This document shows positions 1-64,000 of a stretch of 64,000 nucleotides of DNA, piece by piece. The DNA lies in assembly GCF_038725785.1 (NCBI RefSeq), contig NZ_CP109796.1, forward strand, positions 6,510,501-6,574,500. Direction: 5' to 3'. The number at the start of each line of letters is the position of its first letter. Position 1 is the stretch's first letter. Under the pieces are notes generated by a model. It was given only the letters and a program-made list of their open reading frames with translations. It did not search any database and was not told where the DNA came from. The translations under genes were made by a program, and so were the position numbers. This DNA comes from Termitidicoccus mucosus. Its GTDB lineage: Bacteria > Verrucomicrobiota > Verrucomicrobiia > Opitutales > Opitutaceae.

Positions 1-1
1 C

Positions 2-547
2 CGGGAGAAGGCCTCCCGCGATCCGAAAATCGCCGGCAAGATTTACGAACGGGTGGAAAAGCACGACATCGAGGGTGCGATCCGCATCGGGCAAAAAAGC
101 AACGATTATATCGCCCGCATCCTCGTGTCGGCGCTCACGCACCGGGAGTTTTCGCTCGACGACGCCTTCAACCAGGCGGCCAGCAACGAGCTCGAGCGCT
201 ACCAGCGCGGCCTCGCCATTCTCGACACCTGCATCACCGCCGCCCCGCTGCTCGGATTGCTCGGCACGGTCACGGGCATGATGAACACCTTTGGCGCGCT
301 TGGCGGCGGCGACATCGCCGCGAGCGCGGGCACGATCACCGGCGGCGTGGGCGAGGCGCTCATCGCCACCGCCTCCGGCCTCGTCATCGCCATCGTCGTG
401 CTCTTCCCGTTCAATCTCCTCAACACGCGCATCGAGCAGGTGCGCCGGGACATCGCCAACGCCGCCAACGCCCTCAACCTGGTCGGCCAGAAAGCCGGCG
501 GGATTCTCGACGTCACCCCGGCCAGCGGCACCGGCGGAGGCATCTGA
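2..547 (+). CDS. exbB: MotA/TolQ/ExbB proton channel family protein (5' truncated)
   Basis: Inner membrane proton channel subunit of a Ton/Tol-type energy transducer, partner of the two ExbD proteins that follow. The frame is open from base 2, so the gene begins outside the window; a GTG at 53 is only an internal valine. 181 residues remain. The stretch TAAPLLGLLGTVTGMM, the glycine-rich GGGDIAASAGTITGGVGEAL and the following membrane segment up to FPFNLL are typical of the ExbB/TolQ C-terminal half, where two membrane helices line the proton path. The family is clear; whether it is functionally ExbB or TolQ is decided only by the downstream TonB, which favours ExbB. Confidence 0.9.
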   Translation, partial: REKASRDPKIAGKIYERVEKHDIEGAIRIGQKSNDYIARILVSALTHREFSLDDAFNQAASNELERYQRGLAILDTCITAAPLLGLLGTVTGMMNTFGALGGGDIAASAGTITGGVGEALIATASGLVIAIVVLFPFNLLNTRIEQVRRDIANAANALNLVGQKAGGILDVTPASGTGGGI

Positions 548-679
548 CAAGTCCGGAATGCGGAACCCGGGATGCGGAATGCCGCCCGCGGCACCGTTTC
601 CGCCGCCGCCATCGCACTGGCACGGCAGCGCCCGCCTTTCGCATTCCGAAATCCACATTCCGAAATCCGCATTCAGCAC
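548..679. repeat. Intergenic palindromic repeat between exbB and exbD
   Basis: The 132-bp gap contains GGAATGCGGAA-like words on its left side (552-582) and their inverse, CATTCCGAAATC words repeated in tandem, on its right side (648-676). The arms can pair into a long imperfect hairpin. No other gene is visible here. It looks like a REP-type intergenic element rather than a terminator, because the operon clearly continues and no T-tract follows the stem. Confidence 0.55.
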
Positions 680-1114
680 ATGGCCATCTCCGTCAAAGCA
701 TTCACCGACGAACCCGTCAGAAAGCGCGCCCGCATCGAGATCATTCCGCTTATCGACGTGATCTTTTTCCTGCTGGCAACCTTCGTCCTCTTCACCCTTT
801 CGCTCAACCAGTCGGGAGGGCTGGCCGTGCTCCTGCCCGCGGCTGAGACGGGCCGCCCGCGCGACGCCGACGGCGCGGTCACGCTCACCGTCACCGCCGA
901 TGGCGCGATCGCCTGGGACAAGGCCCTCATCTCACTCGATGAGTTCATCCCGCGTCTTCAGGCATGGAAACAAGTCGAGCCCGATCCCCGTGTTCTCATC
1001 AACGGCGACGAAAGCGCCCTCTTCTCGCAGGTGCGCTACGTCGTGGATGAGGTCCGCAAGGCCGGCATCACGAAAATCAACATCGAAACCCGCATCCGCT
1101 CCGCCGCCCGCTGA
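680..1114 (+). CDS. exbD: Biopolymer transporter ExbD/TolR, first copy
   Basis: Single-pass inner membrane protein that works with ExbB to couple proton flow to TonB. The ATG at 680 gives 144 residues, a normal ExbD length; longer upstream reading only adds the palindromic repeat and is rejected. The membrane segment IIPLIDVIFFLLATFVLF carries the conserved proton-relay aspartate (D26). A small periplasmic domain follows. The next gene is a close paralog with a nearly identical membrane segment, at DNA level too, which indicates tandem duplication. Confidence 0.9.
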   Translation: MAISVKAFTDEPVRKRARIEIIPLIDVIFFLLATFVLFTLSLNQSGGLAVLLPAAETGRPRDADGAVTLTVTADGAIAWDKALISLDEFIPRLQAWKQVEPDPRVLINGDESALFSQVRYVVDEVRKAGITKINIETRIRSAAR

Positions 1115-1170
1115 CCGTCCGCAAGCCGGCGCAACCGCGCCGCGCTCCCACATCACGCCCGATCCATCAC

Positions 1171-1605
1171 ATGGCCTCATTTTCACCTTCATCCGCCATC
1201 CGCAAAAAAGCCCGGGTCGAGATCATTCCGCTCATCGACGTGATCTTTTTCCTGCTGGCGACCTTTGTTCTCTTCACCCTCTCGCTGAACAAAATCCAGT
1301 CCCTCCCGGTGGATCTCCCGCAAGCCGCGCCCGCCACGGCCTCCGCAAAAAACGACGAGGAGAACCTGGTCGTTCTCCAGCTTTCGGATGCCAGCACCGC
1401 CTTCTGGAACAAAGAGCCCATTGCCATCGGCGAGATCGCGCCGCGGCTGTTTGATTTCAAGGCCGCGCATGCCACGCCGCGCGTCCTCGTCACCGGGGAC
1501 GACCATGCCACCTACGGCGCCGTGGTCCGGGCGCTCGACGAAGTCTGCAAAGCCGGGATCAACGAGGTTTCCATCGAAACCATCTGGCGCGCCTCCGGCC
1601 GCTGA
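1171..1605 (+). CDS. exbD: Biopolymer transporter ExbD/TolR, second copy
   Basis: Second ExbD-type subunit, 144 residues, the same length as the first. The membrane helix is essentially the same (EIIPLIDVIFFLLATFVLF, aspartate D23), while the periplasmic domain has diverged strongly in sequence. Two ExbD proteins beside one ExbB occur in other Ton-like systems, where they may form heterodimers in the pore; that is inference here. The 56-bp gap to the first exbD and the TonB gene downstream indicate one operon. Confidence 0.9.
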   Translation: MASFSPSSAIRKKARVEIIPLIDVIFFLLATFVLFTLSLNKIQSLPVDLPQAAPATASAKNDEENLVVLQLSDASTAFWNKEPIAIGEIAPRLFDFKAAHATPRVLVTGDDHATYGAVVRALDEVCKAGINEVSIETIWRASGR

Positions 1606-1671
1606 CCGCATCAGGACAAAACCGACCGCGGGAAAATTCCACCATCCGCCCGGCGCCACCGCCGCCGCCTT

Positions 1672-1702
1672 TCAACTTAAACTTCAACTTAAAACTTAAA
1701 CT
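1672..1702. repeat. Short AACTTAAA tandem repeat
   Basis: The gap before tonB carries tandem AACTTAAA/ACTTCAACTT words. The same words recur at 3808-3833 and, in related form, at 50058-50090. The repeat is low complexity and AT-rich in otherwise GC-rich DNA. Confidence 0.5.
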
Positions 1703-1727
1703 GCCGCGCCCCGGCGCGGCCCTCCTC

Positions 1728-2414
1728 ATGCACCGCGACCAACTCCTCGGCATCCTCATCGCCTTGCTGATCCACGCAGGGTTTGCTTTCGGCCACTATC
1801 TCATCCCGGGTGGCTCTGGCAGGAAAAGCGCCGATGCCGAGGACGTCCCCACCATCGCCATCACCCCCATGCCCATCCTGGCGCCGGAGCCGCCCGATCC
1901 CAGCGAAGCGGACGCGCTCGCCGAGGCCGAACCGGCCGACCTCTCCGACCTCGCCCCGCCGCCCATGCAGGCGGACACGCCCGCCGTCGTCGCCCCCTCG
2001 GCCTTCCAGCAAAAACTCCAGCCGCCACCGCCGCCGAACCTGGGCGGCCCCGCCGGCGCCATCACCATTCCCAAAGGCAATTTCGGCGCCGCCGCCGGAA
2101 CCGGCCTCAAGGGACTTTTCGACCTCGCCGCGCTCGATCAGAAGCCGGTGCCGCGGTTCATCGCCAAGCCCACCTATCCCTACGAAATGCGCCGGGCCCG
2201 CGTAAACGGCGAAGTCGTGATCGGCCTTATCGTCGATGCGGAAGGCAACGTGATCAACCCCTACATCATCAGTTCCACCAACCCCGCCTTCGAGGCCGAG
2301 GCCCTCCGCGCGATCCTCCGCTGGAAATTCCGTCCCGGCAAAAAAAGCGGAGTCAGCGTCAGCACCCGCAACGTCCAAGTCCCCTTGGTCTTTAATCTGG
2401 CCACTGGCGCCTGA
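1728..2414 (+). CDS. tonB: TonB-family energy transducer
   Basis: Periplasm-spanning protein that passes energy from ExbB/ExbD to outer membrane receptors. 228 residues. The N-terminal membrane anchor (about residues 5-25) contains the histidine H16 expected in TonB anchors. A proline/alanine-rich linker follows (about 45-115). The C-terminal domain, about residues 140-225, has the TonB pattern YPYEMRRARVNGEVVIGLIV, then an alpha helix rich in E and A, and WKFRPG. It follows the exb genes directly, and no TonB-dependent receptor is in the window, so the transported substrate is unknown. Confidence 0.9.
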   Translation: MHRDQLLGILIALLIHAGFAFGHYLIPGGSGRKSADAEDVPTIAITPMPILAPEPPDPSEADALAEAEPADLSDLAPPPMQADTPAVVAPSAFQQKLQPPPPPNLGGPAGAITIPKGNFGAAAGTGLKGLFDLAALDQKPVPRFIAKPTYPYEMRRARVNGEVVIGLIVDAEGNVINPYIISSTNPAFEAEALRAILRWKFRPGKKSGVSVSTRNVQVPLVFNLATGA

Positions 2415-2442
2415 CCTCCCGGCTCGTCTCCTCCCTATATCC

Positions 2443-3816
2443 ATGCCGTCCTTCCGCCAAACCACCTTCGCCGCCCTCCTCGCCATCGGCCTGCCGGCGC
2501 TCATGCCCGCCGGCCTTGACGGGGCCGACGACCCGCCAAAACCGCAGCTCACCGAGCGCGTCGCCGCCAAGCTGGCGCCGCTGAAAGACCTCGTGGACAC
2601 CAACGACTACGCCGGCGTCCTCCGCCTCGTCGAGGGACTCATTCCCGGCTCCGAGCCCGGAAGCTTCGACCGCGCGCTCCTCTCGCAGATCCACGGGCAG
2701 GTTCTCCTCAATCTCAAGCGCAACAACGACGCCATCGCCCCCTTGGAGCTCTCCCTGGAACTCGGCGACCGCCACGCCTATTTCGACACCGAGGCCACCC
2801 TCAACACGCTCCACACGCTCAGCCAGATTTACTTCGAAAAAGCCTACGACGGCAAAGACCCCGCCGAGCGCCGCCGCTGCTACGACCTCGCCTACGCCCG
2901 CATCAAACGCTGGCTCGCCCTCACCCCGAAGCCGACGTCCGACGCCCAGCTCTACGCCGCCACGATCCTGTATTCCTCCGCCATCCTCGACGCCGGGCAT
3001 CCCGACCTCGATAAAATCCGGCGCGCCAAGGCCGACGCCGAGGCCAGCCTTCTCCTCCGCGACCAGCCCGACGAGCAGGCGCTTGTCCTCATCGTCGCCG
3101 CCCAGCAGCAACTGGGCCAGCTTCGGGAATCCGCCGACATCCTCGAGTCGCTCGCCGCGCGCAAACCCTCGTCGGCCATTTACTGGCAGCAGCTTTTTGC
3201 CACCTACTCGGGCCTCGCCGCCGAGCCCGGCCACCCGCCCGGCGAAATCCGGCGCTTCCACCTCCGCGCCCTTCTCACGCTCGAGCGCGCCCGCGCCCAC
3301 GGATTCCTTTCCACTCCCCAGGATTATTTCAACACCATCGCGCTCCACAGCGCCCTGGGCCAGCACGCCCGCGCCGCCCGCCTGCTCGAACAAGGGCTCG
3401 CCGATGGCACTGTCGCCAGCAACCGCCGCAACTGGGAACTCCTTTCCAGCGCATGGCAGCAGCAGCGCGCCCCCGCCCGCGCCATCGAGGCCCTTGCGCG
3501 CGCGGCCGCCGCGCTTCCCGGGGACGGGGAAATCGAATACTCCCTCGCGCGCCTCTGCTACGCCGAGGACAAAACCGCCGAGGCCTACGCCCACCTCCGC
3601 GCCGCGGTCGAACGCGGCCAGCTCACCCAACCCGGCCAGACCTGGTTTTTCCTCACCTATATCGCCTATGAACTCCGGCTCTTCGAGGAAGCCGCCTGTT
3701 ACGCCGAGACCGCGGCCACTCACCCCGATGTTTCCCGGGAGGATATCACCCGCCTCGCCCAGGCCATACAGGACGCCCTGGCCGAAAAAAACGCCCCCGC
3801 CGGCACATCAACTTGA
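2443..3816 (+). CDS. Exported TPR-repeat protein of the Ton operon
   Basis: 457-residue protein with an N-terminal signal peptide (MPSFRQTTFAALLAIGLPAL) and a body made of helical tetratricopeptide-like repeats, for example around RNNDAIAPLELSLELGDRHAYF and EDKTAEAYAHLRAAVERGQL. Probably periplasmic. TPR proteins commonly accompany ExbB-ExbD-TonB clusters and are thought to act as adaptors for the transducer. It lies 28 bp after tonB and is followed at 20 bp by a membrane-anchored coiled-coil gene, so it is likely co-transcribed. No enzyme motif was seen; the role is inferred from family and position only. Confidence 0.75.
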   Translation: MPSFRQTTFAALLAIGLPALMPAGLDGADDPPKPQLTERVAAKLAPLKDLVDTNDYAGVLRLVEGLIPGSEPGSFDRALLSQIHGQVLLNLKRNNDAIAPLELSLELGDRHAYFDTEATLNTLHTLSQIYFEKAYDGKDPAERRRCYDLAYARIKRWLALTPKPTSDAQLYAATILYSSAILDAGHPDLDKIRRAKADAEASLLLRDQPDEQALVLIVAAQQQLGQLRESADILESLAARKPSSAIYWQQLFATYSGLAAEPGHPPGEIRRFHLRALLTLERARAHGFLSTPQDYFNTIALHSALGQHARAARLLEQGLADGTVASNRRNWELLSSAWQQQRAPARAIEALARAAAALPGDGEIEYSLARLCYAEDKTAEAYAHLRAAVERGQLTQPGQTWFFLTYIAYELRLFEEAACYAETAATHPDVSREDITRLAQAIQDALAEKNAPAGTST

Positions 3817-3835
3817 ACCTAAAACTTAAACTTTC

Positions 3836-4351
3836 ATGAAATCCTACGTCCTCCTTCCTCTCGTCGCCGTCATCGTCTTTGGCGCCATTTATTGGAACTT
3901 CGAGCGCAACTACGAAGCGCAAGCCGCCGAGGCCCGCCAGCAGGCGCGCATCGAAAAAGAAAACAAGCTCAAGGCCGAGGCCGAGGCACGGACCAAAGGT
4001 GTGGAGGAAGCCCTCCAGCTTCAGGCCCGGCGCAAAAAGGCCCGCGAGGAGCGCGACGCCCGCGAAAAATCACAAAAGGAAGCCCGCCAGGCCGCCATCG
4101 ACGCCCGGGATAAAGTCCACCGCGATGTCGAGAAAACCGTCCGCCAAATCGACCGGCTCAAAAAGGAGATTGCCGAGGGGAAAAAAGTCCTCGCCGGGAT
4201 CGAGTCCGAATACAAGGCCACCTTGGCCGAGCAGGTTTTCCTGAAAGATTATATTGCACAGGCCGAGACCAACCTCCGCGACCTCGAAGCGGTCATAACC
4301 CGGCTCAGCCAAACCCCCGCCGCCGCCCCCGCCGTCGCCCAGAAACAATAA
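3836..4351 (+). CDS. Membrane-anchored coiled-coil protein 1
   Basis: 171 residues: an N-terminal hydrophobic anchor (about residues 4-20), then an almost continuous charged helix rich in K, E, A and R from about residue 30 to 160, predicted to form a coiled coil, and an alanine/proline tail. No catalytic motif. It resembles the next gene in design (anchor, charged helix, similar length) but little in sequence. The pair follows the TPR gene and may form a scaffold in the periplasm for the Ton machinery; this is inference. The gene is not recognised as a named family. Confidence 0.6.
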   Translation: MKSYVLLPLVAVIVFGAIYWNFERNYEAQAAEARQQARIEKENKLKAEAEARTKGVEEALQLQARRKKAREERDAREKSQKEARQAAIDARDKVHRDVEKTVRQIDRLKKEIAEGKKVLAGIESEYKATLAEQVFLKDYIAQAETNLRDLEAVITRLSQTPAAAPAVAQKQ

Positions 4352-4358
4352 TATCATC

Positions 4359-4391
4359 AGCCGGATCGGTCCCATCCGTCGGATCCGGCCC
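4359..4391. repeat. Small inverted repeat between the coiled-coil genes
   Basis: GCCGGATC at 4360-4367 pairs with GATCCGGC at 4382-4389 within a run of GGTCCCATC-like words. The hairpin lacks a T-tract, so it is listed as a repeat and not as a terminator. Confidence 0.45.
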
Positions 4392-4425
4392 ATCAGTCCT
4401 ATTTCAAACTCACATCATAATTTTC

Positions 4426-4956
4426 ATGAATCGTTTTTATATAATAGCGCCGCTCATCCTTCTCGCCGTCTTTGGGTCCGTTTTCTGGCAGAATAATAAA
4501 GCCGCCGGGGCCAGGGCCGCGCAAGTCGCCGCCGAACGCGCCGTCGTCGAGACGGCCGAGCGGCAGAAAAAAGAGGAGGCCGAGCGCAAGGCCCGCGAGG
4601 ATGCCGAGAGGCGCGCCGCCGCCCGCGAGGCCGAGGAACAGAAGAAGGAGGAGGAGCGCCAGCTCAAATGGGAGGCCGATCTCGCGCGCATCGCGGCGGA
4701 AACCGCGCAATACCAGGCGGAGCTCGCCGCCGGCGCCGGTGAACTCGCCGGCCTCGAAAAACAGCTCGCCGGGCTTCGTGCCGAACTCGAACGCCGCGAT
4801 AGCGAGACTTTTGACGCCGCGCGCGGCACCGAGTTGCTGGCCATCAAAAAACGCAACACCGAACTCGAAATCCAGCGCCTCGTGCAAATCGTCGCGGCCC
4901 GCGCTTCCATCAATGCCGCCGCCGTCAGCCCGAACCAGACGCCATCCATCCGATGA
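4426..4956 (+). CDS. Membrane-anchored coiled-coil protein 2
   Basis: 176 residues: hydrophobic anchor at residues 3-20 and a long charged helix rich in A, E, R and K from about 30 to 160 with heptad-like spacing. No recognised domain. It is built like the gene before it, suggesting an old duplication or shared role. Its stop codon overlaps the start of the solute-binding protein gene (ATGA at 4953), so the two are probably translationally coupled. Confidence 0.6.
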   Translation: MNRFYIIAPLILLAVFGSVFWQNNKAAGARAAQVAAERAVVETAERQKKEEAERKAREDAERRAAAREAEEQKKEEERQLKWEADLARIAAETAQYQAELAAGAGELAGLEKQLAGLRAELERRDSETFDAARGTELLAIKKRNTELEIQRLVQIVAARASINAAAVSPNQTPSIR

Positions 4957-5810
4957 GACACCCAAAACCGCTCCTCTCCTTTTTGGCCGCCGCCGTTCTT
5001 TTCGGCTTCGGATTATTGAGCATTGTCCATGTCGGCTGCTCCCGCCGGGACGATGCCGACGGTCTCGCGAAAATCAAAAACCGCGGCAAGGTCATCGTCG
5101 GTGTTTTTGGCGACAAGCCTCCCTTTGGTTATATCGACCGGCAGGGTCGCAACACCGGTTACGACGTGGCGCTCGCGCGCCGCATCGCCGGGGATCTGCT
5201 CGGCGACGAAAACAAAATCGAATTTGTCGCGCTGGAGGCCGCCAACCGCGTGGCTTTCCTCCAATCCAACAAGGTTGACATCATCCTCGCCAATTTCACC
5301 CGGACGCCCGAGCGCGCCGAGAAAGTGGACTTTGCGAAACCTTATATGAAAGTCGCGCTCGGCATCGTCGTCCCCGAGGCAAGCCCGCTCGACGCGCTCG
5401 ACGGGCTGAAGAACGGCAAGACCCTCATCGTCAACAAAGGCACCACCGCCGAGGCGTGGTTCACCAAAAATCATCCCGGAATAAAGCTCCTCAAGTTCGA
5501 CCAGAACACCGAGGCCTTCCAGGCGCTCAAGGACGGACGCGGCGACGCCCTGGCGCATGACAACACATTGCTCTTCGCCTGGGCGCATGAAAACAAGGGC
5601 TTCAAGGTCATCGAGTCGAACCTCGGCAACGCCGACGTCATCGCCCCCGCCGTGAAAAAAGGCGACACAGTCCTCCGCGCCTGGATTGACGCGGAAATAG
5701 AGAAACTCGCCGCCGAACATTTCTTCCTGAATGCCTTCCACACCGAGCTCCGTCCCTTTTTCGGGGATTCGGTCAAGAACCCCGACGATGTCATCATTGA
5801 GGGGAAGTGA
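4953..5810 (+). CDS. Family 3 solute-binding lipoprotein (polar amino acid type)
   Basis: Periplasmic receptor of an ABC importer for amino acid-like substrates. 285 residues. A signal sequence ends in a lipobox-like HVGC, so the mature protein is probably a lipoprotein starting at C29. The fold is marked by KVIVGVFGDKPPFGYIDRQG, GYDVALARRIAGDLLG, LANFTRTPERAEKVDFAKPY and NKGTTAEAWF, which are standard family 3 motifs. No permease is adjacent; the two HisM-type permeases and ATPase at 15321-17532 have no receptor of their own and are candidate partners. Confidence 0.85.
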   Translation: MRHPKPLLSFLAAAVLFGFGLLSIVHVGCSRRDDADGLAKIKNRGKVIVGVFGDKPPFGYIDRQGRNTGYDVALARRIAGDLLGDENKIEFVALEAANRVAFLQSNKVDIILANFTRTPERAEKVDFAKPYMKVALGIVVPEASPLDALDGLKNGKTLIVNKGTTAEAWFTKNHPGIKLLKFDQNTEAFQALKDGRGDALAHDNTLLFAWAHENKGFKVIESNLGNADVIAPAVKKGDTVLRAWIDAEIEKLAAEHFFLNAFHTELRPFFGDSVKNPDDVIIEGK

Positions 5811-5851
5811 GGGCGATGGAGGGAGTTTGCCGAATCCTTAATTCGAAACCT

Positions 5852-7099
5852 ATGAAAAATATACGACTCATTATTGCAGCCGGCTTGTCCATGGCCGGCT
5901 TCCAGACGCTGATCCACCAGTCGCTCCACGCGCAGGCGACGCATGCCGTGCAAGACTGGGCGCAAACACCCGCCGCGCCCGACGACGGCAGCTCGTTGCG
6001 CGGCTTCCAAACCCGCCTGCGCTCCGCCATTCTCCTCGCGCAGAAAACACCGGAGATCGAACAACCCGTTAAACTTTCCGCGCGCGTCACAGCGGCCGGC
6101 CGCACCGGCATCCGCCGCCTCACCATCCGCAACTTCCAACTCCTCAGCGACGGCGCCCCCAGCACCGCCGAGTTCAACCTCGCCGCCGGTTCCTGGCCCA
6201 GCGTCGTCGGCGCCCTCGGCAGCGCCGTCGCCGGTGATTACCTGACCCAGGCCGCCCTCAAGGGCATTCCCATTGACAGCTTGGAAGTCATCTTCACCAG
6301 CCGCCCCGGCACCGCGCCCTCGCAAACCACCGGCCAGCAAGTCACTTATCCGCGCGGCCTCGCCTACATCGCTTTCATCACCTCCCCGGCGACCGACGCG
6401 CAGCTCGAGGACTTGCGCCGGACCGTCGAGCGCGTCTCGCCCGTCCTCCGCCTCGTCATAGAACCGCAACGTATTGACCACGGTAAAATCGAGCACATCA
6501 AGACGCCCGACAAACTCGACCCGCAGACCCTCGATGGCCTCCGCGAATTTCTCACTGACAAATACAAGGCCACCAAGGGAGCAAAACCCTTTGCCGGCGC
6601 CGAAAAACCCCTCAATCCCGATAACTGGCAGCCGCCCCTGCGCGCCCACATCAAGGTCGAGGGCGACACCGGTATCCGCAACATCCGCACGGATATCAGC
6701 AACTTCCAAGTCATCCACGACTTCCCGCGCTACCTCGCCGGCCACAACCTTGGCCCTGTGCCCGAGGAGGACATACTTGGCCGCATGATCACCTGCCTCA
6801 CCCATATCTATGAAATCGTGGCCTCCCAGAAGCAGGTGCGTCTGGATAGCTTGGAACTGGAGGTCGAAGGCACGCTGACCACCCGTCTCGGCAACACCGA
6901 CAATCCTCCGACCTACAAGGATATCGCTTACCGCGCGCGCATCGGCTCCCCCGAGTCCAAGGAAACCATCGACGAGCTTCAGCGTGCCGTGGAGTCCATC
7001 TGCCCCATTTATAACATGCTGAAGGATTCCCAGCCGGTGAAGGGCAGCATCGTCCGCGGCCCCTACACCGAGGCAAAAGAAAGGGCGGCTTACGAATAA
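5852..7099 (+). CDS. Exported protein with two OsmC-like domains
   Basis: 415 residues from the ATG at 5852, chosen because it gives a clean signal peptide (KNIRLIIAAGLSMAGF); an in-frame GTG at 5807 is possible, and no strong ribosome site is seen for either. Two OsmC/Ohr-type domains follow each other, about residues 70-210 and 266-405. OsmC proteins reduce organic hydroperoxides using two cysteines. The second domain keeps both (C315 in GRMITCLTH, C384 in ESICPIYN). The first domain has the same fold signature (LTQAALKGIPIDSLEVIF, VERVSPVL) but no cysteine at either place. A secreted tandem OsmC is unusual, since the family is normally cytoplasmic. Confidence 0.65.
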   Translation: MKNIRLIIAAGLSMAGFQTLIHQSLHAQATHAVQDWAQTPAAPDDGSSLRGFQTRLRSAILLAQKTPEIEQPVKLSARVTAAGRTGIRRLTIRNFQLLSDGAPSTAEFNLAAGSWPSVVGALGSAVAGDYLTQAALKGIPIDSLEVIFTSRPGTAPSQTTGQQVTYPRGLAYIAFITSPATDAQLEDLRRTVERVSPVLRLVIEPQRIDHGKIEHIKTPDKLDPQTLDGLREFLTDKYKATKGAKPFAGAEKPLNPDNWQPPLRAHIKVEGDTGIRNIRTDISNFQVIHDFPRYLAGHNLGPVPEEDILGRMITCLTHIYEIVASQKQVRLDSLELEVEGTLTTRLGNTDNPPTYKDIAYRARIGSPESKETIDELQRAVESICPIYNMLKDSQPVKGSIVRGPYTEAKERAAYE

Positions 7100-7153
7100 A
7101 GGACTGGAAGAGGGCGGGCCGCTCTCCCCGGCCCGCTCTGAATTCGTCATACC

Positions 7154-7819
7154 ATGACCACCGGCGAAGACACCCTCACCTGCTCGGATTGCGGCCTCGT
7201 CAACTGTTACCGGCGCGACCGCCAGTTCCCGCCTTTCTGCCAGGGCGAGGCCGCCGATCCCGATCTCGTCGGGGCCGTGCTCGACCGCTATCAGGACGGC
7301 GGCCCCGACGCCATCCAGGCGCGCGCCGCCATCGAGGTGGAGGGCACCTACTACGGACGCCTCACGCGCGTCGAGGAGATCATCGCCTTTGCCAACCGCA
7401 TCGGCGCGGTCCGCATCGGCATCGCCACCTGCGTCGGCCTCATGGCGGAGACGCGCGTCTTTGTCCGCATCCTCAAGGCGCACGGCCTCGCTCCGCACAC
7501 CGTCATTTGCAAGGTCGGCTCCGTGGACAAGACCCGCATCGGCGTCCCCGAGTCGCTGAAAGTGCAGCCCGGCTGCCACGAGGCCCTTTGCAACCCGATC
7601 TTGCAGGCCGGGCTCCTCAATCGCCGGAAAACCCAGCTCAACGTGATCGTGGGCCTCTGCGTCGGGCACGACTCCCTGTTTATCAAGCACTCCGACGCGC
7701 CCGTCACCACGCTCATCACCAAGGATCGCGTGCTCGGCCACAACCCCGCCGCCGCCCTCTACACGAGCGGGTTTTATTACAAGCGCCTTCTCAACCCCGA
7801 ACCCGGCAAAAAGCTCTGA
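7154..7819 (+). CDS. DUF1847 family metal-binding-like protein
   Basis: 221 residues. The N-terminus has a cysteine cluster C10, C13, C18 and C29 (TCSDCGLVNC then PPFC) that looks like a metal site. Other conserved-looking pieces are GIATCVGLMAET, VICKVGSVDK, PGCHEALCNP and GLCVGHDSLFIKHS. This matches the DUF1847 family, whose biochemical role is not known to me. It starts 55 bp after the OsmC gene and ends 29 bp before the O-acetylhomoserine sulfhydrylase gene, linking it to sulfur metabolism by position. Confidence 0.75.
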   Translation: MTTGEDTLTCSDCGLVNCYRRDRQFPPFCQGEAADPDLVGAVLDRYQDGGPDAIQARAAIEVEGTYYGRLTRVEEIIAFANRIGAVRIGIATCVGLMAETRVFVRILKAHGLAPHTVICKVGSVDKTRIGVPESLKVQPGCHEALCNPILQAGLLNRRKTQLNVIVGLCVGHDSLFIKHSDAPVTTLITKDRVLGHNPAAALYTSGFYYKRLLNPEPGKKL

Positions 7820-7848
7820 CCCGCGCAGCGTCGGAAAATGCAAGCACC

Positions 7849-9207
7849 ATGAAACCCTCGTCCGCAAAACCGAAATCACCGAGCCCCGCCGGAAGGAGCA
7901 AAAAAACGCCCGCCGCGCCGTCCTCCGCCGCGCGCCCCGCGGGGAAGGGCACCCTCTGTATCCAGGCCGGACATACACCCAAGGTCGGCGAGCCGCGCAT
8001 CCTGCCCATCGTCCAGAGCACGACGTTCAAATACGACGACATCGACCAGGTGCACCGCGTGATGACATTGCAGGAGTTCGGCTTCAAATACACGCGCACC
8101 GGCAACCCCACCGTCGCCGGCTTCGAGGAAAAGATCAACCTCCTCGAAGGCGGCGCGGGCGCCGTCGCCACCGCCTCCGGGCAGGCCGCCAACCTCCTCG
8201 CCATCTCCAACATCTGCCGCGCCGGCGACCACATCGTCGCCGCCTCCACCCTTTACGGCGGCACCTTCACCCTGCTGCACTCCACGCTGAAAAAATTCGG
8301 CATCAGCGCCTCGTTTTTCGAGCCCGAGGCGCCCGCCCGCGAGATTGCAAAACTCTTCCGGCCCGAAACCCGGCTCCTCTTTGGCGAGACCATCGGCAAC
8401 CCCGGCCTCAACATCCTCGACTTCGACAAGCTCTCCGCCCTCGCCCGCCGCTTCGACGTGCCTTTCGTCGTGGACAACACCCTCGCCACGCCTGTGCTCT
8501 GCACGCCCTTCAAGCTCGGCGTCAACATCATCACCCATTCCGCCTCGAAATACATCGACGGCCATGCCACCAGCATCGGCGGCGTGGTGATCGACGACGG
8601 CAACTTCAACTGGGCCAGCGGCAAATTTCCCGAATTCACCGAGCCGGACTCCACCTACAACGGCGTCCGCTACACGGAAAAATTTCCGCAGGCCCCGTTT
8701 CTCGCCAAGGCCCGCGCCCAGTTCCTGCGCGACTTCGGCGGCTGCCTCAATCCCTTCAACGCCTTCCTCTTCAACCTCGGCCTCGAAACGCTCCACCTGC
8801 GCATGCCCCGGCACGGGGAAAACGCGCTTGCGCTCGCCCGCTTCCTGCAAAACCACCCGCGCGTCGCCTGGGTCAACTATCCCGGCCTCGATCCCGCCGG
8901 ACGCAAACGCATCGCCCGCTATTTTCTGCAAAAAAACGGCAGCGGCATTCTCACCTTCGGCGTGAAAGGCGACCGGAAGGCCATCGGGCAATTCGTGAAA
9001 AAACTCCGCGTCGCCGCGCTGGTGGTCCACATCGGCGACGCCCGCACTTCCGTGCTCCACCCCGCGTCGAGCACCCACGCCCAGCTCACGGAACCGCAGC
9101 AGCGCGCCGCCGGCATCACGCCCGACCTGATCCGAGTCTCCGTCGGCATCGAGGATGCCGGCGACCTCATCGCCGACTTCGACCAGGCGCTCTCCTCCCT
9201 CGATTGA
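7849..9207 (+). CDS. metY: O-acetylhomoserine sulfhydrylase family PLP enzyme
   Basis: PLP enzyme that joins sulfide or methanethiol to O-acetylhomoserine, giving homocysteine or methionine. 452 residues. The first 35 residues are a low-complexity Lys/Pro/Ser/Ala tail; the fold starts at GKGTLCIQAGHTP. The PLP lysine is K234 in HSASKYIDGH, with ATASGQAANLLA and YTRTGNPTV also typical. VHIGDARTSVLHPASSTH near the end is characteristic of sulfhydrylases rather than cystathionine gamma-synthases. The same frame is open far upstream over the DUF1847 gene, but that part is a GC-rich shadow. Confidence 0.88.
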   Translation: MKPSSAKPKSPSPAGRSKKTPAAPSSAARPAGKGTLCIQAGHTPKVGEPRILPIVQSTTFKYDDIDQVHRVMTLQEFGFKYTRTGNPTVAGFEEKINLLEGGAGAVATASGQAANLLAISNICRAGDHIVAASTLYGGTFTLLHSTLKKFGISASFFEPEAPAREIAKLFRPETRLLFGETIGNPGLNILDFDKLSALARRFDVPFVVDNTLATPVLCTPFKLGVNIITHSASKYIDGHATSIGGVVIDDGNFNWASGKFPEFTEPDSTYNGVRYTEKFPQAPFLAKARAQFLRDFGGCLNPFNAFLFNLGLETLHLRMPRHGENALALARFLQNHPRVAWVNYPGLDPAGRKRIARYFLQKNGSGILTFGVKGDRKAIGQFVKKLRVAALVVHIGDARTSVLHPASSTHAQLTEPQQRAAGITPDLIRVSVGIEDAGDLIADFDQALSSLD

Positions 9208-9223
9208 TCGACCCGCATTTGCC

Positions 9224-10225
9224 ATGTCCTCCGCTCCCGCCGCCCATTCTTCCCAACCCGCCGCTCCCGCGCCGCTGCAAGTGGACGCCGCCGCCTATCT
9301 CGGGCTCGCCGCCGTCCCGGCATCCGTGCGCGACCGCCTCGCCATCGCGGTGACCAGCCACACCTTTCTCCCGCGCGCGGACGACCTGCCGAACGACTGG
9401 GTGGCCACCGTCGCCACGCCCGTCTTCAAGCTCATCCGGCGGCGCCAGGGCGTGCAGCCCGCGTTCTGCTCCATCGGCACCGGGGCCGGGCTCGACGCGC
9501 TCGCCGCCATCGAGACGCTCGGCTCCGCCCGCGTCGGCATCACCGACGTCCACGAGGACGTGGTGCGCGCCGCCTCGCTCAACATCACCGCCAACCTGCG
9601 CCCCGGGCGCGCCGTGGAGTTGGAGGCGGGGCACGGCGATCTCCTGTCTCCGCTTTCCGGATACAAGCGGAATTACGACCTCATCTACGAGAACCTGCCC
9701 AATGTCCCGATTCAGGATGCCGCCCGCCTCGGCGACGAGCGCGTCAGCTCCGGCCATGTGCCGCCGCGCGCCGAGCCCGTGCCGGACTCCGTGCAGCGGC
9801 GGCTCCTCACGCTGCATTACCTCGCGCTCCGGCAGGCGCGGGAGTTTCTCGCCCCCGGCGGGTCGGTGATTTCGATGCTCGGCAGCCGCGTGCCCTTGTC
9901 CGCCTTTCACGACATGGCGCGCCTCGCCGGCCACCGCTCCGAAATCTATGTTTACACCTGGAAGGTGCAGACCGAGCCGGAGTCGATGATCGGCGGCTAT
10001 GTCGAACAGCAGCGCGCCGGCTTCGGCCCGTTTCACTTCTACCGCGCCTCCCGCCTCGCCGAGGTGTTTTCCCAGGTCGATCTCGCCACCTCCGGCGAAA
10101 GGGCCGCCGAAATCGAACGGCAACTCGCCCCCGACCGCCTCGATGCGCCCGCGGCCTGGGACGCCCTGCAACGCGGGGAAACCATCGGTCACACCGCCTC
10201 CGTCCTGCGCTCCTGGCCTGCCTGA
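9224..10225 (+). CDS. Class I SAM-dependent methyltransferase
   Basis: 333 residues. The SAM-binding motif is CSIGTGAGLDALAAIE, followed by an acidic strand end (ITDVHEDVVRAA) and YDLIYENLPNVP, which sits where PrmC/HemK-like enzymes carry NPPY. The C-terminal half contains IGGYVEQQRAGFGPFHFY, which I do not recognise. The substrate is unknown. The ATG at 9224 is 16 bp after the metY stop and the cupin gene follows at 18 bp, so the gene belongs to the sulfur operon. A role in methylating a thiol or sulfide intermediate is possible but is inference only. Confidence 0.7.
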   Translation: MSSAPAAHSSQPAAPAPLQVDAAAYLGLAAVPASVRDRLAIAVTSHTFLPRADDLPNDWVATVATPVFKLIRRRQGVQPAFCSIGTGAGLDALAAIETLGSARVGITDVHEDVVRAASLNITANLRPGRAVELEAGHGDLLSPLSGYKRNYDLIYENLPNVPIQDAARLGDERVSSGHVPPRAEPVPDSVQRRLLTLHYLALRQAREFLAPGGSVISMLGSRVPLSAFHDMARLAGHRSEIYVYTWKVQTEPESMIGGYVEQQRAGFGPFHFYRASRLAEVFSQVDLATSGERAAEIERQLAPDRLDAPAAWDALQRGETIGHTASVLRSWPA

Positions 10226-10243
10226 TTCCACCCTGCCTTCGTC

Positions 10244-10888
10244 ATGCCATCATCCACCAAACCGGTTCCGCTGTCCCGCGCCGTCACCGCCATCGACGTG
10301 CTGCGCCGCCACTTCGAATGCCAGATCGCCATCGAGGCCGATACCGATCCCATGCTTTCACGCGAACTGGCCGGCGTTCTCGAATCGCTCGGCGCCGTCG
10401 ATTACCGTGACGGATTCCTGCAACCCGGCGCCCATCCCGTGGCCCGCCAGTTCGCCGATCCGCCGCATTCCGCGGACGGGACGGTTGTCGATGCCCTGGC
10501 CGCGTTTCTTCCGCTGGGGGAAGCGCTGCCCTGGCGTTATGGCTACACGCCGCGCCCCGACCTTCCCGGCTTGGAAAGCCGGATGGCCTGGGCCGAACTT
10601 GTCGGCCCCGAGGCGCCCTTTCACAGCGACCGCGTCTGCCTCGGCCTCACGTTCATCGGCCCCCGCGTCCGTTATCCCGAGCACGCGCATCCCGCGGTGG
10701 AGGTTTATTTCGTGCTCAGCGGGACCGCCCTTTGGACGGCGGACGGCGTCACTCATCCGCGCCCGCCCGGCTCGTTCATCCTGCATCCTTCGAATGTCGT
10801 CCACGTCATGGAGACACGCGACGAACCCCTTCTCGCCGCCTACACCTGGAGCGGCGACGTCCGCTCGCCCTCCGTTTACACCCCATGA
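10244..10888 (+). CDS. Cupin of the DMSP lyase (DddL/Q/W/K-like) family
   Basis: 214 residues, close to the length of DddQ- and DddL-type lyases. The cupin core has H147, H149, E153 and Y155 in HAHPAVEVYFVLSG and H187 in HPSNVVHVMET. The metal-ligand spacing (HxH, then E four residues on, then H 34 later) and the tyrosine two after the glutamate agree with what I recall of DddW/DddK. PPGSFILHPS and EPLLAAYTWSGD also fit the family. Known members cleave dimethylsulfoniopropionate to dimethyl sulfide and acrylate; here the natural substrate may be another sulfur compound. Its stop overlaps the start of the next gene (ATGA at 10885). Confidence 0.7.
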   Translation: MPSSTKPVPLSRAVTAIDVLRRHFECQIAIEADTDPMLSRELAGVLESLGAVDYRDGFLQPGAHPVARQFADPPHSADGTVVDALAAFLPLGEALPWRYGYTPRPDLPGLESRMAWAELVGPEAPFHSDRVCLGLTFIGPRVRYPEHAHPAVEVYFVLSGTALWTADGVTHPRPPGSFILHPSNVVHVMETRDEPLLAAYTWSGDVRSPSVYTP

Positions 10889-12024
10889 AACACCTGCGCC
10901 TCCCGAAATCACCGCGCATGCCGATGCTGCCCGCCGGCATGGCTGTCTTTTGCATCGCGATCCACGCGGCGGCTCCCGTCAAGGTCACGATCGGACACAT
11001 CGGCAACTCGTGCGAATCGCCGGTTTATGTCGCCAAGGACAAGGGCTTTTTCAGCGAGGAGGGTCTCGATGCCGGGATTGTCCGCGGCGACTGGAATTTC
11101 ATCAAGGAATCGCTCGCCTTCGGACGCATCTCCGCCGTGCAGGGGCTGCTCATGAACTACATCAAGCCCATCGAACAGGGGCTCGATGTGAAGGTCACCG
11201 CCGGCGTGCATCGCGGCTGCGTCCGTATCCTGGTTCCCGATACATCGCCCATCACCGGGCCGGCCGGACTGAAGGGCAAACGCATCGGCGTGCCCGCGCT
11301 CGGCAGCAGCCCGTGGATTTTCGCCGCCCGCGTCATCAGCGAACTCGGCGGCGACATCAGGCGCGATGTCGAATGGAAGCCGTTCCCGGCGGGCGAACTG
11401 AAGCTCGCCCTGCAAAAGGGCGAGGTCGATGCCATCGCCGTGGCCGACCCCATCGGCGAAATCCTGATCTCCGAGGGCGGCGTCAGGATCGTGGTCGATC
11501 AACTCACCGACGCGCCCTACAAGGACGAGTATTGCTGCGCGGTGCTGGTGAGCGGAAAACTCGCGCGCGAAACCCCGGACGTCGCGGCCCGCATCACCCG
11601 CGCCATTCTGAAAGCTTCATTGTGGATCGAGCACAACCCGCAGGGTGCGGCGGAAATCGCGGTCAACGGCCGGCACACCGGCGGCAGTGTCGAGATCAAC
11701 GCGCGCATCCTCGCCAAACTCGACTATGTCCCGTCCGTCGAAGGCGGACGGCTGGCGGTGCTGACCGCCTCGACCGCGTTGAAAAACGCGGGCATCCTCT
11801 CGCGCACGACCGATATCCCCGCGTTTGTCGAGCGCGCCTTCGTCCGCCTGCCCGGTCTGGACGACGCCTGGCTGAAGGGCGTCGCCGTGGCGCGCGAGGA
11901 CAGGATTTCTCCCGCCGCCATCTTCAACCGTCCGCTTCCGGACGGAGCATCGCCTGCTGCCGGCGGCTGCTGCGAAGCCGGTCCCGCGGACGCCGCAAAA
12001 CTCGCCGCCGCCGGCGGGCGGTGA
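10885..12024 (+). CDS. NitT/TauT-type ABC solute-binding protein, copy 1
   Basis: 379 residues, periplasmic receptor of the SsuA/TauA/NMT1 type. A signal peptide precedes VKVTIGHIGNSCESPVYVA. Receptor motifs include DKGFFSEEGLDAGIVRGDW and GKRIGVPALGSSPWIFAARV. The protein is unusually rich in cysteine for this family: NSCES, HRGC, EYCC and a C-terminal GGCCEAG. It is a close paralog of the next gene, with well over half of aligned residues the same. Coupled to the DMSP-lyase-like cupin by a 4-bp overlap. The ligand is unknown; a sulfonate or other organosulfur compound fits the context. Confidence 0.82.
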   Translation: MKHLRLPKSPRMPMLPAGMAVFCIAIHAAAPVKVTIGHIGNSCESPVYVAKDKGFFSEEGLDAGIVRGDWNFIKESLAFGRISAVQGLLMNYIKPIEQGLDVKVTAGVHRGCVRILVPDTSPITGPAGLKGKRIGVPALGSSPWIFAARVISELGGDIRRDVEWKPFPAGELKLALQKGEVDAIAVADPIGEILISEGGVRIVVDQLTDAPYKDEYCCAVLVSGKLARETPDVAARITRAILKASLWIEHNPQGAAEIAVNGRHTGGSVEINARILAKLDYVPSVEGGRLAVLTASTALKNAGILSRTTDIPAFVERAFVRLPGLDDAWLKGVAVAREDRISPAAIFNRPLPDGASPAAGGCCEAGPADAAKLAAAGGR

Positions 12025-12040
12025 AATTGCAAAACGTATC

Positions 12041-13195
12041 ATGAATACAAATACAAAACCACGGGTCGTCCGCCTGCTGGCGCTGGCCATCGTCGCGCTC
12101 GCGCTGGCCGGCCCTGCCCGCGCCGAAGCTCTCAAAAAAGTCATCATCGGGCACACCGGCGACTCCTGCGAGGCGCCGGTCTTTGCAGCCTACGAGAAAG
12201 GATTTTTCCGCGACGAGGGGCTCGATGTCGAGATGGTGAAGGGCGACTGGAACTTCTTCAAGGAGGCGCTCGCCTTCGGCCGCATCTCCGCCCTCCAGGG
12301 GCTGGTGATGAACTACATCAAGCCCATCGAGCAGGGGCTCGATGCGAAGTTCACCGCGGGGATACATCGCGGCTGCATCCACATCCTGTCCGCCAAGGGC
12401 TCGCCCATCGTGCGCGCCTCCGACCTGAAGGGCAGACGCATCGGCGTGCCCGCGCTCGGCAGCAGCCCGTGGGTGTTCGCCGCCCGCGTCATCGGCGAGA
12501 TTGGCGGCGACATCAAGCGCGACGTGGAATGGAAGCCGTTCCCCATCGGCGAGCTGAGACTCGCCCTGCTCAAGGGCGAGGTCGATGCCATCGCCATCTC
12601 CGATCCCATCGGCGAAATCCTGCTCTCCGAGGGCGTGGCACAAAGCGTCGTGAACCAGCTTACCGACGCGCCCTACAAGGACGAATACTGCTGCGTGGCC
12701 GTGGTCAGCGGGAAGCTCGCGCGCGAGGACCCCGACGCGGCCGCCCGCATCACCCGCGCCCTGCTGAAGGCTTCGCTGTGGGTGGAACACAATCCACTGG
12801 CCGCGGCCGGGCTGTCCCACCGGGGCCGATACGTGAACGCCAGCGTGGAGCTCAACGCCCGCGTGTTGGCCAAGCTGGACTTCGTGCCCTCGGTCGAGGG
12901 CGCGCGCCTTGCCGCCCGGACCGCGGCGGCCGCCTTGAAAAACGTCGGCATCGTCGCGCCGTCCACCGATGTTTCGGCGTTGGTGGAAAGAACCTTCGTC
13001 CGCCTGCCCGGCCTGGATGACGCGTGGCTGAAAGGCGTCACCGTTGCCTGCGAGGACCGCCTTTCCCGCGACGAAATCCTTGCCCGTCCGCTCCCGTCGT
13101 CTTCCACGCTGGACGCCGCCGTCGCCGAGCCCGGCTGCTGCGCCGAAGTCGAGCCATCGCCGCTCATCGCTGACTCCCGAACGCGCGCCCGGTAA
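12041..13195 (+). CDS. NitT/TauT-type ABC solute-binding protein, copy 2
   Basis: 384 residues with a clear signal peptide (residues 1 to about 27, ending PARAEA). It repeats the architecture of copy 1, with GDSCEAPVFAAYEKGFFRDE, GRRIGVPALGSSPWVFAARV and APYKDEYCCVAVVSGKLARE, and the same cysteine positions, including a CC pair near the C-terminus (PGCCAE). The 16-bp gap to copy 1 and the high similarity show tandem duplication followed by divergence. Two receptors may widen the range of ligands served by the single permease/ATPase pair downstream. Confidence 0.82.
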   Translation: MNTNTKPRVVRLLALAIVALALAGPARAEALKKVIIGHTGDSCEAPVFAAYEKGFFRDEGLDVEMVKGDWNFFKEALAFGRISALQGLVMNYIKPIEQGLDAKFTAGIHRGCIHILSAKGSPIVRASDLKGRRIGVPALGSSPWVFAARVIGEIGGDIKRDVEWKPFPIGELRLALLKGEVDAIAISDPIGEILLSEGVAQSVVNQLTDAPYKDEYCCVAVVSGKLAREDPDAAARITRALLKASLWVEHNPLAAAGLSHRGRYVNASVELNARVLAKLDFVPSVEGARLAARTAAAALKNVGIVAPSTDVSALVERTFVRLPGLDDAWLKGVTVACEDRLSRDEILARPLPSSSTLDAAVAEPGCCAEVEPSPLIADSRTRAR

Positions 13196-13476
13196 ATTTC
13201 CCGGAAATAAAACCGACATGAGGGAGCATGCATTCTTGTTTTATTCGCTTTGGGTTCGGCACCCCGGTGCCTGGCATCCCTCTGGCGTGATTCCAGGTTC
13301 GCGCGGCAGCGCGCGTAGCGCAGGCATCCTGCCTGCCGTCGAAAAGAAGGCGCGAAGCGCCGCATTCCAAGCCGAAGGTCACCGCGCTTCGCGCAGCATA
13401 TCGAATGGCAGGCGGGATGCCTGCGCTACGCGCTGCCGCGTCTCTCTTGTCACCAGAAAAACACCACCGACTTTCC
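13196..13476. repeat. Long inverted repeat element in the ABC operon (13301-13440)
   Basis: This 281-bp gap has no gene. It contains an inverted repeat whose arms (about 13301-13341 and 13401-13440) match over roughly 40 bp with few mismatches, both carrying the words GCGCAGGCATC and GCCTGCC. Inside are smaller GCGCGAAGC / GCTTCGCGC arms. A related element lies at 32064-32210. Size and structure suggest a non-autonomous palindromic element (REP or MITE-like) inserted between the receptor genes and the permease gene. Confidence 0.75.
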
Positions 13477-14475
13477 ATGAGCCTGCCGCCGTCCGCTGAA
13501 ACGCCGCCGCCGTCCGCCGCCGCCCGGTTTTTTGTCCTGCCCCGGGTCGCGCTGCTGCCGCCGGCGGCGGTCATAGTGGCGTTTTCGATACACGCTTTCT
13601 GGTCCGGCCGCACGCCGCCGGCGGACGATCCCGTGTATCCGCGCGCATTGGCCGTGGTCGCCGCCGGCTGGCTGTTGCTGGCCGGGGCGGGATTTTTCTC
13701 GGCGAGGGCAAGGAAACTGTTGCGCCATTACGGCCCGCTGCTCGGCGCGGGCGTCGCCGGACTCGCGCTCTGGCAGGTGCTCACGGGCAAGCTCGCGCTG
13801 CTGCCCATGCCGTATTTCCCCGGGCCGGACCGGGTTTTTGCGGCGTTGCGCGAGGACATCGGGCTGCTTTCGCAAAGCGCGCTGCATTCGTTCCGGCTCC
13901 TTTTGCTCGGCTACGCTGCCGGGAGCGCGGCCGGGTTTGCCATCGGCGTCTGGTTTGGCTGGAGCCGGCAGGTGCGTTACTGGGGTATGCCGGTGCTGAA
14001 GTTTTTCGGGCCGGTGCCCGCGACGGCCTGGATTCCGCTCGCGCTGGTGCTGTTCCCCACGACGTTCGGCGCGAGCACGTTCATCATCGCGGTGGCGAGT
14101 TTTTTCCCGATGGTGATCCTCAGCAGTTCGGGCATCGCCAACGTGCGCCACAGCCACTTGGAGGTGGCGCGCACGCTCGGGGCCACCGCCGGGCAGTTGA
14201 TCCGCCGCGTCGCCATTCCCTCGGCGCTGCCGTCGATTTTTGTCGGCCTCTTCATGGCGCTCTCGATGTCGTTCATCACGCTGGTCGTGGCCGAGATGAT
14301 CGGGGTGAAGGCCGGTCTCGGCTGGTATATTAACTGGGCGCAGACCTGGGCCGAATATCACAAGGTTTTTGCCGCGCTCCTGCTCATGGCCGTCTTTTTT
14401 TCCGGGCTCATGACCGTGCTCTTTTATGTGCGCGACCGCGTGCTCCGCTGGCAACAGGGACTCATCAAATGGTAA
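13477..14475 (+). CDS. NitT/TauT-type ABC transporter permease
   Basis: 332-residue inner membrane permease of the SsuC/TauC type with about six membrane helices. The EAA-type loop is recognisable in HLEVARTLGATAGQLIRRVAIPSALPSIFVG. The ATG at 13477 was chosen because earlier in-frame codons fall in the repeat element. The N-terminal 90 residues add two extra hydrophobic segments before the family core. The ATPase gene begins inside its last codons (14469), so the two are translationally coupled. It is the natural partner of the two receptors upstream. Confidence 0.87.
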   Translation: MSLPPSAETPPPSAAARFFVLPRVALLPPAAVIVAFSIHAFWSGRTPPADDPVYPRALAVVAAGWLLLAGAGFFSARARKLLRHYGPLLGAGVAGLALWQVLTGKLALLPMPYFPGPDRVFAALREDIGLLSQSALHSFRLLLLGYAAGSAAGFAIGVWFGWSRQVRYWGMPVLKFFGPVPATAWIPLALVLFPTTFGASTFIIAVASFFPMVILSSSGIANVRHSHLEVARTLGATAGQLIRRVAIPSALPSIFVGLFMALSMSFITLVVAEMIGVKAGLGWYINWAQTWAEYHKVFAALLLMAVFFSGLMTVLFYVRDRVLRWQQGLIKW

Positions 14476-15284
14476 TCGGCAAGGCAGAGACACCGGCGCC
14501 CTCCGTCCAACTCGCAGGCGTCCGCAAGGTTTTTTCCGACCCTGATGCCGGACGGGAAATCGTGGCGCTGCACGACATCGACCTGTCCGTCGGGACGGGC
14601 GAATTTGTCTCGCTGGTCGGGCCGAGCGGCTGCGGCAAGTCCACCCTGCTGCGCATCGTCTCGGGGCTCGAAATCGCCACCGCCGGCCACACGCTGGTCA
14701 ACGGCAGACAGGTCGCCGGGCCGGGCACCCAGGTGGGCTTCGTTTTCCAGGACCCTAACCTTTTTCCCTGGCTCACGATCCGGCAAAACATCGCCTTCGG
14801 CCCCAACCTGCACGCCAGCCGCCGCGAGTGGGCCGCCGAGGCCGACGATCTCATCCGGCGCATCGGCCTCGCCGGTTTTGCCGACGCGCTTCCGCACCAT
14901 CTCTCCGGCGGCATGGCGCAGCGCGCCGCCCTCGCCCGGGCGCTGGTCAACCGCCCCTCGGTCCTCCTGCTCGACGAACCGCTTGGCGCGCTCGACGCCT
15001 TCACGCGGATGGCGATGCAGGACGAAATCCGCGCGCTTGTCCGCCGGCGCGGCACGACGGTGCTGCTGGTGACGCACGACATCGACGAGGCGCTTTACCT
15101 GAGCGACCGCATCGTGATCTTCACGCCGCGTCCCGGGCGCGTGCAGGAGGAGATCGTGCCCGGCGCGCATTTCCCCCGTGTGCGCAACGCCCCGGAGTTC
15201 GTCGCGCTCCGGCTCCGCATCCTCGAGACCCTGCACTTCGCGCCGACCCGGACAGATGAAACCGATCCACTGCGACATATTTGA
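14469..15284 (+). CDS. NitT/TauT-type ABC transporter ATP-binding protein
   Basis: 271-residue cytoplasmic ATPase of the SsuB/TauB type that powers the permease encoded just upstream. Walker A is [12 protein letters not shown], the Q-loop FVFQDPNLFPW, the signature LSGGMAQRAALARAL, Walker B VLLLDEPLGALD and the switch histidine is in VTHDIDEAL. The start overlaps the permease end by 7 bp. The substrate cannot be told from the ATPase itself. Confidence 0.9.
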   Translation: MVIGKAETPAPSVQLAGVRKVFSDPDAGREIVALHDIDLSVGTGEFVSLVGPSGCGKSTLLRIVSGLEIATAGHTLVNGRQVAGPGTQVGFVFQDPNLFPWLTIRQNIAFGPNLHASRREWAAEADDLIRRIGLAGFADALPHHLSGGMAQRAALARALVNRPSVLLLDEPLGALDAFTRMAMQDEIRALVRRRGTTVLLVTHDIDEALYLSDRIVIFTPRPGRVQEEIVPGAHFPRVRNAPEFVALRLRILETLHFAPTRTDETDPLRHI

Positions 15285-15320
15285 CCACTTGAACAGCCGG
15301 CCACGCGATTTTTCTCAGCA

Positions 15321-15986
15321 ATGCCCTCGTTAGATTTCGAGTTTATCGTGCTTCACCTCCCGCATTACGGGAAGGCGCTGCTGCTCACGCTGGCGCTCGG
15401 CCTCGGGGCCATTCTCGGCTCTCTGCTGGTCGGGTTGCCGGGCAGCCTGATCCTCCATTTTCGCACACCGGTGCTCCGGCGCGTGGTCGCGGCCTATGTC
15501 GAGTTCTCGCGCAACACCCCCCTTCTCGCCCAGCTTTTCTTTCTTTATTTCGGCCTGCCCGCCATCGGCATCAAATGGAGCGGCTTCACCTGCGCGCTCC
15601 TCGGCCTCACCTTCCTCGGCGGCGGTTACATGATCGAGGCCCTGCGCGCCGGCATCGAGGCGGTGGGCCGCCCCCAGATCGAGTCCGCGCTCGGCATCGG
15701 GCTCTCCCGCCCGCAGATCGCGCGTCTCGTCGTGCTCCCGCAGGCTCTGGTCTCCGCCACGCCCGCGCTCGCCGCCAACTGCATTTTTCTCCTCAAGGAA
15801 ACCTCCGTCGTGGGCGTCATCGCCGTGGCCGACCTCATGCATCTCACCCAGGACCTCATCGGTCTTTATTATAAAACCACCGAATCGCTCGTCCTCCTCG
15901 TGGCGGCCTACGTGATTCTGGTCGTTCCCGTCTCGCTGCTCTTTTCCCGGCTGGAAAAGGCGGTGCGGCGCGCGGAGTTCGGCTGA
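15321..15986 (+). CDS. Polar amino acid ABC transporter permease 1
   Basis: 221-residue HisM/GlnP-type inner membrane permease. The family signature includes YVEFSRNTPLLAQLFFLYFG and the cytoplasmic EAA loop ESALGIGLSRPQIARLVVLPQAL. It pairs with the second permease (16004) to form the heterodimeric pore. It starts 36 bp after the NitT/TauT ATPase gene, placing two ABC importers in one run of genes. Confidence 0.87.
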   Translation: MPSLDFEFIVLHLPHYGKALLLTLALGLGAILGSLLVGLPGSLILHFRTPVLRRVVAAYVEFSRNTPLLAQLFFLYFGLPAIGIKWSGFTCALLGLTFLGGGYMIEALRAGIEAVGRPQIESALGIGLSRPQIARLVVLPQALVSATPALAANCIFLLKETSVVGVIAVADLMHLTQDLIGLYYKTTESLVLLVAAYVILVVPVSLLFSRLEKAVRRAEFG

Positions 15987-16003
15987 CCCGGCCCTCGACA
16001 AAG

Positions 16004-16657
16004 ATGATCCACGCGCTTGAAACACTCTGGCAAAACGCGCCGCTGCTGCTCGACGGGCTTTGGGCGACGCTCGGCATTGCGCTGGCGTCCACGTTTTTCT
16101 CGGTCATCGGCGGCGCCATTCTCGGCATGGTGCGCGCGTCGTGGAACAACGCGGTGGTGCAGGCGGCGGCCCGCGCCTACCTCGAGCTTTTTCGCGTCAT
16201 TCCGATCCTGGTGTGGCTCTTTGTCTTTTTCTTTGCCGTGCCGTCGGCCTTCAACCTCGACCTCCCGGGCGCGTTCGTCGCCGTGCTGGTGTTTTCGCTT
16301 TGGGGTGCGTCGGAGATGAGCGACATCGTGCGAGGAGCGCTGAAGACCATCCCGCGGGCGCAATACGACGCGGGCCGCGCCATCGGGCTTTCCGGCGCGC
16401 AGCTCCACCTGCGCGTCATCCTTCCGCAGGCCGTGAGGCGCATGCTGCCGGGGGCCATCAACCTCGTCACCCGCATCATAAAGACCACCTCGCTCGTCGT
16501 GCTTGTCGGCGTGGTGGACGTGGTCAAGCGCAGCCAGCAGATCATCGAGCGCACCAAGGAGCCTTTCGTGCTGTATGCCTTCCTGCTGCTCCTGTTTTTC
16601 GCCCTCTGCTATCCGCTCTCCCGCCTGTCCCGGAGGATGGAAAAGAAATTCAACTGA
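16004..16657 (+). CDS. Polar amino acid ABC transporter permease 2
   Basis: 217-residue HisM/GlnP-type permease. It contains YLELFRVIPILVWLFVFFF near the N-terminal half and the EAA loop QYDAGRAIGLSGAQLHLRVI. It follows permease 1 at 17 bp. Together with the ATPase at 16780 it forms an amino acid importer with no receptor gene beside it; the family 3 receptor at 4953 is a candidate. Confidence 0.87.
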   Translation: MIHALETLWQNAPLLLDGLWATLGIALASTFFSVIGGAILGMVRASWNNAVVQAAARAYLELFRVIPILVWLFVFFFAVPSAFNLDLPGAFVAVLVFSLWGASEMSDIVRGALKTIPRAQYDAGRAIGLSGAQLHLRVILPQAVRRMLPGAINLVTRIIKTTSLVVLVGVVDVVKRSQQIIERTKEPFVLYAFLLLLFFALCYPLSRLSRRMEKKFN

Positions 16658-16779
16658 AGCATGATACCATCTCCGAACGGAATTTATATTTTAGGTAGGG
16701 CGAGGCGTCCCCGCCGAGCCGCGGTACAGCCGAAGGCTTCGCCTTGCCTTGATAAGTCTATAAAGGGTTCGGAAATGGT
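16658..16779. repeat. Gap with GC-rich repeat before the amino acid ABC ATPase
   Basis: The 122-bp gap holds a GC-rich word run (GTAGGGCGAGGCGTCCCCGC, 16695-16714) and a short hairpin formed by CCGAAGGC / GCCTTGCC-like arms (16730-16757). This looks like another dispersed intergenic repeat. No second copy is seen in this window, so the repeat call rests on its form only. Confidence 0.35.
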
Positions 16780-17532
16780 ATGACAACCACCGCCAACGCC
16801 TCCGTGCTCCTCGATGCCGTCCGCGTGACGAAGTTTTATGACACGCGCAAGGCGCTCGACCACGTCTCGCTCGCGATCCACGCGAAAGAAGTCGTGGTGA
16901 TCCTCGGGCCGTCGGGTTGCGGCAAAAGCACTTTCCTGCGCTGCCTGAACGGGCTCGAAACGGTGCAGGCCGGCTCGATTTATTTTCACGGGAGCGACCT
17001 GGCGTTGCCCGGCACCGACTGGCGACCGGTGCGCCAGCGCATCGGGATGGTGTTTCAAAGCTACGAACTGTTTCCCCATCTTTCCGTGCGCGACAATCTG
17101 CTGCTCGGCCCCGTGCACGTCCAAAAACGTCCTCGCGCGGAAGCGCTCCGCCAAGCCGGGAGTTTGCTCGAACGCGTCGGGCTGGCCGACCGGCTCGACT
17201 CCTTTCCCCGCCAGCTTTCCGGCGGCCAAAAGCAGCGCATCGCCATCGTGCGCGCGCTGTGCATGAACCCGGAGGTGATGCTGTTCGACGAAGTTACCGC
17301 CGCGCTCGATCCCGAGATGGTGCGCGAGGTGCTCGACGTCATTCTGGGGCTGGCGAGGAACGGCATGACGATGGTGATCGTGACCCACGAGATGGGCTTC
17401 GCCCGGGCGGTCGCGGACCGCATCGTGTTCATGGACGAAGGTCGTATTTGCGAAATCAATACACCCGGGAAATTCTTCACGGCGCCGGACACCGACCGCG
17501 CCAAGCGCTTCCTGTCGAGATTCCTATATTGA
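16780..17532 (+). CDS. Polar amino acid ABC transporter ATP-binding protein
   Basis: 250-residue GlnQ/HisP-type ATPase. Walker [19 protein letters not shown] near residue 45, Q-loop [12 protein letters not shown], signature [17 protein letters not shown], Walker [13 protein letters not shown] and switch region [13 protein letters not shown]. It energises the permease pair upstream. Note the Walker B has DEVTAALD where many relatives have DEPTSALD. Last gene before the dcw cluster. Confidence 0.9.
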
Positions 17533-17882
17533 GCTTTCTCCGTCGCCGGCATCGTCGCCGCTCAATCGTCGCGCATCAGCATCACCTGCCAAGGCAGGAC
17601 ATGGTAATCATCATTACGAAAAAACCGAGTGCGAAAAGGCGATGCTGGACTACGTGATAGGGGATGGATAACGAGAACCGGCGGTTTGCCTCAAGGGTGC
17701 GAACTAGGTTCACCCTGCTGCGGACATGTTTCCGGCCGCGGAATTCGGCTTTCTTACAATTCACAACAGCTTGTGAATAACTTTTTGTCAGAAAATGGCA
17801 TTCGGCGACGGAGTTTACTTGACCAAAATGGGGTAAAGTGGGTTGAAATGGGGCGTTTTGGGGCGAAATTAGCTCACTTCTC
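17533..17882. other. Gap upstream of mraZ (promoter region of the dcw cluster)
   Basis: This 350-bp stretch separates the transporter genes from the dcw cluster. Several open frames here are not gene-like. The last 60 bp contain the MraZ operator described separately; a TTGACC at 17819-17824 could be a -35 element, but I could not match a convincing -10 box. Nothing else was recognised. Confidence 0.5.
17829..17863 (+). promoter_or_regulatory. MraZ operator: four TGGG boxes at 10-bp spacing
   Basis: TGGG occurs at 17829, 17839, 17849 and 17859, exactly one helical turn apart, and ends 20 bp before the mraZ start. MraZ is known to autoregulate the dcw promoter by binding direct repeats of TGGGN separated by five bases, and this array fits that description. 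The second box reads AAAGTGGG, which also resembles the site described in mycoplasmas. Confidence 0.8.
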
Positions 17883-18335
17883 ATGTCTCAACCCGTCAAA
17901 GCGTTTTATACCGGGCTCTTCCGGCACACGTTGGACGACAAGAATCGGCTCACGATTCCGTCGGCGTGGCGCGCTGCGCACGGGGCAAGCGACACCTTCC
18001 TCGCCACGCCTCATCCCGATGGTTACGTCGCGGTGCTGCCCCCGGTGGAAGTCGAAAAACTTTATGAGAAGGCCGCCCAGAAGGCGTTGACCGACCGCGA
18101 TGCCCAGGATGCGTTTGCGCGCTTTTTTGCCGCCTCGCACGCGTTCACCTTCGACAAGCAGGGCCGCATCAGCCTGACCGACGAACTGCGCGCCCACGCC
18201 GGCATCGACAAGGACGCCGTCCTCGTCGGCACGCTCTCCAAGTTCAACATCTACAGCCCCGCGCGCTGGACGAAAGTCGAGGAGCGCACCGCGGGCGACA
18301 ACCTCGGCGACATCATGCGCCGCATCGGAATCTGA
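17883..18335 (+). CDS. mraZ: Transcriptional regulator MraZ
   Basis: 150-residue DNA-binding protein with two SpoVT/AbrB-like halves. The first carries [13 protein letters not shown] and the second [13 protein letters not shown], the standard duplicated motif. It forms rings that bind its own promoter. First gene of the dcw cluster, directly after the four TGGG boxes. Length and start agree with the family. Confidence 0.93.
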
Positions 18336-18339
18336 GCCC

Positions 18340-18606
18340 ATGGACAACGAAGCGCACAATTCCCGCGTCCGTCTCTCCGGTTTCGCCGCCGCGCGCATCT
18401 GGCACCACCGCCTTTCGCGCACCACCGTGCCGCGCCCGGGTGCCGCGTCCCCCGTCGTGCCGGCCTGCGGCCGCGTGCGACCGCGCGTTTGCGCGGAACT
18501 CGTGCTGCATCCCATCAAGGAAAAACAAAACCCGCGCCTCCGCGGTGTGCTTCCCCTGGACGGAGAAATCCGGCCCGAGGCGGCCGACTCCCGCCATGCT
18601 GCATGA
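18340..18606 (+). CDS. Small hypothetical protein between mraZ and rsmH
   Basis: 88-residue open frame starting 4 bp after the mraZ stop and ending 16 bp before the chosen rsmH start, so it fills the gap neatly and could couple translation. The product is basic, with several cysteines, and has no recognised domain. Its position supports a real gene, but the composition is also what chance GC-rich frames give. Alternative: untranslated leader of rsmH. Confidence 0.35.
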
Positions 18607-18622
18607 AACGGAGACTCCCGCC

Positions 18623-19543
18623 ATGGCAACCGGACACTTCCCCGTTCTCCTGCATGAGGTGATCACGCTGCTCGCGCCGCGCGAGGGCGGACGCTATCTC
18701 GACGGCACCTTCGGCGGCGGGGGCCACACCCGCGCCATCCTCGAGGCCGCCCCCGGCTCCCGCGTGACCGCCTATGACCGCGATCCCGCGGCCGCCGCCC
18801 GCGCCGCCGCGCTCGCGGGGGAGTTTTCCGGGCGTATTCAACTTATAAATACTGATTTCGGCCGCCTCGCCGACCTGCCGGAAAACAATTTCGACGGCGT
18901 GCTCTTCGACCTCGGCCTCTCGTCCTTCCAACTCGACGAGGCGGAACGCGGTTTTTCCTTCCGCCTCGACGCGCCCGCCGACATGCGCATGGACCCGCGT
19001 TCCGGCGTGCCGGCCGCGCTCTGGCTGGAAACCGCCACCGAGGAGATGCTCGTGCGCGCCGTCCGCGACTACGGGGAGGAGCGCAACTGGCGACGCGTCG
19101 TCCGGGCGATCATCGACGCGCGCGGCACCGGCGCGTTGGCCCGCACCGCCTCGCTCGCCGGCCTGGTCGGCGCCGCGATCCCGGCCCGCGAGCGCCACGC
19201 CTCGAAAATCCATCCCGCCACGCGGGCGTTCCAGGGCATCCGCATCGCGGTCAACGACGAGCTCGGCGCCATCGAGCGCGCGCTGCCCGCGGCGTTTGAG
19301 CGGCTCGCCCCCGGCGGCGCGCTTTGCGTGATCAGCTTCCATTCGCTGGAGGACCGCATCGTGAAGCGCTATTTCCGCCGCCAGTGCGGCCAGCCGGAAA
19401 ACGCCTCCGACCACACGCCGCAGCAGCTCCGCGAGAAGCACGCCGAGCCGCTCACGCGCAAGCCCGTCACACCGGGCGAGGCCGAGCTCGCCGCCAACCC
19501 GCGCAGCCGCTCCGCCCGCCTCCGCGCGCTGCGAAAACTCTGA
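18623..19543 (+). CDS. rsmH: 16S rRNA (cytosine(1402)-N(4))-methyltransferase
   Basis: 306 residues from ATG 18623, chosen because GGAG lies 9 bp upstream and the product begins at the conserved [11 protein letters not shown] start at 18596 would add nine residues. The SAM motif is [34 protein letters not shown] and [16 protein letters not shown] are diagnostic of RsmH (MraW). It methylates C1402 of 16S rRNA. Standard position after mraZ in dcw clusters. Confidence 0.93.
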
Positions 19544-19610
19544 GCGCCGCGGACGTATCCATAAAACAAACACACAACCAACGAGCAATTTTCCCCTTTC
19601 GCGTCCGCGT

Positions 19611-20057
19611 ATGAAAAAAACGAATACAAACGCCTTTGTCAGCCAGATGCTGGTCTACTCGCTGCTGCTCATCGGCCTGGCCGGGGCGGGTGGCGTGACC
19701 GCGGTCTGGCAGCGCCAGGCCATCGCCGCGACGGCCAACCGCATCAAGCAGGTCGAGCAGCAGGTCGTCGAGGCCGACCGCAGGCAGGCCGAGGTGACCG
19801 CGGCTGTCGCCGCCGAGCAGACGCTCGACGCGCTCAACCGCCGCAACCAGCAATGGACGCTCGGCCTCGCGCAGGTGCAGGAACGCCAGATCGTGCGCGT
19901 GGACGAACTGCCGGAGCGCCGCCTCGCCGCGAAACGCAACGCGGAAATCCTCGCCGGACGCGACGGTCCGGCCCCCGACTTCAACCGCAACAACAGCCGG
20001 TCCGCCGCGACTCCCGCGGCGCAGCCGGTCCGTTACGTGCTGGGGGGCGCGCGCTGA
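19611..20057 (+). CDS. ftsL: FtsL-like division protein (by position and architecture)
   Basis: 148 residues: short cytoplasmic N-terminus, one membrane segment (about residues 13-30) and a helical region rich in Q, A, E and R (about 38-85) suited to a coiled coil. FtsL is poorly conserved in sequence but has this layout and lies between rsmH and ftsI, as here. It ends 6 bp before ftsI. The C-terminal 50 residues are longer than in many FtsL proteins. The assignment rests on position and shape, not on sequence motifs. Confidence 0.6.
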   Translation: MKKTNTNAFVSQMLVYSLLLIGLAGAGGVTAVWQRQAIAATANRIKQVEQQVVEADRRQAEVTAAVAAEQTLDALNRRNQQWTLGLAQVQERQIVRVDELPERRLAAKRNAEILAGRDGPAPDFNRNNSRSAATPAAQPVRYVLGGAR

Positions 20058-20063
20058 CCGGGT

Positions 20064-21860
20064 ATGTCGTCGCGCGGATTCGCATCCAATTACCGGGTCG
20101 CCCTGCTCGCCGTGGCGGTGCTGCTGTGCTTCGCCGGCGTGGGCGTGAAGCTGGTGTATCTGCACGTCATCGACCGCGACATCTATCTCGCCGCGGTCGA
20201 GAAATCCCGCCAGCAATCCACCACGGTGCACGCGCGCCGCGGCGACATCCTCGACGCGCGCGGCGACATCCTTGCCACCAGCCGCTCGATGATCGAGCTC
20301 GGCGTCGATCCGCAGGCCTTGCGGCCCGAGGACGAGCCGAAGTGGCCGGAGCTGGCCCGGTTGCTCGGCCTGCCGGTCAACAAACTTCGCCTGGTGTTCC
20401 TGACCAAGACCCGCGAGTCCGCCGCCGGCGCCGGGCGCGAGATTCGCTGGGCGAAACTCTGCGACGAAATCCCGGAAAGCCTTTACGAGGAAGTAAACAA
20501 GCTCGGTGTCCGCGGTGTTTACGGGCAGCGGGTTTACCGCCGCGTGTATCCGCACAGCCAGCTCGCCGCGCACATCGTCGGTTTCGTCAACAAGGAGGAC
20601 GTCGCCGCCTCCGGCATCGAGGCGTATCTCAACAATTATCTCGCGGGCTATGACGGCTGGCGCGAATCCGAGAAGGACGGCCTGCGCCGCGAACTCGCCC
20701 AGTTCCGCAGCCGCGACGTGCCGCCGAAGGATGGCTGGAGCATCGTGCTTTCGCTCGACACCGTCGTGCAAAACTGGGCCGAGGAGGAACTCGCCGCCAT
20801 CGCGCGCGAGTTCGATCCGCAGCATGCCACCATCATCGTGAGCGACGCGCAAAGCGGCTTCCTGCTCGCGATGGCGAATTACCCGACTTTCAACCTGAAC
20901 GAATTCAACAAGGCGCCGATGGAAGTGCTCAAGAACAACGCCATCGCCAGCCAGCTCGACCCCGGCTCCACCTTCAAGATCGTCGCGGCCTCCGGCGCGC
21001 TCAACGAACGGCTCGTCTCGCCCGACACGCGCTTCGATTGCTCGGCCGACGTCACCACCTACAACGGTCGCAGCCTGCGCCTCATGCGCGACGACCACGC
21101 CTACGATCACCCGCTCACCGTCGCGGAGATCATCAGCCGCTCCAGCAACCGCGGCGCGTCGCTCCTCGCGATGCGGCTCGGCGACAAACGCTTCTACGAC
21201 TACGCGCGCGCCTTCGGCTTCGGCGAGCAGACCGGCTTTCCCTTCGGCGGCGAAATCAGCGGCATGCTCAATCCGCCCGGCAAATGGAGCGGCATCGACA
21301 TCACGCGCATTCCCGCCGGCTATTCCGTCAGCGCGACGCCGCTCCAGATCCACTGCGCGATGGCGGCCATCGCGAGCGGCGGCGAGCTGCTGCGCCCGCA
21401 GGTCGTGCGCGAAATCCGCGACGCCTCGGGCGCGGTGGTTTTCCGCTACGGACGGGAAAGCGTCCGGCGCGTGATCTCGCCCGCCGTGGCCGGGCAGATG
21501 GCGTTCATGCTGCAAGGCGTCGCCTCGCGCGGCGGCACCGCCGCCGTGGCCGAGATCCCCGGCTACCAGGTCGCGGGCAAGACCGGCACCGCGCAAAAAA
21601 TCATCGACGGCCGCTACTCGAAGAAAAACCACGTCGGCTCCTTCGTCGGATTCCTGCCCGCGAGCAATCCCCGCGTGGTCATCACCATCATCGTGGACGA
21701 CGGCCGCACGCCCGCCAACACCGCCGGCTACGGCAGCAAGGTCGCCGCGCCCGGTTTCAGGCACCTGGCCGAAAAACTCATCCCGTATCTCGACATCAAA
21801 CCCATTGCCGCCGCGAACGCCCAGCGGGCGTTCGTCGCGCATGGAGGCTCGCGCCCATGA
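20064..21860 (+). CDS. ftsI: Peptidoglycan transpeptidase FtsI (PBP3-type)
   Basis: 598-residue class B penicillin-binding protein for septal cross-linking. N-terminal membrane segment at about residues 10-35; dimerisation/pedestal region starting at RRGDILDARGDILATS. Transpeptidase motifs: S302-T-F-K305 (SxxK), S360-S-N362 (SxN) and K506-T-G-T509. No PASTA domain is seen at the C-terminus. Its stop overlaps an in-frame ATG of the murE frame (21857), so murE may be coupled. Confidence 0.93.
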   Translation: MSSRGFASNYRVALLAVAVLLCFAGVGVKLVYLHVIDRDIYLAAVEKSRQQSTTVHARRGDILDARGDILATSRSMIELGVDPQALRPEDEPKWPELARLLGLPVNKLRLVFLTKTRESAAGAGREIRWAKLCDEIPESLYEEVNKLGVRGVYGQRVYRRVYPHSQLAAHIVGFVNKEDVAASGIEAYLNNYLAGYDGWRESEKDGLRRELAQFRSRDVPPKDGWSIVLSLDTVVQNWAEEELAAIAREFDPQHATIIVSDAQSGFLLAMANYPTFNLNEFNKAPMEVLKNNAIASQLDPGSTFKIVAASGALNERLVSPDTRFDCSADVTTYNGRSLRLMRDDHAYDHPLTVAEIISRSSNRGASLLAMRLGDKRFYDYARAFGFGEQTGFPFGGEISGMLNPPGKWSGIDITRIPAGYSVSATPLQIHCAMAAIASGGELLRPQVVREIRDASGAVVFRYGRESVRRVISPAVAGQMAFMLQGVASRGGTAAVAEIPGYQVAGKTGTAQKIIDGRYSKKNHVGSFVGFLPASNPRVVITIIVDDGRTPANTAGYGSKVAAPGFRHLAEKLIPYLDIKPIAAANAQRAFVAHGGSRP

Positions 21861-21988
21861 TTGGCTACCTCACCCACGACCATTCCCTCATCAACGCGTT
21901 TCGCGCGTTCGCCGCCGCGCCCGCCTCCGCGGCGTCCCGCGGCCGCGCGCGCCGCAAACCAGTCACCGCAGAAGAAAGGATTTTCAAA

Positions 21989-23470
21989 ATGGCACCGAAA
22001 CTGTCCGATTACTTTGGCGCTGGCGAGATCATCGCCAGCAAGGGAGCCCTCGACCGCCCGATTTCCGGCATCGTGATGGACAGCCGCCGCGTCGTGCCGG
22101 GCAACCTGTTCTTTGCGCTGCCCGGCCTGCGCACCGACGGCTCCAGCTTCATCGACGAGGCCGTCACGCGCGGCGCCGTCGCCGTCGTCACCGCCAAGCT
22201 TCCCGTGCACGCGCCCGCGAAAGTCACCTTCATCCAGGTCGCCGACCCGCGCGCGCAACTCGCCCGCGTCGCGCAGCGCTACTACCGTTTCCCCGACCGC
22301 GACATGTCCGTCGTCGGCGTCACCGGCACCAACGGCAAGACCACCGTCAGCCATCTCGTCAAGCATCTCCTCAACGGCGACCAGCGCGTCGGCCTTATCG
22401 GCACGATCAACTACGACCTCGGCGCGCGCACCGTGCCCTCGTTCAAGACCACGCCCGAGTCCGTGGACATTTACGGCATGCTCGCGCAAATGCGCGACGC
22501 GGGCTGCCGCCAGGCCGTGATGGAGGTCAGCTCGCACGGCATCGACCAGCAGCGCGTGCTCGGGCTGGGTTTCAACGTCGCGGTATTCACCAACCTGACA
22601 CGCGATCACCTCGACTATCACAAGACGCTCGATTCCTATTTCGAGGTGAAGACGCGCCTCTTCACCGGCGGGACCGGCGCCGCGCCCAAGCTCGCCGTCA
22701 TCAATCTCGACGACCCGCACGGCGAAAAGCTCGCCGCCCTCATCCCCGAGGGCTCGCGCACCGTCACGTTTGGCGAAAACCCGCGCGCGCAAATCCGCGC
22801 CGAGGACGTGTCGCTCAACTTCAAGAACACCACTTTCCGCCTCGTCTGGCCCGGCGGCGCGATGCAGGTCGAAAGCCCGCTCATCGGGCGCTACAACGTC
22901 AGCAACCTTCTCGCCGCCATCGCCACCGCGTGGGCGCTTGGCCGCGACCCGGTCGTGTTCATGCCGCGCCTCAAGACCTTTCCCGGCGTCGCCGGCCGCA
23001 TGGAGCGCATCGAGGCGGGGCAGCCCTTCAACGTGCTCGTCGATTACGCGCACACCGACGACGCGCTCCGCAACGCCCTCGGCATGCTCCGCGCCATCAC
23101 GCCCGGCCGCCTGCTCGTCGTGTTCGGCTGCGGCGGCAACCGCGACCGCTCCAAGCGCCCGCTCATGGTGCGCGCCGTGCAGGAGCAGGCCGATTTCGCC
23201 TTCGCCACTGCCGACAACCCGCGCGGCGAATCGCTCGCGCAGATCTTTGCCGACATGAAGGCGGGCGTCACCGCGCCGGACAAAATCACCTGGATCGAGG
23301 ACCGCCGCCGCGCCATCGGCCACGCCCTCGACATCGCGCAGCCCGGCGACTGCCTCCTCGTCGCGGGCAAGGGCCACGAGTCGTATCAGGAATTTGCCGA
23401 CACCGTCATCCCCTTCGACGACCGCCAGATCGTCCGCGAGCTCATCGCCGTCAAGACGCTGAAAAACTGA
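21989..23470 (+). CDS. murE: UDP-MurNAc-tripeptide synthetase MurE
   Basis: 493 residues. Adds the third amino acid of the peptidoglycan stem. ATP-binding GTNGKTT at residues 113-119. D409-N-P-R412 is the motif that marks meso-diaminopimelate-adding enzymes. The start at 21989 follows a strong site (GAAGAAAGGA) and gives the usual N-terminus KLSDYFGAGEI; an alternative start at 21857 overlaps the ftsI stop but would add 44 residues of low-complexity sequence. Confidence 0.93.
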   Translation: MAPKLSDYFGAGEIIASKGALDRPISGIVMDSRRVVPGNLFFALPGLRTDGSSFIDEAVTRGAVAVVTAKLPVHAPAKVTFIQVADPRAQLARVAQRYYRFPDRDMSVVGVTGTNGKTTVSHLVKHLLNGDQRVGLIGTINYDLGARTVPSFKTTPESVDIYGMLAQMRDAGCRQAVMEVSSHGIDQQRVLGLGFNVAVFTNLTRDHLDYHKTLDSYFEVKTRLFTGGTGAAPKLAVINLDDPHGEKLAALIPEGSRTVTFGENPRAQIRAEDVSLNFKNTTFRLVWPGGAMQVESPLIGRYNVSNLLAAIATAWALGRDPVVFMPRLKTFPGVAGRMERIEAGQPFNVLVDYAHTDDALRNALGMLRAITPGRLLVVFGCGGNRDRSKRPLMVRAVQEQADFAFATADNPRGESLAQIFADMKAGVTAPDKITWIEDRRRAIGHALDIAQPGDCLLVAGKGHESYQEFADTVIPFDDRQIVRELIAVKTLKN

Positions 23471-23494
23471 GGCGCTTTCCGAAAAACACCACCC

Positions 23495-24823
23495 ATGCCC
23501 ACCTTCAACCCCGCGCAACTTGCAGCCTGGACCGGCGGTCAATGGACCGCGGCCCCCGGGCGTCCGCTGACCGGATTCTCGCAGGATACGCGCGGGCTTC
23601 GCGACGGTGACGTGTTTGTCGCGCTCGCGACCGGCAAACGCGACGGGCACGACTTCCTTTCCGCCGCCCGCGCCGCCGGTGCGTCCGCCGCCATCGTCGC
23701 CCGCGCCGATGCCTCGGTCGCGCTCCCGCAACTCGTCGTCGCCGACCCGCTCACCGCCTTCCAATCCATCGCGCGCGAACACCGCCGCGCGTTTCCCGGC
23801 ACCGTCGTCGCCATCTCCGGCAGCGCGGGGAAAACCTCCACCAAGGACCTGCTCGCGCTCCTGCTCGGCGGCGCGCCCGCCGTGCTTGCGACCGAGGGCA
23901 ACCTGAACAACCACATCGGCGTGCCGCTCACGCTCACGCGCCTCGACGCCGCCACGCGCACGCACGCCGTCATCGAGGCCGGCATCAGCGCGCCCGGCGA
24001 GATGGAGACGCTGGCCGCGATGATCGAGCCCGACCACGGCATCATCACGCTCGTCGCGCCCGCGCACACCGAGGAACTGGGCGGCGTGGAAAGCGTCGCG
24101 CGCGAAAAATCCGTGCTGCTGCGCCACGTGCGGTCCGGTGGCGTCGGTGTGATTTCCGCTCAATGCTGGGGCTTCAAGGCCTTCCAGGATTTGTCGCTTC
24201 CCCCGCTCGTGGTCGCGCCGGAGACGGAAAGCATCGCCGCGCCGCGCATCGCCACCTACACGGCCACGTTCACCGCTGGCGCCACCGAGTTGGCGATCGA
24301 CCGCACGCGTCATTTTAGATTCCGCCGTGTCACGCGTGGCATGGCGCAAAACGCCGCGCTCGCCGTCATCCTCGCCGCCCGCTTAGGAGTATCCGATTTA
24401 CAGATACAGACGGCGCTCGACGCCTGGCGACCTGCGAAATGGCGCGGCGAAATCCGCCGCGACGCGCGCGGACGCCTGCTCTACCTCGACTGCTACAACG
24501 CCAATCCCGCGTCGTTTGCCGACGCGCTGGAAACCTTCCACGCGCTCGCCCCCGAACAGGAGCCGCGCCTTTACGTGCTCGGCTGCATGGAGGAACTCGG
24601 CCCCGACGCGGACCGCCATCACCGCGCGCTCGGCGCCGCGCTGAAATTGCGCGCACAGGACGAACTCTTCATCACCGGCGGCCACGCCGGCGCGGTGGCG
24701 GAGGCCGCGATGGGATACGGCGCGGACGCATCTCGTATTATTATTTTCGATACAAAGGACAGGGTCATCGGACGCAGAGATTTGGCGGCCCGGTGTTCAT
24801 CGGCAGCCGGCGTTACGCATTGA
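23495..24823 (+). CDS. murF: UDP-MurNAc-pentapeptide synthetase MurF, C-terminus disrupted
   Basis: Adds D-Ala-D-Ala to the UDP-MurNAc-tripeptide. ATP site GSAGKTSTKD at residues 109 onward; NNHIGVPLTLTRLD is typical of MurF. As read here the product is 442 residues, but its last 15-20 residues are out of frame because a 341-bp segment is imperfectly duplicated in tandem. The proper C-terminus is encoded in the second copy and ends at 25212. Removing exactly 341 bp restores a 458-residue MurF. Since MurF is essential, either the truncated form works, the duplication is reversible, or the assembly is wrong. Confidence 0.85.
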   Translation: MPTFNPAQLAAWTGGQWTAAPGRPLTGFSQDTRGLRDGDVFVALATGKRDGHDFLSAARAAGASAAIVARADASVALPQLVVADPLTAFQSIAREHRRAFPGTVVAISGSAGKTSTKDLLALLLGGAPAVLATEGNLNNHIGVPLTLTRLDAATRTHAVIEAGISAPGEMETLAAMIEPDHGIITLVAPAHTEELGGVESVAREKSVLLRHVRSGGVGVISAQCWGFKAFQDLSLPPLVVAPETESIAAPRIATYTATFTAGATELAIDRTRHFRFRRVTRGMAQNAALAVILAARLGVSDLQIQTALDAWRPAKWRGEIRRDARGRLLYLDCYNANPASFADALETFHALAPEQEPRLYVLGCMEELGPDADRHHRALGAALKLRAQDELFITGGHAGAVAEAAMGYGADASRIIIFDTKDRVIGRRDLAARCSSAAGVTH

Positions 24824-24829
24824 GCAGGT
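24489..24829 (+). repeat. Tandem duplication in murF, copy 1
   Basis: Bases 24489-24775 reappear without visible change at 24830-25116, an offset of 341. The last 54 bases of this copy (24776-24829) are a degraded version of 25117-25179: net losses of 4, 3 and 1 bases destroy the reading frame. The junction to copy 2 lies at a CTGC shared by both sides. Confidence 0.92.
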
Positions 24830-25212
24830 ACTGCTACAACGCCAATCCCGCGTCGTTTGCCGACGCGCTGGAAACCTTCCACGCGCTCGCCCCCGAACAG
24901 GAGCCGCGCCTTTACGTGCTCGGCTGCATGGAGGAACTCGGCCCCGACGCGGACCGCCATCACCGCGCGCTCGGCGCCGCGCTGAAATTGCGCGCACAGG
25001 ACGAACTCTTCATCACCGGCGGCCACGCCGGCGCGGTGGCGGAGGCCGCGATGGGATACGGCGCGGACGCATCTCGTATTATTATTTTCGATACAAAGGA
25101 CAGGGTCATCGGACGCTTGGAAGAATTTGGCGGCCCGGTGTTCATCAAGGGCAGCCGGCGTTACGCATTGGAGCAGGTGCTGCCCGGGGCAGGGAAGGGA
25201 GGCGCGGCATGA
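24830..25212 (+). pseudogene. murF: Second copy of the murF 3' end, with the intact C-terminus
   Basis: In the frame shifted by 341 bases this segment encodes the last ~127 residues of MurF, including CYNANPASFADALETF, GCMEELGPDADRHHRALG and the end FGGPVFIKGSRRYALEQV, then stops at 25212. It has no start of its own. The stop overlaps the ATG of the next small ORF (25209), which shows that this end, not copy 1, is the original gene boundary. Confidence 0.85.
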
Positions 25213-25613
25213 GCATGGCGACAAAAACAGCGACCCCGGCGATCTATTGCCGCGAGCCCGGAGGCGTGTTCACGCCCGCCGCCGCGCTGCACAAAATCAT
25301 CGACGACCTCGGCAGCGCCACCCCGTGGGCCATGCTCGCCTTTGGCCTCGCGCCAAGGCCGCGCGTCGCAGGGGCTTCGCTTGCGAAGCCCGTCGTGGCG
25401 ACACATTCCGGACACGAGGAAATCCCGCCGCAAAACAATCTTTCACCCAACAAGTTTTCACGAAACCACGTTGATTCTCACGGGCTCAGTCGGGCGGGCT
25501 TCGCAAGCAAAGCCCCTGCGGCGCGCCGGTGCATCCCGTTGAACTACGCGGTGCGTTACGAAACCGAGTCGCCGGCTCCGGCCGCCGCGATGACTTCAGG
25601 AGGGCGCGGCTGA
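25209..25613 (+). CDS. Small hypothetical protein between murF and mraY, with repeat insertion
   Basis: 134-residue open frame coupled at both ends: its ATG overlaps the murF stop and its TGA overlaps the mraY start. About 52 codons in the middle (25365-25521) come from an inverted repeat. Without it the product would be about 80 residues, beginning TPAIYCREPGGVFTPAAALH and ending with NYAVRYETE. No domain recognised. The double overlap argues for a real gene that has tolerated an in-frame insertion. Confidence 0.5.
   Translation: MSMATKTATPAIYCREPGGVFTPAAALHKIIDDLGSATPWAMLAFGLAPRPRVAGASLAKPVVATHSGHEEIPPQNNLSPNKFSRNHVDSHGLSRAGFASKAPAARRCIPLNYAVRYETESPAPAAAMTSGGRG
25365..25521. repeat. Inverted repeat inside the murF-mraY linker ORF
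   Basis: The left arm at 25365-25392 contains GCAGGGGCTTCGC and TGCGAAGCCCG; the right arm at 25494-25521 contains CGGGCTTCGCA and AAGCCCCTGC. They pair over about 25 bp around a 100-bp centre. It resembles a MITE or REP pair and stays in frame with the ORF that contains it. Confidence 0.7.
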
Positions 25614-26734
25614 TGCTCAGCTACCTTGCCGATTACGAATCCTGGTTCGGGCCGCTGCGCCTGCTGCGGTTCATCACCTTCCGCACGCTCATGGGCGCGG
25701 GCACCGCCGCGCTGATCGGCTTCGTGCTCGGGCCGTGGCTGATCCACCGGCTGCGCGTGCTGAAGTTCGGCCAGCACTACGACGACGACCGCACGGGCGA
25801 CCTCGCGGTGCGCTTCGACAAAAAGAACACGCCCACGATGGGCGGGTTGTTGATTTTCCTCTCCGTGTTTTTGAGCACCGTGCTCTGGGCGCGGCCGAAC
25901 ATCTGGATCATGGTGGCGCTGTTTGTGTTTGCCGCGCTGACGGCGGTCGGTTTCCGCGACGACTACCTGAAGGTGGTGCGCAAGAGCCGCGACGGCATTT
26001 CGTCGCGCGAGAAAATGTTCTGGCAGACGCTCATCACCGTCATCGCGCTCGTAGCGTTGTTGATGGAGCCGGTGAGCGCCGCAAAGATCCGCGAGCTGTG
26101 GGTGCCGTTCCTGAAGCAACCGGTGTGGATTTTTGCGGGCTGGCTGGGCATGTTCGCCCTGTTTGTGATGATGTTCCTGTGGGTCGTGGGTTTCAGCAAC
26201 GCGATCAACCTCACCGACGGGCTCGACGGGCTGGCGGTCGGGTGCACGATCACGGTCGCGCTCGTTTACGGCATCATGGCCTACGCGGCGGGCAACACGT
26301 TCATCTCCGACTACCTGCTGATCAGCTTCGTGCCCGGCACGGGCGAACTGGCGGTGATATGCGGCGCGCTGGTCGGCGCGGGATTGTCGTTTTTGTGGTT
26401 CAACTCGCACCCGGCCGAGGTGTTCATGGGCGACACCGGTTCGCTCGCCCTCGGCGGCCTGATCGGCATGATCGCCTTCATGGTGCAGCAGCCCTTCACG
26501 CTCATTATCGTTGGCGGCGTGTTCGTGGCCGAGGCCTGCTCGGTCATGATACAAGTCGGCTTTTTCAAATACACGCGGCGGCGCCATGGCGAGGGGCGGC
26601 GGTTTTTCCTCATGGCGCCGGTGCATCATCATTTTCAGAAACGCGGCTGGCCGGAAACGAAGGTCGTCGCGCGTTTCTGGATCATCTCCCTGATCTGCGC
26701 CCTCGCCGGCCTGGGCACGCTGAAACTGCGGTGA
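25613..26734 (+). CDS. mraY: Phospho-MurNAc-pentapeptide transferase MraY
   Basis: 373-residue, about ten-helix inner membrane enzyme that makes lipid I from UDP-MurNAc-pentapeptide and undecaprenyl phosphate. Motifs: GQHYDDDR, KKNTPTMGGLLIF, FRDDYLKVVRKSRDGIS, FSNAINLTDGLDGLAVG and PVHHHFQKRGWPETKVV, all standard. The start at 25613 shares bases with the upstream stop (TGATG). Confidence 0.94.
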   Translation: MLSYLADYESWFGPLRLLRFITFRTLMGAGTAALIGFVLGPWLIHRLRVLKFGQHYDDDRTGDLAVRFDKKNTPTMGGLLIFLSVFLSTVLWARPNIWIMVALFVFAALTAVGFRDDYLKVVRKSRDGISSREKMFWQTLITVIALVALLMEPVSAAKIRELWVPFLKQPVWIFAGWLGMFALFVMMFLWVVGFSNAINLTDGLDGLAVGCTITVALVYGIMAYAAGNTFISDYLLISFVPGTGELAVICGALVGAGLSFLWFNSHPAEVFMGDTGSLALGGLIGMIAFMVQQPFTLIIVGGVFVAEACSVMIQVGFFKYTRRRHGEGRRFFLMAPVHHHFQKRGWPETKVVARFWIISLICALAGLGTLKLR

Positions 26735-26854
26735 AAAACAAATTAATAATTAATAATTTAATCCCCAAGCCATGCAAATCACACCTGCAATTCTTATTCT
26801 CCATCATGGCGGCACCCCTATTTTTTAATTCTTAATTATTAATTTTCTCCCTTC
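26735..26854. repeat. AT-rich inverted repeat between mraY and murD
   Basis: AATTAATAATTAATAATTTA at 26741-26760 is mirrored by TTAATTCTTAATTATTAATT at 26825-26844. The arms are far more AT-rich than the surrounding genes. No T-tract typical of an intrinsic terminator is set directly after a GC stem, so it is listed as a repeat. Confidence 0.6.
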
Positions 26855-28150
26855 ATGCCCTTCCTCATTCACGACTTTATCAAACCCCTTCTCGCGCAGC
26901 CTGTCGCCGTGCTGGGCGGCGGCGTGAGCGGGCGGGCGGTGATGGTGTTGCTCGAAAAACTCGGCGCGCAAGGCGCGCTCTTCGACGAACGCCAGGAGGG
27001 TGCGCGTCGCGAGTTCACCGAAGCCGACGCGCGCGCGCACCGGCTGGTGGTGTTCAGCCCCGGCTTCGTGCCGGCGCATCCGTGGCTGGAAACCGCGCGC
27101 GCGGCTGGCTGCGAATGCCTCGGCGAGCTGGATTTCGCGGCCCTGTTCTGGCGCGGCACCATCATCGCCATCACCGGCACGAACGGCAAAACCACGCTGA
27201 CCGAATTTCTCACCCACGCGCTCCAGAGCACGAAGCGCCACGCCGGCGCGACCGGCAATGTCGGCCACCCGTTTTCCGCGCTGGTGGCGGAGCGCGAGGG
27301 CGGCGTGTTCGATGAAATCGCGGTGTGCGAGGTGAGCTCGTTCCAGGCGGAGGTGTTCAAGTATTTCCGCGCCGATTCCGCCTTCTGGATCAACATCGCC
27401 GAGGATCACCTTGAGCGCCATCCCGGCATGGCCGCGTATTTCGAGGCGAAGTGGCGTTTGTTTGATCGCACGGTCGGCGGCGTGATGCTCGCGGGCTCGT
27501 CGGTGCGGCGCTTCGCCGAGTCCTGCGGCCGCGTGCTGCCGCCGGATGCATGCGTGGAAACCGAGGGCCAGCCGGCGGACGTGCTCCTGCGCGGGACGGT
27601 TTTCGAGCACTACCCGCAGCGCGAGAACTTTCTTATGGCCGCCGCCTGGTGGCACCGCGCCGGGCTGCCCGAGACCGCGCTTTACGAGGCCGCGCGCAGC
27701 TTCAGGCCCGCCCGCCACCGCCTCTCGCGCGTCGCGGAGCGCGGCGGCGTGACGTGGTGGAACGACTCGAAGGCGACCAACTTTCACGCCGTCGAGGGCG
27801 CGCTCACCCGCTTCACCGCGCCGGTGCTCCTGATCGCCGGCGGCAAATCGAAGGGCGGCGACATCGCGGCCTTCGTGGCCCGCATCGCGCCCCGGGTCAA
27901 ACACGCCTTCCTCATCGGCGACACCGCGCCGGTGCTGGCCGCTGCCTGCCGCGCCCGCGGCGTGCCGCACACGTCTTGCGCGACGCTTGCCTATGCCGTG
28001 CAACAAGCTGCGGAAAATGCGGCCGGCGGAGATGCGGTGTTGCTTAGTCCCGGTTTCGCGAGTTTTGATATGTTCCGCAGTTATCAAGACCGCGGCGACC
28101 AGTTCGAGCAACTTGTGCGCGACCTGCCAGCCCCTTCGATTTCCAACTGA
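26855..28150 (+). CDS. murD: UDP-MurNAc-L-alanine--D-glutamate ligase MurD
   Basis: 431 residues. Adds D-glutamate to UDP-MurNAc-L-Ala. N-terminal nucleotide fold AVLGGGVSGRAVMVLLEKLG; ATP site GTNGKTTLTEF at residue 108; ligand-binding SSFQAEVF and WINIAEDHLERH; C-terminal WWNDSKATNFHAVEGAL and LIAGGKSKGGD. All are typical of MurD. Confidence 0.92.
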   Translation: MPFLIHDFIKPLLAQPVAVLGGGVSGRAVMVLLEKLGAQGALFDERQEGARREFTEADARAHRLVVFSPGFVPAHPWLETARAAGCECLGELDFAALFWRGTIIAITGTNGKTTLTEFLTHALQSTKRHAGATGNVGHPFSALVAEREGGVFDEIAVCEVSSFQAEVFKYFRADSAFWINIAEDHLERHPGMAAYFEAKWRLFDRTVGGVMLAGSSVRRFAESCGRVLPPDACVETEGQPADVLLRGTVFEHYPQRENFLMAAAWWHRAGLPETALYEAARSFRPARHRLSRVAERGGVTWWNDSKATNFHAVEGALTRFTAPVLLIAGGKSKGGDIAAFVARIAPRVKHAFLIGDTAPVLAAACRARGVPHTSCATLAYAVQQAAENAAGGDAVLLSPGFASFDMFRSYQDRGDQFEQLVRDLPAPSISN

Positions 28151-28196
28151 AAAAGCAGCGTATCTTTCGAATCACAACGTCCAACTTGGAGCATTT

Positions 28197-29351
28197 ATGA
28201 AAATCCTAAAAATATTTGGTGCCGTCGTGGCGGTGCACGCCGCGGTGTTTATTTTCGCCTTTGTCATGCCTGGCTGCCGCTCGTCTGCGCGCACGTCGTC
28301 CACGCCGCCGCCCGATGCCTCGCAGCTTCCGCCGACCGCCGGCGCCTACGGCTCGGCCAACTATCAGGCCTCGGGCAATCCCTACGACGGCAGCGGCGTC
28401 AACACCCCCGTCCCGTCGTCCGCATCCGGGCCGGTTTCGGCGACGCCGTCGTATTCGGATTTTGGCGTCGCGCCATCCGCGCCGCTCTCCGGCTTTGGCA
28501 CGCCCGCGCCGGCGCAACCGCTTTATCAGCCCACTGAGGTGACCGGCGTGGTGCCGCTTTCCTCCTACACGGTTGTCTCCGGCGACAGCCTGTGGACGAT
28601 TTCCCGGAAAAAAGGCGTGTCCGTGGATGAGATCAAAGCCGCGAACAACCTGAAATCCAACAACCTCAAAGTCGGCCAGAAACTCCTCATCCCCGCGAAG
28701 CAACCCGCGGGCTCGGCCACGGCCTCCGCCGCCGGAACCGGCGGCGCCGCCGTTGGCTCCGCGCCCGCGTCGGCGACCAGCACCTACACCGTCGTGGCGG
28801 GCGATTCGCTCGACCGCATCGCGCGCCGCCACAACACCACGGTCGCGAAAATCAAGGAACTGAACAAGCTCGCCTCGAACACCATCAGCATCGGCCAGCA
28901 ACTCACGCTGCCCGCGACCGAGGCGGCGTCCACGCCGTCTTATGCGGAACCCGCTTCCACGCCCGCGCCCGCCCGCGCCCAAGGCAACGTCCCGACCACG
29001 ACCATCACCCATACCGTGCAGGGCGGCGAGACGCTCGGCGGCATCGCGAAGAAATACGGCGTGCCGCAGCGCGAAATCGCCGTGGCCAACCAGATCTCCG
29101 ATCCCCGCCGTTTGCAGGCCGGCCAGCAGCTCGTCATTCCCGGCGCGCCTGCATCGCCGTTTGAGCAGCCCGCCCAGCCCGCGCAAACCGGCACGACGTC
29201 GCCGGCCCCGGCCAGCCCGGTTTCCACGAGTCCGGTGAGTTCACCGGTGAGCAGCAGCCCGATCTCCTCCGCGCCGCTCGACACCCCGCCGGTCAACACC
29301 ATCGAGGAGGAAACCCCAACCCCATCCCCTGTCACTCCGCAAGGCCAGTGA
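28197..29351 (+). CDS. LysM-repeat lipoprotein in the dcw cluster
   Basis: 384 residues from ATG 28197. A signal sequence ends in a lipobox-like VMPGC (C near residue 27). A Pro/Ser/Ala-rich spacer is followed by three LysM domains at about residues 123-166, 196-239 and 271-315, each starting with a YTVVSGDSL- or HTVQGGETL-like motif and ending near LLIP/LTLP/LVIP. The last 65 residues are low complexity. LysM binds peptidoglycan glycan chains, so the protein likely sits between the outer membrane and the wall. No peptidase or amidase domain is present. Confidence 0.8.
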   Translation: MKILKIFGAVVAVHAAVFIFAFVMPGCRSSARTSSTPPPDASQLPPTAGAYGSANYQASGNPYDGSGVNTPVPSSASGPVSATPSYSDFGVAPSAPLSGFGTPAPAQPLYQPTEVTGVVPLSSYTVVSGDSLWTISRKKGVSVDEIKAANNLKSNNLKVGQKLLIPAKQPAGSATASAAGTGGAAVGSAPASATSTYTVVAGDSLDRIARRHNTTVAKIKELNKLASNTISIGQQLTLPATEAASTPSYAEPASTPAPARAQGNVPTTTITHTVQGGETLGGIAKKYGVPQREIAVANQISDPRRLQAGQQLVIPGAPASPFEQPAQPAQTGTTSPAPASPVSTSPVSSPVSSSPISSAPLDTPPVNTIEEETPTPSPVTPQGQ

Positions 29352-29379
29352 CCCCTCCGCCCCGCTTTCCTCCTCTTTC

Positions 29380-29487
29380 CTCTTTCCTCTTTATCTTTCT
29401 TCTTTCTCCTCCTGTCCGGCTGATTTTCGTGCGGGACAGGGGGCGGGAAACGGAAGGAGAGAAAGAAGAAAGATAAAGAGGAAAGAG
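29380..29487. repeat. Polypyrimidine/polypurine inverted repeat, copy A
   Basis: A pyrimidine-only arm (29380-29409) is followed by a loop with its own CCTGTCC/GGGACAGG hairpin and a purine-only arm (29456-29487). The arms are complementary over about 30 bp. The purine arm contains the core AAAGATAAAGAGGAAAG. It lies in the gap between the LysM gene and ftsW. Copies B, C and D lie at 30762, 34640 and 62951. Confidence 0.88.
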
Positions 29488-29557
29488 AAAGATTTTTGTC
29501 ACGACCGCCCTCATTCATCACTCGTTCATTCGGCACTCTCCGCCTTTCGCCACCCGC

Positions 29558-30748
29558 ATGGCCAGCCCATCCAGCACCTCCGACCCGTTTTCGTCTGAAA
29601 TCCGTTTTCCGCGCCCGCATCTCGCGCCCACGCCGGCGGCGGTCATCGTGTTGTGCGCCATCGCCCTCACGATTCTCGGGCTCACGGTGCTGTTCAGCGC
29701 CACCGCCACGGTTTCCAAGACGCCGTTCTTTTATCTCACGAAACAGCTCATCGGCGTCGGCCTTGCGGTTGTCGTCGGGTTTGTGGTCAGCCGCATTGAC
29801 CTGGAGTGGGCGCGCGGCCATGTGAAACTCATCGCGATCGGCGCGCTCGCCCTGCTCGTGCTGGTGCTGGTTCCGCACATCGGTATCTCGGTTAACGGCA
29901 GCCGCCGCTGGCTGGGCCTCGGCCCGGTGCGCCTGCAAGTCTCCGAGATCGGCAAGATCGCGATGGTCTTCTGCCTCGCGCATTATCTGGCGATCAACCA
30001 GGTCTTCATCGGCCGGTTCAAGCGAGGCTTTCTCATCCCGATGGTGATCGTGGTCTGCACGGGCGGCCTCGTCGCCAAGGAGCCCGACCTGGGCACCGCC
30101 GCGCTCATCATGGCGGTCGGCGTGCTGATGCTTTTTCTGGCCGGCGTGCGCTGGCGTTATCTTTTCGCGGCGCTCATCGCGGGCGCGGGGGCGTTTTCGC
30201 TGATGGTGTATCTGATGCCGAACCGGCTCACCCGCTTCACCGCGTTTCTCGACGTGGAGGGCAACAAGCAGGACGGCACCTACCAGCTCTACCAGTCGCT
30301 CGCGGCCTTCGCGGTCGGCGGCGTGAACGGCGCCGGGCTCGGCCAGGGCCTCCAGCAGCAGCACTACCTGCCCGAGGCGCACACCGACTTCATCTTTTCG
30401 GTCGTCGGCGAGGAGCTCGGGCTGTATTTCACCATCGGCGTGGTGGCTCTGTTCATCGTCATATTCATCGCGGGCATCGTGCACCTGCGGCGCGCGCCGA
30501 ATCTGTTTCAATTTCTCCTCGTGAGCGGCGCGCTGCTCCTGCTCTCGATGCAGGCTATCATCAACCTGGGTGTCGTCACCGGCGTGCTTCCCACCAAGGG
30601 CATGTCGCTGCCGTTTGTCAGTGCGGGACTGTCGAACCTGCTGCTCATGGGCGCCATCGTCGGGATTTTCGTGAACACGCAAAGGGCGTGGTCGCGCCCG
30701 GCCCTCTCGCCCCGCCGCCGGACCCTGCGGGAGGTCGTGCAAACATGA
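29558..30748 (+). CDS. ftsW: Lipid II polymerase FtsW (SEDS family)
   Basis: 396 residues with about ten membrane helices. SEDS family glycosyltransferase that polymerises septal peptidoglycan with FtsI. Typical stretches: ISVNGSRRWLGLGPVRLQVSEIGKI, VAKEPDLGTAALI, GLQQQHYLPEAHTDFIFSVVGEELG and PTKGMSLPFVSAGLSN. Its stop overlaps an ATG (30745) of a tiny ORF that holds repeat copy B. Confidence 0.93.
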   Translation: MASPSSTSDPFSSEIRFPRPHLAPTPAAVIVLCAIALTILGLTVLFSATATVSKTPFFYLTKQLIGVGLAVVVGFVVSRIDLEWARGHVKLIAIGALALLVLVLVPHIGISVNGSRRWLGLGPVRLQVSEIGKIAMVFCLAHYLAINQVFIGRFKRGFLIPMVIVVCTGGLVAKEPDLGTAALIMAVGVLMLFLAGVRWRYLFAALIAGAGAFSLMVYLMPNRLTRFTAFLDVEGNKQDGTYQLYQSLAAFAVGGVNGAGLGQGLQQQHYLPEAHTDFIFSVVGEELGLYFTIGVVALFIVIFIAGIVHLRRAPNLFQFLLVSGALLLLSMQAIINLGVVTGVLPTKGMSLPFVSAGLSNLLLMGAIVGIFVNTQRAWSRPALSPRRRTLREVVQT

Positions 30749-30888
30749 GCGCCATCGATTCCTTTCTCTTTCCTCTTTCTCTTGATCTTTCTTCTTTCTC
30801 CCCGTTGTCGCGGCGCGGGGAAAGGACGCAGGAGAAAGATAAAGAGAAAGAGGAAAGAGAAAGATTCAGCAGGGAGACCCAGCCATGA
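30745..30888 (+). CDS. Linker ORF carrying repeat copy B between ftsW and murG
   Basis: 47-residue frame, starting in ATGA overlap with the ftsW stop and ending in ATGA overlap with the murG start (30885). Nearly all of it is repeat sequence, giving a serine/leucine/phenylalanine-rich half and a K/E/R-rich half. The product is unlikely to have a conserved function, but the frame could keep ribosomes coupled from ftsW to murG. Confidence 0.4.
   Translation: MSAIDSFLFPLSLDLSSFSPLSRRGERTQEKDKEKEERERFSRETQP
30762..30863. repeat. Polypyrimidine/polypurine inverted repeat, copy B
   Basis: Pyrimidine-rich left arm 30762-30801 and purine right arm 30831-30863, complementary over about 33 bp except for a 7-base bulge and one mismatch; the loop has a CCCCG/CGGGG pair. 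The purine arm has AAAGATAAAGAGAAAGAGG, a slightly longer version of the family core. Confidence 0.88.
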
Positions 30889-32033
30889 GCATGCCGAAAA
30901 AAACCTTCCTCATCGCCTGCGGCGGAACGGGCGGACACCTCTCGCCCGGCATCGCGCTGGCCGAGGGGCTCGTCGCGCGCGGCTACTCCGCCACGCTGTT
31001 GATCAGCCGGAAAAAAGTGGACTCGCGCCTCGCGGAAAAATACCCGCACCTGACATTCCTGCGCGTGCCCGGCTCGCCGCTTTCGCTCAACCCGGTCCGG
31101 TTCGCCAAATTCGTGTTTACCCAGGCGCACGGGTTCGCCTATTGCGCGAATCTCGTGCGCCGCGAGCGCCCCGTCGGCATCGTCGGCTTCGGCGGTTTCA
31201 CCTCGGCCGGCATCGTGCTCGCGGGCTCGCTGCTCGGCGTGCCGGTGGCGCTCCACGAGGCCAACCGCGTGCCCGGCCGCGCCGTGCGCGTGCTCAGCAT
31301 GGTGGCGCGCCGCGTTTACCTGCCGCCCGGCGCGCACCTCTCGAGACACTCACTCGCCGTGCAGCGCACCATGGGGCTGCCCGTGCGCAAGGAAATCGTC
31401 CGCATCCCCGTCGCCGGCGCGCGCGCGCAGCTCGGCCTCGACCCGCAGCGCCCGGTGATCGCCGTGCTCGGCGGCAGCCAGGGCGCGTCGTCGCTCAACA
31501 CCTGGGCGCGTGACCACGCGGCGGCCTTTGCGCAGGTCGGCGTGCAGGTTTACTGCGTGACCGGCCTCGGCAAAAGCGGCGCGGAAACCATCGAAAATCC
31601 ATCGCGCCACGGCGAGGCCGTCCGCACGATTTTCTCGCCCTTCTGCGACCGCATGGGCGCGCTGCTCTCCGCCGCCGACCTCGTCGTGTCGCGCGCCGGC
31701 GCGGGCACCATTGCCGAACTGATCCGCTGCGCCACGCCCGCCGTGCTCATCCCGTATCCGCATGCGGCGGACAACCACCAGCTCGCCAACGCCCGCCTCT
31801 TCGAGCAGCAGGGCGGCGGCATCATCGTCGGAGAAACCGCGATGGATACGCTAGCCCGCGAGGTCGGCGACATCATTTTCAACGACGGCTTGCTGCGGAA
31901 ATTCCGCGAGAATCTCCAGCGCATGGACCGCGCCAATTCGCTCGACATCCTGCTCGACGATCTGGAGGCGCTGGCCGGCCTGTCCGAGCCGAAGGCGCCC
32001 GCGCAGCCGCAAGCCGAAGGAGGTGCGGCGTGA
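30885..32033 (+). CDS. murG: Lipid II synthase MurG
   Basis: 382-residue glycosyltransferase (GT-B fold) that adds GlcNAc to lipid I at the inner face of the membrane. Motifs: ACGGTGGHLSPGIALAEGL at the N-terminus, HEANRVPGRAVRVLS, VLGGSQGASSLN and SRAGAGTIAELI, followed by PYPHAADNHQLANAR. An alternative start is ATG 30891. Start overlaps the linker ORF stop. Confidence 0.93.
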   Translation: MSMPKKTFLIACGGTGGHLSPGIALAEGLVARGYSATLLISRKKVDSRLAEKYPHLTFLRVPGSPLSLNPVRFAKFVFTQAHGFAYCANLVRRERPVGIVGFGGFTSAGIVLAGSLLGVPVALHEANRVPGRAVRVLSMVARRVYLPPGAHLSRHSLAVQRTMGLPVRKEIVRIPVAGARAQLGLDPQRPVIAVLGGSQGASSLNTWARDHAAAFAQVGVQVYCVTGLGKSGAETIENPSRHGEAVRTIFSPFCDRMGALLSAADLVVSRAGAGTIAELIRCATPAVLIPYPHAADNHQLANARLFEQQGGGIIVGETAMDTLAREVGDIIFNDGLLRKFRENLQRMDRANSLDILLDDLEALAGLSEPKAPAQPQAEGGAA

Positions 32034-32063
32034 GAAACCCCCGGAATAATCGCGTCCGTCTCA

Positions 32064-32210
32064 TGGCGCAGGCATCCTGCCTGCCATCCTTTTTCTGCGC
32101 GAAGCGCTCTGTTTTTTTCAACCTCGGGTGGTTCGGTGCAAAATCGGTTCTCTCGATATTCACCGCGCTTCGCGCGCCTGTTTTCGACGGCAGGCAGGAT
32201 GCCTGCGCCA
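32064..32210. repeat. Long inverted repeat element before murC-murB
   Basis: The left arm (32064-32088) contains GGCGCAGGCATCCTGCCTGCC-like sequence and the right arm (32186-32210) is its inverse. Inner arms pair GCGCGAAGCGC with GCGCTTCGCGC. Same family as 13301-13440; the outermost words GCGCAGGCATC are shared. It lies between murG and murC-murB. Confidence 0.78.
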
Positions 32211-32247
32211 CACGCTTCGCGCCCGTCGCGCGGTTTTTGTCCGCCGC

Positions 32248-34614
32248 ATGACCGCCCCTTCCGACAACTCCCCGCCCCCGCTTCCGATGCTCTTTGGCCG
32301 CGCCGTGGCCGCGATCCATTGCGTGGGTGTCGCGGGCATGGGCCTCGGCCCGCTGGCGATTTATCTGGCGCGGCTCGGCTTCGAGGTCAGCGGCGAGGAC
32401 GACCACATGAGCGGGGTCATGCACGCGCAACTCGAACGCGCCGGCATCGCGCTCACGCCCACTGGCGGCCTGCCGGGGCGGTGCGATCTCGTGGCGTGCT
32501 CGTCTGCGGTGCGCGACGGGCATCCCTCCGTCGGCGCGGCGCGCGGGCGCGGCATCCACGTGGTGCGCCGCGGCGAGCTTCTTGCCGAAATTGCGCGCGG
32601 AAAAAAACTCGTCGCCATCTGCGGCTCGCACGGGAAGACCACCACGACCGCGCTGCTCGTCACCGCGTTGCGCCGCGCGGGGTTTCCCGCCGGCTACGTG
32701 CTCGGCGGGCTTTTTGACGACGATGCCACGCCGCCCGCCGACGCCGCCGGGTCGGACTGGCTCGTCGCGGAAATCGACGAGAGCGACGGCACGATAGAAA
32801 ATTTTTCGCCCGAAATCACCGTGGCCGGAAACCTCGACTGGGATCATCCCGACCACTACCGCGAGCCCGCCGCGATCGAGGCGGCGTTTGCCGGCATCTT
32901 CGGACGCACGCGCGGAACCGTGCTGCTCGGCGCGAACGCCTTTGCGGGCGGCGCCAGGCTCAGGCAGCCGCTGCGCGAATCGATCGTCACCTTCGGTCCC
33001 GGCGCGGACTTCGATTTTCGTGTCGAAAACGAATCACCCGCCGACGGGCGCCAGGCTCTCGCGCTCGGCGGGCGTTTTCCCATCGCGACCGCGACCGTGC
33101 GCGCGCTTGGCGCGTTCAACGCCGCCAACGCCGCCGCCGCGCTCGCCGCCGCGCACCTGATGGGCGCGCCGCTCGCGCCCGATCTGCTCGCCGCCTTTCC
33201 CGGCGTGCGCCGCCGCCAGTCCGTGCTGCTCGCCAACAGCGAGTTGACCGTTATCGAGGACTACGCGCATCATCCGGCGGAAATCTCCGCGCTGCTCGCC
33301 AGCCTGCGCGCGCGCATCGGGGGCAAGGGGCGGCTGATCGTGGTGTTCCAGCCGCACCGCCACAGCCGCACCGCGCGCTTCAAGGCCGACTTCGCCGCCG
33401 CGCTCGCGCTGGCCGACCGGGTGTCCCTCATCGACGTCTATCCGGCGGGCGAGCCCCCGCAGGAAGGCGGGCACACCATCGACGTTTATCGCGAGCTGCG
33501 CCGCGCCGCGCCCGCGCTGCCGGTGGTCTATTGCAATGGAAAGACGGATGTGATGCTGGCCGTGCTCGCGCGCTCGGTCACGCCGGGCGACTGGGTGGCG
33601 TTCGTCGGCGCGGGCGACATCGACCGGCGCGCGCGCGAGTGGCTCGTGCTGGCCGACGAATACCGGCGCGTGGCCAACCGCTGGGCGACCATCGCGGTCG
33701 CCCTGCGCGGCAGCGTGTCGGTCGAGACCAAGGTGCGCCACGAGGAGCCGCTTGCGCCCAGGACCACGATGCGCGCGGGCGGCGCGGCGCGCATCTATGC
33801 CGAGCCGGCGGGCGAGACGGACCTGCGCGCATTGCTGCGCGAGGCCCGCGCGCGGGCGCTGGATGTTTTTCTGCTCGGGCGCGGCTCGAATCTCATCGTG
33901 CCCGACGAGGGCGTGGACGGGCTCGTCATCTCGCTCGCGCATCCGGCATGGCAGGCGTTTGAACCGCGCGGCGACGGCGGCATATGGGCGGGCGCGGGCG
34001 TGCGTTTGAAAAATCTCTGCGGCCTCGCGGCCAAGGCCGGGCTGGGCGGGTTCGAGTTTTTGGACGGCATTCCGGGCAATCTCGGCGGCGCGCTGCGCAT
34101 GAACGCCGGCGCGATGGGCGCGTGGACCTTCGACGTGGTCGAGCGGGTGCGCCTCATGACGCGCGACGGCGAGGTGCGCGAGGTGCCGCGCGCGGAGTTG
34201 CACACGGGCTACCGGCATTGCGCGGAGTTGCGCGACGGCGGCATCGCGCTCGGGGCGCTGCTGCGGCCTTCGGCGGCGCGTCCGGCGGAGGACATCGCCC
34301 GCCAGCTCGACGCCTACCGCGACAAGCGCCGCGAATCCCAGCCGCGCGAGCCGAGCGCGGGTTGCATTTTCAAGAACCCGGAAGGCGCCGCCGCCGGACG
34401 CCTCATCGACGAATGCGGACTGAAGGGCGAGTGCGTGGGCGGCGCGGAAGTATCCGCCGTGCATGCCAATTTCATCGTCAACCGCGGCGGCGCGACCGCG
34501 ACCGACATCATCGAGCTGGCGCGCATCGTCCGCGTCAGGGTCGCGGAGAAAACCGGCGTCACGCTGGAGCCCGAGGTGATTTTATACGGAAAGGAATGGA
34601 GGGAGGTTTTATGA
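32248..34614 (+). CDS. murC-murB: MurC-MurB fusion (UDP-MurNAc--L-Ala ligase / UDP-MurNAc reductase)
   Basis: 788 residues in one frame. Residues 1 to about 475 are MurC: GVAGMGLGPLA, ATP site G126-S-H-G-K-T-T132, YAHHPAEISALL and FQPHRHSRTARF. From about 483 to the end is MurB, the FAD enzyme making UDP-MurNAc: TTMRAGGAARIYAEP, LGRGSNLIVPDEGVDG, GIPGNLGGALRMNAG and AGCIFKNPEG. In that last motif a cysteine takes the place of the serine that donates a proton in E. coli MurB. The two enzymes act in consecutive steps in the order MurB then MurC. The ATG at 32248 follows the repeat element. No stop or frameshift separates the halves. Confidence 0.92.
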   Translation: MTAPSDNSPPPLPMLFGRAVAAIHCVGVAGMGLGPLAIYLARLGFEVSGEDDHMSGVMHAQLERAGIALTPTGGLPGRCDLVACSSAVRDGHPSVGAARGRGIHVVRRGELLAEIARGKKLVAICGSHGKTTTTALLVTALRRAGFPAGYVLGGLFDDDATPPADAAGSDWLVAEIDESDGTIENFSPEITVAGNLDWDHPDHYREPAAIEAAFAGIFGRTRGTVLLGANAFAGGARLRQPLRESIVTFGPGADFDFRVENESPADGRQALALGGRFPIATATVRALGAFNAANAAAALAAAHLMGAPLAPDLLAAFPGVRRRQSVLLANSELTVIEDYAHHPAEISALLASLRARIGGKGRLIVVFQPHRHSRTARFKADFAAALALADRVSLIDVYPAGEPPQEGGHTIDVYRELRRAAPALPVVYCNGKTDVMLAVLARSVTPGDWVAFVGAGDIDRRAREWLVLADEYRRVANRWATIAVALRGSVSVETKVRHEEPLAPRTTMRAGGAARIYAEPAGETDLRALLREARARALDVFLLGRGSNLIVPDEGVDGLVISLAHPAWQAFEPRGDGGIWAGAGVRLKNLCGLAAKAGLGGFEFLDGIPGNLGGALRMNAGAMGAWTFDVVERVRLMTRDGEVREVPRAELHTGYRHCAELRDGGIALGALLRPSAARPAEDIARQLDAYRDKRRESQPREPSAGCIFKNPEGAAAGRLIDECGLKGECVGGAEVSAVHANFIVNRGGATATDIIELARIVRVRVAEKTGVTLEPEVILYGKEWREVL

Positions 34615-34739
34615 GCACGCACGAATCAGGGTGTCTTGTCTTTCCTCTTTCTCTTTATTCTTTCTCTCCTTCGTTCCTGACGAAAGAGAAAGATAAAGAG
34701 GAAAGAAGAAAGATCATGAAATGGAGGGTGCGCCCGTGA
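34611..34739 (+). CDS. Linker ORF carrying repeat copy C between murC-murB and ddl
   Basis: 42-residue frame with ATG overlapping the murB stop (34611) and TGA overlapping a GTG at 34736 that fits as a ddl start. Most of it is repeat copy C. It has the same arrangement as the ORF between ftsW and murG: overlap, serine/phenylalanine-rich half, K/E/R-rich half, overlap. Probably a coupling relic rather than a functional peptide. Confidence 0.4.
   Translation: MSTHESGCLVFPLSLYSFSPSFLTKEKDKEERRKIMKWRVRP
34640..34713. repeat. Polypyrimidine/polypurine inverted repeat, copy C
   Basis: Pyrimidine arm 34640-34672 and purine arm 34681-34713 with a short loop closed by TTCG/CGAA. The purine arm contains the exact family core AAAGATAAAGAGGAAAG. 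Pairing is less perfect than in copies A and D. Confidence 0.85.
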
Positions 34740-35680
34740 CCACGCATCCCACCATCGCTGTTTTTGCCGGAGGCACTTCCTCCGAGCGCGAGGTTTCGCT
34801 CGGCTCCGGCGCGGCCTGCGCGGAGGCGCTGGCGAAAAACTTCGCCACGGAGTTTTTCCAGATCGACTCCAACGCGCTGCCCGCCGGGCTCGATCCGGCG
34901 CGGCACGTGGTGTTTTCCACTTTGCACGGCACCTTTGGCGAGGATGGCGGAATGCAGCGCCTGCTCGACGAAGCGGGTGTGTTTTACGCGGGCTGCGGCG
35001 CGACGGCGAGCGAGCTCACGATGGACAAGTCCGGCACCAAGCACGCAGTGGCGAGGCAGGGCGTGCGCGTGCCGCCGGGCATCGCATTCCCGTCCGACCG
35101 CAAACCCTCCGCCACGGAGGTCATCGCGCAACTCGGCGGCCAGCTCGTGCTCAAGCCGAACAGCGAAGGCAGCAGCGTCGGGCTGCACCTCATCTCGGGC
35201 CGCGCGCAACTGGAGGCCGCACTGGCGGAGGTGACGACGAATTGCGGCTGGATCATCGAGCGCCGCATCGTCGGGCGGGAGTTGTCCGTCGGCGTGTTGA
35301 ACGGCCGCGCGATGGGCGTGGTGGAAATCCGTCCGCGCTCCGGCGTGTATGACTACGCGAGCAAATACACCAAGGGCGCGACCGAGTATCTCGCGCCCGC
35401 CCCGATCGGCGACGCGGCCACGCGCGCCGCGCAGGAGGCCGCCGGGACGGCGTTCGCCGCGTGCGGCTGCCGCGATTATGCGCGCGTCGATTTCATATTA
35501 TCGGCGGAAAACGAATTGTTTCTGCTGGAAATAAACACGCTGCCCGGTATGAAGGAGACCAGCCTGCTGCCAATGAGCGCGCGTTGCGCGGGACTGGATT
35601 TCACCGCCTTGGTCCGGGAACTGGTTTCGCCCGCGATGCGGCGTTTTCTGACGGCGCGGGAACAGCAAAAAAGCGCATGA
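34721..35680 (+). CDS. ddl: D-alanine--D-alanine ligase
   Basis: 319 residues from ATG 34721, or 314 from GTG 34736, which overlaps the linker ORF stop and gives TTHPTIAVFAGGTSSERE. ATP-grasp enzyme making D-Ala-D-Ala for MurF. Motifs: AGGTSSEREVSLGSG, VFSTLHGTFGEDGGMQ, LKPNSEGSSVGLHLI and EINTLPGMKETSLLPMSA. Its stop overlaps the start of the next gene (ATGA at 35677). Confidence 0.93.
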   Translation: MEGAPVTTHPTIAVFAGGTSSEREVSLGSGAACAEALAKNFATEFFQIDSNALPAGLDPARHVVFSTLHGTFGEDGGMQRLLDEAGVFYAGCGATASELTMDKSGTKHAVARQGVRVPPGIAFPSDRKPSATEVIAQLGGQLVLKPNSEGSSVGLHLISGRAQLEAALAEVTTNCGWIIERRIVGRELSVGVLNGRAMGVVEIRPRSGVYDYASKYTKGATEYLAPAPIGDAATRAAQEAAGTAFAACGCRDYARVDFILSAENELFLLEINTLPGMKETSLLPMSARCAGLDFTALVRELVSPAMRRFLTAREQQKSA

Positions 35681-36678
35681 AAGCACCACCCGGAAAAACC
35701 ATCAGGCCTCGTCCCGCATCGTGGGAGGACCTCGTGCGCGATCCGCTCCCGCACCGGGTGATGGCCCCGGCGGGCCGCAAGCGCCGCGCTTTCTCCACGC
35801 TCAGGACGGTCGGTTGCATCGCCATCCTTTGCACCGCGGCGTGGGCGGGTTTCGAGCTTTACCGCATGTGGGAGTCAAACCCGGCGCGCATCAAGGCGCC
35901 CGCGCAGGGCGAGCCGCTCAAGACCATCGCATTCCAGACCAACGGCGTGCTCGACCGCGCCTGGGCCGAGCGGACGCTCGCGATTCCGCCCGGCACCGGC
36001 ATGATGGCGCTGGATTTGTTTTTGTTGCGCGACCGGCTGCTCGCGACCGGGCAGGTGCGCGCCGCCGTGCTCGCGCGCAATTTTCCCGACACGCTTTCCG
36101 TGGTGATCGAGGAGCGCGATCCGGTCGCCCGCATCGTGGCGCGCGAACCGGGCGGCGCACCCGAGACGTTTCTGGTGGACCGCATCGGCACCGTGTATTC
36201 AGGAATCAACTACCCGGACGCGCTGGTCTCGTCGCTGCCGTATCTCGCCGACGTGCGCCTGCGCCGCGTGGAAAACGGCAATGGTTTCGCGCCGGTCGAG
36301 GGCATGGAGACCGTCTCCAACCTCATCGGCACCGCGCGCGCCTACATCCCGGCGCTGTTTTCGCGCTGGCATTCGATCTCGCTCGCCCGCCTCGCGCCCG
36401 ACGGCGTGCTGGTGGTGCGCTCCGCCGACGTGGAGACGCTGATTTTCGGCACGCGCGACGATTTCTTCAAGCAGGTCGCCCAGCTCGACTTCATCGTGGA
36501 CGAGTCGCGCGCGCAGTCCGGCATCGGCCCGATCAAGATTGTCGACCTCTCCGTCGGCCGCACCGTGAGCGGCACGCAGATCCCCGTCACCTACGGCGCG
36601 GCCCCGCTGGTTCCCGGCCAGGCGCGCCGCTCCCCGGCGCCGGCGCGCGCGGGGGAGGGATATGTTTTCCAACCCTAG
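35677..36678 (+). CDS. ftsQ: FtsQ/DivIB-like division protein (by position and architecture)
   Basis: 333 residues: cytoplasmic N-terminus of about 45 residues, one membrane segment (FSTLRTVGCIAILCTAAWAG), then a POTRA-like domain (IAFQTNGVLDRAWAERTL, LLRDRLLATGQVRAAVLARNFPDTLSVVIEERDPVARI). It lies between ddl and ftsA, the usual ftsQ position, and starts in a 4-bp overlap with ddl. Sequence conservation in FtsQ is low, so the assignment leans on order and layout. Confidence 0.75.
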   Translation: MKAPPGKTIRPRPASWEDLVRDPLPHRVMAPAGRKRRAFSTLRTVGCIAILCTAAWAGFELYRMWESNPARIKAPAQGEPLKTIAFQTNGVLDRAWAERTLAIPPGTGMMALDLFLLRDRLLATGQVRAAVLARNFPDTLSVVIEERDPVARIVAREPGGAPETFLVDRIGTVYSGINYPDALVSSLPYLADVRLRRVENGNGFAPVEGMETVSNLIGTARAYIPALFSRWHSISLARLAPDGVLVVRSADVETLIFGTRDDFFKQVAQLDFIVDESRAQSGIGPIKIVDLSVGRTVSGTQIPVTYGAAPLVPGQARRSPAPARAGEGYVFQP

Positions 36679-36705
36679 TTTTTCAACCTTCGCCCGCATC
36701 CACCC

Positions 36706-37920
36706 GTGAGTTCCAAGATCCAGACCATCGGAGCCATCGAAATCGGTTCATCCAAAATCAGCGTCCTCATCGGCGAGCTTTCCCGCGGGCGCTCGCTCAG
36801 CATCATCGGCAAGGGCGAGTGCCAGTCGCACGGCGTCGTGAAAGGCGACGTGGTCGATTTGCGCGCGGCGAGCGATGCCACGCACGCGGCCATCCTCGAC
36901 GCCGAGTCGAGCGCGGGCGGCCTGCGCATCGACAGCGTTTTCCTCGCGCAAACCGGCGGGCATCTGGAGGGCTTTTACAACGAGGCGTCCGTCAACGTGC
37001 AGCGCGCCGACAACATGGTCACGCAGATGGACATCGACAACGTCTGCGAATCCGCCACCGGGCGCGATCTGCCCGCCGGGCGCATGCTCGTGCACAACAT
37101 CCAGCGCCCGTTTCTCCTCGACGGCTGCATCGTGCCCGATGCGGAAAACCTCAAGGGCCGCGTGCTCAAGGTCGGTTACTGGACGGTGCACGGCAACCAG
37201 GAGCGCCTCGCCAACAACATCAACGTCATCCGCGGCTTCAACCTTCAGGTCAGCGAACTCATCCTCTCCAGCCTCGCCTCCGGCACCATGGTGACCTCGC
37301 CCGAGGAGCGCCAGACCGGCGTTATCGCCATCGACATCGGGGCGGGCACGACCGACTATGTTTTCTATCGCGCCGGGCGCGCCTGCATGACCGGCGTCAT
37401 TCCCGTCGGCGGGCTGCACATCACCAACGACCTTTGCATCGGCCTGCGCCTGACCGAGGGGCAGGCCGAGAAAATGAAGACACGCTTCGGGCGCGGCGTC
37501 ATCGCCACGCGCGACAAAAACGAAAAAGTCTGGCTCAACGGCGATTTCGCCATCGGCGACCGCCCGCTCCCGAAAAATTCCATCGAGCTCATCACCTCGC
37601 TGCGCGTCGCCGAGATCTTCGAGGTGGTGAAAAAGGCGCTCGGCCCGGCGTTTTCGGCCGACCAGGCCGTGTCCGGTGTCGTGATCACCGGCGGCACCTC
37701 GCAGCTTCCCGGCATCGCTGATGCCGCCGCGGCGGTCTTCGGCCTGCCGGCGCGCATCGGCGAGTTCCCCGGTTACATCAACGAGCAGCTCCGCGATCCC
37801 GGTTACGCGACGGTGCTCGGATTGCTTTATTTTGGATTGAATTCCACCACCGCGGCCGCCGCCGCGCCCGGTCGCCGCAGGAAGACCGGCTGGTGGCAGA
37901 AGCTTTTTGCCGGAGCCTGA
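36706..37920 (+). CDS. ftsA: Cell division protein FtsA
   Basis: 404-residue actin-like ATPase that ties FtsZ filaments to the membrane. GTG start at 36706. Motifs: GAIEIGSSKISVLIGEL (phosphate 1), VIAIDIGAGTTDYVFYRAG (phosphate 2) and GVVITGGTSQLPGIADAA (adenosine). The C-terminus ends in a short basic amphipathic segment (RRRKTGWWQKLFAGA) suited to membrane binding. Directly before ftsZ. Confidence 0.92.
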   Translation: MSSKIQTIGAIEIGSSKISVLIGELSRGRSLSIIGKGECQSHGVVKGDVVDLRAASDATHAAILDAESSAGGLRIDSVFLAQTGGHLEGFYNEASVNVQRADNMVTQMDIDNVCESATGRDLPAGRMLVHNIQRPFLLDGCIVPDAENLKGRVLKVGYWTVHGNQERLANNINVIRGFNLQVSELILSSLASGTMVTSPEERQTGVIAIDIGAGTTDYVFYRAGRACMTGVIPVGGLHITNDLCIGLRLTEGQAEKMKTRFGRGVIATRDKNEKVWLNGDFAIGDRPLPKNSIELITSLRVAEIFEVVKKALGPAFSADQAVSGVVITGGTSQLPGIADAAAAVFGLPARIGEFPGYINEQLRDPGYATVLGLLYFGLNSTTAAAAAPGRRRKTGWWQKLFAGA

Positions 37921-37934
37921 ACCACACAAGCGCC

Positions 37935-39230
37935 ATGAGCATGGACGAACTTCCCCTCACCACCGAAATCCTCACCGACCGCGACATCGCGATCAAACTC
38001 GTCGGCATCGGCGGGGCCGGCTCCAATGCCGTCGACCGCCTGAAAATGGAGAACCTCGACCGTCTCCAGATGGCCGTCATCAACACCGACTATCAGGCGC
38101 TCTCCTCCTCGCCCGTGCAGGACAAGGTACTCATCGGCCGCGGCATCACGCGCGGACTTGGCGCGGGCGGCGATCCCGAACTCGGGCGCGAGGCGGCGGA
38201 AGCCGACCGGGAAAAAATCGCCGCCGTGGTGAAGGACTGCGACCTCGTGTTTCTCGTCGCCGGCATGGGCGGCGGCACCGGCAGCGGCGCGGCCCCCATC
38301 GTGGCCGAGGTGGCGACCGAGGCCGGCGCCATCGTCATCGCTTTTGTCACCATGCCCTTCAGTTTCGAGGGCGGCCGCCGCGGCAAGCAGGCCGAGGAAG
38401 GGCTCATCGCCTTGCGGAAAGTCTGCGACGCCGTGATTCCGCTGCCCAACGACATGCTGCTCCAGGAGGCCGGCGATGGCGAAGGCGTGCTCGACTCGCT
38501 CGCCAACGCCGACCAGTGGATCGGACGCGGTGTGCGCGCCATCTGGGCGATGATGAACCGCACCGGGCTCATCAATCTCGATTACGCGACCCTCCAGCGC
38601 GCCTTCATCCGGCCCTGCGGGAAAACCCTCTTTGGCCTCGGCAGCGGCGCGGGCGAAAACGCCGCGCAGGACGCGATTGACAGCCTGAATGCCTGCCCGC
38701 TGCTGCATGCGCCGGAATTTTCTAGGAAAGCCGACCGCCTGCTCGTCAACATCATCGGCGGCACCGACCTTACGCTGCCCAAGGTGAACGAGATCATGAC
38801 CGCCGTCAGCGAGAAGTTCGTCAGCCGCGAGTCGCACATCATCTGGGGCGCGGTGATCGACGAGGCCATGCAAAGCCGCATCGAAGTCTGCGTCATCGGC
38901 ACGACCGATGTCGGCACGCGCATGGTGCGTCCTCCTTCCCGCAGGACTGGCATTGAGCGCCCCGAACTCATGCAGCCGTCGGTCTCCAAAAAAACGGCCG
39001 CCCCGGGCGGCGTGCTTCCGGGGCTCGACGATCTCCTCGGTCAATCCTTGGCGGGGCCGGGAAAAAGGAAGGTTTCGGCACCCTCGGTACCGCCCGCCGA
39101 GCAGAATGAATTTGGATTCACCGAGGAGGCGAATCGGGGTGCCTTCGAAAAGACCGATCGTAACCTTTTCGAAGGTCAGGATCTCGACGTGCCCACCTAC
39201 TTCCGCAAAGGCATAAAGATTATGCTGTAG
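37935..39230 (+). CDS. ftsZ: Cell division protein FtsZ
   Basis: 431-residue tubulin-like GTPase. GTP motif G112-GGTGSG, N-terminal KLVGIGGAGSNAVDRL, synergy region MQSRIEVCVIGT. A linker of about 90 residues leads to a C-terminal peptide DVPTYFRKGIKIML that takes the place of the usual DIPxFLR-type motif. 14 bp after ftsA; last gene of the cluster. Confidence 0.95.
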   Translation: MSMDELPLTTEILTDRDIAIKLVGIGGAGSNAVDRLKMENLDRLQMAVINTDYQALSSSPVQDKVLIGRGITRGLGAGGDPELGREAAEADREKIAAVVKDCDLVFLVAGMGGGTGSGAAPIVAEVATEAGAIVIAFVTMPFSFEGGRRGKQAEEGLIALRKVCDAVIPLPNDMLLQEAGDGEGVLDSLANADQWIGRGVRAIWAMMNRTGLINLDYATLQRAFIRPCGKTLFGLGSGAGENAAQDAIDSLNACPLLHAPEFSRKADRLLVNIIGGTDLTLPKVNEIMTAVSEKFVSRESHIIWGAVIDEAMQSRIEVCVIGTTDVGTRMVRPPSRRTGIERPELMQPSVSKKTAAPGGVLPGLDDLLGQSLAGPGKRKVSAPSVPPAEQNEFGFTEEANRGAFEKTDRNLFEGQDLDVPTYFRKGIKIML

Positions 39231-39810
39231 CCGCGATATGGCGCTTTCGTTGGCCAAGCCTCATTTGGTGAAATCGGCTGGCTGATGATGACCCATGCCA
39301 ATGCCGGTTGGCCGCGTGTGCTTGGGACACGCATGGTCGAACCAGTCTCTTGGCTGCTTCAGAAGGTGTTTTGCGTTAAGATGAGGCGGCGGCTTCGATT
39401 TTCGTTAATCAACCGTGAAAGAAAGCCGGCGTGATGCCTGTGCATTGAAGTTTTTTCGGTGGTGCGCTGAGAGTCATGACGTTGTTGTTTTAGTTCATTA
39501 AGTCAGGGTGGCCCTCCGTTTACTCGCATTGATGTGTGTGTTTTCAGCAAAGCGAGGTTGACCGGAGGGCTTCTTTGTTTTGGTCGGCGCTGATAGTGCC
39601 TGATGCCATTTCGCATTCACATGGCCCAAAACCACCGCCCGCACGAGAAAAGCCGCCAAACCATCTGGTCGGGTTATTTGCGTTATTGAGGGTGGTTTTC
39701 TAGGGCTACCCACCCTTGGCCAAATAAGCGGGATTTTGTTTCTCCCAACGGATGCCAAAAATTTTTTGGCATCGAAGCTCCTCTTCCCTCCATTTTCAGA
39801 GGAGAAAAAT
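39231..39810. other. Gap after ftsZ without a recognised gene
   Basis: About 580 bp lower in GC than the genes around it. Open frames here (for example one on the minus strand at 39498-39842 that runs into the tRNA) have no recognisable features. A possible stem-loop at 39511-39570 is listed separately. GATGCCAAAA/TTTTGGCATC at 39751-39773 forms a near-perfect palindrome next to the tRNA. Otherwise nothing identified. Confidence 0.5.
39511..39580 (+). terminator. Candidate terminator downstream of ftsZ
   Basis: GCCCTCCGT at 39511-39519 pairs with ACCGGAGGGC at 39561-39570 (one bulge), followed by the T-rich TTCTTTGTTTT. The loop is long (about 40 bases) and the stem lies 280 bp after ftsZ, so it is only a candidate. 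Confidence 0.35.
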
Positions 39811-39885
39811 TGGAGGCGCGGGCCGGAATCGAACCGGCGCATAGAGGTTTTGCAGACCTCGGCCTTACCACTTGGCTACCGCGCC
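39811..39885 (-). tRNA. tRNA-Cys (GCA)
   Basis: On the minus strand the sequence folds into a full cloverleaf: acceptor GGCGCGG / CCGCGCC, anticodon stem GAGGT / ACCTC with loop CTGCAAA (anticodon GCA), T arm CCGGTTCGATTCCGG, discriminator U as usual for tRNA-Cys, and an encoded CCA at 39811-39813. 75 bases including CCA. Confidence 0.95.
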
Positions 39886-40141
39886 CTTGTCAGGCTTTGC
39901 GCGGATGAACGGCTTTTGCCGTCAATCGCGGGTGGTTAACGGGAAGGAAAAATCTCAGGGCCTCAAGACAAATTTTTCCGGCCGGCCGATCCACGGGAGT
40001 TTTTAACCGCGTAAACAGATCGTGAGTCAGTTGCAAAACTTGGAGCGGGACTTGCTGGAATGTCGAGGCCGCGCACCTTCAGCCGGATTCCTCGTCCGTG
40101 ATGCCGGCCGGTTTCCGGCGCTTGCGCGGACGGCTTCGCAC

Positions 40142-41119
40142 ATGGACAAAAATTACTCGGTTCTGATTGCCAAGGGCATCGCAATCATCGGGGTGGTCGC
40201 GCACCACATCGCAAACCGGCGTTTTCCCGAACCGGAGCGCGGCGAAATCGCCATGCTCGGGCTCATCCTCGGCCAGCCGATCACGATGTTCTTTTGCGCG
40301 TCGGGCTACCTGCACGCGCTTTCCCGCGCGCGAAAACCGGATGCGTCGTTCTGGCCGTTCATCACCGCACGGGCGCGGCGGCTGCTCATTCCGTTTGTCA
40401 TCATCGCACTGGTCTACTCGGTGGTTTACACCCAGCTCGTGGGCACCGGATTGCTGTCCGACGCGCTGGGCACGTCGCAGCCGTGGTGGAAAAAATGGTT
40501 TGCCACGCTCACATGCTCGCCGGGCGGGGTGGGAGAGCAGTTGTATTTTCTGCCGCTGCTGTTTCTGGTGACGGTGTCGGCGGCAGGATTCCTGGCGGTG
40601 TCGCGGAATCGCGTGGAGTGGGTTTTCCCGCTGGCTTGCGTGTTGATTGCCACGGCCTTCCTGACTCCGGGTTTTTATGAGTTGCTGCCGGGGCGGCCGA
40701 TCTTGCCGTGGCACCGCCTGGCGGAGTGCGTGGGGATTTATCTGCTCGGATACACGATGGCGGCGCGCCCGGGCTGGGTGGCTTGGCTGGGCGGGACGGC
40801 GGCGGCGCTGGCCGCGGGGGCTTGGGCGGCGGGCCGCATGGATGCGTTTCATTGCGTGTTCTGGATCGTGTTGTTCAGCGCGGCGTTGATCTCGAAGGTG
40901 AGATTCCGTCCGCTGGAGATAATCGGACAGGCGTCGGGGACGATTTATATCTACCACACGCCGTTCATCCTCCAGCCGCTGCTGGTTATCGTGGCGACGC
41001 AGGCACCGCGCGCCTGGCAGGTGCCGCTGGCGTTTCTGTCGATGGCCGGCGTCATCGTGTTTTTGACGGCGGCGCATATTTTCCTGTTGAAAGGGCGGCT
41101 CAAATGGGCCGCTTTTTGA
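40142..41119 (+). CDS. Acyltransferase 3 family membrane protein
   Basis: 325 residues, about ten hydrophobic helices. The N-terminus (LIAKGIAIIGVVAHHIANRRF) has the early HH pair of acyltransferase 3 (OafA/YrhL-type) proteins, followed by FFCASGYLHALSR. These enzymes O-acylate sugars or lipids. ATG 40142 was chosen because the preceding in-frame sequence is not hydrophobic or family-like. It lies 16 bp before upp, but a functional link is not obvious. Confidence 0.75.
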   Translation: MDKNYSVLIAKGIAIIGVVAHHIANRRFPEPERGEIAMLGLILGQPITMFFCASGYLHALSRARKPDASFWPFITARARRLLIPFVIIALVYSVVYTQLVGTGLLSDALGTSQPWWKKWFATLTCSPGGVGEQLYFLPLLFLVTVSAAGFLAVSRNRVEWVFPLACVLIATAFLTPGFYELLPGRPILPWHRLAECVGIYLLGYTMAARPGWVAWLGGTAAALAAGAWAAGRMDAFHCVFWIVLFSAALISKVRFRPLEIIGQASGTIYIYHTPFILQPLLVIVATQAPRAWQVPLAFLSMAGVIVFLTAAHIFLLKGRLKWAAF

Positions 41120-41135
41120 GCAAGCTTTTTCTCCC

Positions 41136-41750
41136 ATGTTGAAAACCCTCGATCATCCGCTCGCGTTGCACGTGCTCACGCATCTGCGCGACAAGACCAC
41201 CAAGCCCGCCACTTTTCGCCGTCTGTGCCATCACGTTTCCGTGATGCTTGCGCTGGAGGCCACGCGCGATCTGGCCACGCGAGAGGTCTCGATCGAAACG
41301 CCGCTCGAAACCTGCAAGGGGCGCGTGCTCGACCGTCCGCTCGTGCTGGTGCCGATTCTCCGCGCGGGGCTCGGCATGGTGGAGATCATCGTGGATTTGT
41401 TCCCCGACGTGAGCATTGGCTACATCGGGCTGGAGCGCGACCATGCGACGGCGCGTGCGCGCAGCTATTATTGCAAGCTGCCTCCGCTGGAGGGGACGCG
41501 GGTGCTGCTGGTCGATCCGATGCTGGCCACGGGCGGCTCGGCGGTGCAGGCCATCGACGTGATCAAGCAGCGCGGCGGCAGTGAAATCCGCATGCTCAAC
41601 GTCGTCGCCGCGCCCGAGGGCGTGCGCGCGGTCGAGGAGAAACACCCCGATGTGCCGATCATCGCCGGCGCGCTTGACCGGGCGTTGAACGACCGGAAAT
41701 ACATCCTGCCCGGCCTGGGCGATTTCGGCGACCGGCTTTACGGGACCTGA
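41136..41750 (+). CDS. upp: Uracil phosphoribosyltransferase
   Basis: 204 residues. Salvages uracil with PRPP to UMP. The PRPP-binding loop is LLVDPMLATGGSAVQAID; LVPILRAGLGMVEII and the C-terminal YILPGLGDFGDRLYGT (uracil site) are diagnostic. Length is typical. Followed by a good intrinsic terminator. Confidence 0.95.
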   Translation: MLKTLDHPLALHVLTHLRDKTTKPATFRRLCHHVSVMLALEATRDLATREVSIETPLETCKGRVLDRPLVLVPILRAGLGMVEIIVDLFPDVSIGYIGLERDHATARARSYYCKLPPLEGTRVLLVDPMLATGGSAVQAIDVIKQRGGSEIRMLNVVAAPEGVRAVEEKHPDVPIIAGALDRALNDRKYILPGLGDFGDRLYGT

Positions 41751-41782
41751 AAAAGCACGCGGAGGTTGGTTTTGCGAAAGCA

Positions 41783-41809
41783 GGCGGACGTTGCCCGCCC
41801 GTTTTTTTT
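41783..41809 (+). terminator. Intrinsic terminator after upp
   Basis: GGCGG (41783-41787) pairs with CCGCC (41795-41799) around a seven-base loop, then a run of eight T (41802-41809). 33 bp after the upp stop. Confidence 0.7.
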
Positions 41810-41865
41810 GCGCGCGACGCGGTTATGGGCAATCATGCAAGTCGTCTTTATCCATCTGGCGCTTG

Positions 41866-43227
41866 TCACGGCCTTGGCCTGATAAAATAACCCACGGCGC
41901 GCCATGCACCGTCGGATTCCTTTTCAAAAGTCACGGTTTCAATAATCGAGGGCGCATTTGCAAAGGAAGCGTTGAATATAACAACGGCGTATTCGCCTTT
42001 CATCCTTGAGCCATCCGGAGCCGGGATTTCGGTCAATTCCTGTGCCATGAACGCTTGCCGCGATTTCAAGGCACCGAGGGGCGCGCGGTTGTTTTTTAAC
42101 GCGGCTTCCCATGTTTCGCGAGGGAGCGTTTTTTTGAAAAAAGTCGCGGCATCGTCCCATGATTGCGCGTATTTGCCGGCGTCGATGCCGGCGAGCCAGG
42201 CTTTCATGGCCGGGATGGCGGGCGATGCCGGTTCCGCGGCCGGCTGCGCGCGCGCAGGCAGGAAACTGGCGCCAGTTGCAAGGACGAGCGCCGCCAGCAC
42301 GGCGAGCACGGAATGCGGAGTGCGTTTGGTATAATTCGTAATCATAATCATGCGTTGTTTCAGGTTTTTGATGGATTCCCCAAGTGCGAGGGCGCCGAGG
42401 GAGACGGGAAAGGGATGGCCGAGCTTCAGCACGCGCAGAAGCGTCGCGCTGTAGGCGTCGGCGCGGCCGGGCTCTTGCAGCCATCCGATGGCGCGCTCAT
42501 CGGCGGCCTCCTCGCGAAAGCGCAGCCACCTGCGCGCGGAAAGATGGACAAACGGGTTGAACCAGTGCACGGCGCGCGCGAGCGTATGCAGCCAATGCAG
42601 GGGAATATCAAAGGCGCGAAAATGGGCGAGCTCGTGCAGGAACAGGACGCGGAGGTTTTCAGGCGACAAGGCGGACGCGAGCGAAGCCGGCAGCAATATT
42701 CTTGGACGCAGCCAGCCGAGAAGCGCCGGAGCGGGGATGCGTTCGGACACGACCACGCCGATCGGCGCGGTCACGCCCGCGCATGCTTTGCAGTCTTCCA
42801 GCAAGTCGAGCAGCGCGGGATCGGTGCACAAACGCAAATGCGCCCAGCACCGGCTGGCAATGAGTGTGCGAACGACGGCAATCCCGAGATACAGAACGAC
42901 GCCAAGCAGCCAAATGACTGTCACGAGAACCTCCGGACGGCTGAAGACGCCCGCCAGCGCGAAGTGGTGCGAGGCTGCGGGATTTGTCATCAAAAAGGCC
43001 CCGGGATTTTGCAGAAATTCGACGGCGCGCCCCGCGGCGGCAATCAATGGGCGGGCAACGGGATCCGACACGGTGAAACCCACTGGCAAAAGAAAACCCA
43101 CCGGCACAAGCATCCACCACAAGCGGCGGCCTGCGGCACGCATTTTTGGGCGAAGCGTGATTTCCAGCAGCCACACAACGGCGAACAGGAGTGTGCCACG
43201 CAGGGTGAGGGTGAACAGAAGACTCAT
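41866..43227 (-). CDS. BlaR1/MecR1-like M56 membrane metallopeptidase with a DUF4019-like tail
   Basis: 453 residues. N-terminal half with several membrane helices, then zinc motif H198-E-L-A-H202 and a downstream EEAADERA, typical of M56 peptidases that cleave BlaI-type repressors. A further membrane segment (VLAVLAALVLATGASFLPA) leads to a C-terminal domain of about 110 residues (MKAWLAGIDAGKYAQSWDDA onward) that resembles DUF4019, not the penicillin-binding sensor of true BlaR1. So the trigger is probably not a beta-lactam. The start overlaps the repressor stop by 4 bp (ATGA). Confidence 0.8.
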   Translation of the reverse strand: MSLLFTLTLRGTLLFAVVWLLEITLRPKMRAAGRRLWWMLVPVGFLLPVGFTVSDPVARPLIAAAGRAVEFLQNPGAFLMTNPAASHHFALAGVFSRPEVLVTVIWLLGVVLYLGIAVVRTLIASRCWAHLRLCTDPALLDLLEDCKACAGVTAPIGVVVSERIPAPALLGWLRPRILLPASLASALSPENLRVLFLHELAHFRAFDIPLHWLHTLARAVHWFNPFVHLSARRWLRFREEAADERAIGWLQEPGRADAYSATLLRVLKLGHPFPVSLGALALGESIKNLKQRMIMITNYTKRTPHSVLAVLAALVLATGASFLPARAQPAAEPASPAIPAMKAWLAGIDAGKYAQSWDDAATFFKKTLPRETWEAALKNNRAPLGALKSRQAFMAQELTEIPAPDGSRMKGEYAVVIFNASFANAPSIIETVTFEKESDGAWRAVGYFIRPRP

Positions 43228-43607
43228 GGTTTTCGTTTGCTGGCGCGCAAGATCTGCTCGATCTCGTCGATGTCCCGCTTGCGCAGCTTGCGCGTGCTGG
43301 CGAAGTGCGCGAACAAGGGCGAAAGGGCGCCGTCGAAAAAGCGGTCGAGAAACGAGTCGGCTTCGGCCGCCCGATAGTCCGCTTCTCCGTGGACGGCGGC
43401 GTAAACAAAGGCCTTGCCGTTTTTTTCGTGGCTGAGCGCGCCTTTGGCGAGAAGACGGCCGAGCAATGTCTTGATGGTCGAGACCGTCCATTCATTGGGG
43501 CCGGAGAGCGCGTCAATCACGACTTGGGCCGTGCAGGGGCCGGACTTCCAGATCACTTTCATGACTTCCCATTCCGCCCCGGAGATGCTGGGTAATTTTG
43601 ATTTCAT
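43224..43607 (-). CDS. BlaI/MecI-type repressor
   Basis: 127-residue winged-helix repressor. ISGAEWEVMKVIW and WTVSTIKTLLGRLLAKGAL are the helix-turn-helix signature of the family; the C-terminal half forms the dimer interface. It is co-transcribed with the M56 peptidase, which is expected to inactivate it on signal. Dyad sites at its start suggest autoregulation. Confidence 0.88.
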   Translation of the reverse strand: MKSKLPSISGAEWEVMKVIWKSGPCTAQVVIDALSGPNEWTVSTIKTLLGRLLAKGALSHEKNGKAFVYAAVHGEADYRAAEADSFLDRFFDGALSPLFAHFASTRKLRKRDIDEIEQILRASKRKP

Positions 43608-43608
43608 C

Positions 43609-43640
43609 TACAGCTGTAAACATAAAACCGTTTACATTTG
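43609..43640 (-). promoter_or_regulatory. Candidate BlaI-type operators upstream of the repressor gene
   Basis: TACAGCTGTA (43609-43618) is a perfect palindrome of the TACA..TGTA type bound by BlaI/MecI. A second TTACATTTGTCAA (43631-43643) has related half-sites. Both lie within 35 bp of the repressor start codon, where binding would block its own transcription. Confidence 0.55.
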
Positions 43641-43776
43641 TCAACGATGAAATCGTTCGCGATGCGGCGCATCGGTCGATCTGGCGGGGGGTTTCCCAAG
43701 AGCCCCGCCGGGCATGGCCCGCGCTTTTTTTGTGCGTGCGCCCGGCAGGGGGATCGTTATTGGTTGCGAGAGCTTT

Positions 43777-46700
43777 ATGAAACCCCGTTTTTCCCGTTTT
43801 GCCACGCGGATGGCCTTGTTTGTTTGCGCGTGGTGCGCGCCGGATGTTTTTGCGCAGTGGTATGCGCCGGAGACGAATTACCACGATCCGGTGCAGCGCG
43901 TGTTTCCGGTCGAGCTGGCGCGGGTGCTGGCCTGGAGGGAAAACGCGGCGCATGGCGCGGGCATCGCCGAGGTGACCTACGATTTGGATTGCGCGGAGGA
44001 CGGGGCGGCGGAGTGGACCTTGCGCTGGCTCGGTGAAAACGGCGGCGTGTGGCGCGAGGTTAAGGTGAGCTACCGGGCGGCGTTGCTGCTGGGCGGGCCG
44101 GATTTTTATCGCAATATCGCGCGGCAGTTGCGCGCGCAGCCGTGGGCGGCGTTTGAAAGGACATCGGAGACGGACTTGGAGACGGCGTTTTGGGAGGGGC
44201 TCTGGCAAATGCAGGCGTCGCGAATGGCGACGCTGCGGGAGGCGATGAGCGATGGTGCGCTGAAGAAAAATCACCGGGACGCGGGCGCGGCGGCGCGGCT
44301 CGCGGGCGAACTGCTGGCGTCCACGGTGCCGTCGGTCGGAGGCATGCTCACGCTGGACTCCACGCTTGCGGCGCGCGGGGCGGCCTGGCTGGCGCTGGCG
44401 GAGGAGGCGGCCGAGGGCGGCGAGATGTCGCTGGCGGGCGATTTGCGGTGGGCGGTGGTCTTGAAGCTTGCGCAGCGCGAGGAGCAGGCGCTGCGGATGG
44501 AGTTGAATGTCCGCGCGGGGCGGCGCCCCGGCGATGACATCGCGCAATCGCTGCCCGGGGAAGCGCGCGGGGCGCGGGAGTGGTGGCAGTTTGTCCTTGG
44601 GCCGAATGAGCGGCGCGAGACGCTGTTGCAGGCGGCGCGCCACGAATCGCCGGCGAAGGGCGCGGCGTTGCTGGGGCACGCGGTCAGGCTCGGCGAGCAT
44701 CCGTTCGCGCTGACGCAGGCTGCGGAACTGCTTTACGGCCGTGACAACGCGCAGTTGCCGCAGTTGCTCGATCTGCACGATCTCATCGGTCTGACGGCCG
44801 GGCCGCAGGTCCAGCATTGGGTTTTGTTATTATGGGCGGATGCGGCGCGGGCTGACTGGCTCAGGACGATGCGTCAGCTTTCGGATGCGGAGCGCGGTCG
44901 AATCTCAGGGCTCGACGAGGCGATAAAGGAGGCATTGCTGCCGCCAAAACTGGATGGCGCGATGATTATGGAGCGGGTGCGCAATGCGTTTGAGGCGACC
45001 AAGAGCGGATTCGATGCCCGGCACATGCTTGACCAAGTGTCGCCCGGTTTTCGCAAGTCGGCCCCGTTGATTCGTCTGGGTTATCGGGAGGGCGAGGGCC
45101 GGCTGGAGCCGGTGGCGGTCGTGAGCACGCGGGACTTGTTGTGCTTCGGCTGGGAGATGTGCGGCGTGCAATCAAGAATGCGATGGCGGATGATTCCATT
45201 TCCGCAGGCCAAAACCGTGTTGCGGGACCAGATGCTTGAGCACGCTCCGGAATTGGGGCCGTTTTTTCAAACAGAACGCTGGTCGCGGGAAATCCCGGAG
45301 GTTGCAAATCTGGATCGTTTGCAGCGCATCGAGCACATGGCGGAGACGCTGCTTTTCGCGCCGGCGGGCCGGGTGTTCGGTGTGCCGGAATCGCCGGACA
45401 AAACGTTTAACGTGGAGCGGACCCGACGCATGGGCAGGCGCGGCTGGCTGATGCCGATGCACATGAAGTGGGTGGCGCTCGCGCATACGGAAACCATTGG
45501 CGACAATGCAATCGCGCCGGAATTTTTTGAGCGGATTCATGCCGAGGGCGGAATGGTGATGGACAGGGTGCTGCTGCTCGCTCTCTTGGGGCGGCCTGCG
45601 GCGAAGGCGATACTTGGAGACAAGTTTCAGGAAATTGTCCGGATGCTTTCCGCGAGCATGGCCGAGGGGGATCCCGTGCTGGAGGCGTCCCGACTCGCCG
45701 AACTCCGGGAGCGGCCCGATGCAGAGTTTTTGAAAATGCAGGAGTGTGTGTTCTGGATGGCCCCGGACATGGCAATGGCGCGGAATTTTTTCGGCGTTTG
45801 TCTGGAAATAAACGCATTTCAGCCCATGCGGCGTTTCTTCGAGGAAGCGCGGCCGATGTTGGATGACGATCCCCAGTTTTATGAGCTTGTCATGGGAGTT
45901 GCCGCGCTGGCGTTGGTGGAGAATGACCTGGACGGGGTCCGGCGGTATTTGCCCCTTTTGGGCCGGGAAAACGCGAAGCACCGCGCGATGCTTGCCTTCC
46001 TGCTGGCTGTCGCCGATCAGAATATGGAGGACGCAAAACAAGCCGCCGCCGAGATCGTCGCGGCTGGCATGACCGAAGCAAAAAACATCGATGGCTATGT
46101 CGCGCTCTGGGCCGCTTTGAGGAATCGGCACTCTCCCGATTACAGAAATGCGTTCGACCATTTGTCCAAGGTCCAAGGGTGGCCGATATTCCAATGGATT
46201 GTCGCCAGACAGGCGGGCATGGACACGGAGGAGTTGATCAAGTTTCTCGGCGGGGACCAAGCCCGGGAGGCAAACCAAATGCTGGTGCATTGCCTGCGAA
46301 AACAAAAAGGCCCATACCGGAGAGCGCTGAGAGCGGGGATGATCCGAATGGATCCATTGAGCCTCGTGCTGGTCCAGCACGTCGCGTCGCGGCAATTCGG
46401 CCAGCCGGAGGTAACCAATGCCGATCTGCCGAGCCTGCGTCCCGAAAAGCCTCCGCTGCCTTTGCGCAAGGCCTTGCTGGCGGAGCGGGAAAAGGGGATC
46501 GAGCAGCGGTTCGCGCGCGAGTGCGCGGCTTTCCGGACGGCGGGCGAATGGTGGGCGTTTTATCAGGAGTGGAAGACGCGCAACCGCATCGGCCCCGGGC
46601 GCGAGGGCGACACCTCCGTGGATTTGCTGGAGCGGCAGGCGGTGTTGCTGCGGCTGTTTTCCAAACAGCATCCCGGCGACGCGCGTGTGTGGGACGCGCG

Positions 46701-47538
46701 GCTGGCGCTGGCGCGTTCCGGAAAACCGCACCAGCCGTCCGACGGCGGCGATGGCGCGGAACCGGACGGCGGGAGCGAGCAGGCGCTGGCGTCGCTCGCG
46801 GGCGAGCCGGACACGCCTTCCCCAATCCGCGCGGCGGCGATGCGGGAATTGCTGGCGTTGCGTTATCCGTCCGATGCCGCGCCGACGCTGGAGGCGATTT
46901 TTGCGCACCAGAAATGGCTGTCGGAATTTCACGGCAAGAAAGGCGAGGCCGTGGTCGTGGACAGGCTCTTCGGAATGCTGGCCCATATGCCCAAGGAGGC
47001 GGCGGTGAACATCGCGAGGGAGCTGGTCGATTATCCGGGCACGATGGCGGGCGCGCGGGCCAGGGCGTGGCTGGAAGGGCAAACCTTGTTTGCGCGCCCG
47101 CTGGATTTTTCGTTCACCGCTGTGGATGGGCGCGCCGTGGATGTGTCCCAAATGCGCGGCGCGGTGATCCTGATTGTTTTTGCCAACACGTGGGCGCGCA
47201 ATTGCATCGACGCCATTCCTTCCTTGCGGGGTCTGGAGGCGGCCTACGGCGAGCCCGGCCCCAAGGCCCCGCCGGTGTTTCGCGTGATCGGCGTGACCTT
47301 TGCTCGTGACGACGATGCAGCGAAGGCTTTCGCCGCATCGCATGGGTTTCGCTGGCCTCAATATAGCGAAAAAGGCATGCCGAAAATCCATTCATGGATG
47401 GGCCATCTGCCCGCGGTTCCGGGCTACTGGCTGGTCGACAAACACGGGATTCCCCGCAAGTTGCCGCTGGACGCGAATCTCGAAACCGAAATCAAGAACC
47501 TGCTGGCCGAGCCGCTCAGCGCTTCAGCTTCGCCTTGA
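43777..47538 (+). CDS. Very large exported protein with a C-terminal thioredoxin-like domain
   Basis: 1253 residues. Signal peptide at residues 1-26 (ending DVFAQ). Residues about 30-1090 are mostly helical with no domain I recognise; some parts look like TPR/SEL1-type repeats (ARNFFGVCLEINAFQPMRRF, VALALVENDLDGVRRYLPLL). The last 140 residues are a TlpA/AhpC-type thioredoxin fold (LDFSFTAVDGRAVDVSQMRG, then FANTWARNC). Only the second cysteine of the usual WCxxC is kept (C1143), so normal disulfide exchange is unlikely. The end overlaps the convergent small gene at 47516-47668 by 23 bp. Confidence 0.7.
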   Translation: MKPRFSRFATRMALFVCAWCAPDVFAQWYAPETNYHDPVQRVFPVELARVLAWRENAAHGAGIAEVTYDLDCAEDGAAEWTLRWLGENGGVWREVKVSYRAALLLGGPDFYRNIARQLRAQPWAAFERTSETDLETAFWEGLWQMQASRMATLREAMSDGALKKNHRDAGAAARLAGELLASTVPSVGGMLTLDSTLAARGAAWLALAEEAAEGGEMSLAGDLRWAVVLKLAQREEQALRMELNVRAGRRPGDDIAQSLPGEARGAREWWQFVLGPNERRETLLQAARHESPAKGAALLGHAVRLGEHPFALTQAAELLYGRDNAQLPQLLDLHDLIGLTAGPQVQHWVLLLWADAARADWLRTMRQLSDAERGRISGLDEAIKEALLPPKLDGAMIMERVRNAFEATKSGFDARHMLDQVSPGFRKSAPLIRLGYREGEGRLEPVAVVSTRDLLCFGWEMCGVQSRMRWRMIPFPQAKTVLRDQMLEHAPELGPFFQTERWSREIPEVANLDRLQRIEHMAETLLFAPAGRVFGVPESPDKTFNVERTRRMGRRGWLMPMHMKWVALAHTETIGDNAIAPEFFERIHAEGGMVMDRVLLLALLGRPAAKAILGDKFQEIVRMLSASMAEGDPVLEASRLAELRERPDAEFLKMQECVFWMAPDMAMARNFFGVCLEINAFQPMRRFFEEARPMLDDDPQFYELVMGVAALALVENDLDGVRRYLPLLGRENAKHRAMLAFLLAVADQNMEDAKQAAAEIVAAGMTEAKNIDGYVALWAALRNRHSPDYRNAFDHLSKVQGWPIFQWIVARQAGMDTEELIKFLGGDQAREANQMLVHCLRKQKGPYRRALRAGMIRMDPLSLVLVQHVASRQFGQPEVTNADLPSLRPEKPPLPLRKALLAEREKGIEQRFARECAAFRTAGEWWAFYQEWKTRNRIGPGREGDTSVDLLERQAVLLRLFSKQHPGDARVWDARLALARSGKPHQPSDGGDGAEPDGGSEQALASLAGEPDTPSPIRAAAMRELLALRYPSDAAPTLEAIFAHQKWLSEFHGKKGEAVVVDRLFGMLAHMPKEAAVNIARELVDYPGTMAGARARAWLEGQTLFARPLDFSFTAVDGRAVDVSQMRGAVILIVFANTWARNCIDAIPSLRGLEAAYGEPGPKAPPVFRVIGVTFARDDDAAKAFAASHGFRWPQYSEKGMPKIHSWMGHLPAVPGYWLVDKHGIPRKLPLDANLETEIKNLLAEPLSASASP

Positions 47539-47668
47539 TGCTGACGGAGGGACAGCCGCAGTCGTGGCCGCAGGCGGATTTGTCTTTTCTGAAAAAACGG
47601 ACAATCAGCCAGGTCGCAGCGACGGCCACGATGACGAGGGCGGCGATGGTTTGGATTTCGGGCGGCAT
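47516..47668 (-). CDS. FeoB-associated Cys-rich membrane protein
   Basis: 50 residues, too short for routine ORF lists. One membrane helix (residues 7-25, IAALVIVAVAATWLIV) then a basic stretch and SACGHDCGCPS, with three cysteines. This layout (short N-terminus, one helix, cysteine cluster) is that of the FeoB-associated family that follows feoB in many bacteria. It lies about 100 bp downstream of feoB on the same strand and overlaps the 3' end of the convergent large gene. Confidence 0.75.
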   Translation of the reverse strand: MPPEIQTIAALVIVAVAATWLIVRFFRKDKSACGHDCGCPSVSIKAKLKR

Positions 47669-47684
47669 GGGGAGAGTTTAAGGA

Positions 47685-47765
47685 AGTAACAAGTGGCAAG
47701 TATCAAGAGGGAGGGGCGGAGCGCGTGGTTCTTGTCACTTGTTACCTGCTACTTGTCACTTTTCT
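47685..47765. repeat. ACTTGTCACTTG-type repeat between feoB and its small partner
   Basis: AACAAGTGGCAAGTATCAAG (47687-47706) and CTTGTCACTTGTTACCTG (47733-47750) are inverted copies of a word with a period of about 10 bp. The same words occur inside feoB at 48286-48316. Confidence 0.6.
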
Positions 47766-49997
47766 TCAGAATCCCAGCAGGCGGCCGCCTTGATGGATGA
47801 CGAGGCAGACGACCCAGGCGGTGCCGGTCATGTAGGCGAGCTGGAAGGCGGGCCAGCGGAGGGAGTTGGTTTCGCGGCGCACGACCGCGAGCGTGGCGAG
47901 GCATTGCATCGCGAAAACATAGAAGACAAGCAGCGTCACGCAAACGAGCGGGGTGAAAAGCGGACGTCCGTCGGGCCAGGCGGCCCTGGCAAAGGCGTCG
48001 CGCAGGGTTTCGGGCTCCTCGTCGGCGTTTTCGATGCTGAAGACCGTGCCCATCGTGCTGATGAAAACCTCGCGCGCGGCGAGCGAGCCGATGATGCCGA
48101 TGCCGATGCGCCAGTCGAAGCCGAGCGGCTCAATAATGGGCTCGATGGCGCGGCCCGCCATGCCGGCGAAACTTTGCTCGAGCTGCCGCTCGGCGGAGGT
48201 GGCGGGGGACGAGGCGGCTCCGTTTGCGTTTTGGGCGTTTGGTATTTCCTTGGGCTTTGCCCCTTGGGATGCGGCCCCCGCTTCACTTGCCACTTGATAC
48301 TTGCCACTTGTCACTTCGCCGCCGGCGGCGCCGCTGTCATTGATTTTTGGATACGCGGCGAGGAACCAGAGGACGATCGAGATGCCCAGGATGGTGGTGC
48401 CGGCCCGGCGCAGGAACATCCAGCCGCGCTCGGCCATCTGGCGGACGACCTCGCCGAGGCGCGGCAGGCGGTAGGGCGGCAGTTCCATGATCATGAGCGA
48501 GGGCTCGCCCTTGATGAGGGTGCGCTTGAAGAGCCAGGCGAAGCCGAACGCGCCGGTGGTGCCGAGTGCGTAGAGGCCGACCATGATGCCGACTTTCAGG
48601 AGCGCGTCGCTGAAGGTCGAGCCGGGCACGAGCATGGCGATCATGAGCAGGTAAACGGGAAGGCGCGCGGAGCAGCTCATGAAGGGCGCGATGAGAATGG
48701 TGACGAGGCGGTCCTTCGAGTTTTCCATGGTGCGCGTGGCCATGATGCCGGGAATCGCGCACGCGTAGGAACTGAGGAGCGGGATGAAGGCTTTGCCGTT
48801 GAGTCCGACCTTGGCCATGAGCCGGTCCATGATGAAGGCGACGCGGGCCATGTAGCCGGTGCTTTCGAGGAGGCCGATGAAAAAAAACAGGATCAGGATC
48901 TGGGGGAGAAAGACGATCACGCTGCCGACGCCGGCGATGACGCCGTCGGTGATGAGGTCGCGCAGGTCGCCTTCGGCCATGCGCGACTGGACGGCCTGCG
49001 TGGCGGCATCCTGAAGGCTTTCGATGAGGCCCATGGGATAACCGGCGAAGAGAAAGATGGAGAGGAAAAGCGCGGTCATGATCGCGCCGAGGGCGAGCCA
49101 GCCGAGGACGGGATGGGTGAGCACGGCGTCGATGCGGTCGCTGCGCTGCTGGATGGAGGCGGCGCTGGGGCGTTGTTTGTGCTGGACGATGACGCCTTCG
49201 GTGAGGCGGGCGATGGCGTCGTAGCGGCTGTTGACAAGGATGCCGGACCAGTCGGTGCCTTCCATTTCCCAGCGTTGTTTCCAGGTGGCGAGGATGGAGG
49301 CGGTGCGGTCGCTGAGCGGAGTGGAGCCGGCGACGCGGACGGCGTTGGGATCGGTGAGCAGCAGGAGCGCCTCGGCGCGCGCGATGAGCGGGGGCTTGGC
49401 ATCGGCGTCGGTGAGCGAGGACTGAAGCTCGGCGACGGCGGGGGCGATGGCGGCGGGCACGTCCCAGGCGTGACGGGAAAGCGCGGGTTCCGGGCGGCTC
49501 ATGGCGAGCTTGAGCTCGACGAGGCCCTTGCCGTTGACGGCCTCGCAGGGGATGACGGGGACGCCGAGTTCTTTTTCGAGGCGGGCGGCGCGGACATCGA
49601 TGCCGGCTTGCGCGGCGAGGTCCATCATGTTGAGGACAAGGACGACCGGGCGGCCGAGGTCGAGGACTTGGTGGACGAGGTAGAGGTTTCGCTCGAGGTT
49701 GGTGGCATCGACGATGCAGAGCACGCGGTCGGGCAGGGGAGTGTCGGCGCGGCGGCCGAGGAGCACGTCGCGGGTGACGGCCTCGTCGGGGGAACGGGCG
49801 GCGAGCGAATAGGTGCCGGGGAGGTCGATGAGGGTGAGCGGATGCCCGTGCTGCGTGTAGGCGGTGCCGGTTTTTTTCTCAACGGTGACGCCCGGGTAGT
49901 TGCCGATTTTTTGTTTCAGGCCGGTGAGGGCGTTGAAGAGCGTGCTTTTGCCACAGTTGGGATTGCCGACGAGGGCGAAGACGGGTTGGCGGGACAT
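47766..49997 (-). CDS. feoB: Ferrous iron transporter FeoB
   Basis: 743 residues. N-terminal G domain: GNPNCGKSTLFNALTG (G1), NYPGVTVEKK, DLPGTYSL (G3), LNMMD (G4). C-terminal membrane domain with two Gate motifs, including SCSARLPVYLLMI. A linker of about 45 residues between membrane segments (after YPKINDSGAAGGE) is encoded partly by an ACTTG-type repeat (48286-48316) in frame. It imports Fe(II) with FeoA and belongs to a minus-strand operon with two feoA genes. Confidence 0.94.
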   Translation of the reverse strand: MSRQPVFALVGNPNCGKSTLFNALTGLKQKIGNYPGVTVEKKTGTAYTQHGHPLTLIDLPGTYSLAARSPDEAVTRDVLLGRRADTPLPDRVLCIVDATNLERNLYLVHQVLDLGRPVVLVLNMMDLAAQAGIDVRAARLEKELGVPVIPCEAVNGKGLVELKLAMSRPEPALSRHAWDVPAAIAPAVAELQSSLTDADAKPPLIARAEALLLLTDPNAVRVAGSTPLSDRTASILATWKQRWEMEGTDWSGILVNSRYDAIARLTEGVIVQHKQRPSAASIQQRSDRIDAVLTHPVLGWLALGAIMTALFLSIFLFAGYPMGLIESLQDAATQAVQSRMAEGDLRDLITDGVIAGVGSVIVFLPQILILFFFIGLLESTGYMARVAFIMDRLMAKVGLNGKAFIPLLSSYACAIPGIMATRTMENSKDRLVTILIAPFMSCSARLPVYLLMIAMLVPGSTFSDALLKVGIMVGLYALGTTGAFGFAWLFKRTLIKGEPSLMIMELPPYRLPRLGEVVRQMAERGWMFLRRAGTTILGISIVLWFLAAYPKINDSGAAGGEVTSGKYQVASEAGAASQGAKPKEIPNAQNANGAASSPATSAERQLEQSFAGMAGRAIEPIIEPLGFDWRIGIGIIGSLAAREVFISTMGTVFSIENADEEPETLRDAFARAAWPDGRPLFTPLVCVTLLVFYVFAMQCLATLAVVRRETNSLRWPAFQLAYMTGTAWVVCLVIHQGGRLLGF

Positions 49998-50057
49998 GGA
50001 CGGGGCCGCTGCGCGGCCGGGTTAAGTTGGAAGTGGAAGCGGGATGCGGTGGTTTGA

Positions 50058-50090
50058 GTCTTAAACTTAAACTTGCGACTTAAACTGCCG
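50058..50090. repeat. AACTTAAA-type short repeat between feoB and feoA
   Basis: GTCTTAAACTTAAACTTGCG and ACTTAAACTG words resemble those at 1672-1702 and 3808-3833. It spans the last codons of the feoA gene and the gap. Confidence 0.4.
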
Positions 50091-50328
50091 GCGGCTGAAC
50101 CGCCGACTCCACCATCACATGCTCGGCTTCGCTTTTGCGGAGGGTGAGGTTGTAACCGCGGACTTTGATTTCGAGGGGATCGCCGAGGGGCGCGGCGCGC
50201 AGGAAGGTGATTTTTGTGCCGGGCAGCAGGCCCATTTCGCGGAGGCGGAGGAACGCGGTGCCCTGCTTCGGGAGATCGCGCACAATCGCGCTGGCGCCAA
50301 AGGCGAGTTCGGTGAGGTTTTGCATCAT
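50080..50328 (-). CDS. feoA: FeoA domain protein 1
   Basis: 82-residue SH3-like protein. LREMGLLPGTKITFLRAAPLGDPLEIKVRGYNLTLRKSEA is the FeoA signature. It binds and regulates FeoB. It lies about 80 bp upstream of feoB on the same strand. The last residues (SAVQPPAV) extend slightly beyond typical family ends, into the repeat. Confidence 0.9.
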   Translation of the reverse strand: MMQNLTELAFGASAIVRDLPKQGTAFLRLREMGLLPGTKITFLRAAPLGDPLEIKVRGYNLTLRKSEAEHVMVESAVQPPAV

Positions 50329-50430
50329 GGTAAAGGCTGGGAAAGTCGGGAGGTGCGATGAGTAGTCGAGGTGGCGCGATAAAGGCGCGCGGCTGGCTGC
50401 CCGCCTTCGGCTTTTCCGCTTCTTCGGATC

Positions 50431-50682
50431 CTACATGATCTCGACGACGATGTGTTGGGCGGCGCGGTCGCTCAGCGCGATGCGGGTGTTGCAAAGCTGG
50501 CAGAGCAGGGTGCCGCGGCCGGAGATCTTTTCGATGACCACGGATTCGCAAACACCCATTTCGCGCAGGCGCTGGCAAAATTCGGCTTGGCCGGAGAGTT
50601 CGCAGACTCGTCCCGATGCCCCGATGGGCAAGGCGGTGAGCGGCATGCGGCGGACGAGAGAAGAGGCGTTGGCGGGCATCAA
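50431..50682 (-). CDS. feoA: FeoA domain protein 2, cysteine-rich
   Basis: 83 residues with the FeoA pattern RLREMGVCESVVIEKISGRGTLLCQLCNTRIALSDRAAQHIVV. Unlike FeoA 1 it has five cysteines, including CQLC, which could bind iron or sense redox state; that is inference. A start at the internal methionine (MPLTALPIG) would shorten it by 12 residues. First gene of the feo operon. Confidence 0.85.
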   Translation of the reverse strand: MMPANASSLVRRMPLTALPIGASGRVCELSGQAEFCQRLREMGVCESVVIEKISGRGTLLCQLCNTRIALSDRAAQHIVVEIM

Positions 50683-50728
50683 AAATAAATCGAAAAAAAT
50701 GAATGGAAATTAAAAGCGAGCGAGTGTG

Positions 50729-50743
50729 TGAGAATGGGAATCA
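50729..50743 (-). promoter_or_regulatory. Possible Fur box upstream of the feo operon
   Basis: TGAGAATGGGAATCA matches 10 of 14 defined positions of the 7-1-7 Fur consensus TGATAATnATTATCA and lies about 45 bp upstream of the first feoA gene, in the gap to the divergent elbB. Iron control of feo is expected. The match is moderate. Confidence 0.35.
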
Positions 50744-50922
50744 AAGTCAACCGAGCGCTGGGAAAAAGACATATGAGGCCGGCATGTGCCTGGTTGGAGG
50801 CGGATTGCGGCATGCGGCAGGTCTTCCTTGGGGATGGAGCCCCGGCGGTGACGGGATTCCCGGGCTTGTGCCGGGGCGGCAGTGGTGATTGTAATAGGCG
50901 CTGACAAACCCTTCCGATATTT

Positions 50923-51579
50923 ATGAAAAAAGTGGCTGTTATTCTTTCCGGATGCGGCGTTTTTGATGGTGCCGAAATCCAAGAGTCCGTGATCACCTTG
51001 CTGGCCATTGACCGGGCCGGGGCGGAGGCAAGGTGCTTTGCGCCCGATGTCGCGCAGATGCACGTGGTCAATCATGCCGACGGCAAGGTCGCCGAGGGCG
51101 CCCGGCGCAATGTGCTGGAAGAGTCGGCCCGCATCGCGCGCGGGGACATCGCGGAACTGGCGGCGTTGCGGGTGGACGAAGTGGACGCGATCGTCCTGCC
51201 GGGCGGTTTCGGCGCGGCGAAAAACCTGTGCGATTTTGCGACGGCGGGCGCCGAAATGACCGTGAATCCCGTGCTGGCCCGCCTGCTCACGGAGGCGCAT
51301 GATGCGGGCAAGCCGATCGGCTTTGCGTGCATCGCGCCGGTGATCGCGGCGAAGGTGTTCGGCGCGCACGGCGTGCAGGTGACCATCGGCAACGATCGCG
51401 ACACCGCGGCCGCCATCGAGGCGATGGGGGCGAGGCACGTGGAGTGTCCCGTCGAGGCGGTGGTGGCCGACAGGTCGCGCAAAATCTTTTCCACCCCCGC
51501 CTACATGCTCGGGCCGACCATCAGACACGTCGCCGCCGGCATCGAGAAACTCGTCGCGGACGTGCTTGCGGCGGCATGA
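50923..51579 (+). CDS. elbB: ElbB/GATase-like isoprenoid biosynthesis protein
   Basis: 218 residues of the DJ-1/PfpI superfamily. KKVAVILSGCGVFDGAEIQE at the N-terminus and GFACIAPVIAAKVFG around the nucleophile cysteine are typical of ElbB; HVECPVEAVVAD and FSTPAYMLGPTIRHVAAGIE support it. ElbB proteins have reported glyoxalase activity and an unclear link to isoprenoid synthesis. Divergent from the feo operon. Confidence 0.9.
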   Translation: MKKVAVILSGCGVFDGAEIQESVITLLAIDRAGAEARCFAPDVAQMHVVNHADGKVAEGARRNVLEESARIARGDIAELAALRVDEVDAIVLPGGFGAAKNLCDFATAGAEMTVNPVLARLLTEAHDAGKPIGFACIAPVIAAKVFGAHGVQVTIGNDRDTAAAIEAMGARHVECPVEAVVADRSRKIFSTPAYMLGPTIRHVAAGIEKLVADVLAAA

Positions 51580-51613
51580 CCGGGCGGCGCGGGCACGCTG
51601 AAAGAGGAACCTG

Positions 51614-51740
51614 AAATCAACCACGAAGGACGCGAAGGGCGCGAAGCTGGAGATCCTGCAATCATGGTCCTCAATTGATCAGATTTCCGCGGTTTTATTT
51701 TTGCCAATCCTCGCTCTCTTCGCGTCCTTCGCGGTTAAAA
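51614..51740. repeat. Inverted repeat between elbB and the cupin gene
   Basis: AACCACGAAGGACGCGAAGG (51619-51638) is mirrored by TTCGCGTCCTTCGCGGTT (51719-51736). The arms are about 18 bp, separated by 80 bp. This looks like a dispersed intergenic palindrome, since no T-tract follows. Confidence 0.65.
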
Positions 51741-51769
51741 GAAATTCTTTGGAAATTTCCTGAAATATC

Positions 51770-52303
51770 ATGATGCAAACGACGGCGCAGGGCATGACCC
51801 GGACGGCGAAGGACTGGATCGAGGCGCTGGGGCTCCTTCCTCATCCCGAGGGCGGTTATTACCGCGAAATGTTGCGCTCCCGGGACCGGATCAACCTTCC
51901 CGATGGACGTGAACGGGTGTGCTATACCAGCATCTATTTTCTGCTCACCAACGAAAACCCATCGCGTTTTCACCGGCTCAAGTCCGACGAAGTCTGGTAT
52001 TTCCACGCGGGGGCCGCGCTGACGGTGCATTGCCTGACGCCCGGCGGCTACGATCACATTCGCCTTGGCCCGGAGCCGGAGCACGGCGAGGTCTTGCAGG
52101 CGTGCGTGCCGAAAGGCGCGGTGTTTGGCGCGACCGTTGACGCCGTCGGGGCGTTCGCGCTGGTGAGTTGCATGGTCTCGCCCGGATTTGAGTTTGAGGA
52201 TTTCGAGCTTGCGGACCAAGCGGAGTTGCTGGCGGCGCATCCGCGGCATCACGCGATCATCCGGCGGCTGGCGCGCAGGGGTTCGGATGCGCCGGGCAAG
52301 TGA
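51770..52303 (+). CDS. Cupin_5 (DUF985) family protein
   Basis: 177 residues; a start at 51794 (TRTAKDWIEALGL) is equally possible. Conserved DUF985 features: LLPHPEGGYYREMLRS, YFLLTNENPSRFHRLKSDEVWYFHAG, and VPKGAVFGATV. A single-domain cupin with a sugar-epimerase-like fold; the substrate is unknown. It is convergent with the exonuclease gene. Confidence 0.8.
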   Translation: MMQTTAQGMTRTAKDWIEALGLLPHPEGGYYREMLRSRDRINLPDGRERVCYTSIYFLLTNENPSRFHRLKSDEVWYFHAGAALTVHCLTPGGYDHIRLGPEPEHGEVLQACVPKGAVFGATVDAVGAFALVSCMVSPGFEFEDFELADQAELLAAHPRHHAIIRRLARRGSDAPGK

Positions 52304-52322
52304 CGCCGGGTTTGAAACCGCG

Positions 52323-53087
52323 CTAGATTTTGATTTCCAGTCCGACCGGGCAATGGTCGCTGCCCATCACACCGGGACTGATCCAGGCGCGTTTGAGCGC
52401 GGGGAGGAAGGACTGGCTGGCCACGAAATAATCGACGCGCCACCCGATGTTGCGGGCGCGGCAGTCGCTCATCTGGCTCCACCACGTGTAGTGGTCGGGA
52501 CCGGGCTCGAACTCGCGAAACGTGTCCACGAAACCGCTCTCGAGCAGCCGGGTGAAATTCTCCCGCTCCTCGTCGGTGAAGCCGGCGTTGCGGCGGTTGC
52601 TTTTCGGGTTTTTCAGGTCGATCTCCTTGTGCGCCACATTCAGGTCGCCGCAGAACACGACCGGCTTCCCCTTCTTTTCCAGTTTTTTCAAATACGCGAG
52701 AAAGGCCGGGTCCCATTCGCGCGTGCGGTAGTCGAGCCGCGTGAGCCCGCGCTGGGAGTTGGGCTGGTAAACATTGACCAGCCAGAAATCCGGGAACTCC
52801 AGCGTGATCACGCGGCCCTCGCTGTCGTGCCCGCCGGCGCCGATGCCGTTGGTCACGCGCAGCGGCGGCACGCGGGTGAAGACGACCGTGCCGCTGTAGC
52901 CGCGCTTCACCGCGCTGTTCCAGAACGCCTCGTATCCAAATTTCCACGACACATGCTGCACGTCGCCGGGGTGCGCCTTGGTTTCCTGGAGGCAGAACAC
53001 GTCGGCATCCGCGCCCTCCATGTAGTCGTGCAGGCCTTTCTTGAGCGCGGCGCGGACGCCGTTGACGTTCCAGGAAACAAGTTTCAT
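52323..53087 (-). CDS. xth: Exodeoxyribonuclease III (AP endonuclease)
   Basis: 254 residues from the ATG at 53087, giving MKLVSWNVNGVRAAL, the conserved start. Metal and catalytic motifs: LQETKA, VVFCGDLNVAH and GSDHCPVGL. It repairs abasic sites in DNA. Length is normal for the family. It is divergent from the PLP gene at 53191. Confidence 0.93.
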   Translation of the reverse strand: MKLVSWNVNGVRAALKKGLHDYMEGADADVFCLQETKAHPGDVQHVSWKFGYEAFWNSAVKRGYSGTVVFTRVPPLRVTNGIGAGGHDSEGRVITLEFPDFWLVNVYQPNSQRGLTRLDYRTREWDPAFLAYLKKLEKKGKPVVFCGDLNVAHKEIDLKNPKSNRRNAGFTDEERENFTRLLESGFVDTFREFEPGPDHYTWWSQMSDCRARNIGWRVDYFVASQSFLPALKRAWISPGVMGSDHCPVGLEIKI

Positions 53088-53190
53088 GTCGCCGATGTTC
53101 AACGTCCTCGCGAAGAGTTTCAACACCGGCGTTGCCAAGAATGCGCGGCCCGCGCACGCTGTCGGCCTTTTTCATCCTTCACTCACAACC

Positions 53191-54693
53191 ATGTCCGCAC
53201 TCGCACATATTCCGCTCGGCCAGCGCATTCCCGCCAGCATCCATGGCGTCTCATGCAGCCTGCCGACCATGCGGGCGGTCATCGGCTACGAGACCAAGGA
53301 CCCCGGCGTGGTGCTGCACATGCACGGCGGCTACCCGCGGTTTGTGCAGCATCCCTACCTGCGGCGGGCGGCGGAGCATGCCGCCGACGCGCTCGGGCTG
53401 AAGGACCATCAGATCTGGCTGACCTCGTCGCTGCGCGCCGCCGAGGCGTTGCGCGCGTGGCTCGCGCCGGCGCCGGCGCGCGTGATCACGCACGAACATC
53501 TGGGCGGCGTGGCGTTTCCGGCCGATCCGGACACCTTCGCGCGGGCGAAGACGTTTCTCCAGCATACGGGCACGCTGCTCTCGTCGCGCGAGGCGGAGGA
53601 TTATCTGTGGCGCGCCGGATTGCTCGCCGGGCGGCAGGAAGAGGAGGTGTTCGACGGCTATGCGCCGGCCCGTGTGAAGGGCGTCGTGGCGCGCGCCTTT
53701 GGCGCCGATCCGGCCGGGGATGTCTTTTTGACGAACAGCGGCATGAACGCCGTGCACGCCGCGTTCAGCGCCGCCGACGCCGTGCAGCGCGCGCGCGGGC
53801 GGACGCGCTGGGTGCAGCTTGGCTGGCTCTATCTCGACACCATCGCCATCCTGCAAAAATTCACGCGGGAGCCGGCGCGCGATTATCATTTCCAAAGCGA
53901 CGTGTTTGACCTGCGCGCGCTCGAGCGGCTCTTCGCGGAGCACGGCGGCGAGATCGCGGGTGTCATCACCGAGGTGCCGACCAACCCGCTCATCCAGACG
54001 CCCGATCTTGCCGCCGTTTGCGCGCTCTGCCGCGCGCATGGCGCGGTGTTCATCGTCGATCCCACCATCGCCTCGCCGCTCAACATCGACGTGCTGCCGC
54101 ACGCCGACCTGGCGGCGAACAGCCTCACGAAATTCGCCGCGTGCGAGGGCGACGTGATCGCGGGCGCCGTGGTCGTCAACCCGGCGTCGCCGTGGGCGGA
54201 GACCTTCCGGCGCGAGGTGCCGGGCCGGCTGGAGCCGCTCTATTCGCGCGATCTCGGGCGCCTCGCGGAACAAATTTCCGGCTACGCTCCGCTCATCGAA
54301 AAAATCAACCGCTCGACGCCCGCCGTGGTGGAGTTTTTGGAAAAACATCCGCGCGTGCGCGAAGTTTACTGGTCGCTGCATCCGGGTTCGCGCGACAACT
54401 ATCTGAAACTGGCGCGCGCGCCGGACGCGGTGGGCGGGATGGTGTCGTTCACCATCGACGGGCCGCTGGACGGATTCTACGACCGCGTGCGCCTGCCGAA
54501 AGGCGCGAGTTTCGGGATGAACAATTCGCTCATTTCGCCGTTCATCTACCTCGCGCACTACGATCTCGTGACGAGCGAATCGGGGCGCGAGACGCTGCGC
54601 CGCGCGGGGCTGCCGGCCGACCTGCTGCGCCTGTCCGTCGGTGCCGAGCCGGTCGATGAAATCATCGCGGCGCTGGCCGAGGCGCTGGGGTAG
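53191..54693 (+). CDS. Cys/Met metabolism PLP-dependent enzyme (CGS-like)
   Basis: 500 residues, longer than most trans-sulfuration enzymes (about 400). The PLP lysine is in ANSLTKFAACEGDVIAG; FIVDPTIASPLNID, MNNSLISPFIYLAHYD and RLSVGAEPVDEI match the Cys/Met metabolism fold. The first 200 residues (CSLPTMRAVIGYETKDPGVV) form an unusual N-terminal region, in which the YxRxxNP motif of the usual enzymes is not evident. A cystathionine gamma-synthase-like activity is likely, but the substrates are uncertain. Confidence 0.75.
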   Translation: MSALAHIPLGQRIPASIHGVSCSLPTMRAVIGYETKDPGVVLHMHGGYPRFVQHPYLRRAAEHAADALGLKDHQIWLTSSLRAAEALRAWLAPAPARVITHEHLGGVAFPADPDTFARAKTFLQHTGTLLSSREAEDYLWRAGLLAGRQEEEVFDGYAPARVKGVVARAFGADPAGDVFLTNSGMNAVHAAFSAADAVQRARGRTRWVQLGWLYLDTIAILQKFTREPARDYHFQSDVFDLRALERLFAEHGGEIAGVITEVPTNPLIQTPDLAAVCALCRAHGAVFIVDPTIASPLNIDVLPHADLAANSLTKFAACEGDVIAGAVVVNPASPWAETFRREVPGRLEPLYSRDLGRLAEQISGYAPLIEKINRSTPAVVEFLEKHPRVREVYWSLHPGSRDNYLKLARAPDAVGGMVSFTIDGPLDGFYDRVRLPKGASFGMNNSLISPFIYLAHYDLVTSESGRETLRRAGLPADLLRLSVGAEPVDEIIAALAEALG

Positions 54694-55034
54694 GGGGCAA
54701 ACCCTATCGCGGCGCGAAGATGATAATGCCGGCGCCGATCTCCTTTTTGTGAGGAGCTCTAAACGGCAGATCTGGCCATTTCTTCATTTGAACTTGATAA
54801 AAAAAACGCCGGCCTCGTGGCGCCAAACTCCGCGGACGACGGCGAAGGCATTGACCCGGAACTGGCCGCATTGAAAACCGTGCGCGTTCAGAGACCGGAA
54901 CATCTTGCCAATGTGGCGGAGGCCCGGGCGGCACGCCAAGCCGATGCGAGGGTCTGGCTGGAGCAGGCGGGCAGGCTGCGCAGCTATCGCGAACGCGCCG
55001 CATCGCCGGAACATCTCGGTGAGGCGCGCCGGCT
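54694..55034. other. Gap with no recognised gene
   Basis: 341 bp between the PLP gene and the convergent SDR gene. A plus-strand frame of 105 codons (54817-55134) runs into the SDR gene and looks like chance; nothing else was recognised. Confidence 0.4.
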
Positions 55035-55799
55035 TCAACTGGAGCCGCCGGAGACGGGCAGGCTTTGCCCCGTGACCCAGCCGGAGTCGTCCGAAGCGAG
55101 AAACACGGCCACCCGGCCGATATCGTCGGGTTGACCGATGCGGCCGAGCGGAGTCCGGGAGACGACGTCCTTCTGGAAATCGGAACCCTCGAAGCCGGCT
55201 GCGTGAAACCCTTCCGTCTCGACCATGCCGGGATTGAGCGAATTTACCCGGATGCGACGCGGGCCAAGCTCCTTTGCGAGTGATCGGGAGATCGCATCCA
55301 CCGCGGCCTTGGTCGCGCTGTAAACCGAAGCGCCGGCGGGGGCGGCCGTGCTCACGAGCGAACTGATATTGATGATGACCCCGCCGGCTTCGGGCTCGAA
55401 TTGCGCCGCGGCTTGCTGCGAAGCGAGCAGGAGGCCGAGGACGTTGAGGTCGAACTGCCGGTGGAAGTGCGTTTCGGTGACCTCCGCAAGCGGAGCGAAG
55501 TCGAAAATGCCGGCGTTGTTGACAAGGATGTCGATCCGTCCGAACGCGGCTTTGGCTTCGGCGAAGAGACGATCGATGTCCGGTTTTTTCGATACATCGG
55601 CCTGCATGGCGATGGCTTTGCCGCCGGCGGCGGTGATGGTCGAAACGACCCGCTCGGCCGCTTCACGGCTGGAGGCGTAATTGACGACAACAGTCGCGCC
55701 GGCGGCGGCGAGGTGGCGGGCGATGGCGGCGCCGATGCCCTTGGAGGCGCCCGTGACGAGCGCGGTTTTTCCTGCGAGTTTGTGTGTGATGGTGCTCAT
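55035..55799 (-). CDS. Short-chain dehydrogenase/reductase (FabG-like)
   Basis: 254 residues. Cofactor motif TGASKGIGAAIARHLA, NNAG, catalytic Ser in INISSLVSTAAP and YSATK with the Tyr/Lys pair, then NSLNPGMVETEG. The C-terminus SLPVSGGSS fits classical SDRs using NAD(P)H. The substrate is not predictable. It follows the efflux genes on the same strand with a 33-bp gap, so it may be the last gene of that operon. Confidence 0.88.
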   Translation of the reverse strand: MSTITHKLAGKTALVTGASKGIGAAIARHLAAAGATVVVNYASSREAAERVVSTITAAGGKAIAMQADVSKKPDIDRLFAEAKAAFGRIDILVNNAGIFDFAPLAEVTETHFHRQFDLNVLGLLLASQQAAAQFEPEAGGVIINISSLVSTAAPAGASVYSATKAAVDAISRSLAKELGPRRIRVNSLNPGMVETEGFHAAGFEGSDFQKDVVSRTPLGRIGQPDDIGRVAVFLASDDSGWVTGQSLPVSGGSS

Positions 55800-55832
55800 G
55801 ACGGTGGAGGGGAGTGAGGATTGCGGTAGCGT

Positions 55833-58800
55833 TCAGTTTGTTTCGGTGGCGATGGTTGGTGACGCCACCTTGTCCGGCGCGGGGGCGGGCTTTGGTTTTT
55901 TCACGCCGAGTTTTTCCAGGACGACGTAGAACACCGGCGTCAGGAACAAGCCGAAGATCGTGACGCCGATCATGCCCGCGAAAACGGCCACGCCCATCGC
56001 GCGGCGCATTTCGGAGCCGGCGCCGGTCGAGATGACGAGCGGAAAGACGCCGGCGATGAAGGCGATGCTCGTCATGAGGATCGGGCGCAGGCGGAGGCGC
56101 GACGCCTCGATGGCGGCCTCGGCGATGCTCCGGCCCTCCTCGCGGAGTTTCACCGCAAATTCGACGATCAGGATAGCGTTCTTGGCGGCGAGGCCGATGA
56201 GCACGATCAGGCCGATCTGGGTGAAGATGTTGTTGTCGCCTTTCGTGATCCATACGCCGGCCATGGCGGAGAGCAGCGCCATCGGCACGATCAGCAGCAC
56301 GGCGAAGGGCAGCCGGAAGCTCTCATACTGAGCGGCCAGCACGAGAAAGGCGAGCAGCACGCTGAGCGGGAAAATCACGATGCCGGTATTGCCGGCGATG
56401 ATACGCTGGAAGGTCAGTTCGGTCCATTCGGTGGCCATGCCTTGCGGCAGGGTGTCGGCGGCGAGTTTTTCCATCAGCGCCTCGGCGTCGCCGGAGCTGG
56501 TGCCGGGCGCGGGGGCGCCGTTGATCTCGGCGGCGGGATAGCCGTTGTAGCGCATGACGCGGTCGGGGCCGTAGGTCTCGCTGACCTTGACGAGGGAGCC
56601 GAGGGGGACGAGTTCGCCGGCGGCATTGCGGGTCTTCAGGCGGCGGATGTCCTCGGCGCTGTCGCGGAAATCGGCATCGGCCTGGGCGAGCACCTGCCAG
56701 GTGCGGCCGAAGCGGTTGAAGTCATTCACGTAGAGCGAGCCGAGGTTGATCTGGAGCGTCTCGAAGACGTTTTGCAGCGGCACGCCCATGGTCTTGGCGC
56801 GGGCGCGGTCGATGTCGGCCTCAAGCTGGGGCGTGTTGACGGTGTAGCTCGAAAAGATGCCGGCGAGGCCGGGCGTCTGGTTGGCGCGGCCGATGAGGTC
56901 CTGCGTGGCGGCGTAGAGGGAATCGAGGCCGGCGTCGCTGCGGTCCTGCACGTAGAGCTTGAAGCCGCCGATGGAGCCGAGGCCCTGCACGGCGGGCGGC
57001 GGGAAGATGGCGATGAAGCCGTCCTGGATTTCGGCGAACTGTTGCTGGAGTTGCTGCGCGATGGCAGGGCCGGAGAGGTCCTTCGACTTGCGGTGTTCGA
57101 AGTCTTTCAGGCCGACGAAGACGATGCCGCTGTTGGGCGAATTGGTGAAGCCGTTGATCGAAAGGCCGGGGAACTCGATCGCGTTGGCCACGCCGGGATG
57201 CGCGAGCGCGATTTCGGACATGCGGCGGATGACGGCGTCGGTGCGGTCGAGCGAGGCGGCGGCGGGGAGCTGGGTGAAGGCGACGAGGTATTGTTTGTCC
57301 TGCGAGGGCACGAAGCCGGCGGGCGTCTTCTGGAAGAGGAGCGCGGTGACGCCGAGCAATCCCACGTAAACGATGAGGGCGATGACGGAGAGGCGCAGGA
57401 GACGGGCGACGCCGTTGGAATAGTTTTGGGAGATCCACTCGAAAAACCGGTTGAACGGGCGGAAAAACCAGCCGAACGCGAAATCCATGGCGCGGGTGAC
57501 GCGGTCTTTCGGCGCGTGATGCGAGCGCAGGAGGAGCGCGCTGAGCGCGGGCGAAAGGGTCAGCGAATTGAACGCCGAGATGACGGTCGAGATGGCGATG
57601 GTGAGCGCGAACTGCTTGTAGAACTGGCCGGTGAGTCCGCTGATGAAGGCGGTGGGCACGAAGACGGCGGAGAGCACGAGCGCGACGGCGATGATCGGGC
57701 CGGTGACTTCGCGCATGGCGCGGCGCGTGGCCTCGACGGGGGAATGGCCGAGGGCGATGTTGCGCTCCACGTTTTCGACCACGACGATGGCGTCGTCCAC
57801 CACGATGCCGATGGCGAGCACGATGCCGAAGAGCGAAAGGGCGTTGATGGAAAAACCGAGCGCGCTCATCGCGGCGAAGGTGCCGACGAGCGAGACGGGC
57901 ACGGCGGCGAGCGGGATGATCGAGGCGCGCCAGGTTTGCAGGAAAAGGAGCACCACGAGGACGACGAGCACGATGGCCTCGATCAGGGTGTGCACGACGG
58001 CCTCGATGGAGCTGCGCACGAAGATGGTGGGATCGTAGACGATGTCGTAGGCGAGGCCTTCGGGGAAACGTTTGGCGAGATCGGCCATGGTGGCGCGGAT
58101 GGCGTCGGACGTGGCGATGGCGTTGGAGCCGGGAAGCTGCGCGATGGGCAGGGCGACGGCGGCCTTGTTGTTGAGCAGCGAACGCAGCGAGTAGCTGTCG
58201 GCGCCGAGTTCGATGCGGGCCACGTCGGCGAGACGGACGCGTTCGCCGCCGGGGCCGGTCTTGATGATGATGTCGGCAAACTCCTCCTCGGTGATGAGGC
58301 GGCCGCCGGCGTTGATGAGCAGTTCGGTCTCGGAGAGGCGGGTGCCGGCGGGTTGCTGGCCGACGGCGCCGGCGGCGACCTGCACGTTTTGCTCGCGGAT
58401 GGCGGCGACGACGTCGGACGCGGTGAGTCCGCGCGCGGCGACCTTGCCGGGATCGAGCCAGATGCGCATGGCGTAGTCGCCCGAGCCGAAGAGCCGCACC
58501 TCGCCGACGCCCTCGACCCGGGAGAGCACGTCCTTGACCTGGATCGTGGCGTAGTTGCGCACGTAGATGTCGTCGTAGCGGCCGTCGGGCGAGAAGAGGT
58601 GCACGACCATGAGGAGATCGGGCGAGGTTTTCGTCGTCGTGACACCGGCACGACGGACTTCCTCGGGCAGCTTGGGCAGCGCCTGGGCGACGCGGTTCTG
58701 CACCTGCACCTGGGCGGTGTCGAGGTCGGTGCCGAGGCGGAAGGTGATGGTGAGCGTCATCACGCCGTCGGCCGTGGCCTGCGAGAACATGTAGAGCGAA

Positions 58801-59027
58801 CTCTCGACGCCGGTGATGGCCTGTTCGAGCGGCGCGGCGACGGTCTCGGAAATGGTTTTCGGGTTGGCGCCGGAATAGGTGGCGCGGACCACGACGGTCG
58901 GAGGCACGACCTCGGGATATTCGCTGATCGGCAGTCGGAAGAGGGCGATGGCGCCGACGAGGAAAATGACGATGGAGAGAACGCCGGCGAAGATCGGGCG
59001 TTTGATGAAGAAGTCGGAGAAGTTCAT
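55833..59027 (-). CDS. RND multidrug efflux permease (HAE1 family)
   Basis: 1064 residues, inner membrane trimer component that exports drugs by proton antiport. N-terminus FSDFFIKRPIFAGVLSIVIF; proton-relay pair in GIVVDDAIVVVENVERNIAL; duplicated halves with a second GLAAKNAILIVEFAV. AcrB/MexB-like. It pairs with the adaptor encoded upstream. No outer membrane factor gene is in the window. Confidence 0.93.
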   Translation of the reverse strand: MNFSDFFIKRPIFAGVLSIVIFLVGAIALFRLPISEYPEVVPPTVVVRATYSGANPKTISETVAAPLEQAITGVESSLYMFSQATADGVMTLTITFRLGTDLDTAQVQVQNRVAQALPKLPEEVRRAGVTTTKTSPDLLMVVHLFSPDGRYDDIYVRNYATIQVKDVLSRVEGVGEVRLFGSGDYAMRIWLDPGKVAARGLTASDVVAAIREQNVQVAAGAVGQQPAGTRLSETELLINAGGRLITEEEFADIIIKTGPGGERVRLADVARIELGADSYSLRSLLNNKAAVALPIAQLPGSNAIATSDAIRATMADLAKRFPEGLAYDIVYDPTIFVRSSIEAVVHTLIEAIVLVVLVVLLFLQTWRASIIPLAAVPVSLVGTFAAMSALGFSINALSLFGIVLAIGIVVDDAIVVVENVERNIALGHSPVEATRRAMREVTGPIIAVALVLSAVFVPTAFISGLTGQFYKQFALTIAISTVISAFNSLTLSPALSALLLRSHHAPKDRVTRAMDFAFGWFFRPFNRFFEWISQNYSNGVARLLRLSVIALIVYVGLLGVTALLFQKTPAGFVPSQDKQYLVAFTQLPAAASLDRTDAVIRRMSEIALAHPGVANAIEFPGLSINGFTNSPNSGIVFVGLKDFEHRKSKDLSGPAIAQQLQQQFAEIQDGFIAIFPPPAVQGLGSIGGFKLYVQDRSDAGLDSLYAATQDLIGRANQTPGLAGIFSSYTVNTPQLEADIDRARAKTMGVPLQNVFETLQINLGSLYVNDFNRFGRTWQVLAQADADFRDSAEDIRRLKTRNAAGELVPLGSLVKVSETYGPDRVMRYNGYPAAEINGAPAPGTSSGDAEALMEKLAADTLPQGMATEWTELTFQRIIAGNTGIVIFPLSVLLAFLVLAAQYESFRLPFAVLLIVPMALLSAMAGVWITKGDNNIFTQIGLIVLIGLAAKNAILIVEFAVKLREEGRSIAEAAIEASRLRLRPILMTSIAFIAGVFPLVISTGAGSEMRRAMGVAVFAGMIGVTIFGLFLTPVFYVVLEKLGVKKPKPAPAPDKVASPTIATETN

Positions 59028-59132
59028 GCGGACGGGTGCAGGTAGGTAGCTGTCGACGCAAGTCGGCAGGCGCGGACGTGAAACCCACGCAGGCGGCCAG
59101 CGCCCTGACGAGCGCAGCTACGGGTGATGACT

Positions 59133-60413
59133 TTATCTGAGCGCGACAGTGGCGGCGGGAGTGGTCGCGGTATCGTTACTGGCGAGCTCCGGTGTGACGG
59201 TCATGCCAGGGCGCACGCGGTGGAGACCGTTGACGATGACGCGCTCGCCGGGCTTGAGGCCGTCGCGGACGACGCGCTGGCTGTCGAGCGCGGGGCCGAT
59301 CCTGACGGTGCGGTAGGCGACGGTGTTGTCCGCTCCGACGGTGAAGACGAATTTCTGGTTCTGGTCGGTGCCGATGGCGCGTTCGCTGACGAGCAGCGAC
59401 GGCTCGGGTGAGCTGACCGGCAGGCGGACGCGGGCAAAGAGCCCGGGGACGAGCCGGCCATCGGTATTGGGGAAAGCCATACGCACGACGAGGCTGCCGG
59501 TGGCGGGATCGATGCGATTGTCGGTGGACTCGATGACGCCGCGGTGAGGGAAGTTTTCCTCGTCGCTCAACTGCATCTCGACCGGCACGCGGCCATCCTT
59601 GTCCGTGGCGATGCGGCCGGCGGCGCGGAGGCGGTTGAAGGCGAGAACGGTGTCCTCGTCCGCATCGGCGTACACATAGACCTCGCCGACCGAGACGATG
59701 GAGGTCAGCAGGGTGGCGCCGGCGGGCGAACCCGAGACGAGATTGCCCGCGGTGACGTAGGCGCGGTTGACGCGCCCGCCGACCGGCGCGCGCACCTCGG
59801 TGTGTTCGAGGTCGAGCTGCGCGGTGGCGAGGGTGGCTTCGGCGGAGAGCAGTTCGGCGCGGACCTCGGCGAAGCGGGTGCTGCGGGTGTCGGCTTCCTC
59901 CTCCGAGATGGCCCGGGTCTTGAGCAGGGCATCGGAGCGGCGTGCCTCGCGTGCGGCGATGCTGAGGCGGACGCGGGCGCGTTCGACCCCGGCGGTGGCT
60001 TGGTTGACCTGCGCGCGGTACTGGCGCGGGTCGATGACGAAGAGTACGTCGCCCTTGTTAACGAGTTCGCCGGCCCTGAGCCGGACTTCGTCGATGTAGC
60101 CGGAAACGCGGGGACGCACTTCCACCGTTTCGGTGGCGTCCACGCGGCCGAGCAGTTCGCGGTGATCGGTGACGATGCGTTGCTCGACCGGCGCGACGGT
60201 GACTCTGGGCGCAGGCGGGGGAGTCGCGGTCGAACCGGTTTCGGCGGCAGTGGCTCCGTCGATGAGATAGACGCCGCCACCCACGCCGAGCGCGAGCAGA
60301 AGGGCGAGAATGGCGGGCAGGCGGAAATGGGAAACGAGGGAGCCTCCGGCGGCGACGGCGGTGATTTCGGTGGCGGCCGTGCTGCGGCCGGGTGTCGGGT
60401 CGTCTGGATTCAT
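59133..60413 (-). CDS. RND efflux periplasmic adaptor protein
   Basis: 426 residues. One N-terminal membrane anchor (PAILALLLALGVGGGVYLI), then lipoyl/barrel-sandwich motif EVRPRVSGYIDEVRLRAGELVNKGDVLFVID, an alpha-hairpin, and VRAPVGGRVNRAYVTAGNLV. It bridges the RND pump and an outer membrane channel. Its upstream gap holds one of the two matching TetR-type operators. Confidence 0.92.
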   Translation of the reverse strand: MNPDDPTPGRSTAATEITAVAAGGSLVSHFRLPAILALLLALGVGGGVYLIDGATAAETGSTATPPPAPRVTVAPVEQRIVTDHRELLGRVDATETVEVRPRVSGYIDEVRLRAGELVNKGDVLFVIDPRQYRAQVNQATAGVERARVRLSIAAREARRSDALLKTRAISEEEADTRSTRFAEVRAELLSAEATLATAQLDLEHTEVRAPVGGRVNRAYVTAGNLVSGSPAGATLLTSIVSVGEVYVYADADEDTVLAFNRLRAAGRIATDKDGRVPVEMQLSDEENFPHRGVIESTDNRIDPATGSLVVRMAFPNTDGRLVPGLFARVRLPVSSPEPSLLVSERAIGTDQNQKFVFTVGADNTVAYRTVRIGPALDSQRVVRDGLKPGERVIVNGLHRVRPGMTVTPELASNDTATTPAATVALR

Positions 60414-60441
60414 GATGAATGGAATGAGGATGCGGTTAGTA

Positions 60442-60459
60442 GTTGACTAAATAGTAAAC
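60442..60459 (-). promoter_or_regulatory. TetR-family operator 1 (before the adaptor gene)
   Basis: GTTGACTAAATAGTAAAC is an 18-bp near-palindrome (GTTnACTA / TAGTnAAC). It lies between tetR and the adaptor gene, about 30 bp upstream of the adaptor start. A closely similar site lies upstream of tetR itself, which supports a common regulator. Confidence 0.7.
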
Positions 60460-60477
60460 AATCCGGGCAAAAAAATG

Positions 60478-61092
60478 CTACACGGGTTCGGGCAAGCGGG
60501 AAGAGCCGAGGATTTCGAGCGCGAGGCCGGGGAGGGTGCGGAGAAAGGCCAAGTCGTTCTGGATGCGCGCCTGGCCGAGGCTGCCTTCGAAGAGGGCGAA
60601 AAGGCTGCGTGCCTTGGCGGCGGCATCGCCGGCGGGGAGGGTGCCTTCGGCCTGGGCGTCGCGGATGGCGGATTCGAAGTAGCGAATCTGCTTCTGGAGG
60701 ATTTCCTGCACCTTGAGGCGGATGGATTCGTCCTGGTTGCAGATTTCCGAGCCGAGGGAAAAACAGGGGCAGCCGAGGACGCGGCCGTGTTCTTTTTGCA
60801 GGCGGGCCTGATTGTCGTGGCTGGCCCGGAAAAAGTTGCGGATGCGTTCGAGCGGGGGGAGGGAGGCGGAAAACAGGCTATCCCAGACGGGCTTGCTGTT
60901 TTCGGTCCAGTTGGTGTCGATGGCGGCGACGGCGAGATCGGACTTGGAGTTGAAGAAGTAATAAAAACTGCCTTTCTTCACGCCGGCCTTGTCGCAGATG
61001 GCGTCGATCGTGACCATGCCGTAGCTGCGTTCCCAGATCAGGTCGCGCGCGGCTTCGAGCAAACGTTCTTTAGAGTCACTTGGACGGCCCAT
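60478..61092 (-). CDS. TetR family repressor of the RND operon
   Basis: 204 residues. N-terminal helix-turn-helix: RLLEAARDLIWERSYGMVTIDAICDKAGVKKGSFYYFFNSK. The C-terminal domain (residues 60 on) should bind an effector; it has CPCFSLGSEICNQ, as in many YcdC/AcrR-like regulators. It precedes the adaptor and pump genes on the same strand. Two matching operators flank it, so it likely represses itself and the pump. Confidence 0.9.
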   Translation of the reverse strand: MGRPSDSKERLLEAARDLIWERSYGMVTIDAICDKAGVKKGSFYYFFNSKSDLAVAAIDTNWTENSKPVWDSLFSASLPPLERIRNFFRASHDNQARLQKEHGRVLGCPCFSLGSEICNQDESIRLKVQEILQKQIRYFESAIRDAQAEGTLPAGDAAAKARSLFALFEGSLGQARIQNDLAFLRTLPGLALEILGSSRLPEPV

Positions 61093-61105
61093 GACGGACT
61101 ACATT

Positions 61106-61123
61106 GTTGACTGTTTGGTAAAC
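61106..61123 (-). promoter_or_regulatory. TetR-family operator 2 (before tetR)
   Basis: GTTGACTGTTTGGTAAAC, 14 bp upstream of the tetR start. It agrees with operator 1 in 14 of 18 positions, including the outer half-sites GTTGACT and GTAAAC. It suggests autoregulation. Confidence 0.7.
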
Positions 61124-61308
61124 TACAAGCGCGAAATGCAATTTTTTCGAAATCGGGCTATTCGCGGAATTTCTTTTCACGAGTAGCGCAGCAGCATTTG
61201 CAGTCCTTCCGACGCGTTCGCGCGAGCCCATTGCAGTCAATCTGGTTCGATCTGGAGGGCGGGAAACTTGATGTTCCCGTGTCACGTCGGTCAATCTTCC
61301 TTTTCGTT

Positions 61309-61351
61309 AGGATCTCTATCTTCGTTTTGCCGGGTATTTTGTGGTTCGCGC
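61309..61351 (-). pseudogene. Short remnant similar to the uvrB 3' end
   Basis: Bases around 61331-61361 match 63112-63142 in about 29 of 31 positions. Read on the minus strand, this gives SARTTKYPAKRR followed by a stop, against [13 protein letters not shown] and stop in UvrB. It ends where transposase-like sequence begins. Too short to be a gene; it is a copied or left-over fragment. Confidence 0.5.
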
Positions 61352-61786
61352 GGATTTGGTTGTATGTTGTGGCACTATTCGACCTTTATACGCGCCGCAG
61401 CGTTGGCTGGGCCATGGATCAGATGCCATCGCTGGCGGTCAACGCCCTGAAAATGGCCATCGCGCAACGCCGCCCCGCGTCCGCGCTGATTGTGCACTCG
61501 GACCGGGGCAGCCAGTTCGCCAGCGCAGCGTTTCGTGACACACTCAGGGCAAACCAACTCGTTGCTTCGATGAGCCGGAAGGCCAATTGCTACGACAACG
61601 CCCATATGGAATCGTTTTGGAGCAATCTGAAATTATCACCGCAAATTTGCCACGCGCAGCGAGGCGCGCTCGGCGATCTTTGATTATATTGAATCATTTT
61701 ATAATCGCACCCGGCTCCACTCGAGTCTGGGTTATCAAAGTCCTGTTCAATTCGAATCACAACTAGACCAAATCAAATCACCCTAA
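61352..61786 (+). pseudogene. IS3-type transposase fragment (rve domain), frameshifted
   Basis: Starts abruptly at WLYVVALFDLYTRRSVGWAM, inside the integrase core of an IS3-family OrfB, and continues HSDRGSQFAS and NCYDNAHMESFWSNLK. The frame is then lost: a small deletion near 61632 moves the rest, RKFATRSEARSAIFDYIESF and TRLHSSLGYQSPVQFE, to another frame, which ends at TAA 61784-61786. The first part of orfB and all of orfA are missing, so the element is dead. TGTCCGAATTATCGGGGCAA just after it may be the right terminal repeat. Confidence 0.82.
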
Positions 61787-61959
61787 TCCCGTGTCCGAAT
61801 TATCGGGGCAAGCCCACTATGACCTTTCTCTGTTCCTTGCATGCTTTGGTAAACCTGCGCATGGCAACCGAAGGGGCGGCCCGGCTGAATATTGAGCAGG
61901 CATTGAGCGAAATCGGAAAACTCGATATGCACTGACTTGGAGGCGCCCCTGCCCAAGAT

Positions 61960-62895
61960 ATGAAACCATCCGGCAATCTTATTTTTGGTTTGATTTTTGC
62001 GTTCTTTGTTCTCGTGACGGCCTCGTTCTGGGCGTTCTGGGGTGCCAGCGAAAATTTTCATGAGGCGTGGCATTATAAAAGCATATTTCTCAACCTGAAG
62101 TGGACTTTGGCCTATCTGGCGCCTTCGGCCGCCTTTGTCGGGCTGGGGGTGTTGGGCATAAAGCGGCCTGTCATCGGCGGGGCGACGATTTGCGTGCTGG
62201 CCGGCGCGCTGATGGTTTGGTGGCTGATGGAACGCTGGCCACCTTCTCCAAAAGACTTTATTCATGTCGCCATGCTCTCGTCGCTGCTGTTGCTTGCAGG
62301 AGGGCTGCTGTGCCTGTTTGGGCGTGTTCCGCATGCGGCGCTTGTTGTGAAGATGGTGATCGGGGTGCCCGCGCTGATCGCCGTTGCCTGCTCGGTCGAG
62401 CCGGTCTGGCGAATCGCCCATCGGCACTATGACGGCGATCTCGGGGCCAGAGAGGTGGACGGGCAGGGGACGCGTTTGATCTGGGCGCCATCGGGGCCGG
62501 GATGGGATACGGGCGGACAGGTAAGCTATGCGAAGGCACAATTTATCGCCACCCACCTCAGTGCGGACGGGAGAACCGTCATGGACCGTCCTCAAGGGAT
62601 ATGGCGCCTGCCTGCGGTGGACGAAATCGTTCGGTCTCTCACGCGCGACGGACAGAATGCGGGGGGCGTTTGGGCTGGTGAAACGCGGCGCGCCAGTTAC
62701 ATGCGCATGCCCGACAAGGAGAGTCCTTTGTGGACCCCCTATGCCCCTGTCATCTACTATTGGACGCAAAGTCCCGGGGTGAAGGGAAGCAGCAGATGGA
62801 CAATCTGCTACAATGGAAGAGTCATGTCGCGCGCGGAAAAGACATCCATGCGGAGCCTGGGTTTCCGTCTCGTTCGGGAAACAAGGACGCCGTGA
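61960..62895 (+). CDS. Membrane protein with a DUF1566-like C-terminal domain
   Basis: 311 residues. Four or five hydrophobic segments in the first 150 residues. The soluble C-terminal part (about 160-311) contains WRLPAVDEIVRSLTRDGQNAG and YYWTQSP, ending in MSRAEKTSMRSLGFRLVRE. This pattern (W-R-L-P near the start, then Y-W-T, then V-R near the end) is that of DUF1566/Lcl-type domains found in exported proteins. The function is unknown. No clear operon partner. Confidence 0.6.
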   Translation: MKPSGNLIFGLIFAFFVLVTASFWAFWGASENFHEAWHYKSIFLNLKWTLAYLAPSAAFVGLGVLGIKRPVIGGATICVLAGALMVWWLMERWPPSPKDFIHVAMLSSLLLLAGGLLCLFGRVPHAALVVKMVIGVPALIAVACSVEPVWRIAHRHYDGDLGAREVDGQGTRLIWAPSGPGWDTGGQVSYAKAQFIATHLSADGRTVMDRPQGIWRLPAVDEIVRSLTRDGQNAGGVWAGETRRASYMRMPDKESPLWTPYAPVIYYWTQSPGVKGSSRWTICYNGRVMSRAEKTSMRSLGFRLVRETRTP

Positions 62896-62950
62896 GTCAC
62901 CCTGCGACTGGCGCAATGGACTGGCAAAACCATGCAAACCACTTTTCCCC

Positions 62951-63035
62951 CTCTCTTTCTTCTTTCCTCTTTATCTTTCTCTTTCGTCAGGGACGGGAGA
63001 GGAGAAAGATAAAGAGGAAAGAAGAAAGAGAAAGA
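62951..63035. repeat. Polypyrimidine/polypurine inverted repeat, copy D
   Basis: Pyrimidine arm 62951-62983 and purine arm 63002-63035 pair over about 30 bp; the core AAAGATAAAGAGGAAAG is exact. It lies between the DUF1566-like gene and uvrB (convergent), 25 kb from the other copies. Confidence 0.88.
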
Positions 63036-63092
63036 TTCCGGCGGTGACATCACTTTCTGTTGCCCCCTGCGGGAGGGTTTGCGTCTTTGCCT

Positions 63093-64000
63093 TCATGGCT
63101 GGCGCCTTTTCGGATATTTTGTGGTTCGCGCGGGTTTGGTTTTCTTTGCGCCTTTGGCCTTCGCCGGCTTCACGGTTTTTTTGTAGTCGCCGGTTTTCAG
63201 GGCGTTGATCTGGTCGCGCAACAAGGCGGCGCGCTCGAATTCCAGGCGGGCGGCGGCCTCGGTCATTTCGTTTTCCAACTCGGCGATCACGGCGGCCACT
63301 TCGCCGGGGTCGCTTTCGGCCACGGCCAGCGCCTCCTCGTCCTCGCGGGCGGTGCCGTCGTAGGTGTGCAGGCTGGCCTGGGCGGCGCGCTTCACGCTGC
63401 GCGGGGTGATGCCGTGCTCGCGATTGTAGGCAATCTGTTTTTCCCGGCGGTAGTTCGTGATCTCCATCGTGCGGCGGATGGAGTCGGTGATGTTGTCCGC
63501 GTAAAAGATGACACGGCCTTTTTCGTGGCGCGCGGCGCGGCCCGCCGTCTGCACGAGCGAGGTCTCGCTGCGCAAAAAACCTTCCTTGTCGGCGTCGAGG
63601 ATGGCGACGAGCGCGACTTCGGGGAGGTCGAGCCCCTCGCGGAGAAGGTTGATGCCGACGAGGACGTCGAAATTGCCGAGGCGGAGGTTTCTAAGGATTT
63701 CGACGCGCTCGATGGCGTCGATGTCGGAGTGCAGGTATTCGACGCGGATTTTCGCGTCGCGCAGGTAGCCGGTGAGGTCCTCGGAGAGGCGCTTGGTGAG
63801 CGTGGTGACGAGGACGCGCTCGCCCTGCGCGACGGCGGCCTTGATCTCGCCGATGAGGTTTTCGACCTGGTTTTTTATCGGGCGGAGGTCGATCTCGGGG
63901 TCGAGAAGACCGGTCGGGCGGATGAGCTGCTCGGCGACGACGGTGGAGCGTTCGAGCTCGAATTTGGCGGGCGTGGCGGAGACGTAGAGGGTCTGGCCGG
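63093..64000 (-). CDS. uvrB: Excinuclease ABC subunit B, 3' part (runs off the window)
   Basis: The C-terminal 302 residues of UvrB are present; the gene continues past base 64000. Seen motifs: [91 protein letters not shown] and the UVR domain [25 protein letters not shown]. The tail is basic ([20 protein letters not shown]). It makes the damage-recognition complex of nucleotide excision repair with UvrA and UvrC. Confidence 0.95.

Follow-up and report, generated by a model that had tools for sequence, protein, structure and literature searches.

Four hairpins with nearly pure pyrimidine and purine arms lie in a 64,000-nt stretch of the Termitidicoccus mucosus genome (the window), most of them between genes of the dcw cluster, and they raise the question of what kind of element they are, how they came to stand there and how their arms have stayed complementary. 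The answer to which we lean, with somewhat more confidence than doubt, is that the copies are small, non-coding dispersed palindromes of the Opitutaceae, REP/MITE-like in character, which would have spread, then been maintained at the DNA level, and persisted after stop codons. The host genome measures 7.92 Mb in two contigs, and the closest named MurG proteins come from the Opitutaceae MAGs Ct408_bin80 (89%) and Nm470_bin120 (86%), whose contigs belong to two sister genomes, G002 and G001, respectively; we take MAGs of this type to be of termite-gut origin.

Table 1. Hairpins and associated features of the window (positions count from its first letter)
Feature	Type	Position	Strand	Stem arms	Neighbouring genes	Remarks
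Copy 1	solo	29352..29492	.	29377-29408 / 29459-29490	LysM-protein gene (stop 29351), ftsW (29558)	pyrimidine arm, loop GTCCGGCTGATTTTCG..., purine arm
Copy 2	solo	30759..30864	.	30762-30795 / 30830-30863	ftsW (stop 30748), murG (30885)	
Copy 3	intermediate	34634..34713	.		murC-murB (stop 34614), ddl (34721)	MITE loop CGTTCCTGACG retained
Copy 4	intermediate	62942..63035	.	62952-62981 / 63002-63031		MITE loop TTTCGTCAGGGACG
MITE right terminal inverted repeat of copy 4		63044..63067 (G000:C1:6573544-6573567)	-			3 mismatches to GGGTGCAACTCAAAGTGATGTCAC
Hairpin of another vocabulary (AATTAAT)		26740..26845	.		5 nt past the stop (26734) of the ORF preceding murD; murD ORF start (26855) 9 nt on	AATTAATAATTAATAATTTAA / TTTAATTCTTAATTATTAATTT

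All four hairpins were recovered where a preliminary description of this DNA had placed them (Table 1), with tracts and folds far beyond chance. Ten pyrimidine/purine tracts scoring at least 20 occur in the window, eight of them within the four hairpins, against a mean of 0.08 and a maximum of 1 in 50 first-order Markov sequences. Ungapped stem pairing amounts to 97% over 32 nt, 94% over 34, 79% over 29 and 100% over 30 in copies 1 to 4, and the predicted RNA folds reach -70.8, -62.3, -35.3 and -54.6 kcal/mol (z = -6.8, -7.4, -5.0 and -5.6), while Rfam at gathering score matched one tRNA in the whole window and nothing else. The arms of this family, hereafter CTTT, consist of CTTTCT, CTTTCC and CTTTAT words. 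A 17-nt core had been described as common to all four copies; it is exact in copies 1, 3 and 4, but copy 2 reads GATAAAGAGAAAGAGGAAAG. The orientation that the copies were said to share carries no information, because a pyrimidine arm, a loop and a purine arm form a unit that is its own reverse complement. The assignment to the dcw cluster stands for copies 1-3, with the correction that a LysM protein, and not MurD, is the product of the gene preceding copy 1; copy 4 lies outside the cluster near the end of uvrB, 57 nt downstream of its stop. The ORF ending at 26734, after which a hairpin of another vocabulary is found, is presumably mraY.

Further copies elsewhere in the genome had been named as the test that would separate a repeat family from chance low-complexity DNA, and they are present in number: the exact core has 114 matches in the host genome (58 + 56), rising to 180 (90 + 90) with up to one mismatch, and the reversed-pattern control gave none. 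From 754,585 bases we classified 89 paired CTTT copies, after discarding tracts without a partner (14 pyrimidine, 21 purine); 31 of the 89 are MITE copies with both terminal repeats, 40 are solo and 18 intermediate, proportions not to be read as genome-wide, as the DNA was chosen, among the matches listed, mainly by core or terminal repeat and the set leans to core-bearing copies. The MITE copies (N-A subfamily) are non-coding units of about 143 bp with terminal inverted repeats GGGTGYAACTCAAAGT and 8-bp target duplications. With offsets of up to 6 nt tolerated, the duplication was perfect in 14 of the 31 and matched at 7 or more of 8 positions in 20, against 2.7% and 10.2% for permuted ends, which supports the earlier suggestion of a mobile element. 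Solo copies, a class defined by the lack of the terminal repeat, have unique loops, and none of the 40 shows a perfect duplication (3/40 at 7 or more of 8 positions vs. 6.1% for permuted ends), so that it is sequence identity at many sites, and this only, that speaks for their mobility. The intermediates, copies 3 and 4 among them, are what decay of MITE copies would give, and these two indeed look like MITE remnants: copy 4 retains its right terminal repeat, its left one having decayed, and is the only one of the four with either end, the repeat being not above background in copy 3. The CTTT element would spread as a non-autonomous unit served by a transposase in trans, its terminal repeats and loop decaying after insertion. 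As for an autonomous element, inspection by eye of the host-genome matches listed revealed no two ends separated by 1-3 kb; both sister genomes are in fragments, with completeness of 72 and 68.

The family is not confined to this genus. Among 57 genomes the core was found in seven, namely all three of the genus and four from other genera (11 matches in G019, 16 in G022, and one each in G028 and G031), so that five genera carry it, and in none of the 20 genomes outside the family Opitutaceae. In those four genomes, of the 16 core matches examined, 14 are accompanied by a partner arm no more than 200 nt away, making 13 hairpins, one of which bears the core in both arms; the other two are lone arms. 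The terminal repeat (up to two mismatches), present in G001 and G002, is absent from G019 and G022, the two of the four that were searched, so that the hairpins range more widely than the MITE does. One loop is common to three G022 copies, and two GTTCTC(CTTT) composites of the host genome have the same arms and the same loop; such sharing argues for spread of the hairpin as a unit. CTTT is moreover one vocabulary among several. The window and 20 stretches of 20 kb, 464,000 bases in all, contain 49 hairpins scoring at least 17, and the Markov-3 controls, one for each stretch, contain none; the 49 comprise the AT-rich vocabularies CTTT, AATTAAG, GAATTAC/GATTTAC and AAATCCC, one GTTCTC hairpin, and GC-rich palindromes of REP-like appearance, which look like real REPs. 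Pyrimidine/purine purity is therefore not essential. Several AATTAAG, GAATTAC, AAATCCC and GTTCTC hairpins stand just past stops, several AT-rich vocabularies being represented at 0-25 nt from them, and a 15-nt GTTCTC word occurs in 18 of the 57 genomes, every one inside the family Opitutaceae.

Set beside known systems, CTTT can be read from its sequence as a REP/MITE-like palindrome family whose unusual feature is the low complexity of its arms. With REPs and REPINs it shares high copy number, intergenic location and absence of coding capacity, and solo copies, like GTAG/CGTC REPs, are intergenic and biased to the 3' side of genes; Opitutus terrae is highly enriched in GTAG repeats according to PMC3733652. 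Unlike REPs, solo CTTT copies end in GTAG in only 1 of 40 cases and in CGTC in 9 of 40 (background 4.8% and 21.2%), and the stems are longer, of low complexity and of several vocabularies. A link to RAYT genes was rejected: seven Y1_Tnp matches have no CTTT copy within 1.5 kb, and a hairpin scoring at least 16 lies within that distance of one of the seven only and belongs to another family. The N-A subfamily resembles MITEs in its terminal inverted repeats, 8-bp duplications and lack of coding capacity, but its internal low-complexity hairpin also exists without terminal repeats in other genera, and solo hairpins such as copies 1 and 2 have neither terminal repeats nor a duplication. TAACTGA heptamers of Beggiatoaceae and Cyanobacteria likewise form many intergenic arrays of short words; according to PMC4679880 they are direct repeats of one exact heptamer, standing in the Guaymas strain mostly just upstream of starts, whereas CTTT consists, by our reading, of inverted arms of mixed, degenerate 6-7-mers, which also sets it apart from STRR-type repeats, and solo copies stand mostly after stops. 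Prokaryotic intergenic stem-loops concentrate 3' of coding sequences (PMC1590033), as here, with the difference that here families can replace one another at one site between sister species. Our search of the open-licence PMC literature found no description of CTTT or GTTCTC palindrome families, that for hairpins of Verrucomicrobia and Opitutaceae gave no paper on either among the results listed, and the main text of RepRanger contains neither 'Verrucomicrob' nor 'Opitut'; as far as this search shows, CTTT and GTTCTC are two newly described families of dispersed palindromes of the Opitutaceae.

The position of the copies relative to genes, for which all distances rest on an ORF caller made for this analysis, differs between the classes. 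Solo copies are intergenic in 36 of the 38 that could be placed, two lying inside genes and two more at edges. Their 36 gaps divide into 31 co-directional, 3 convergent and 2 divergent, against 304, 60 and 57 in the background; co-directional gaps are in excess and divergent ones in deficit, but not significantly so (p = 0.08 and p = 0.20, respectively). Within the 31 co-directional gaps the upstream stop is a median of 11 nt away and the next start 54 nt (Wilcoxon p = 0.008), with 20 copies within 15 nt of the stop and 22 within 25 nt; co-directional intermediates (n = 12) behave similarly, with 19.5 nt to the stop and 73 to the start (p = 0.005). MITE copies occupy divergent gaps in 11 of 29 cases (Fisher p = 0.0016 vs. 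solo), and none of 15 falls within 25 nt of a stop if the distance is taken to the pyrimidine/purine tract itself; subtracting by hand the 33 nt of terminal repeat raises the number to 4 of 15 (Fisher p = 0.0099 vs. solo). The tight target preference once proposed is thus seen in solo copies, mostly just past stops between co-directional genes, and less so in MITE copies, and the dcw cluster is not special as a location. Among the genes that set these orientations, the left gene at site 3037232 looks from its sequence features like PstB (+ strand). Part of the nearness to stops could mean that insertions are tolerated only at some distance from the ribosome-binding site that follows. Copies after stops would persist where a strong hairpin is tolerated or mildly useful, the possible use being ribosome stalling as proposed for E. 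coli REPs, or a 3' barrier in polycistronic mRNA. According to PMC12306157, E. coli REPs that follow a stop by 15 nt or less lower translation, with stalling of ribosomes as the proposed cause; 20 of the 31 solo copies lie within the same distance, and they may by analogy have a comparable effect on translation or mRNA.

What becomes of these sites in related species was followed by searching G001 and G002 with the coding flanks, 100 nt each, of 13 MITE, 15 solo and 5 intermediate sites (33 in all); with the four window sites added, both flanks were found in at least one relative for 13 of 37. Judged by reading the alignments, a low-complexity hairpin is present in 11 of 12 comparisons of a solo site with a relative (nine sites), with CTTT arms in seven (in one of these the loop has gained an insertion of about 450 nt) and GTTCTC or mixed arms in four; site 2828587 has no hairpin in G001. 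The site of copy 1 bears a CTTT hairpin in both sisters; that of copy 2 has a CTTT hairpin with homologous loop in G001 and a GTTCTC hairpin in G002; that of copy 3 shows, in G002, a GTTCTC palindrome enclosing CTTT arms. Related genomes, the other test proposed for the family, thus have hairpins at the dcw copies 1-3, but at the flank of copy 4 both sisters carry other repeats and no CTTT hairpin. Intermediate site 3171660 has CTTT in G001, and of two MITE sites in G002 that at 3251321 is without the MITE and that at 5673509 has a diverged one. Outside the genus most loci lack the dcw hairpins: in the murG region (at most 5.6 kb before the murG start and 1.4 kb after it, within the limits of each locus) AT-rich hairpins were seen in 4 of 23 loci, namely the two sisters, L090 and, weakly, L073. 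In L090 a TTTTCGATT hairpin occupies the gap before murD, where the window has its AATTAAT hairpin. It is conceivable, and we propose it tentatively, that in these bacteria the slot just after a stop is kept for a low-complexity hairpin of one kind or another, with a process (selection or a palindromising mutational machine) acting on form.

Pairing within the stems offers a view of that process. At sites with homologous loops, 22 of 361 pairs in nine stems are mismatched (6.1%, 17 gapped positions set aside), with loops 85% identical as cut by hand and murG fourfold-site identity at 88.7% for G001 and 92.7% for G002. Neutral decay of these nine stems, simulated with the same scoring, without indels and assuming perfect stems at the split, gave 8.8% mismatch under the fourfold divergence of each split, with 15 of 600 runs as low as observed, and 12.1% under loop divergence, with 0 of 400 runs as low. 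Stems thus seem to have decayed somewhat less than neutrality would have it, hinting at upkeep in DNA. Co-evolution of the arms across loci gave a negative result, an arm pairing with its own partner no better than with others (solo median 21 vs. 22); between orthologous CTTT pairs the mean self score exceeded the mean cross score in 7 of 7 (six sites, small margins, averaged by hand), which lends weak support to upkeep in cis. Complementarity would then be kept by DNA-level processes such as quasi-palindrome template switching, slippage and inter-copy conversion, and for template switching or conversion as the means the comparison of stems makes a modest case.

A different account would place selection in the transcript, which would keep a stem after the stop whatever its sequence, the families being interchangeable suppliers, for the sake of mRNA 3' protection, ribosome stalling or attenuation. 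Solo copies are indeed close to stops, sites in the sister species are kept with changed arms, several AT-rich vocabularies stand 0-25 nt from stops, the folds are strong, and REPs at 15 nt or less from a stop (PMC12306157) provide a precedent. Among sense-strand mismatches, however, G-U is not above A-C, with 13 of each in co-directional solo stems and 19 and 22 over all classes; with no excess of G-U, nothing points to pairing at the RNA level, and of the mRNA protection formerly suggested it is the position, compatible with a REP-like effect, that holds. Intrinsic termination seems unlikely: of the 40 solo copies 6 have TTTT within 12 nt (T fraction 0.28), so that most have no T-run and would not be standard terminators, and a scan of 28000-36000 for loops of 3-8 nt returned 16 terminator-like sites, none in the three dcw hairpins. 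The account also has to face the 19 of 23 murG-region loci that have no AT-rich hairpin, and we judge it unlikely, with roughly one part of belief to three of disbelief.

Rather less credible is a purely mutational origin, in which tandem words grown by slippage are palindromised by template switching at fragile intergenic spots and nothing moves. The number of arm words varies between species, with expansion on both sides at site 3983115 in G002, tandem expansions adjoin copy 1 in the same genome, and template switching can both make and repair hairpins, as reported in PMC8794818. The same 17-nt core at more than 100 sites and in other genera nevertheless requires dispersal, and a subfamily with terminal repeats and target duplications exists, so that we consider this origin improbable. 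Triplex or H-DNA elements selected for homopurine-homopyrimidine composition, raised in the preliminary description, we give hardly any credence and reject as a unifying, defining function, because AATTAAG, GAATTAC, AAATCCC and GTTCTC hairpins, which are not homopurine, fill equivalent positions. What speaks for such elements is the nearly pure composition of the arms and a mirror symmetry that slightly exceeds that of block shuffles (mean 8.6 vs. 7.0; mean percentile 0.73 over 80 arms).

For dispersed palindromes maintained in DNA, as we prefer to read these copies, the part worth attention is that the site is retained while its letters turn over. If it is true that form and not sequence is what is kept, the hairpin would be retained across species with its letters rewritten or its family replaced. 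Because a site persists while its arms change in length, words and family, the choice between selection on RNA and template switching in DNA can be asked of it directly, and the three sister genomes together serve as a natural experiment in the origin of bacterial hairpins and the keeping of their pairing.

The GC-rich palindromes of the T. mucosus genome are likely to be true REP/REPIN families, and most of those in the window and at the single loci L171 and L176 carry GTAG at their start. In the window, GTAGCGCAGGCATCCTGCCTGCC is the palindrome at 13311 and the copy at 32064 includes TGGCGCAGGC; GTAGGGCGAGGCGTCCCGCCGAGCC is a further example from these sites. At locus L034, one hairpin, CGCTTGCGCAAGGAGGGGCGGCGTCC, lies on either side of a Y1_Tnp match, an arrangement that looks like a RAYT with its own REPs.

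Coordinates of the repeats and associated features
Feature	Location	Remarks
Y1_Tnp match	L034 1501-1731	
Hairpins flanking it	L034 1275-1414, 2190-2328	
GC-rich palindromes	window 13311-13433, 32064-32210; L171 8077-8141; L176 14730-14796	
Degenerate tandem repeats	L062 3457-3719	G002; intergenic, beside copy 1 site
Perfect direct repeat	window 24489-24775, 24830-25116	287 nt
Two repeat pairs	window 10962-13096	77% and 74% identity
Low-complexity hairpins	L063 6533-6725, 8116-8242	sister species; linker and MurB part of murC-murB fusion region
CTTT core matches	L161 915-6896	G022; four within 6 kb

The window also has other repeats. The copies of the perfect direct repeat, whose starts are 341 nt apart, are placed around the end of an ORF and represent either a recent duplication or an assembly feature; the two diverged pairs share a start spacing of 1156 nt and probably derive from an old tandem gene duplication.

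In the sister species G002, the intergenic region next to CTTT copy 1 is enlarged as compared to the window, with CTCATTC- and CCGCCTTTCGCC-type degenerate tandem repeats. The murC-murB linker of the window is without the low-complexity hairpin found in the sister-species linker at L063; the G002 linker likewise carries a hairpin. In G022, from another genus of the family, three of the four clustered core matches are CTTT hairpins with one common loop, the remaining one being a lone arm, and the three same-loop hairpins are a recent local spread.
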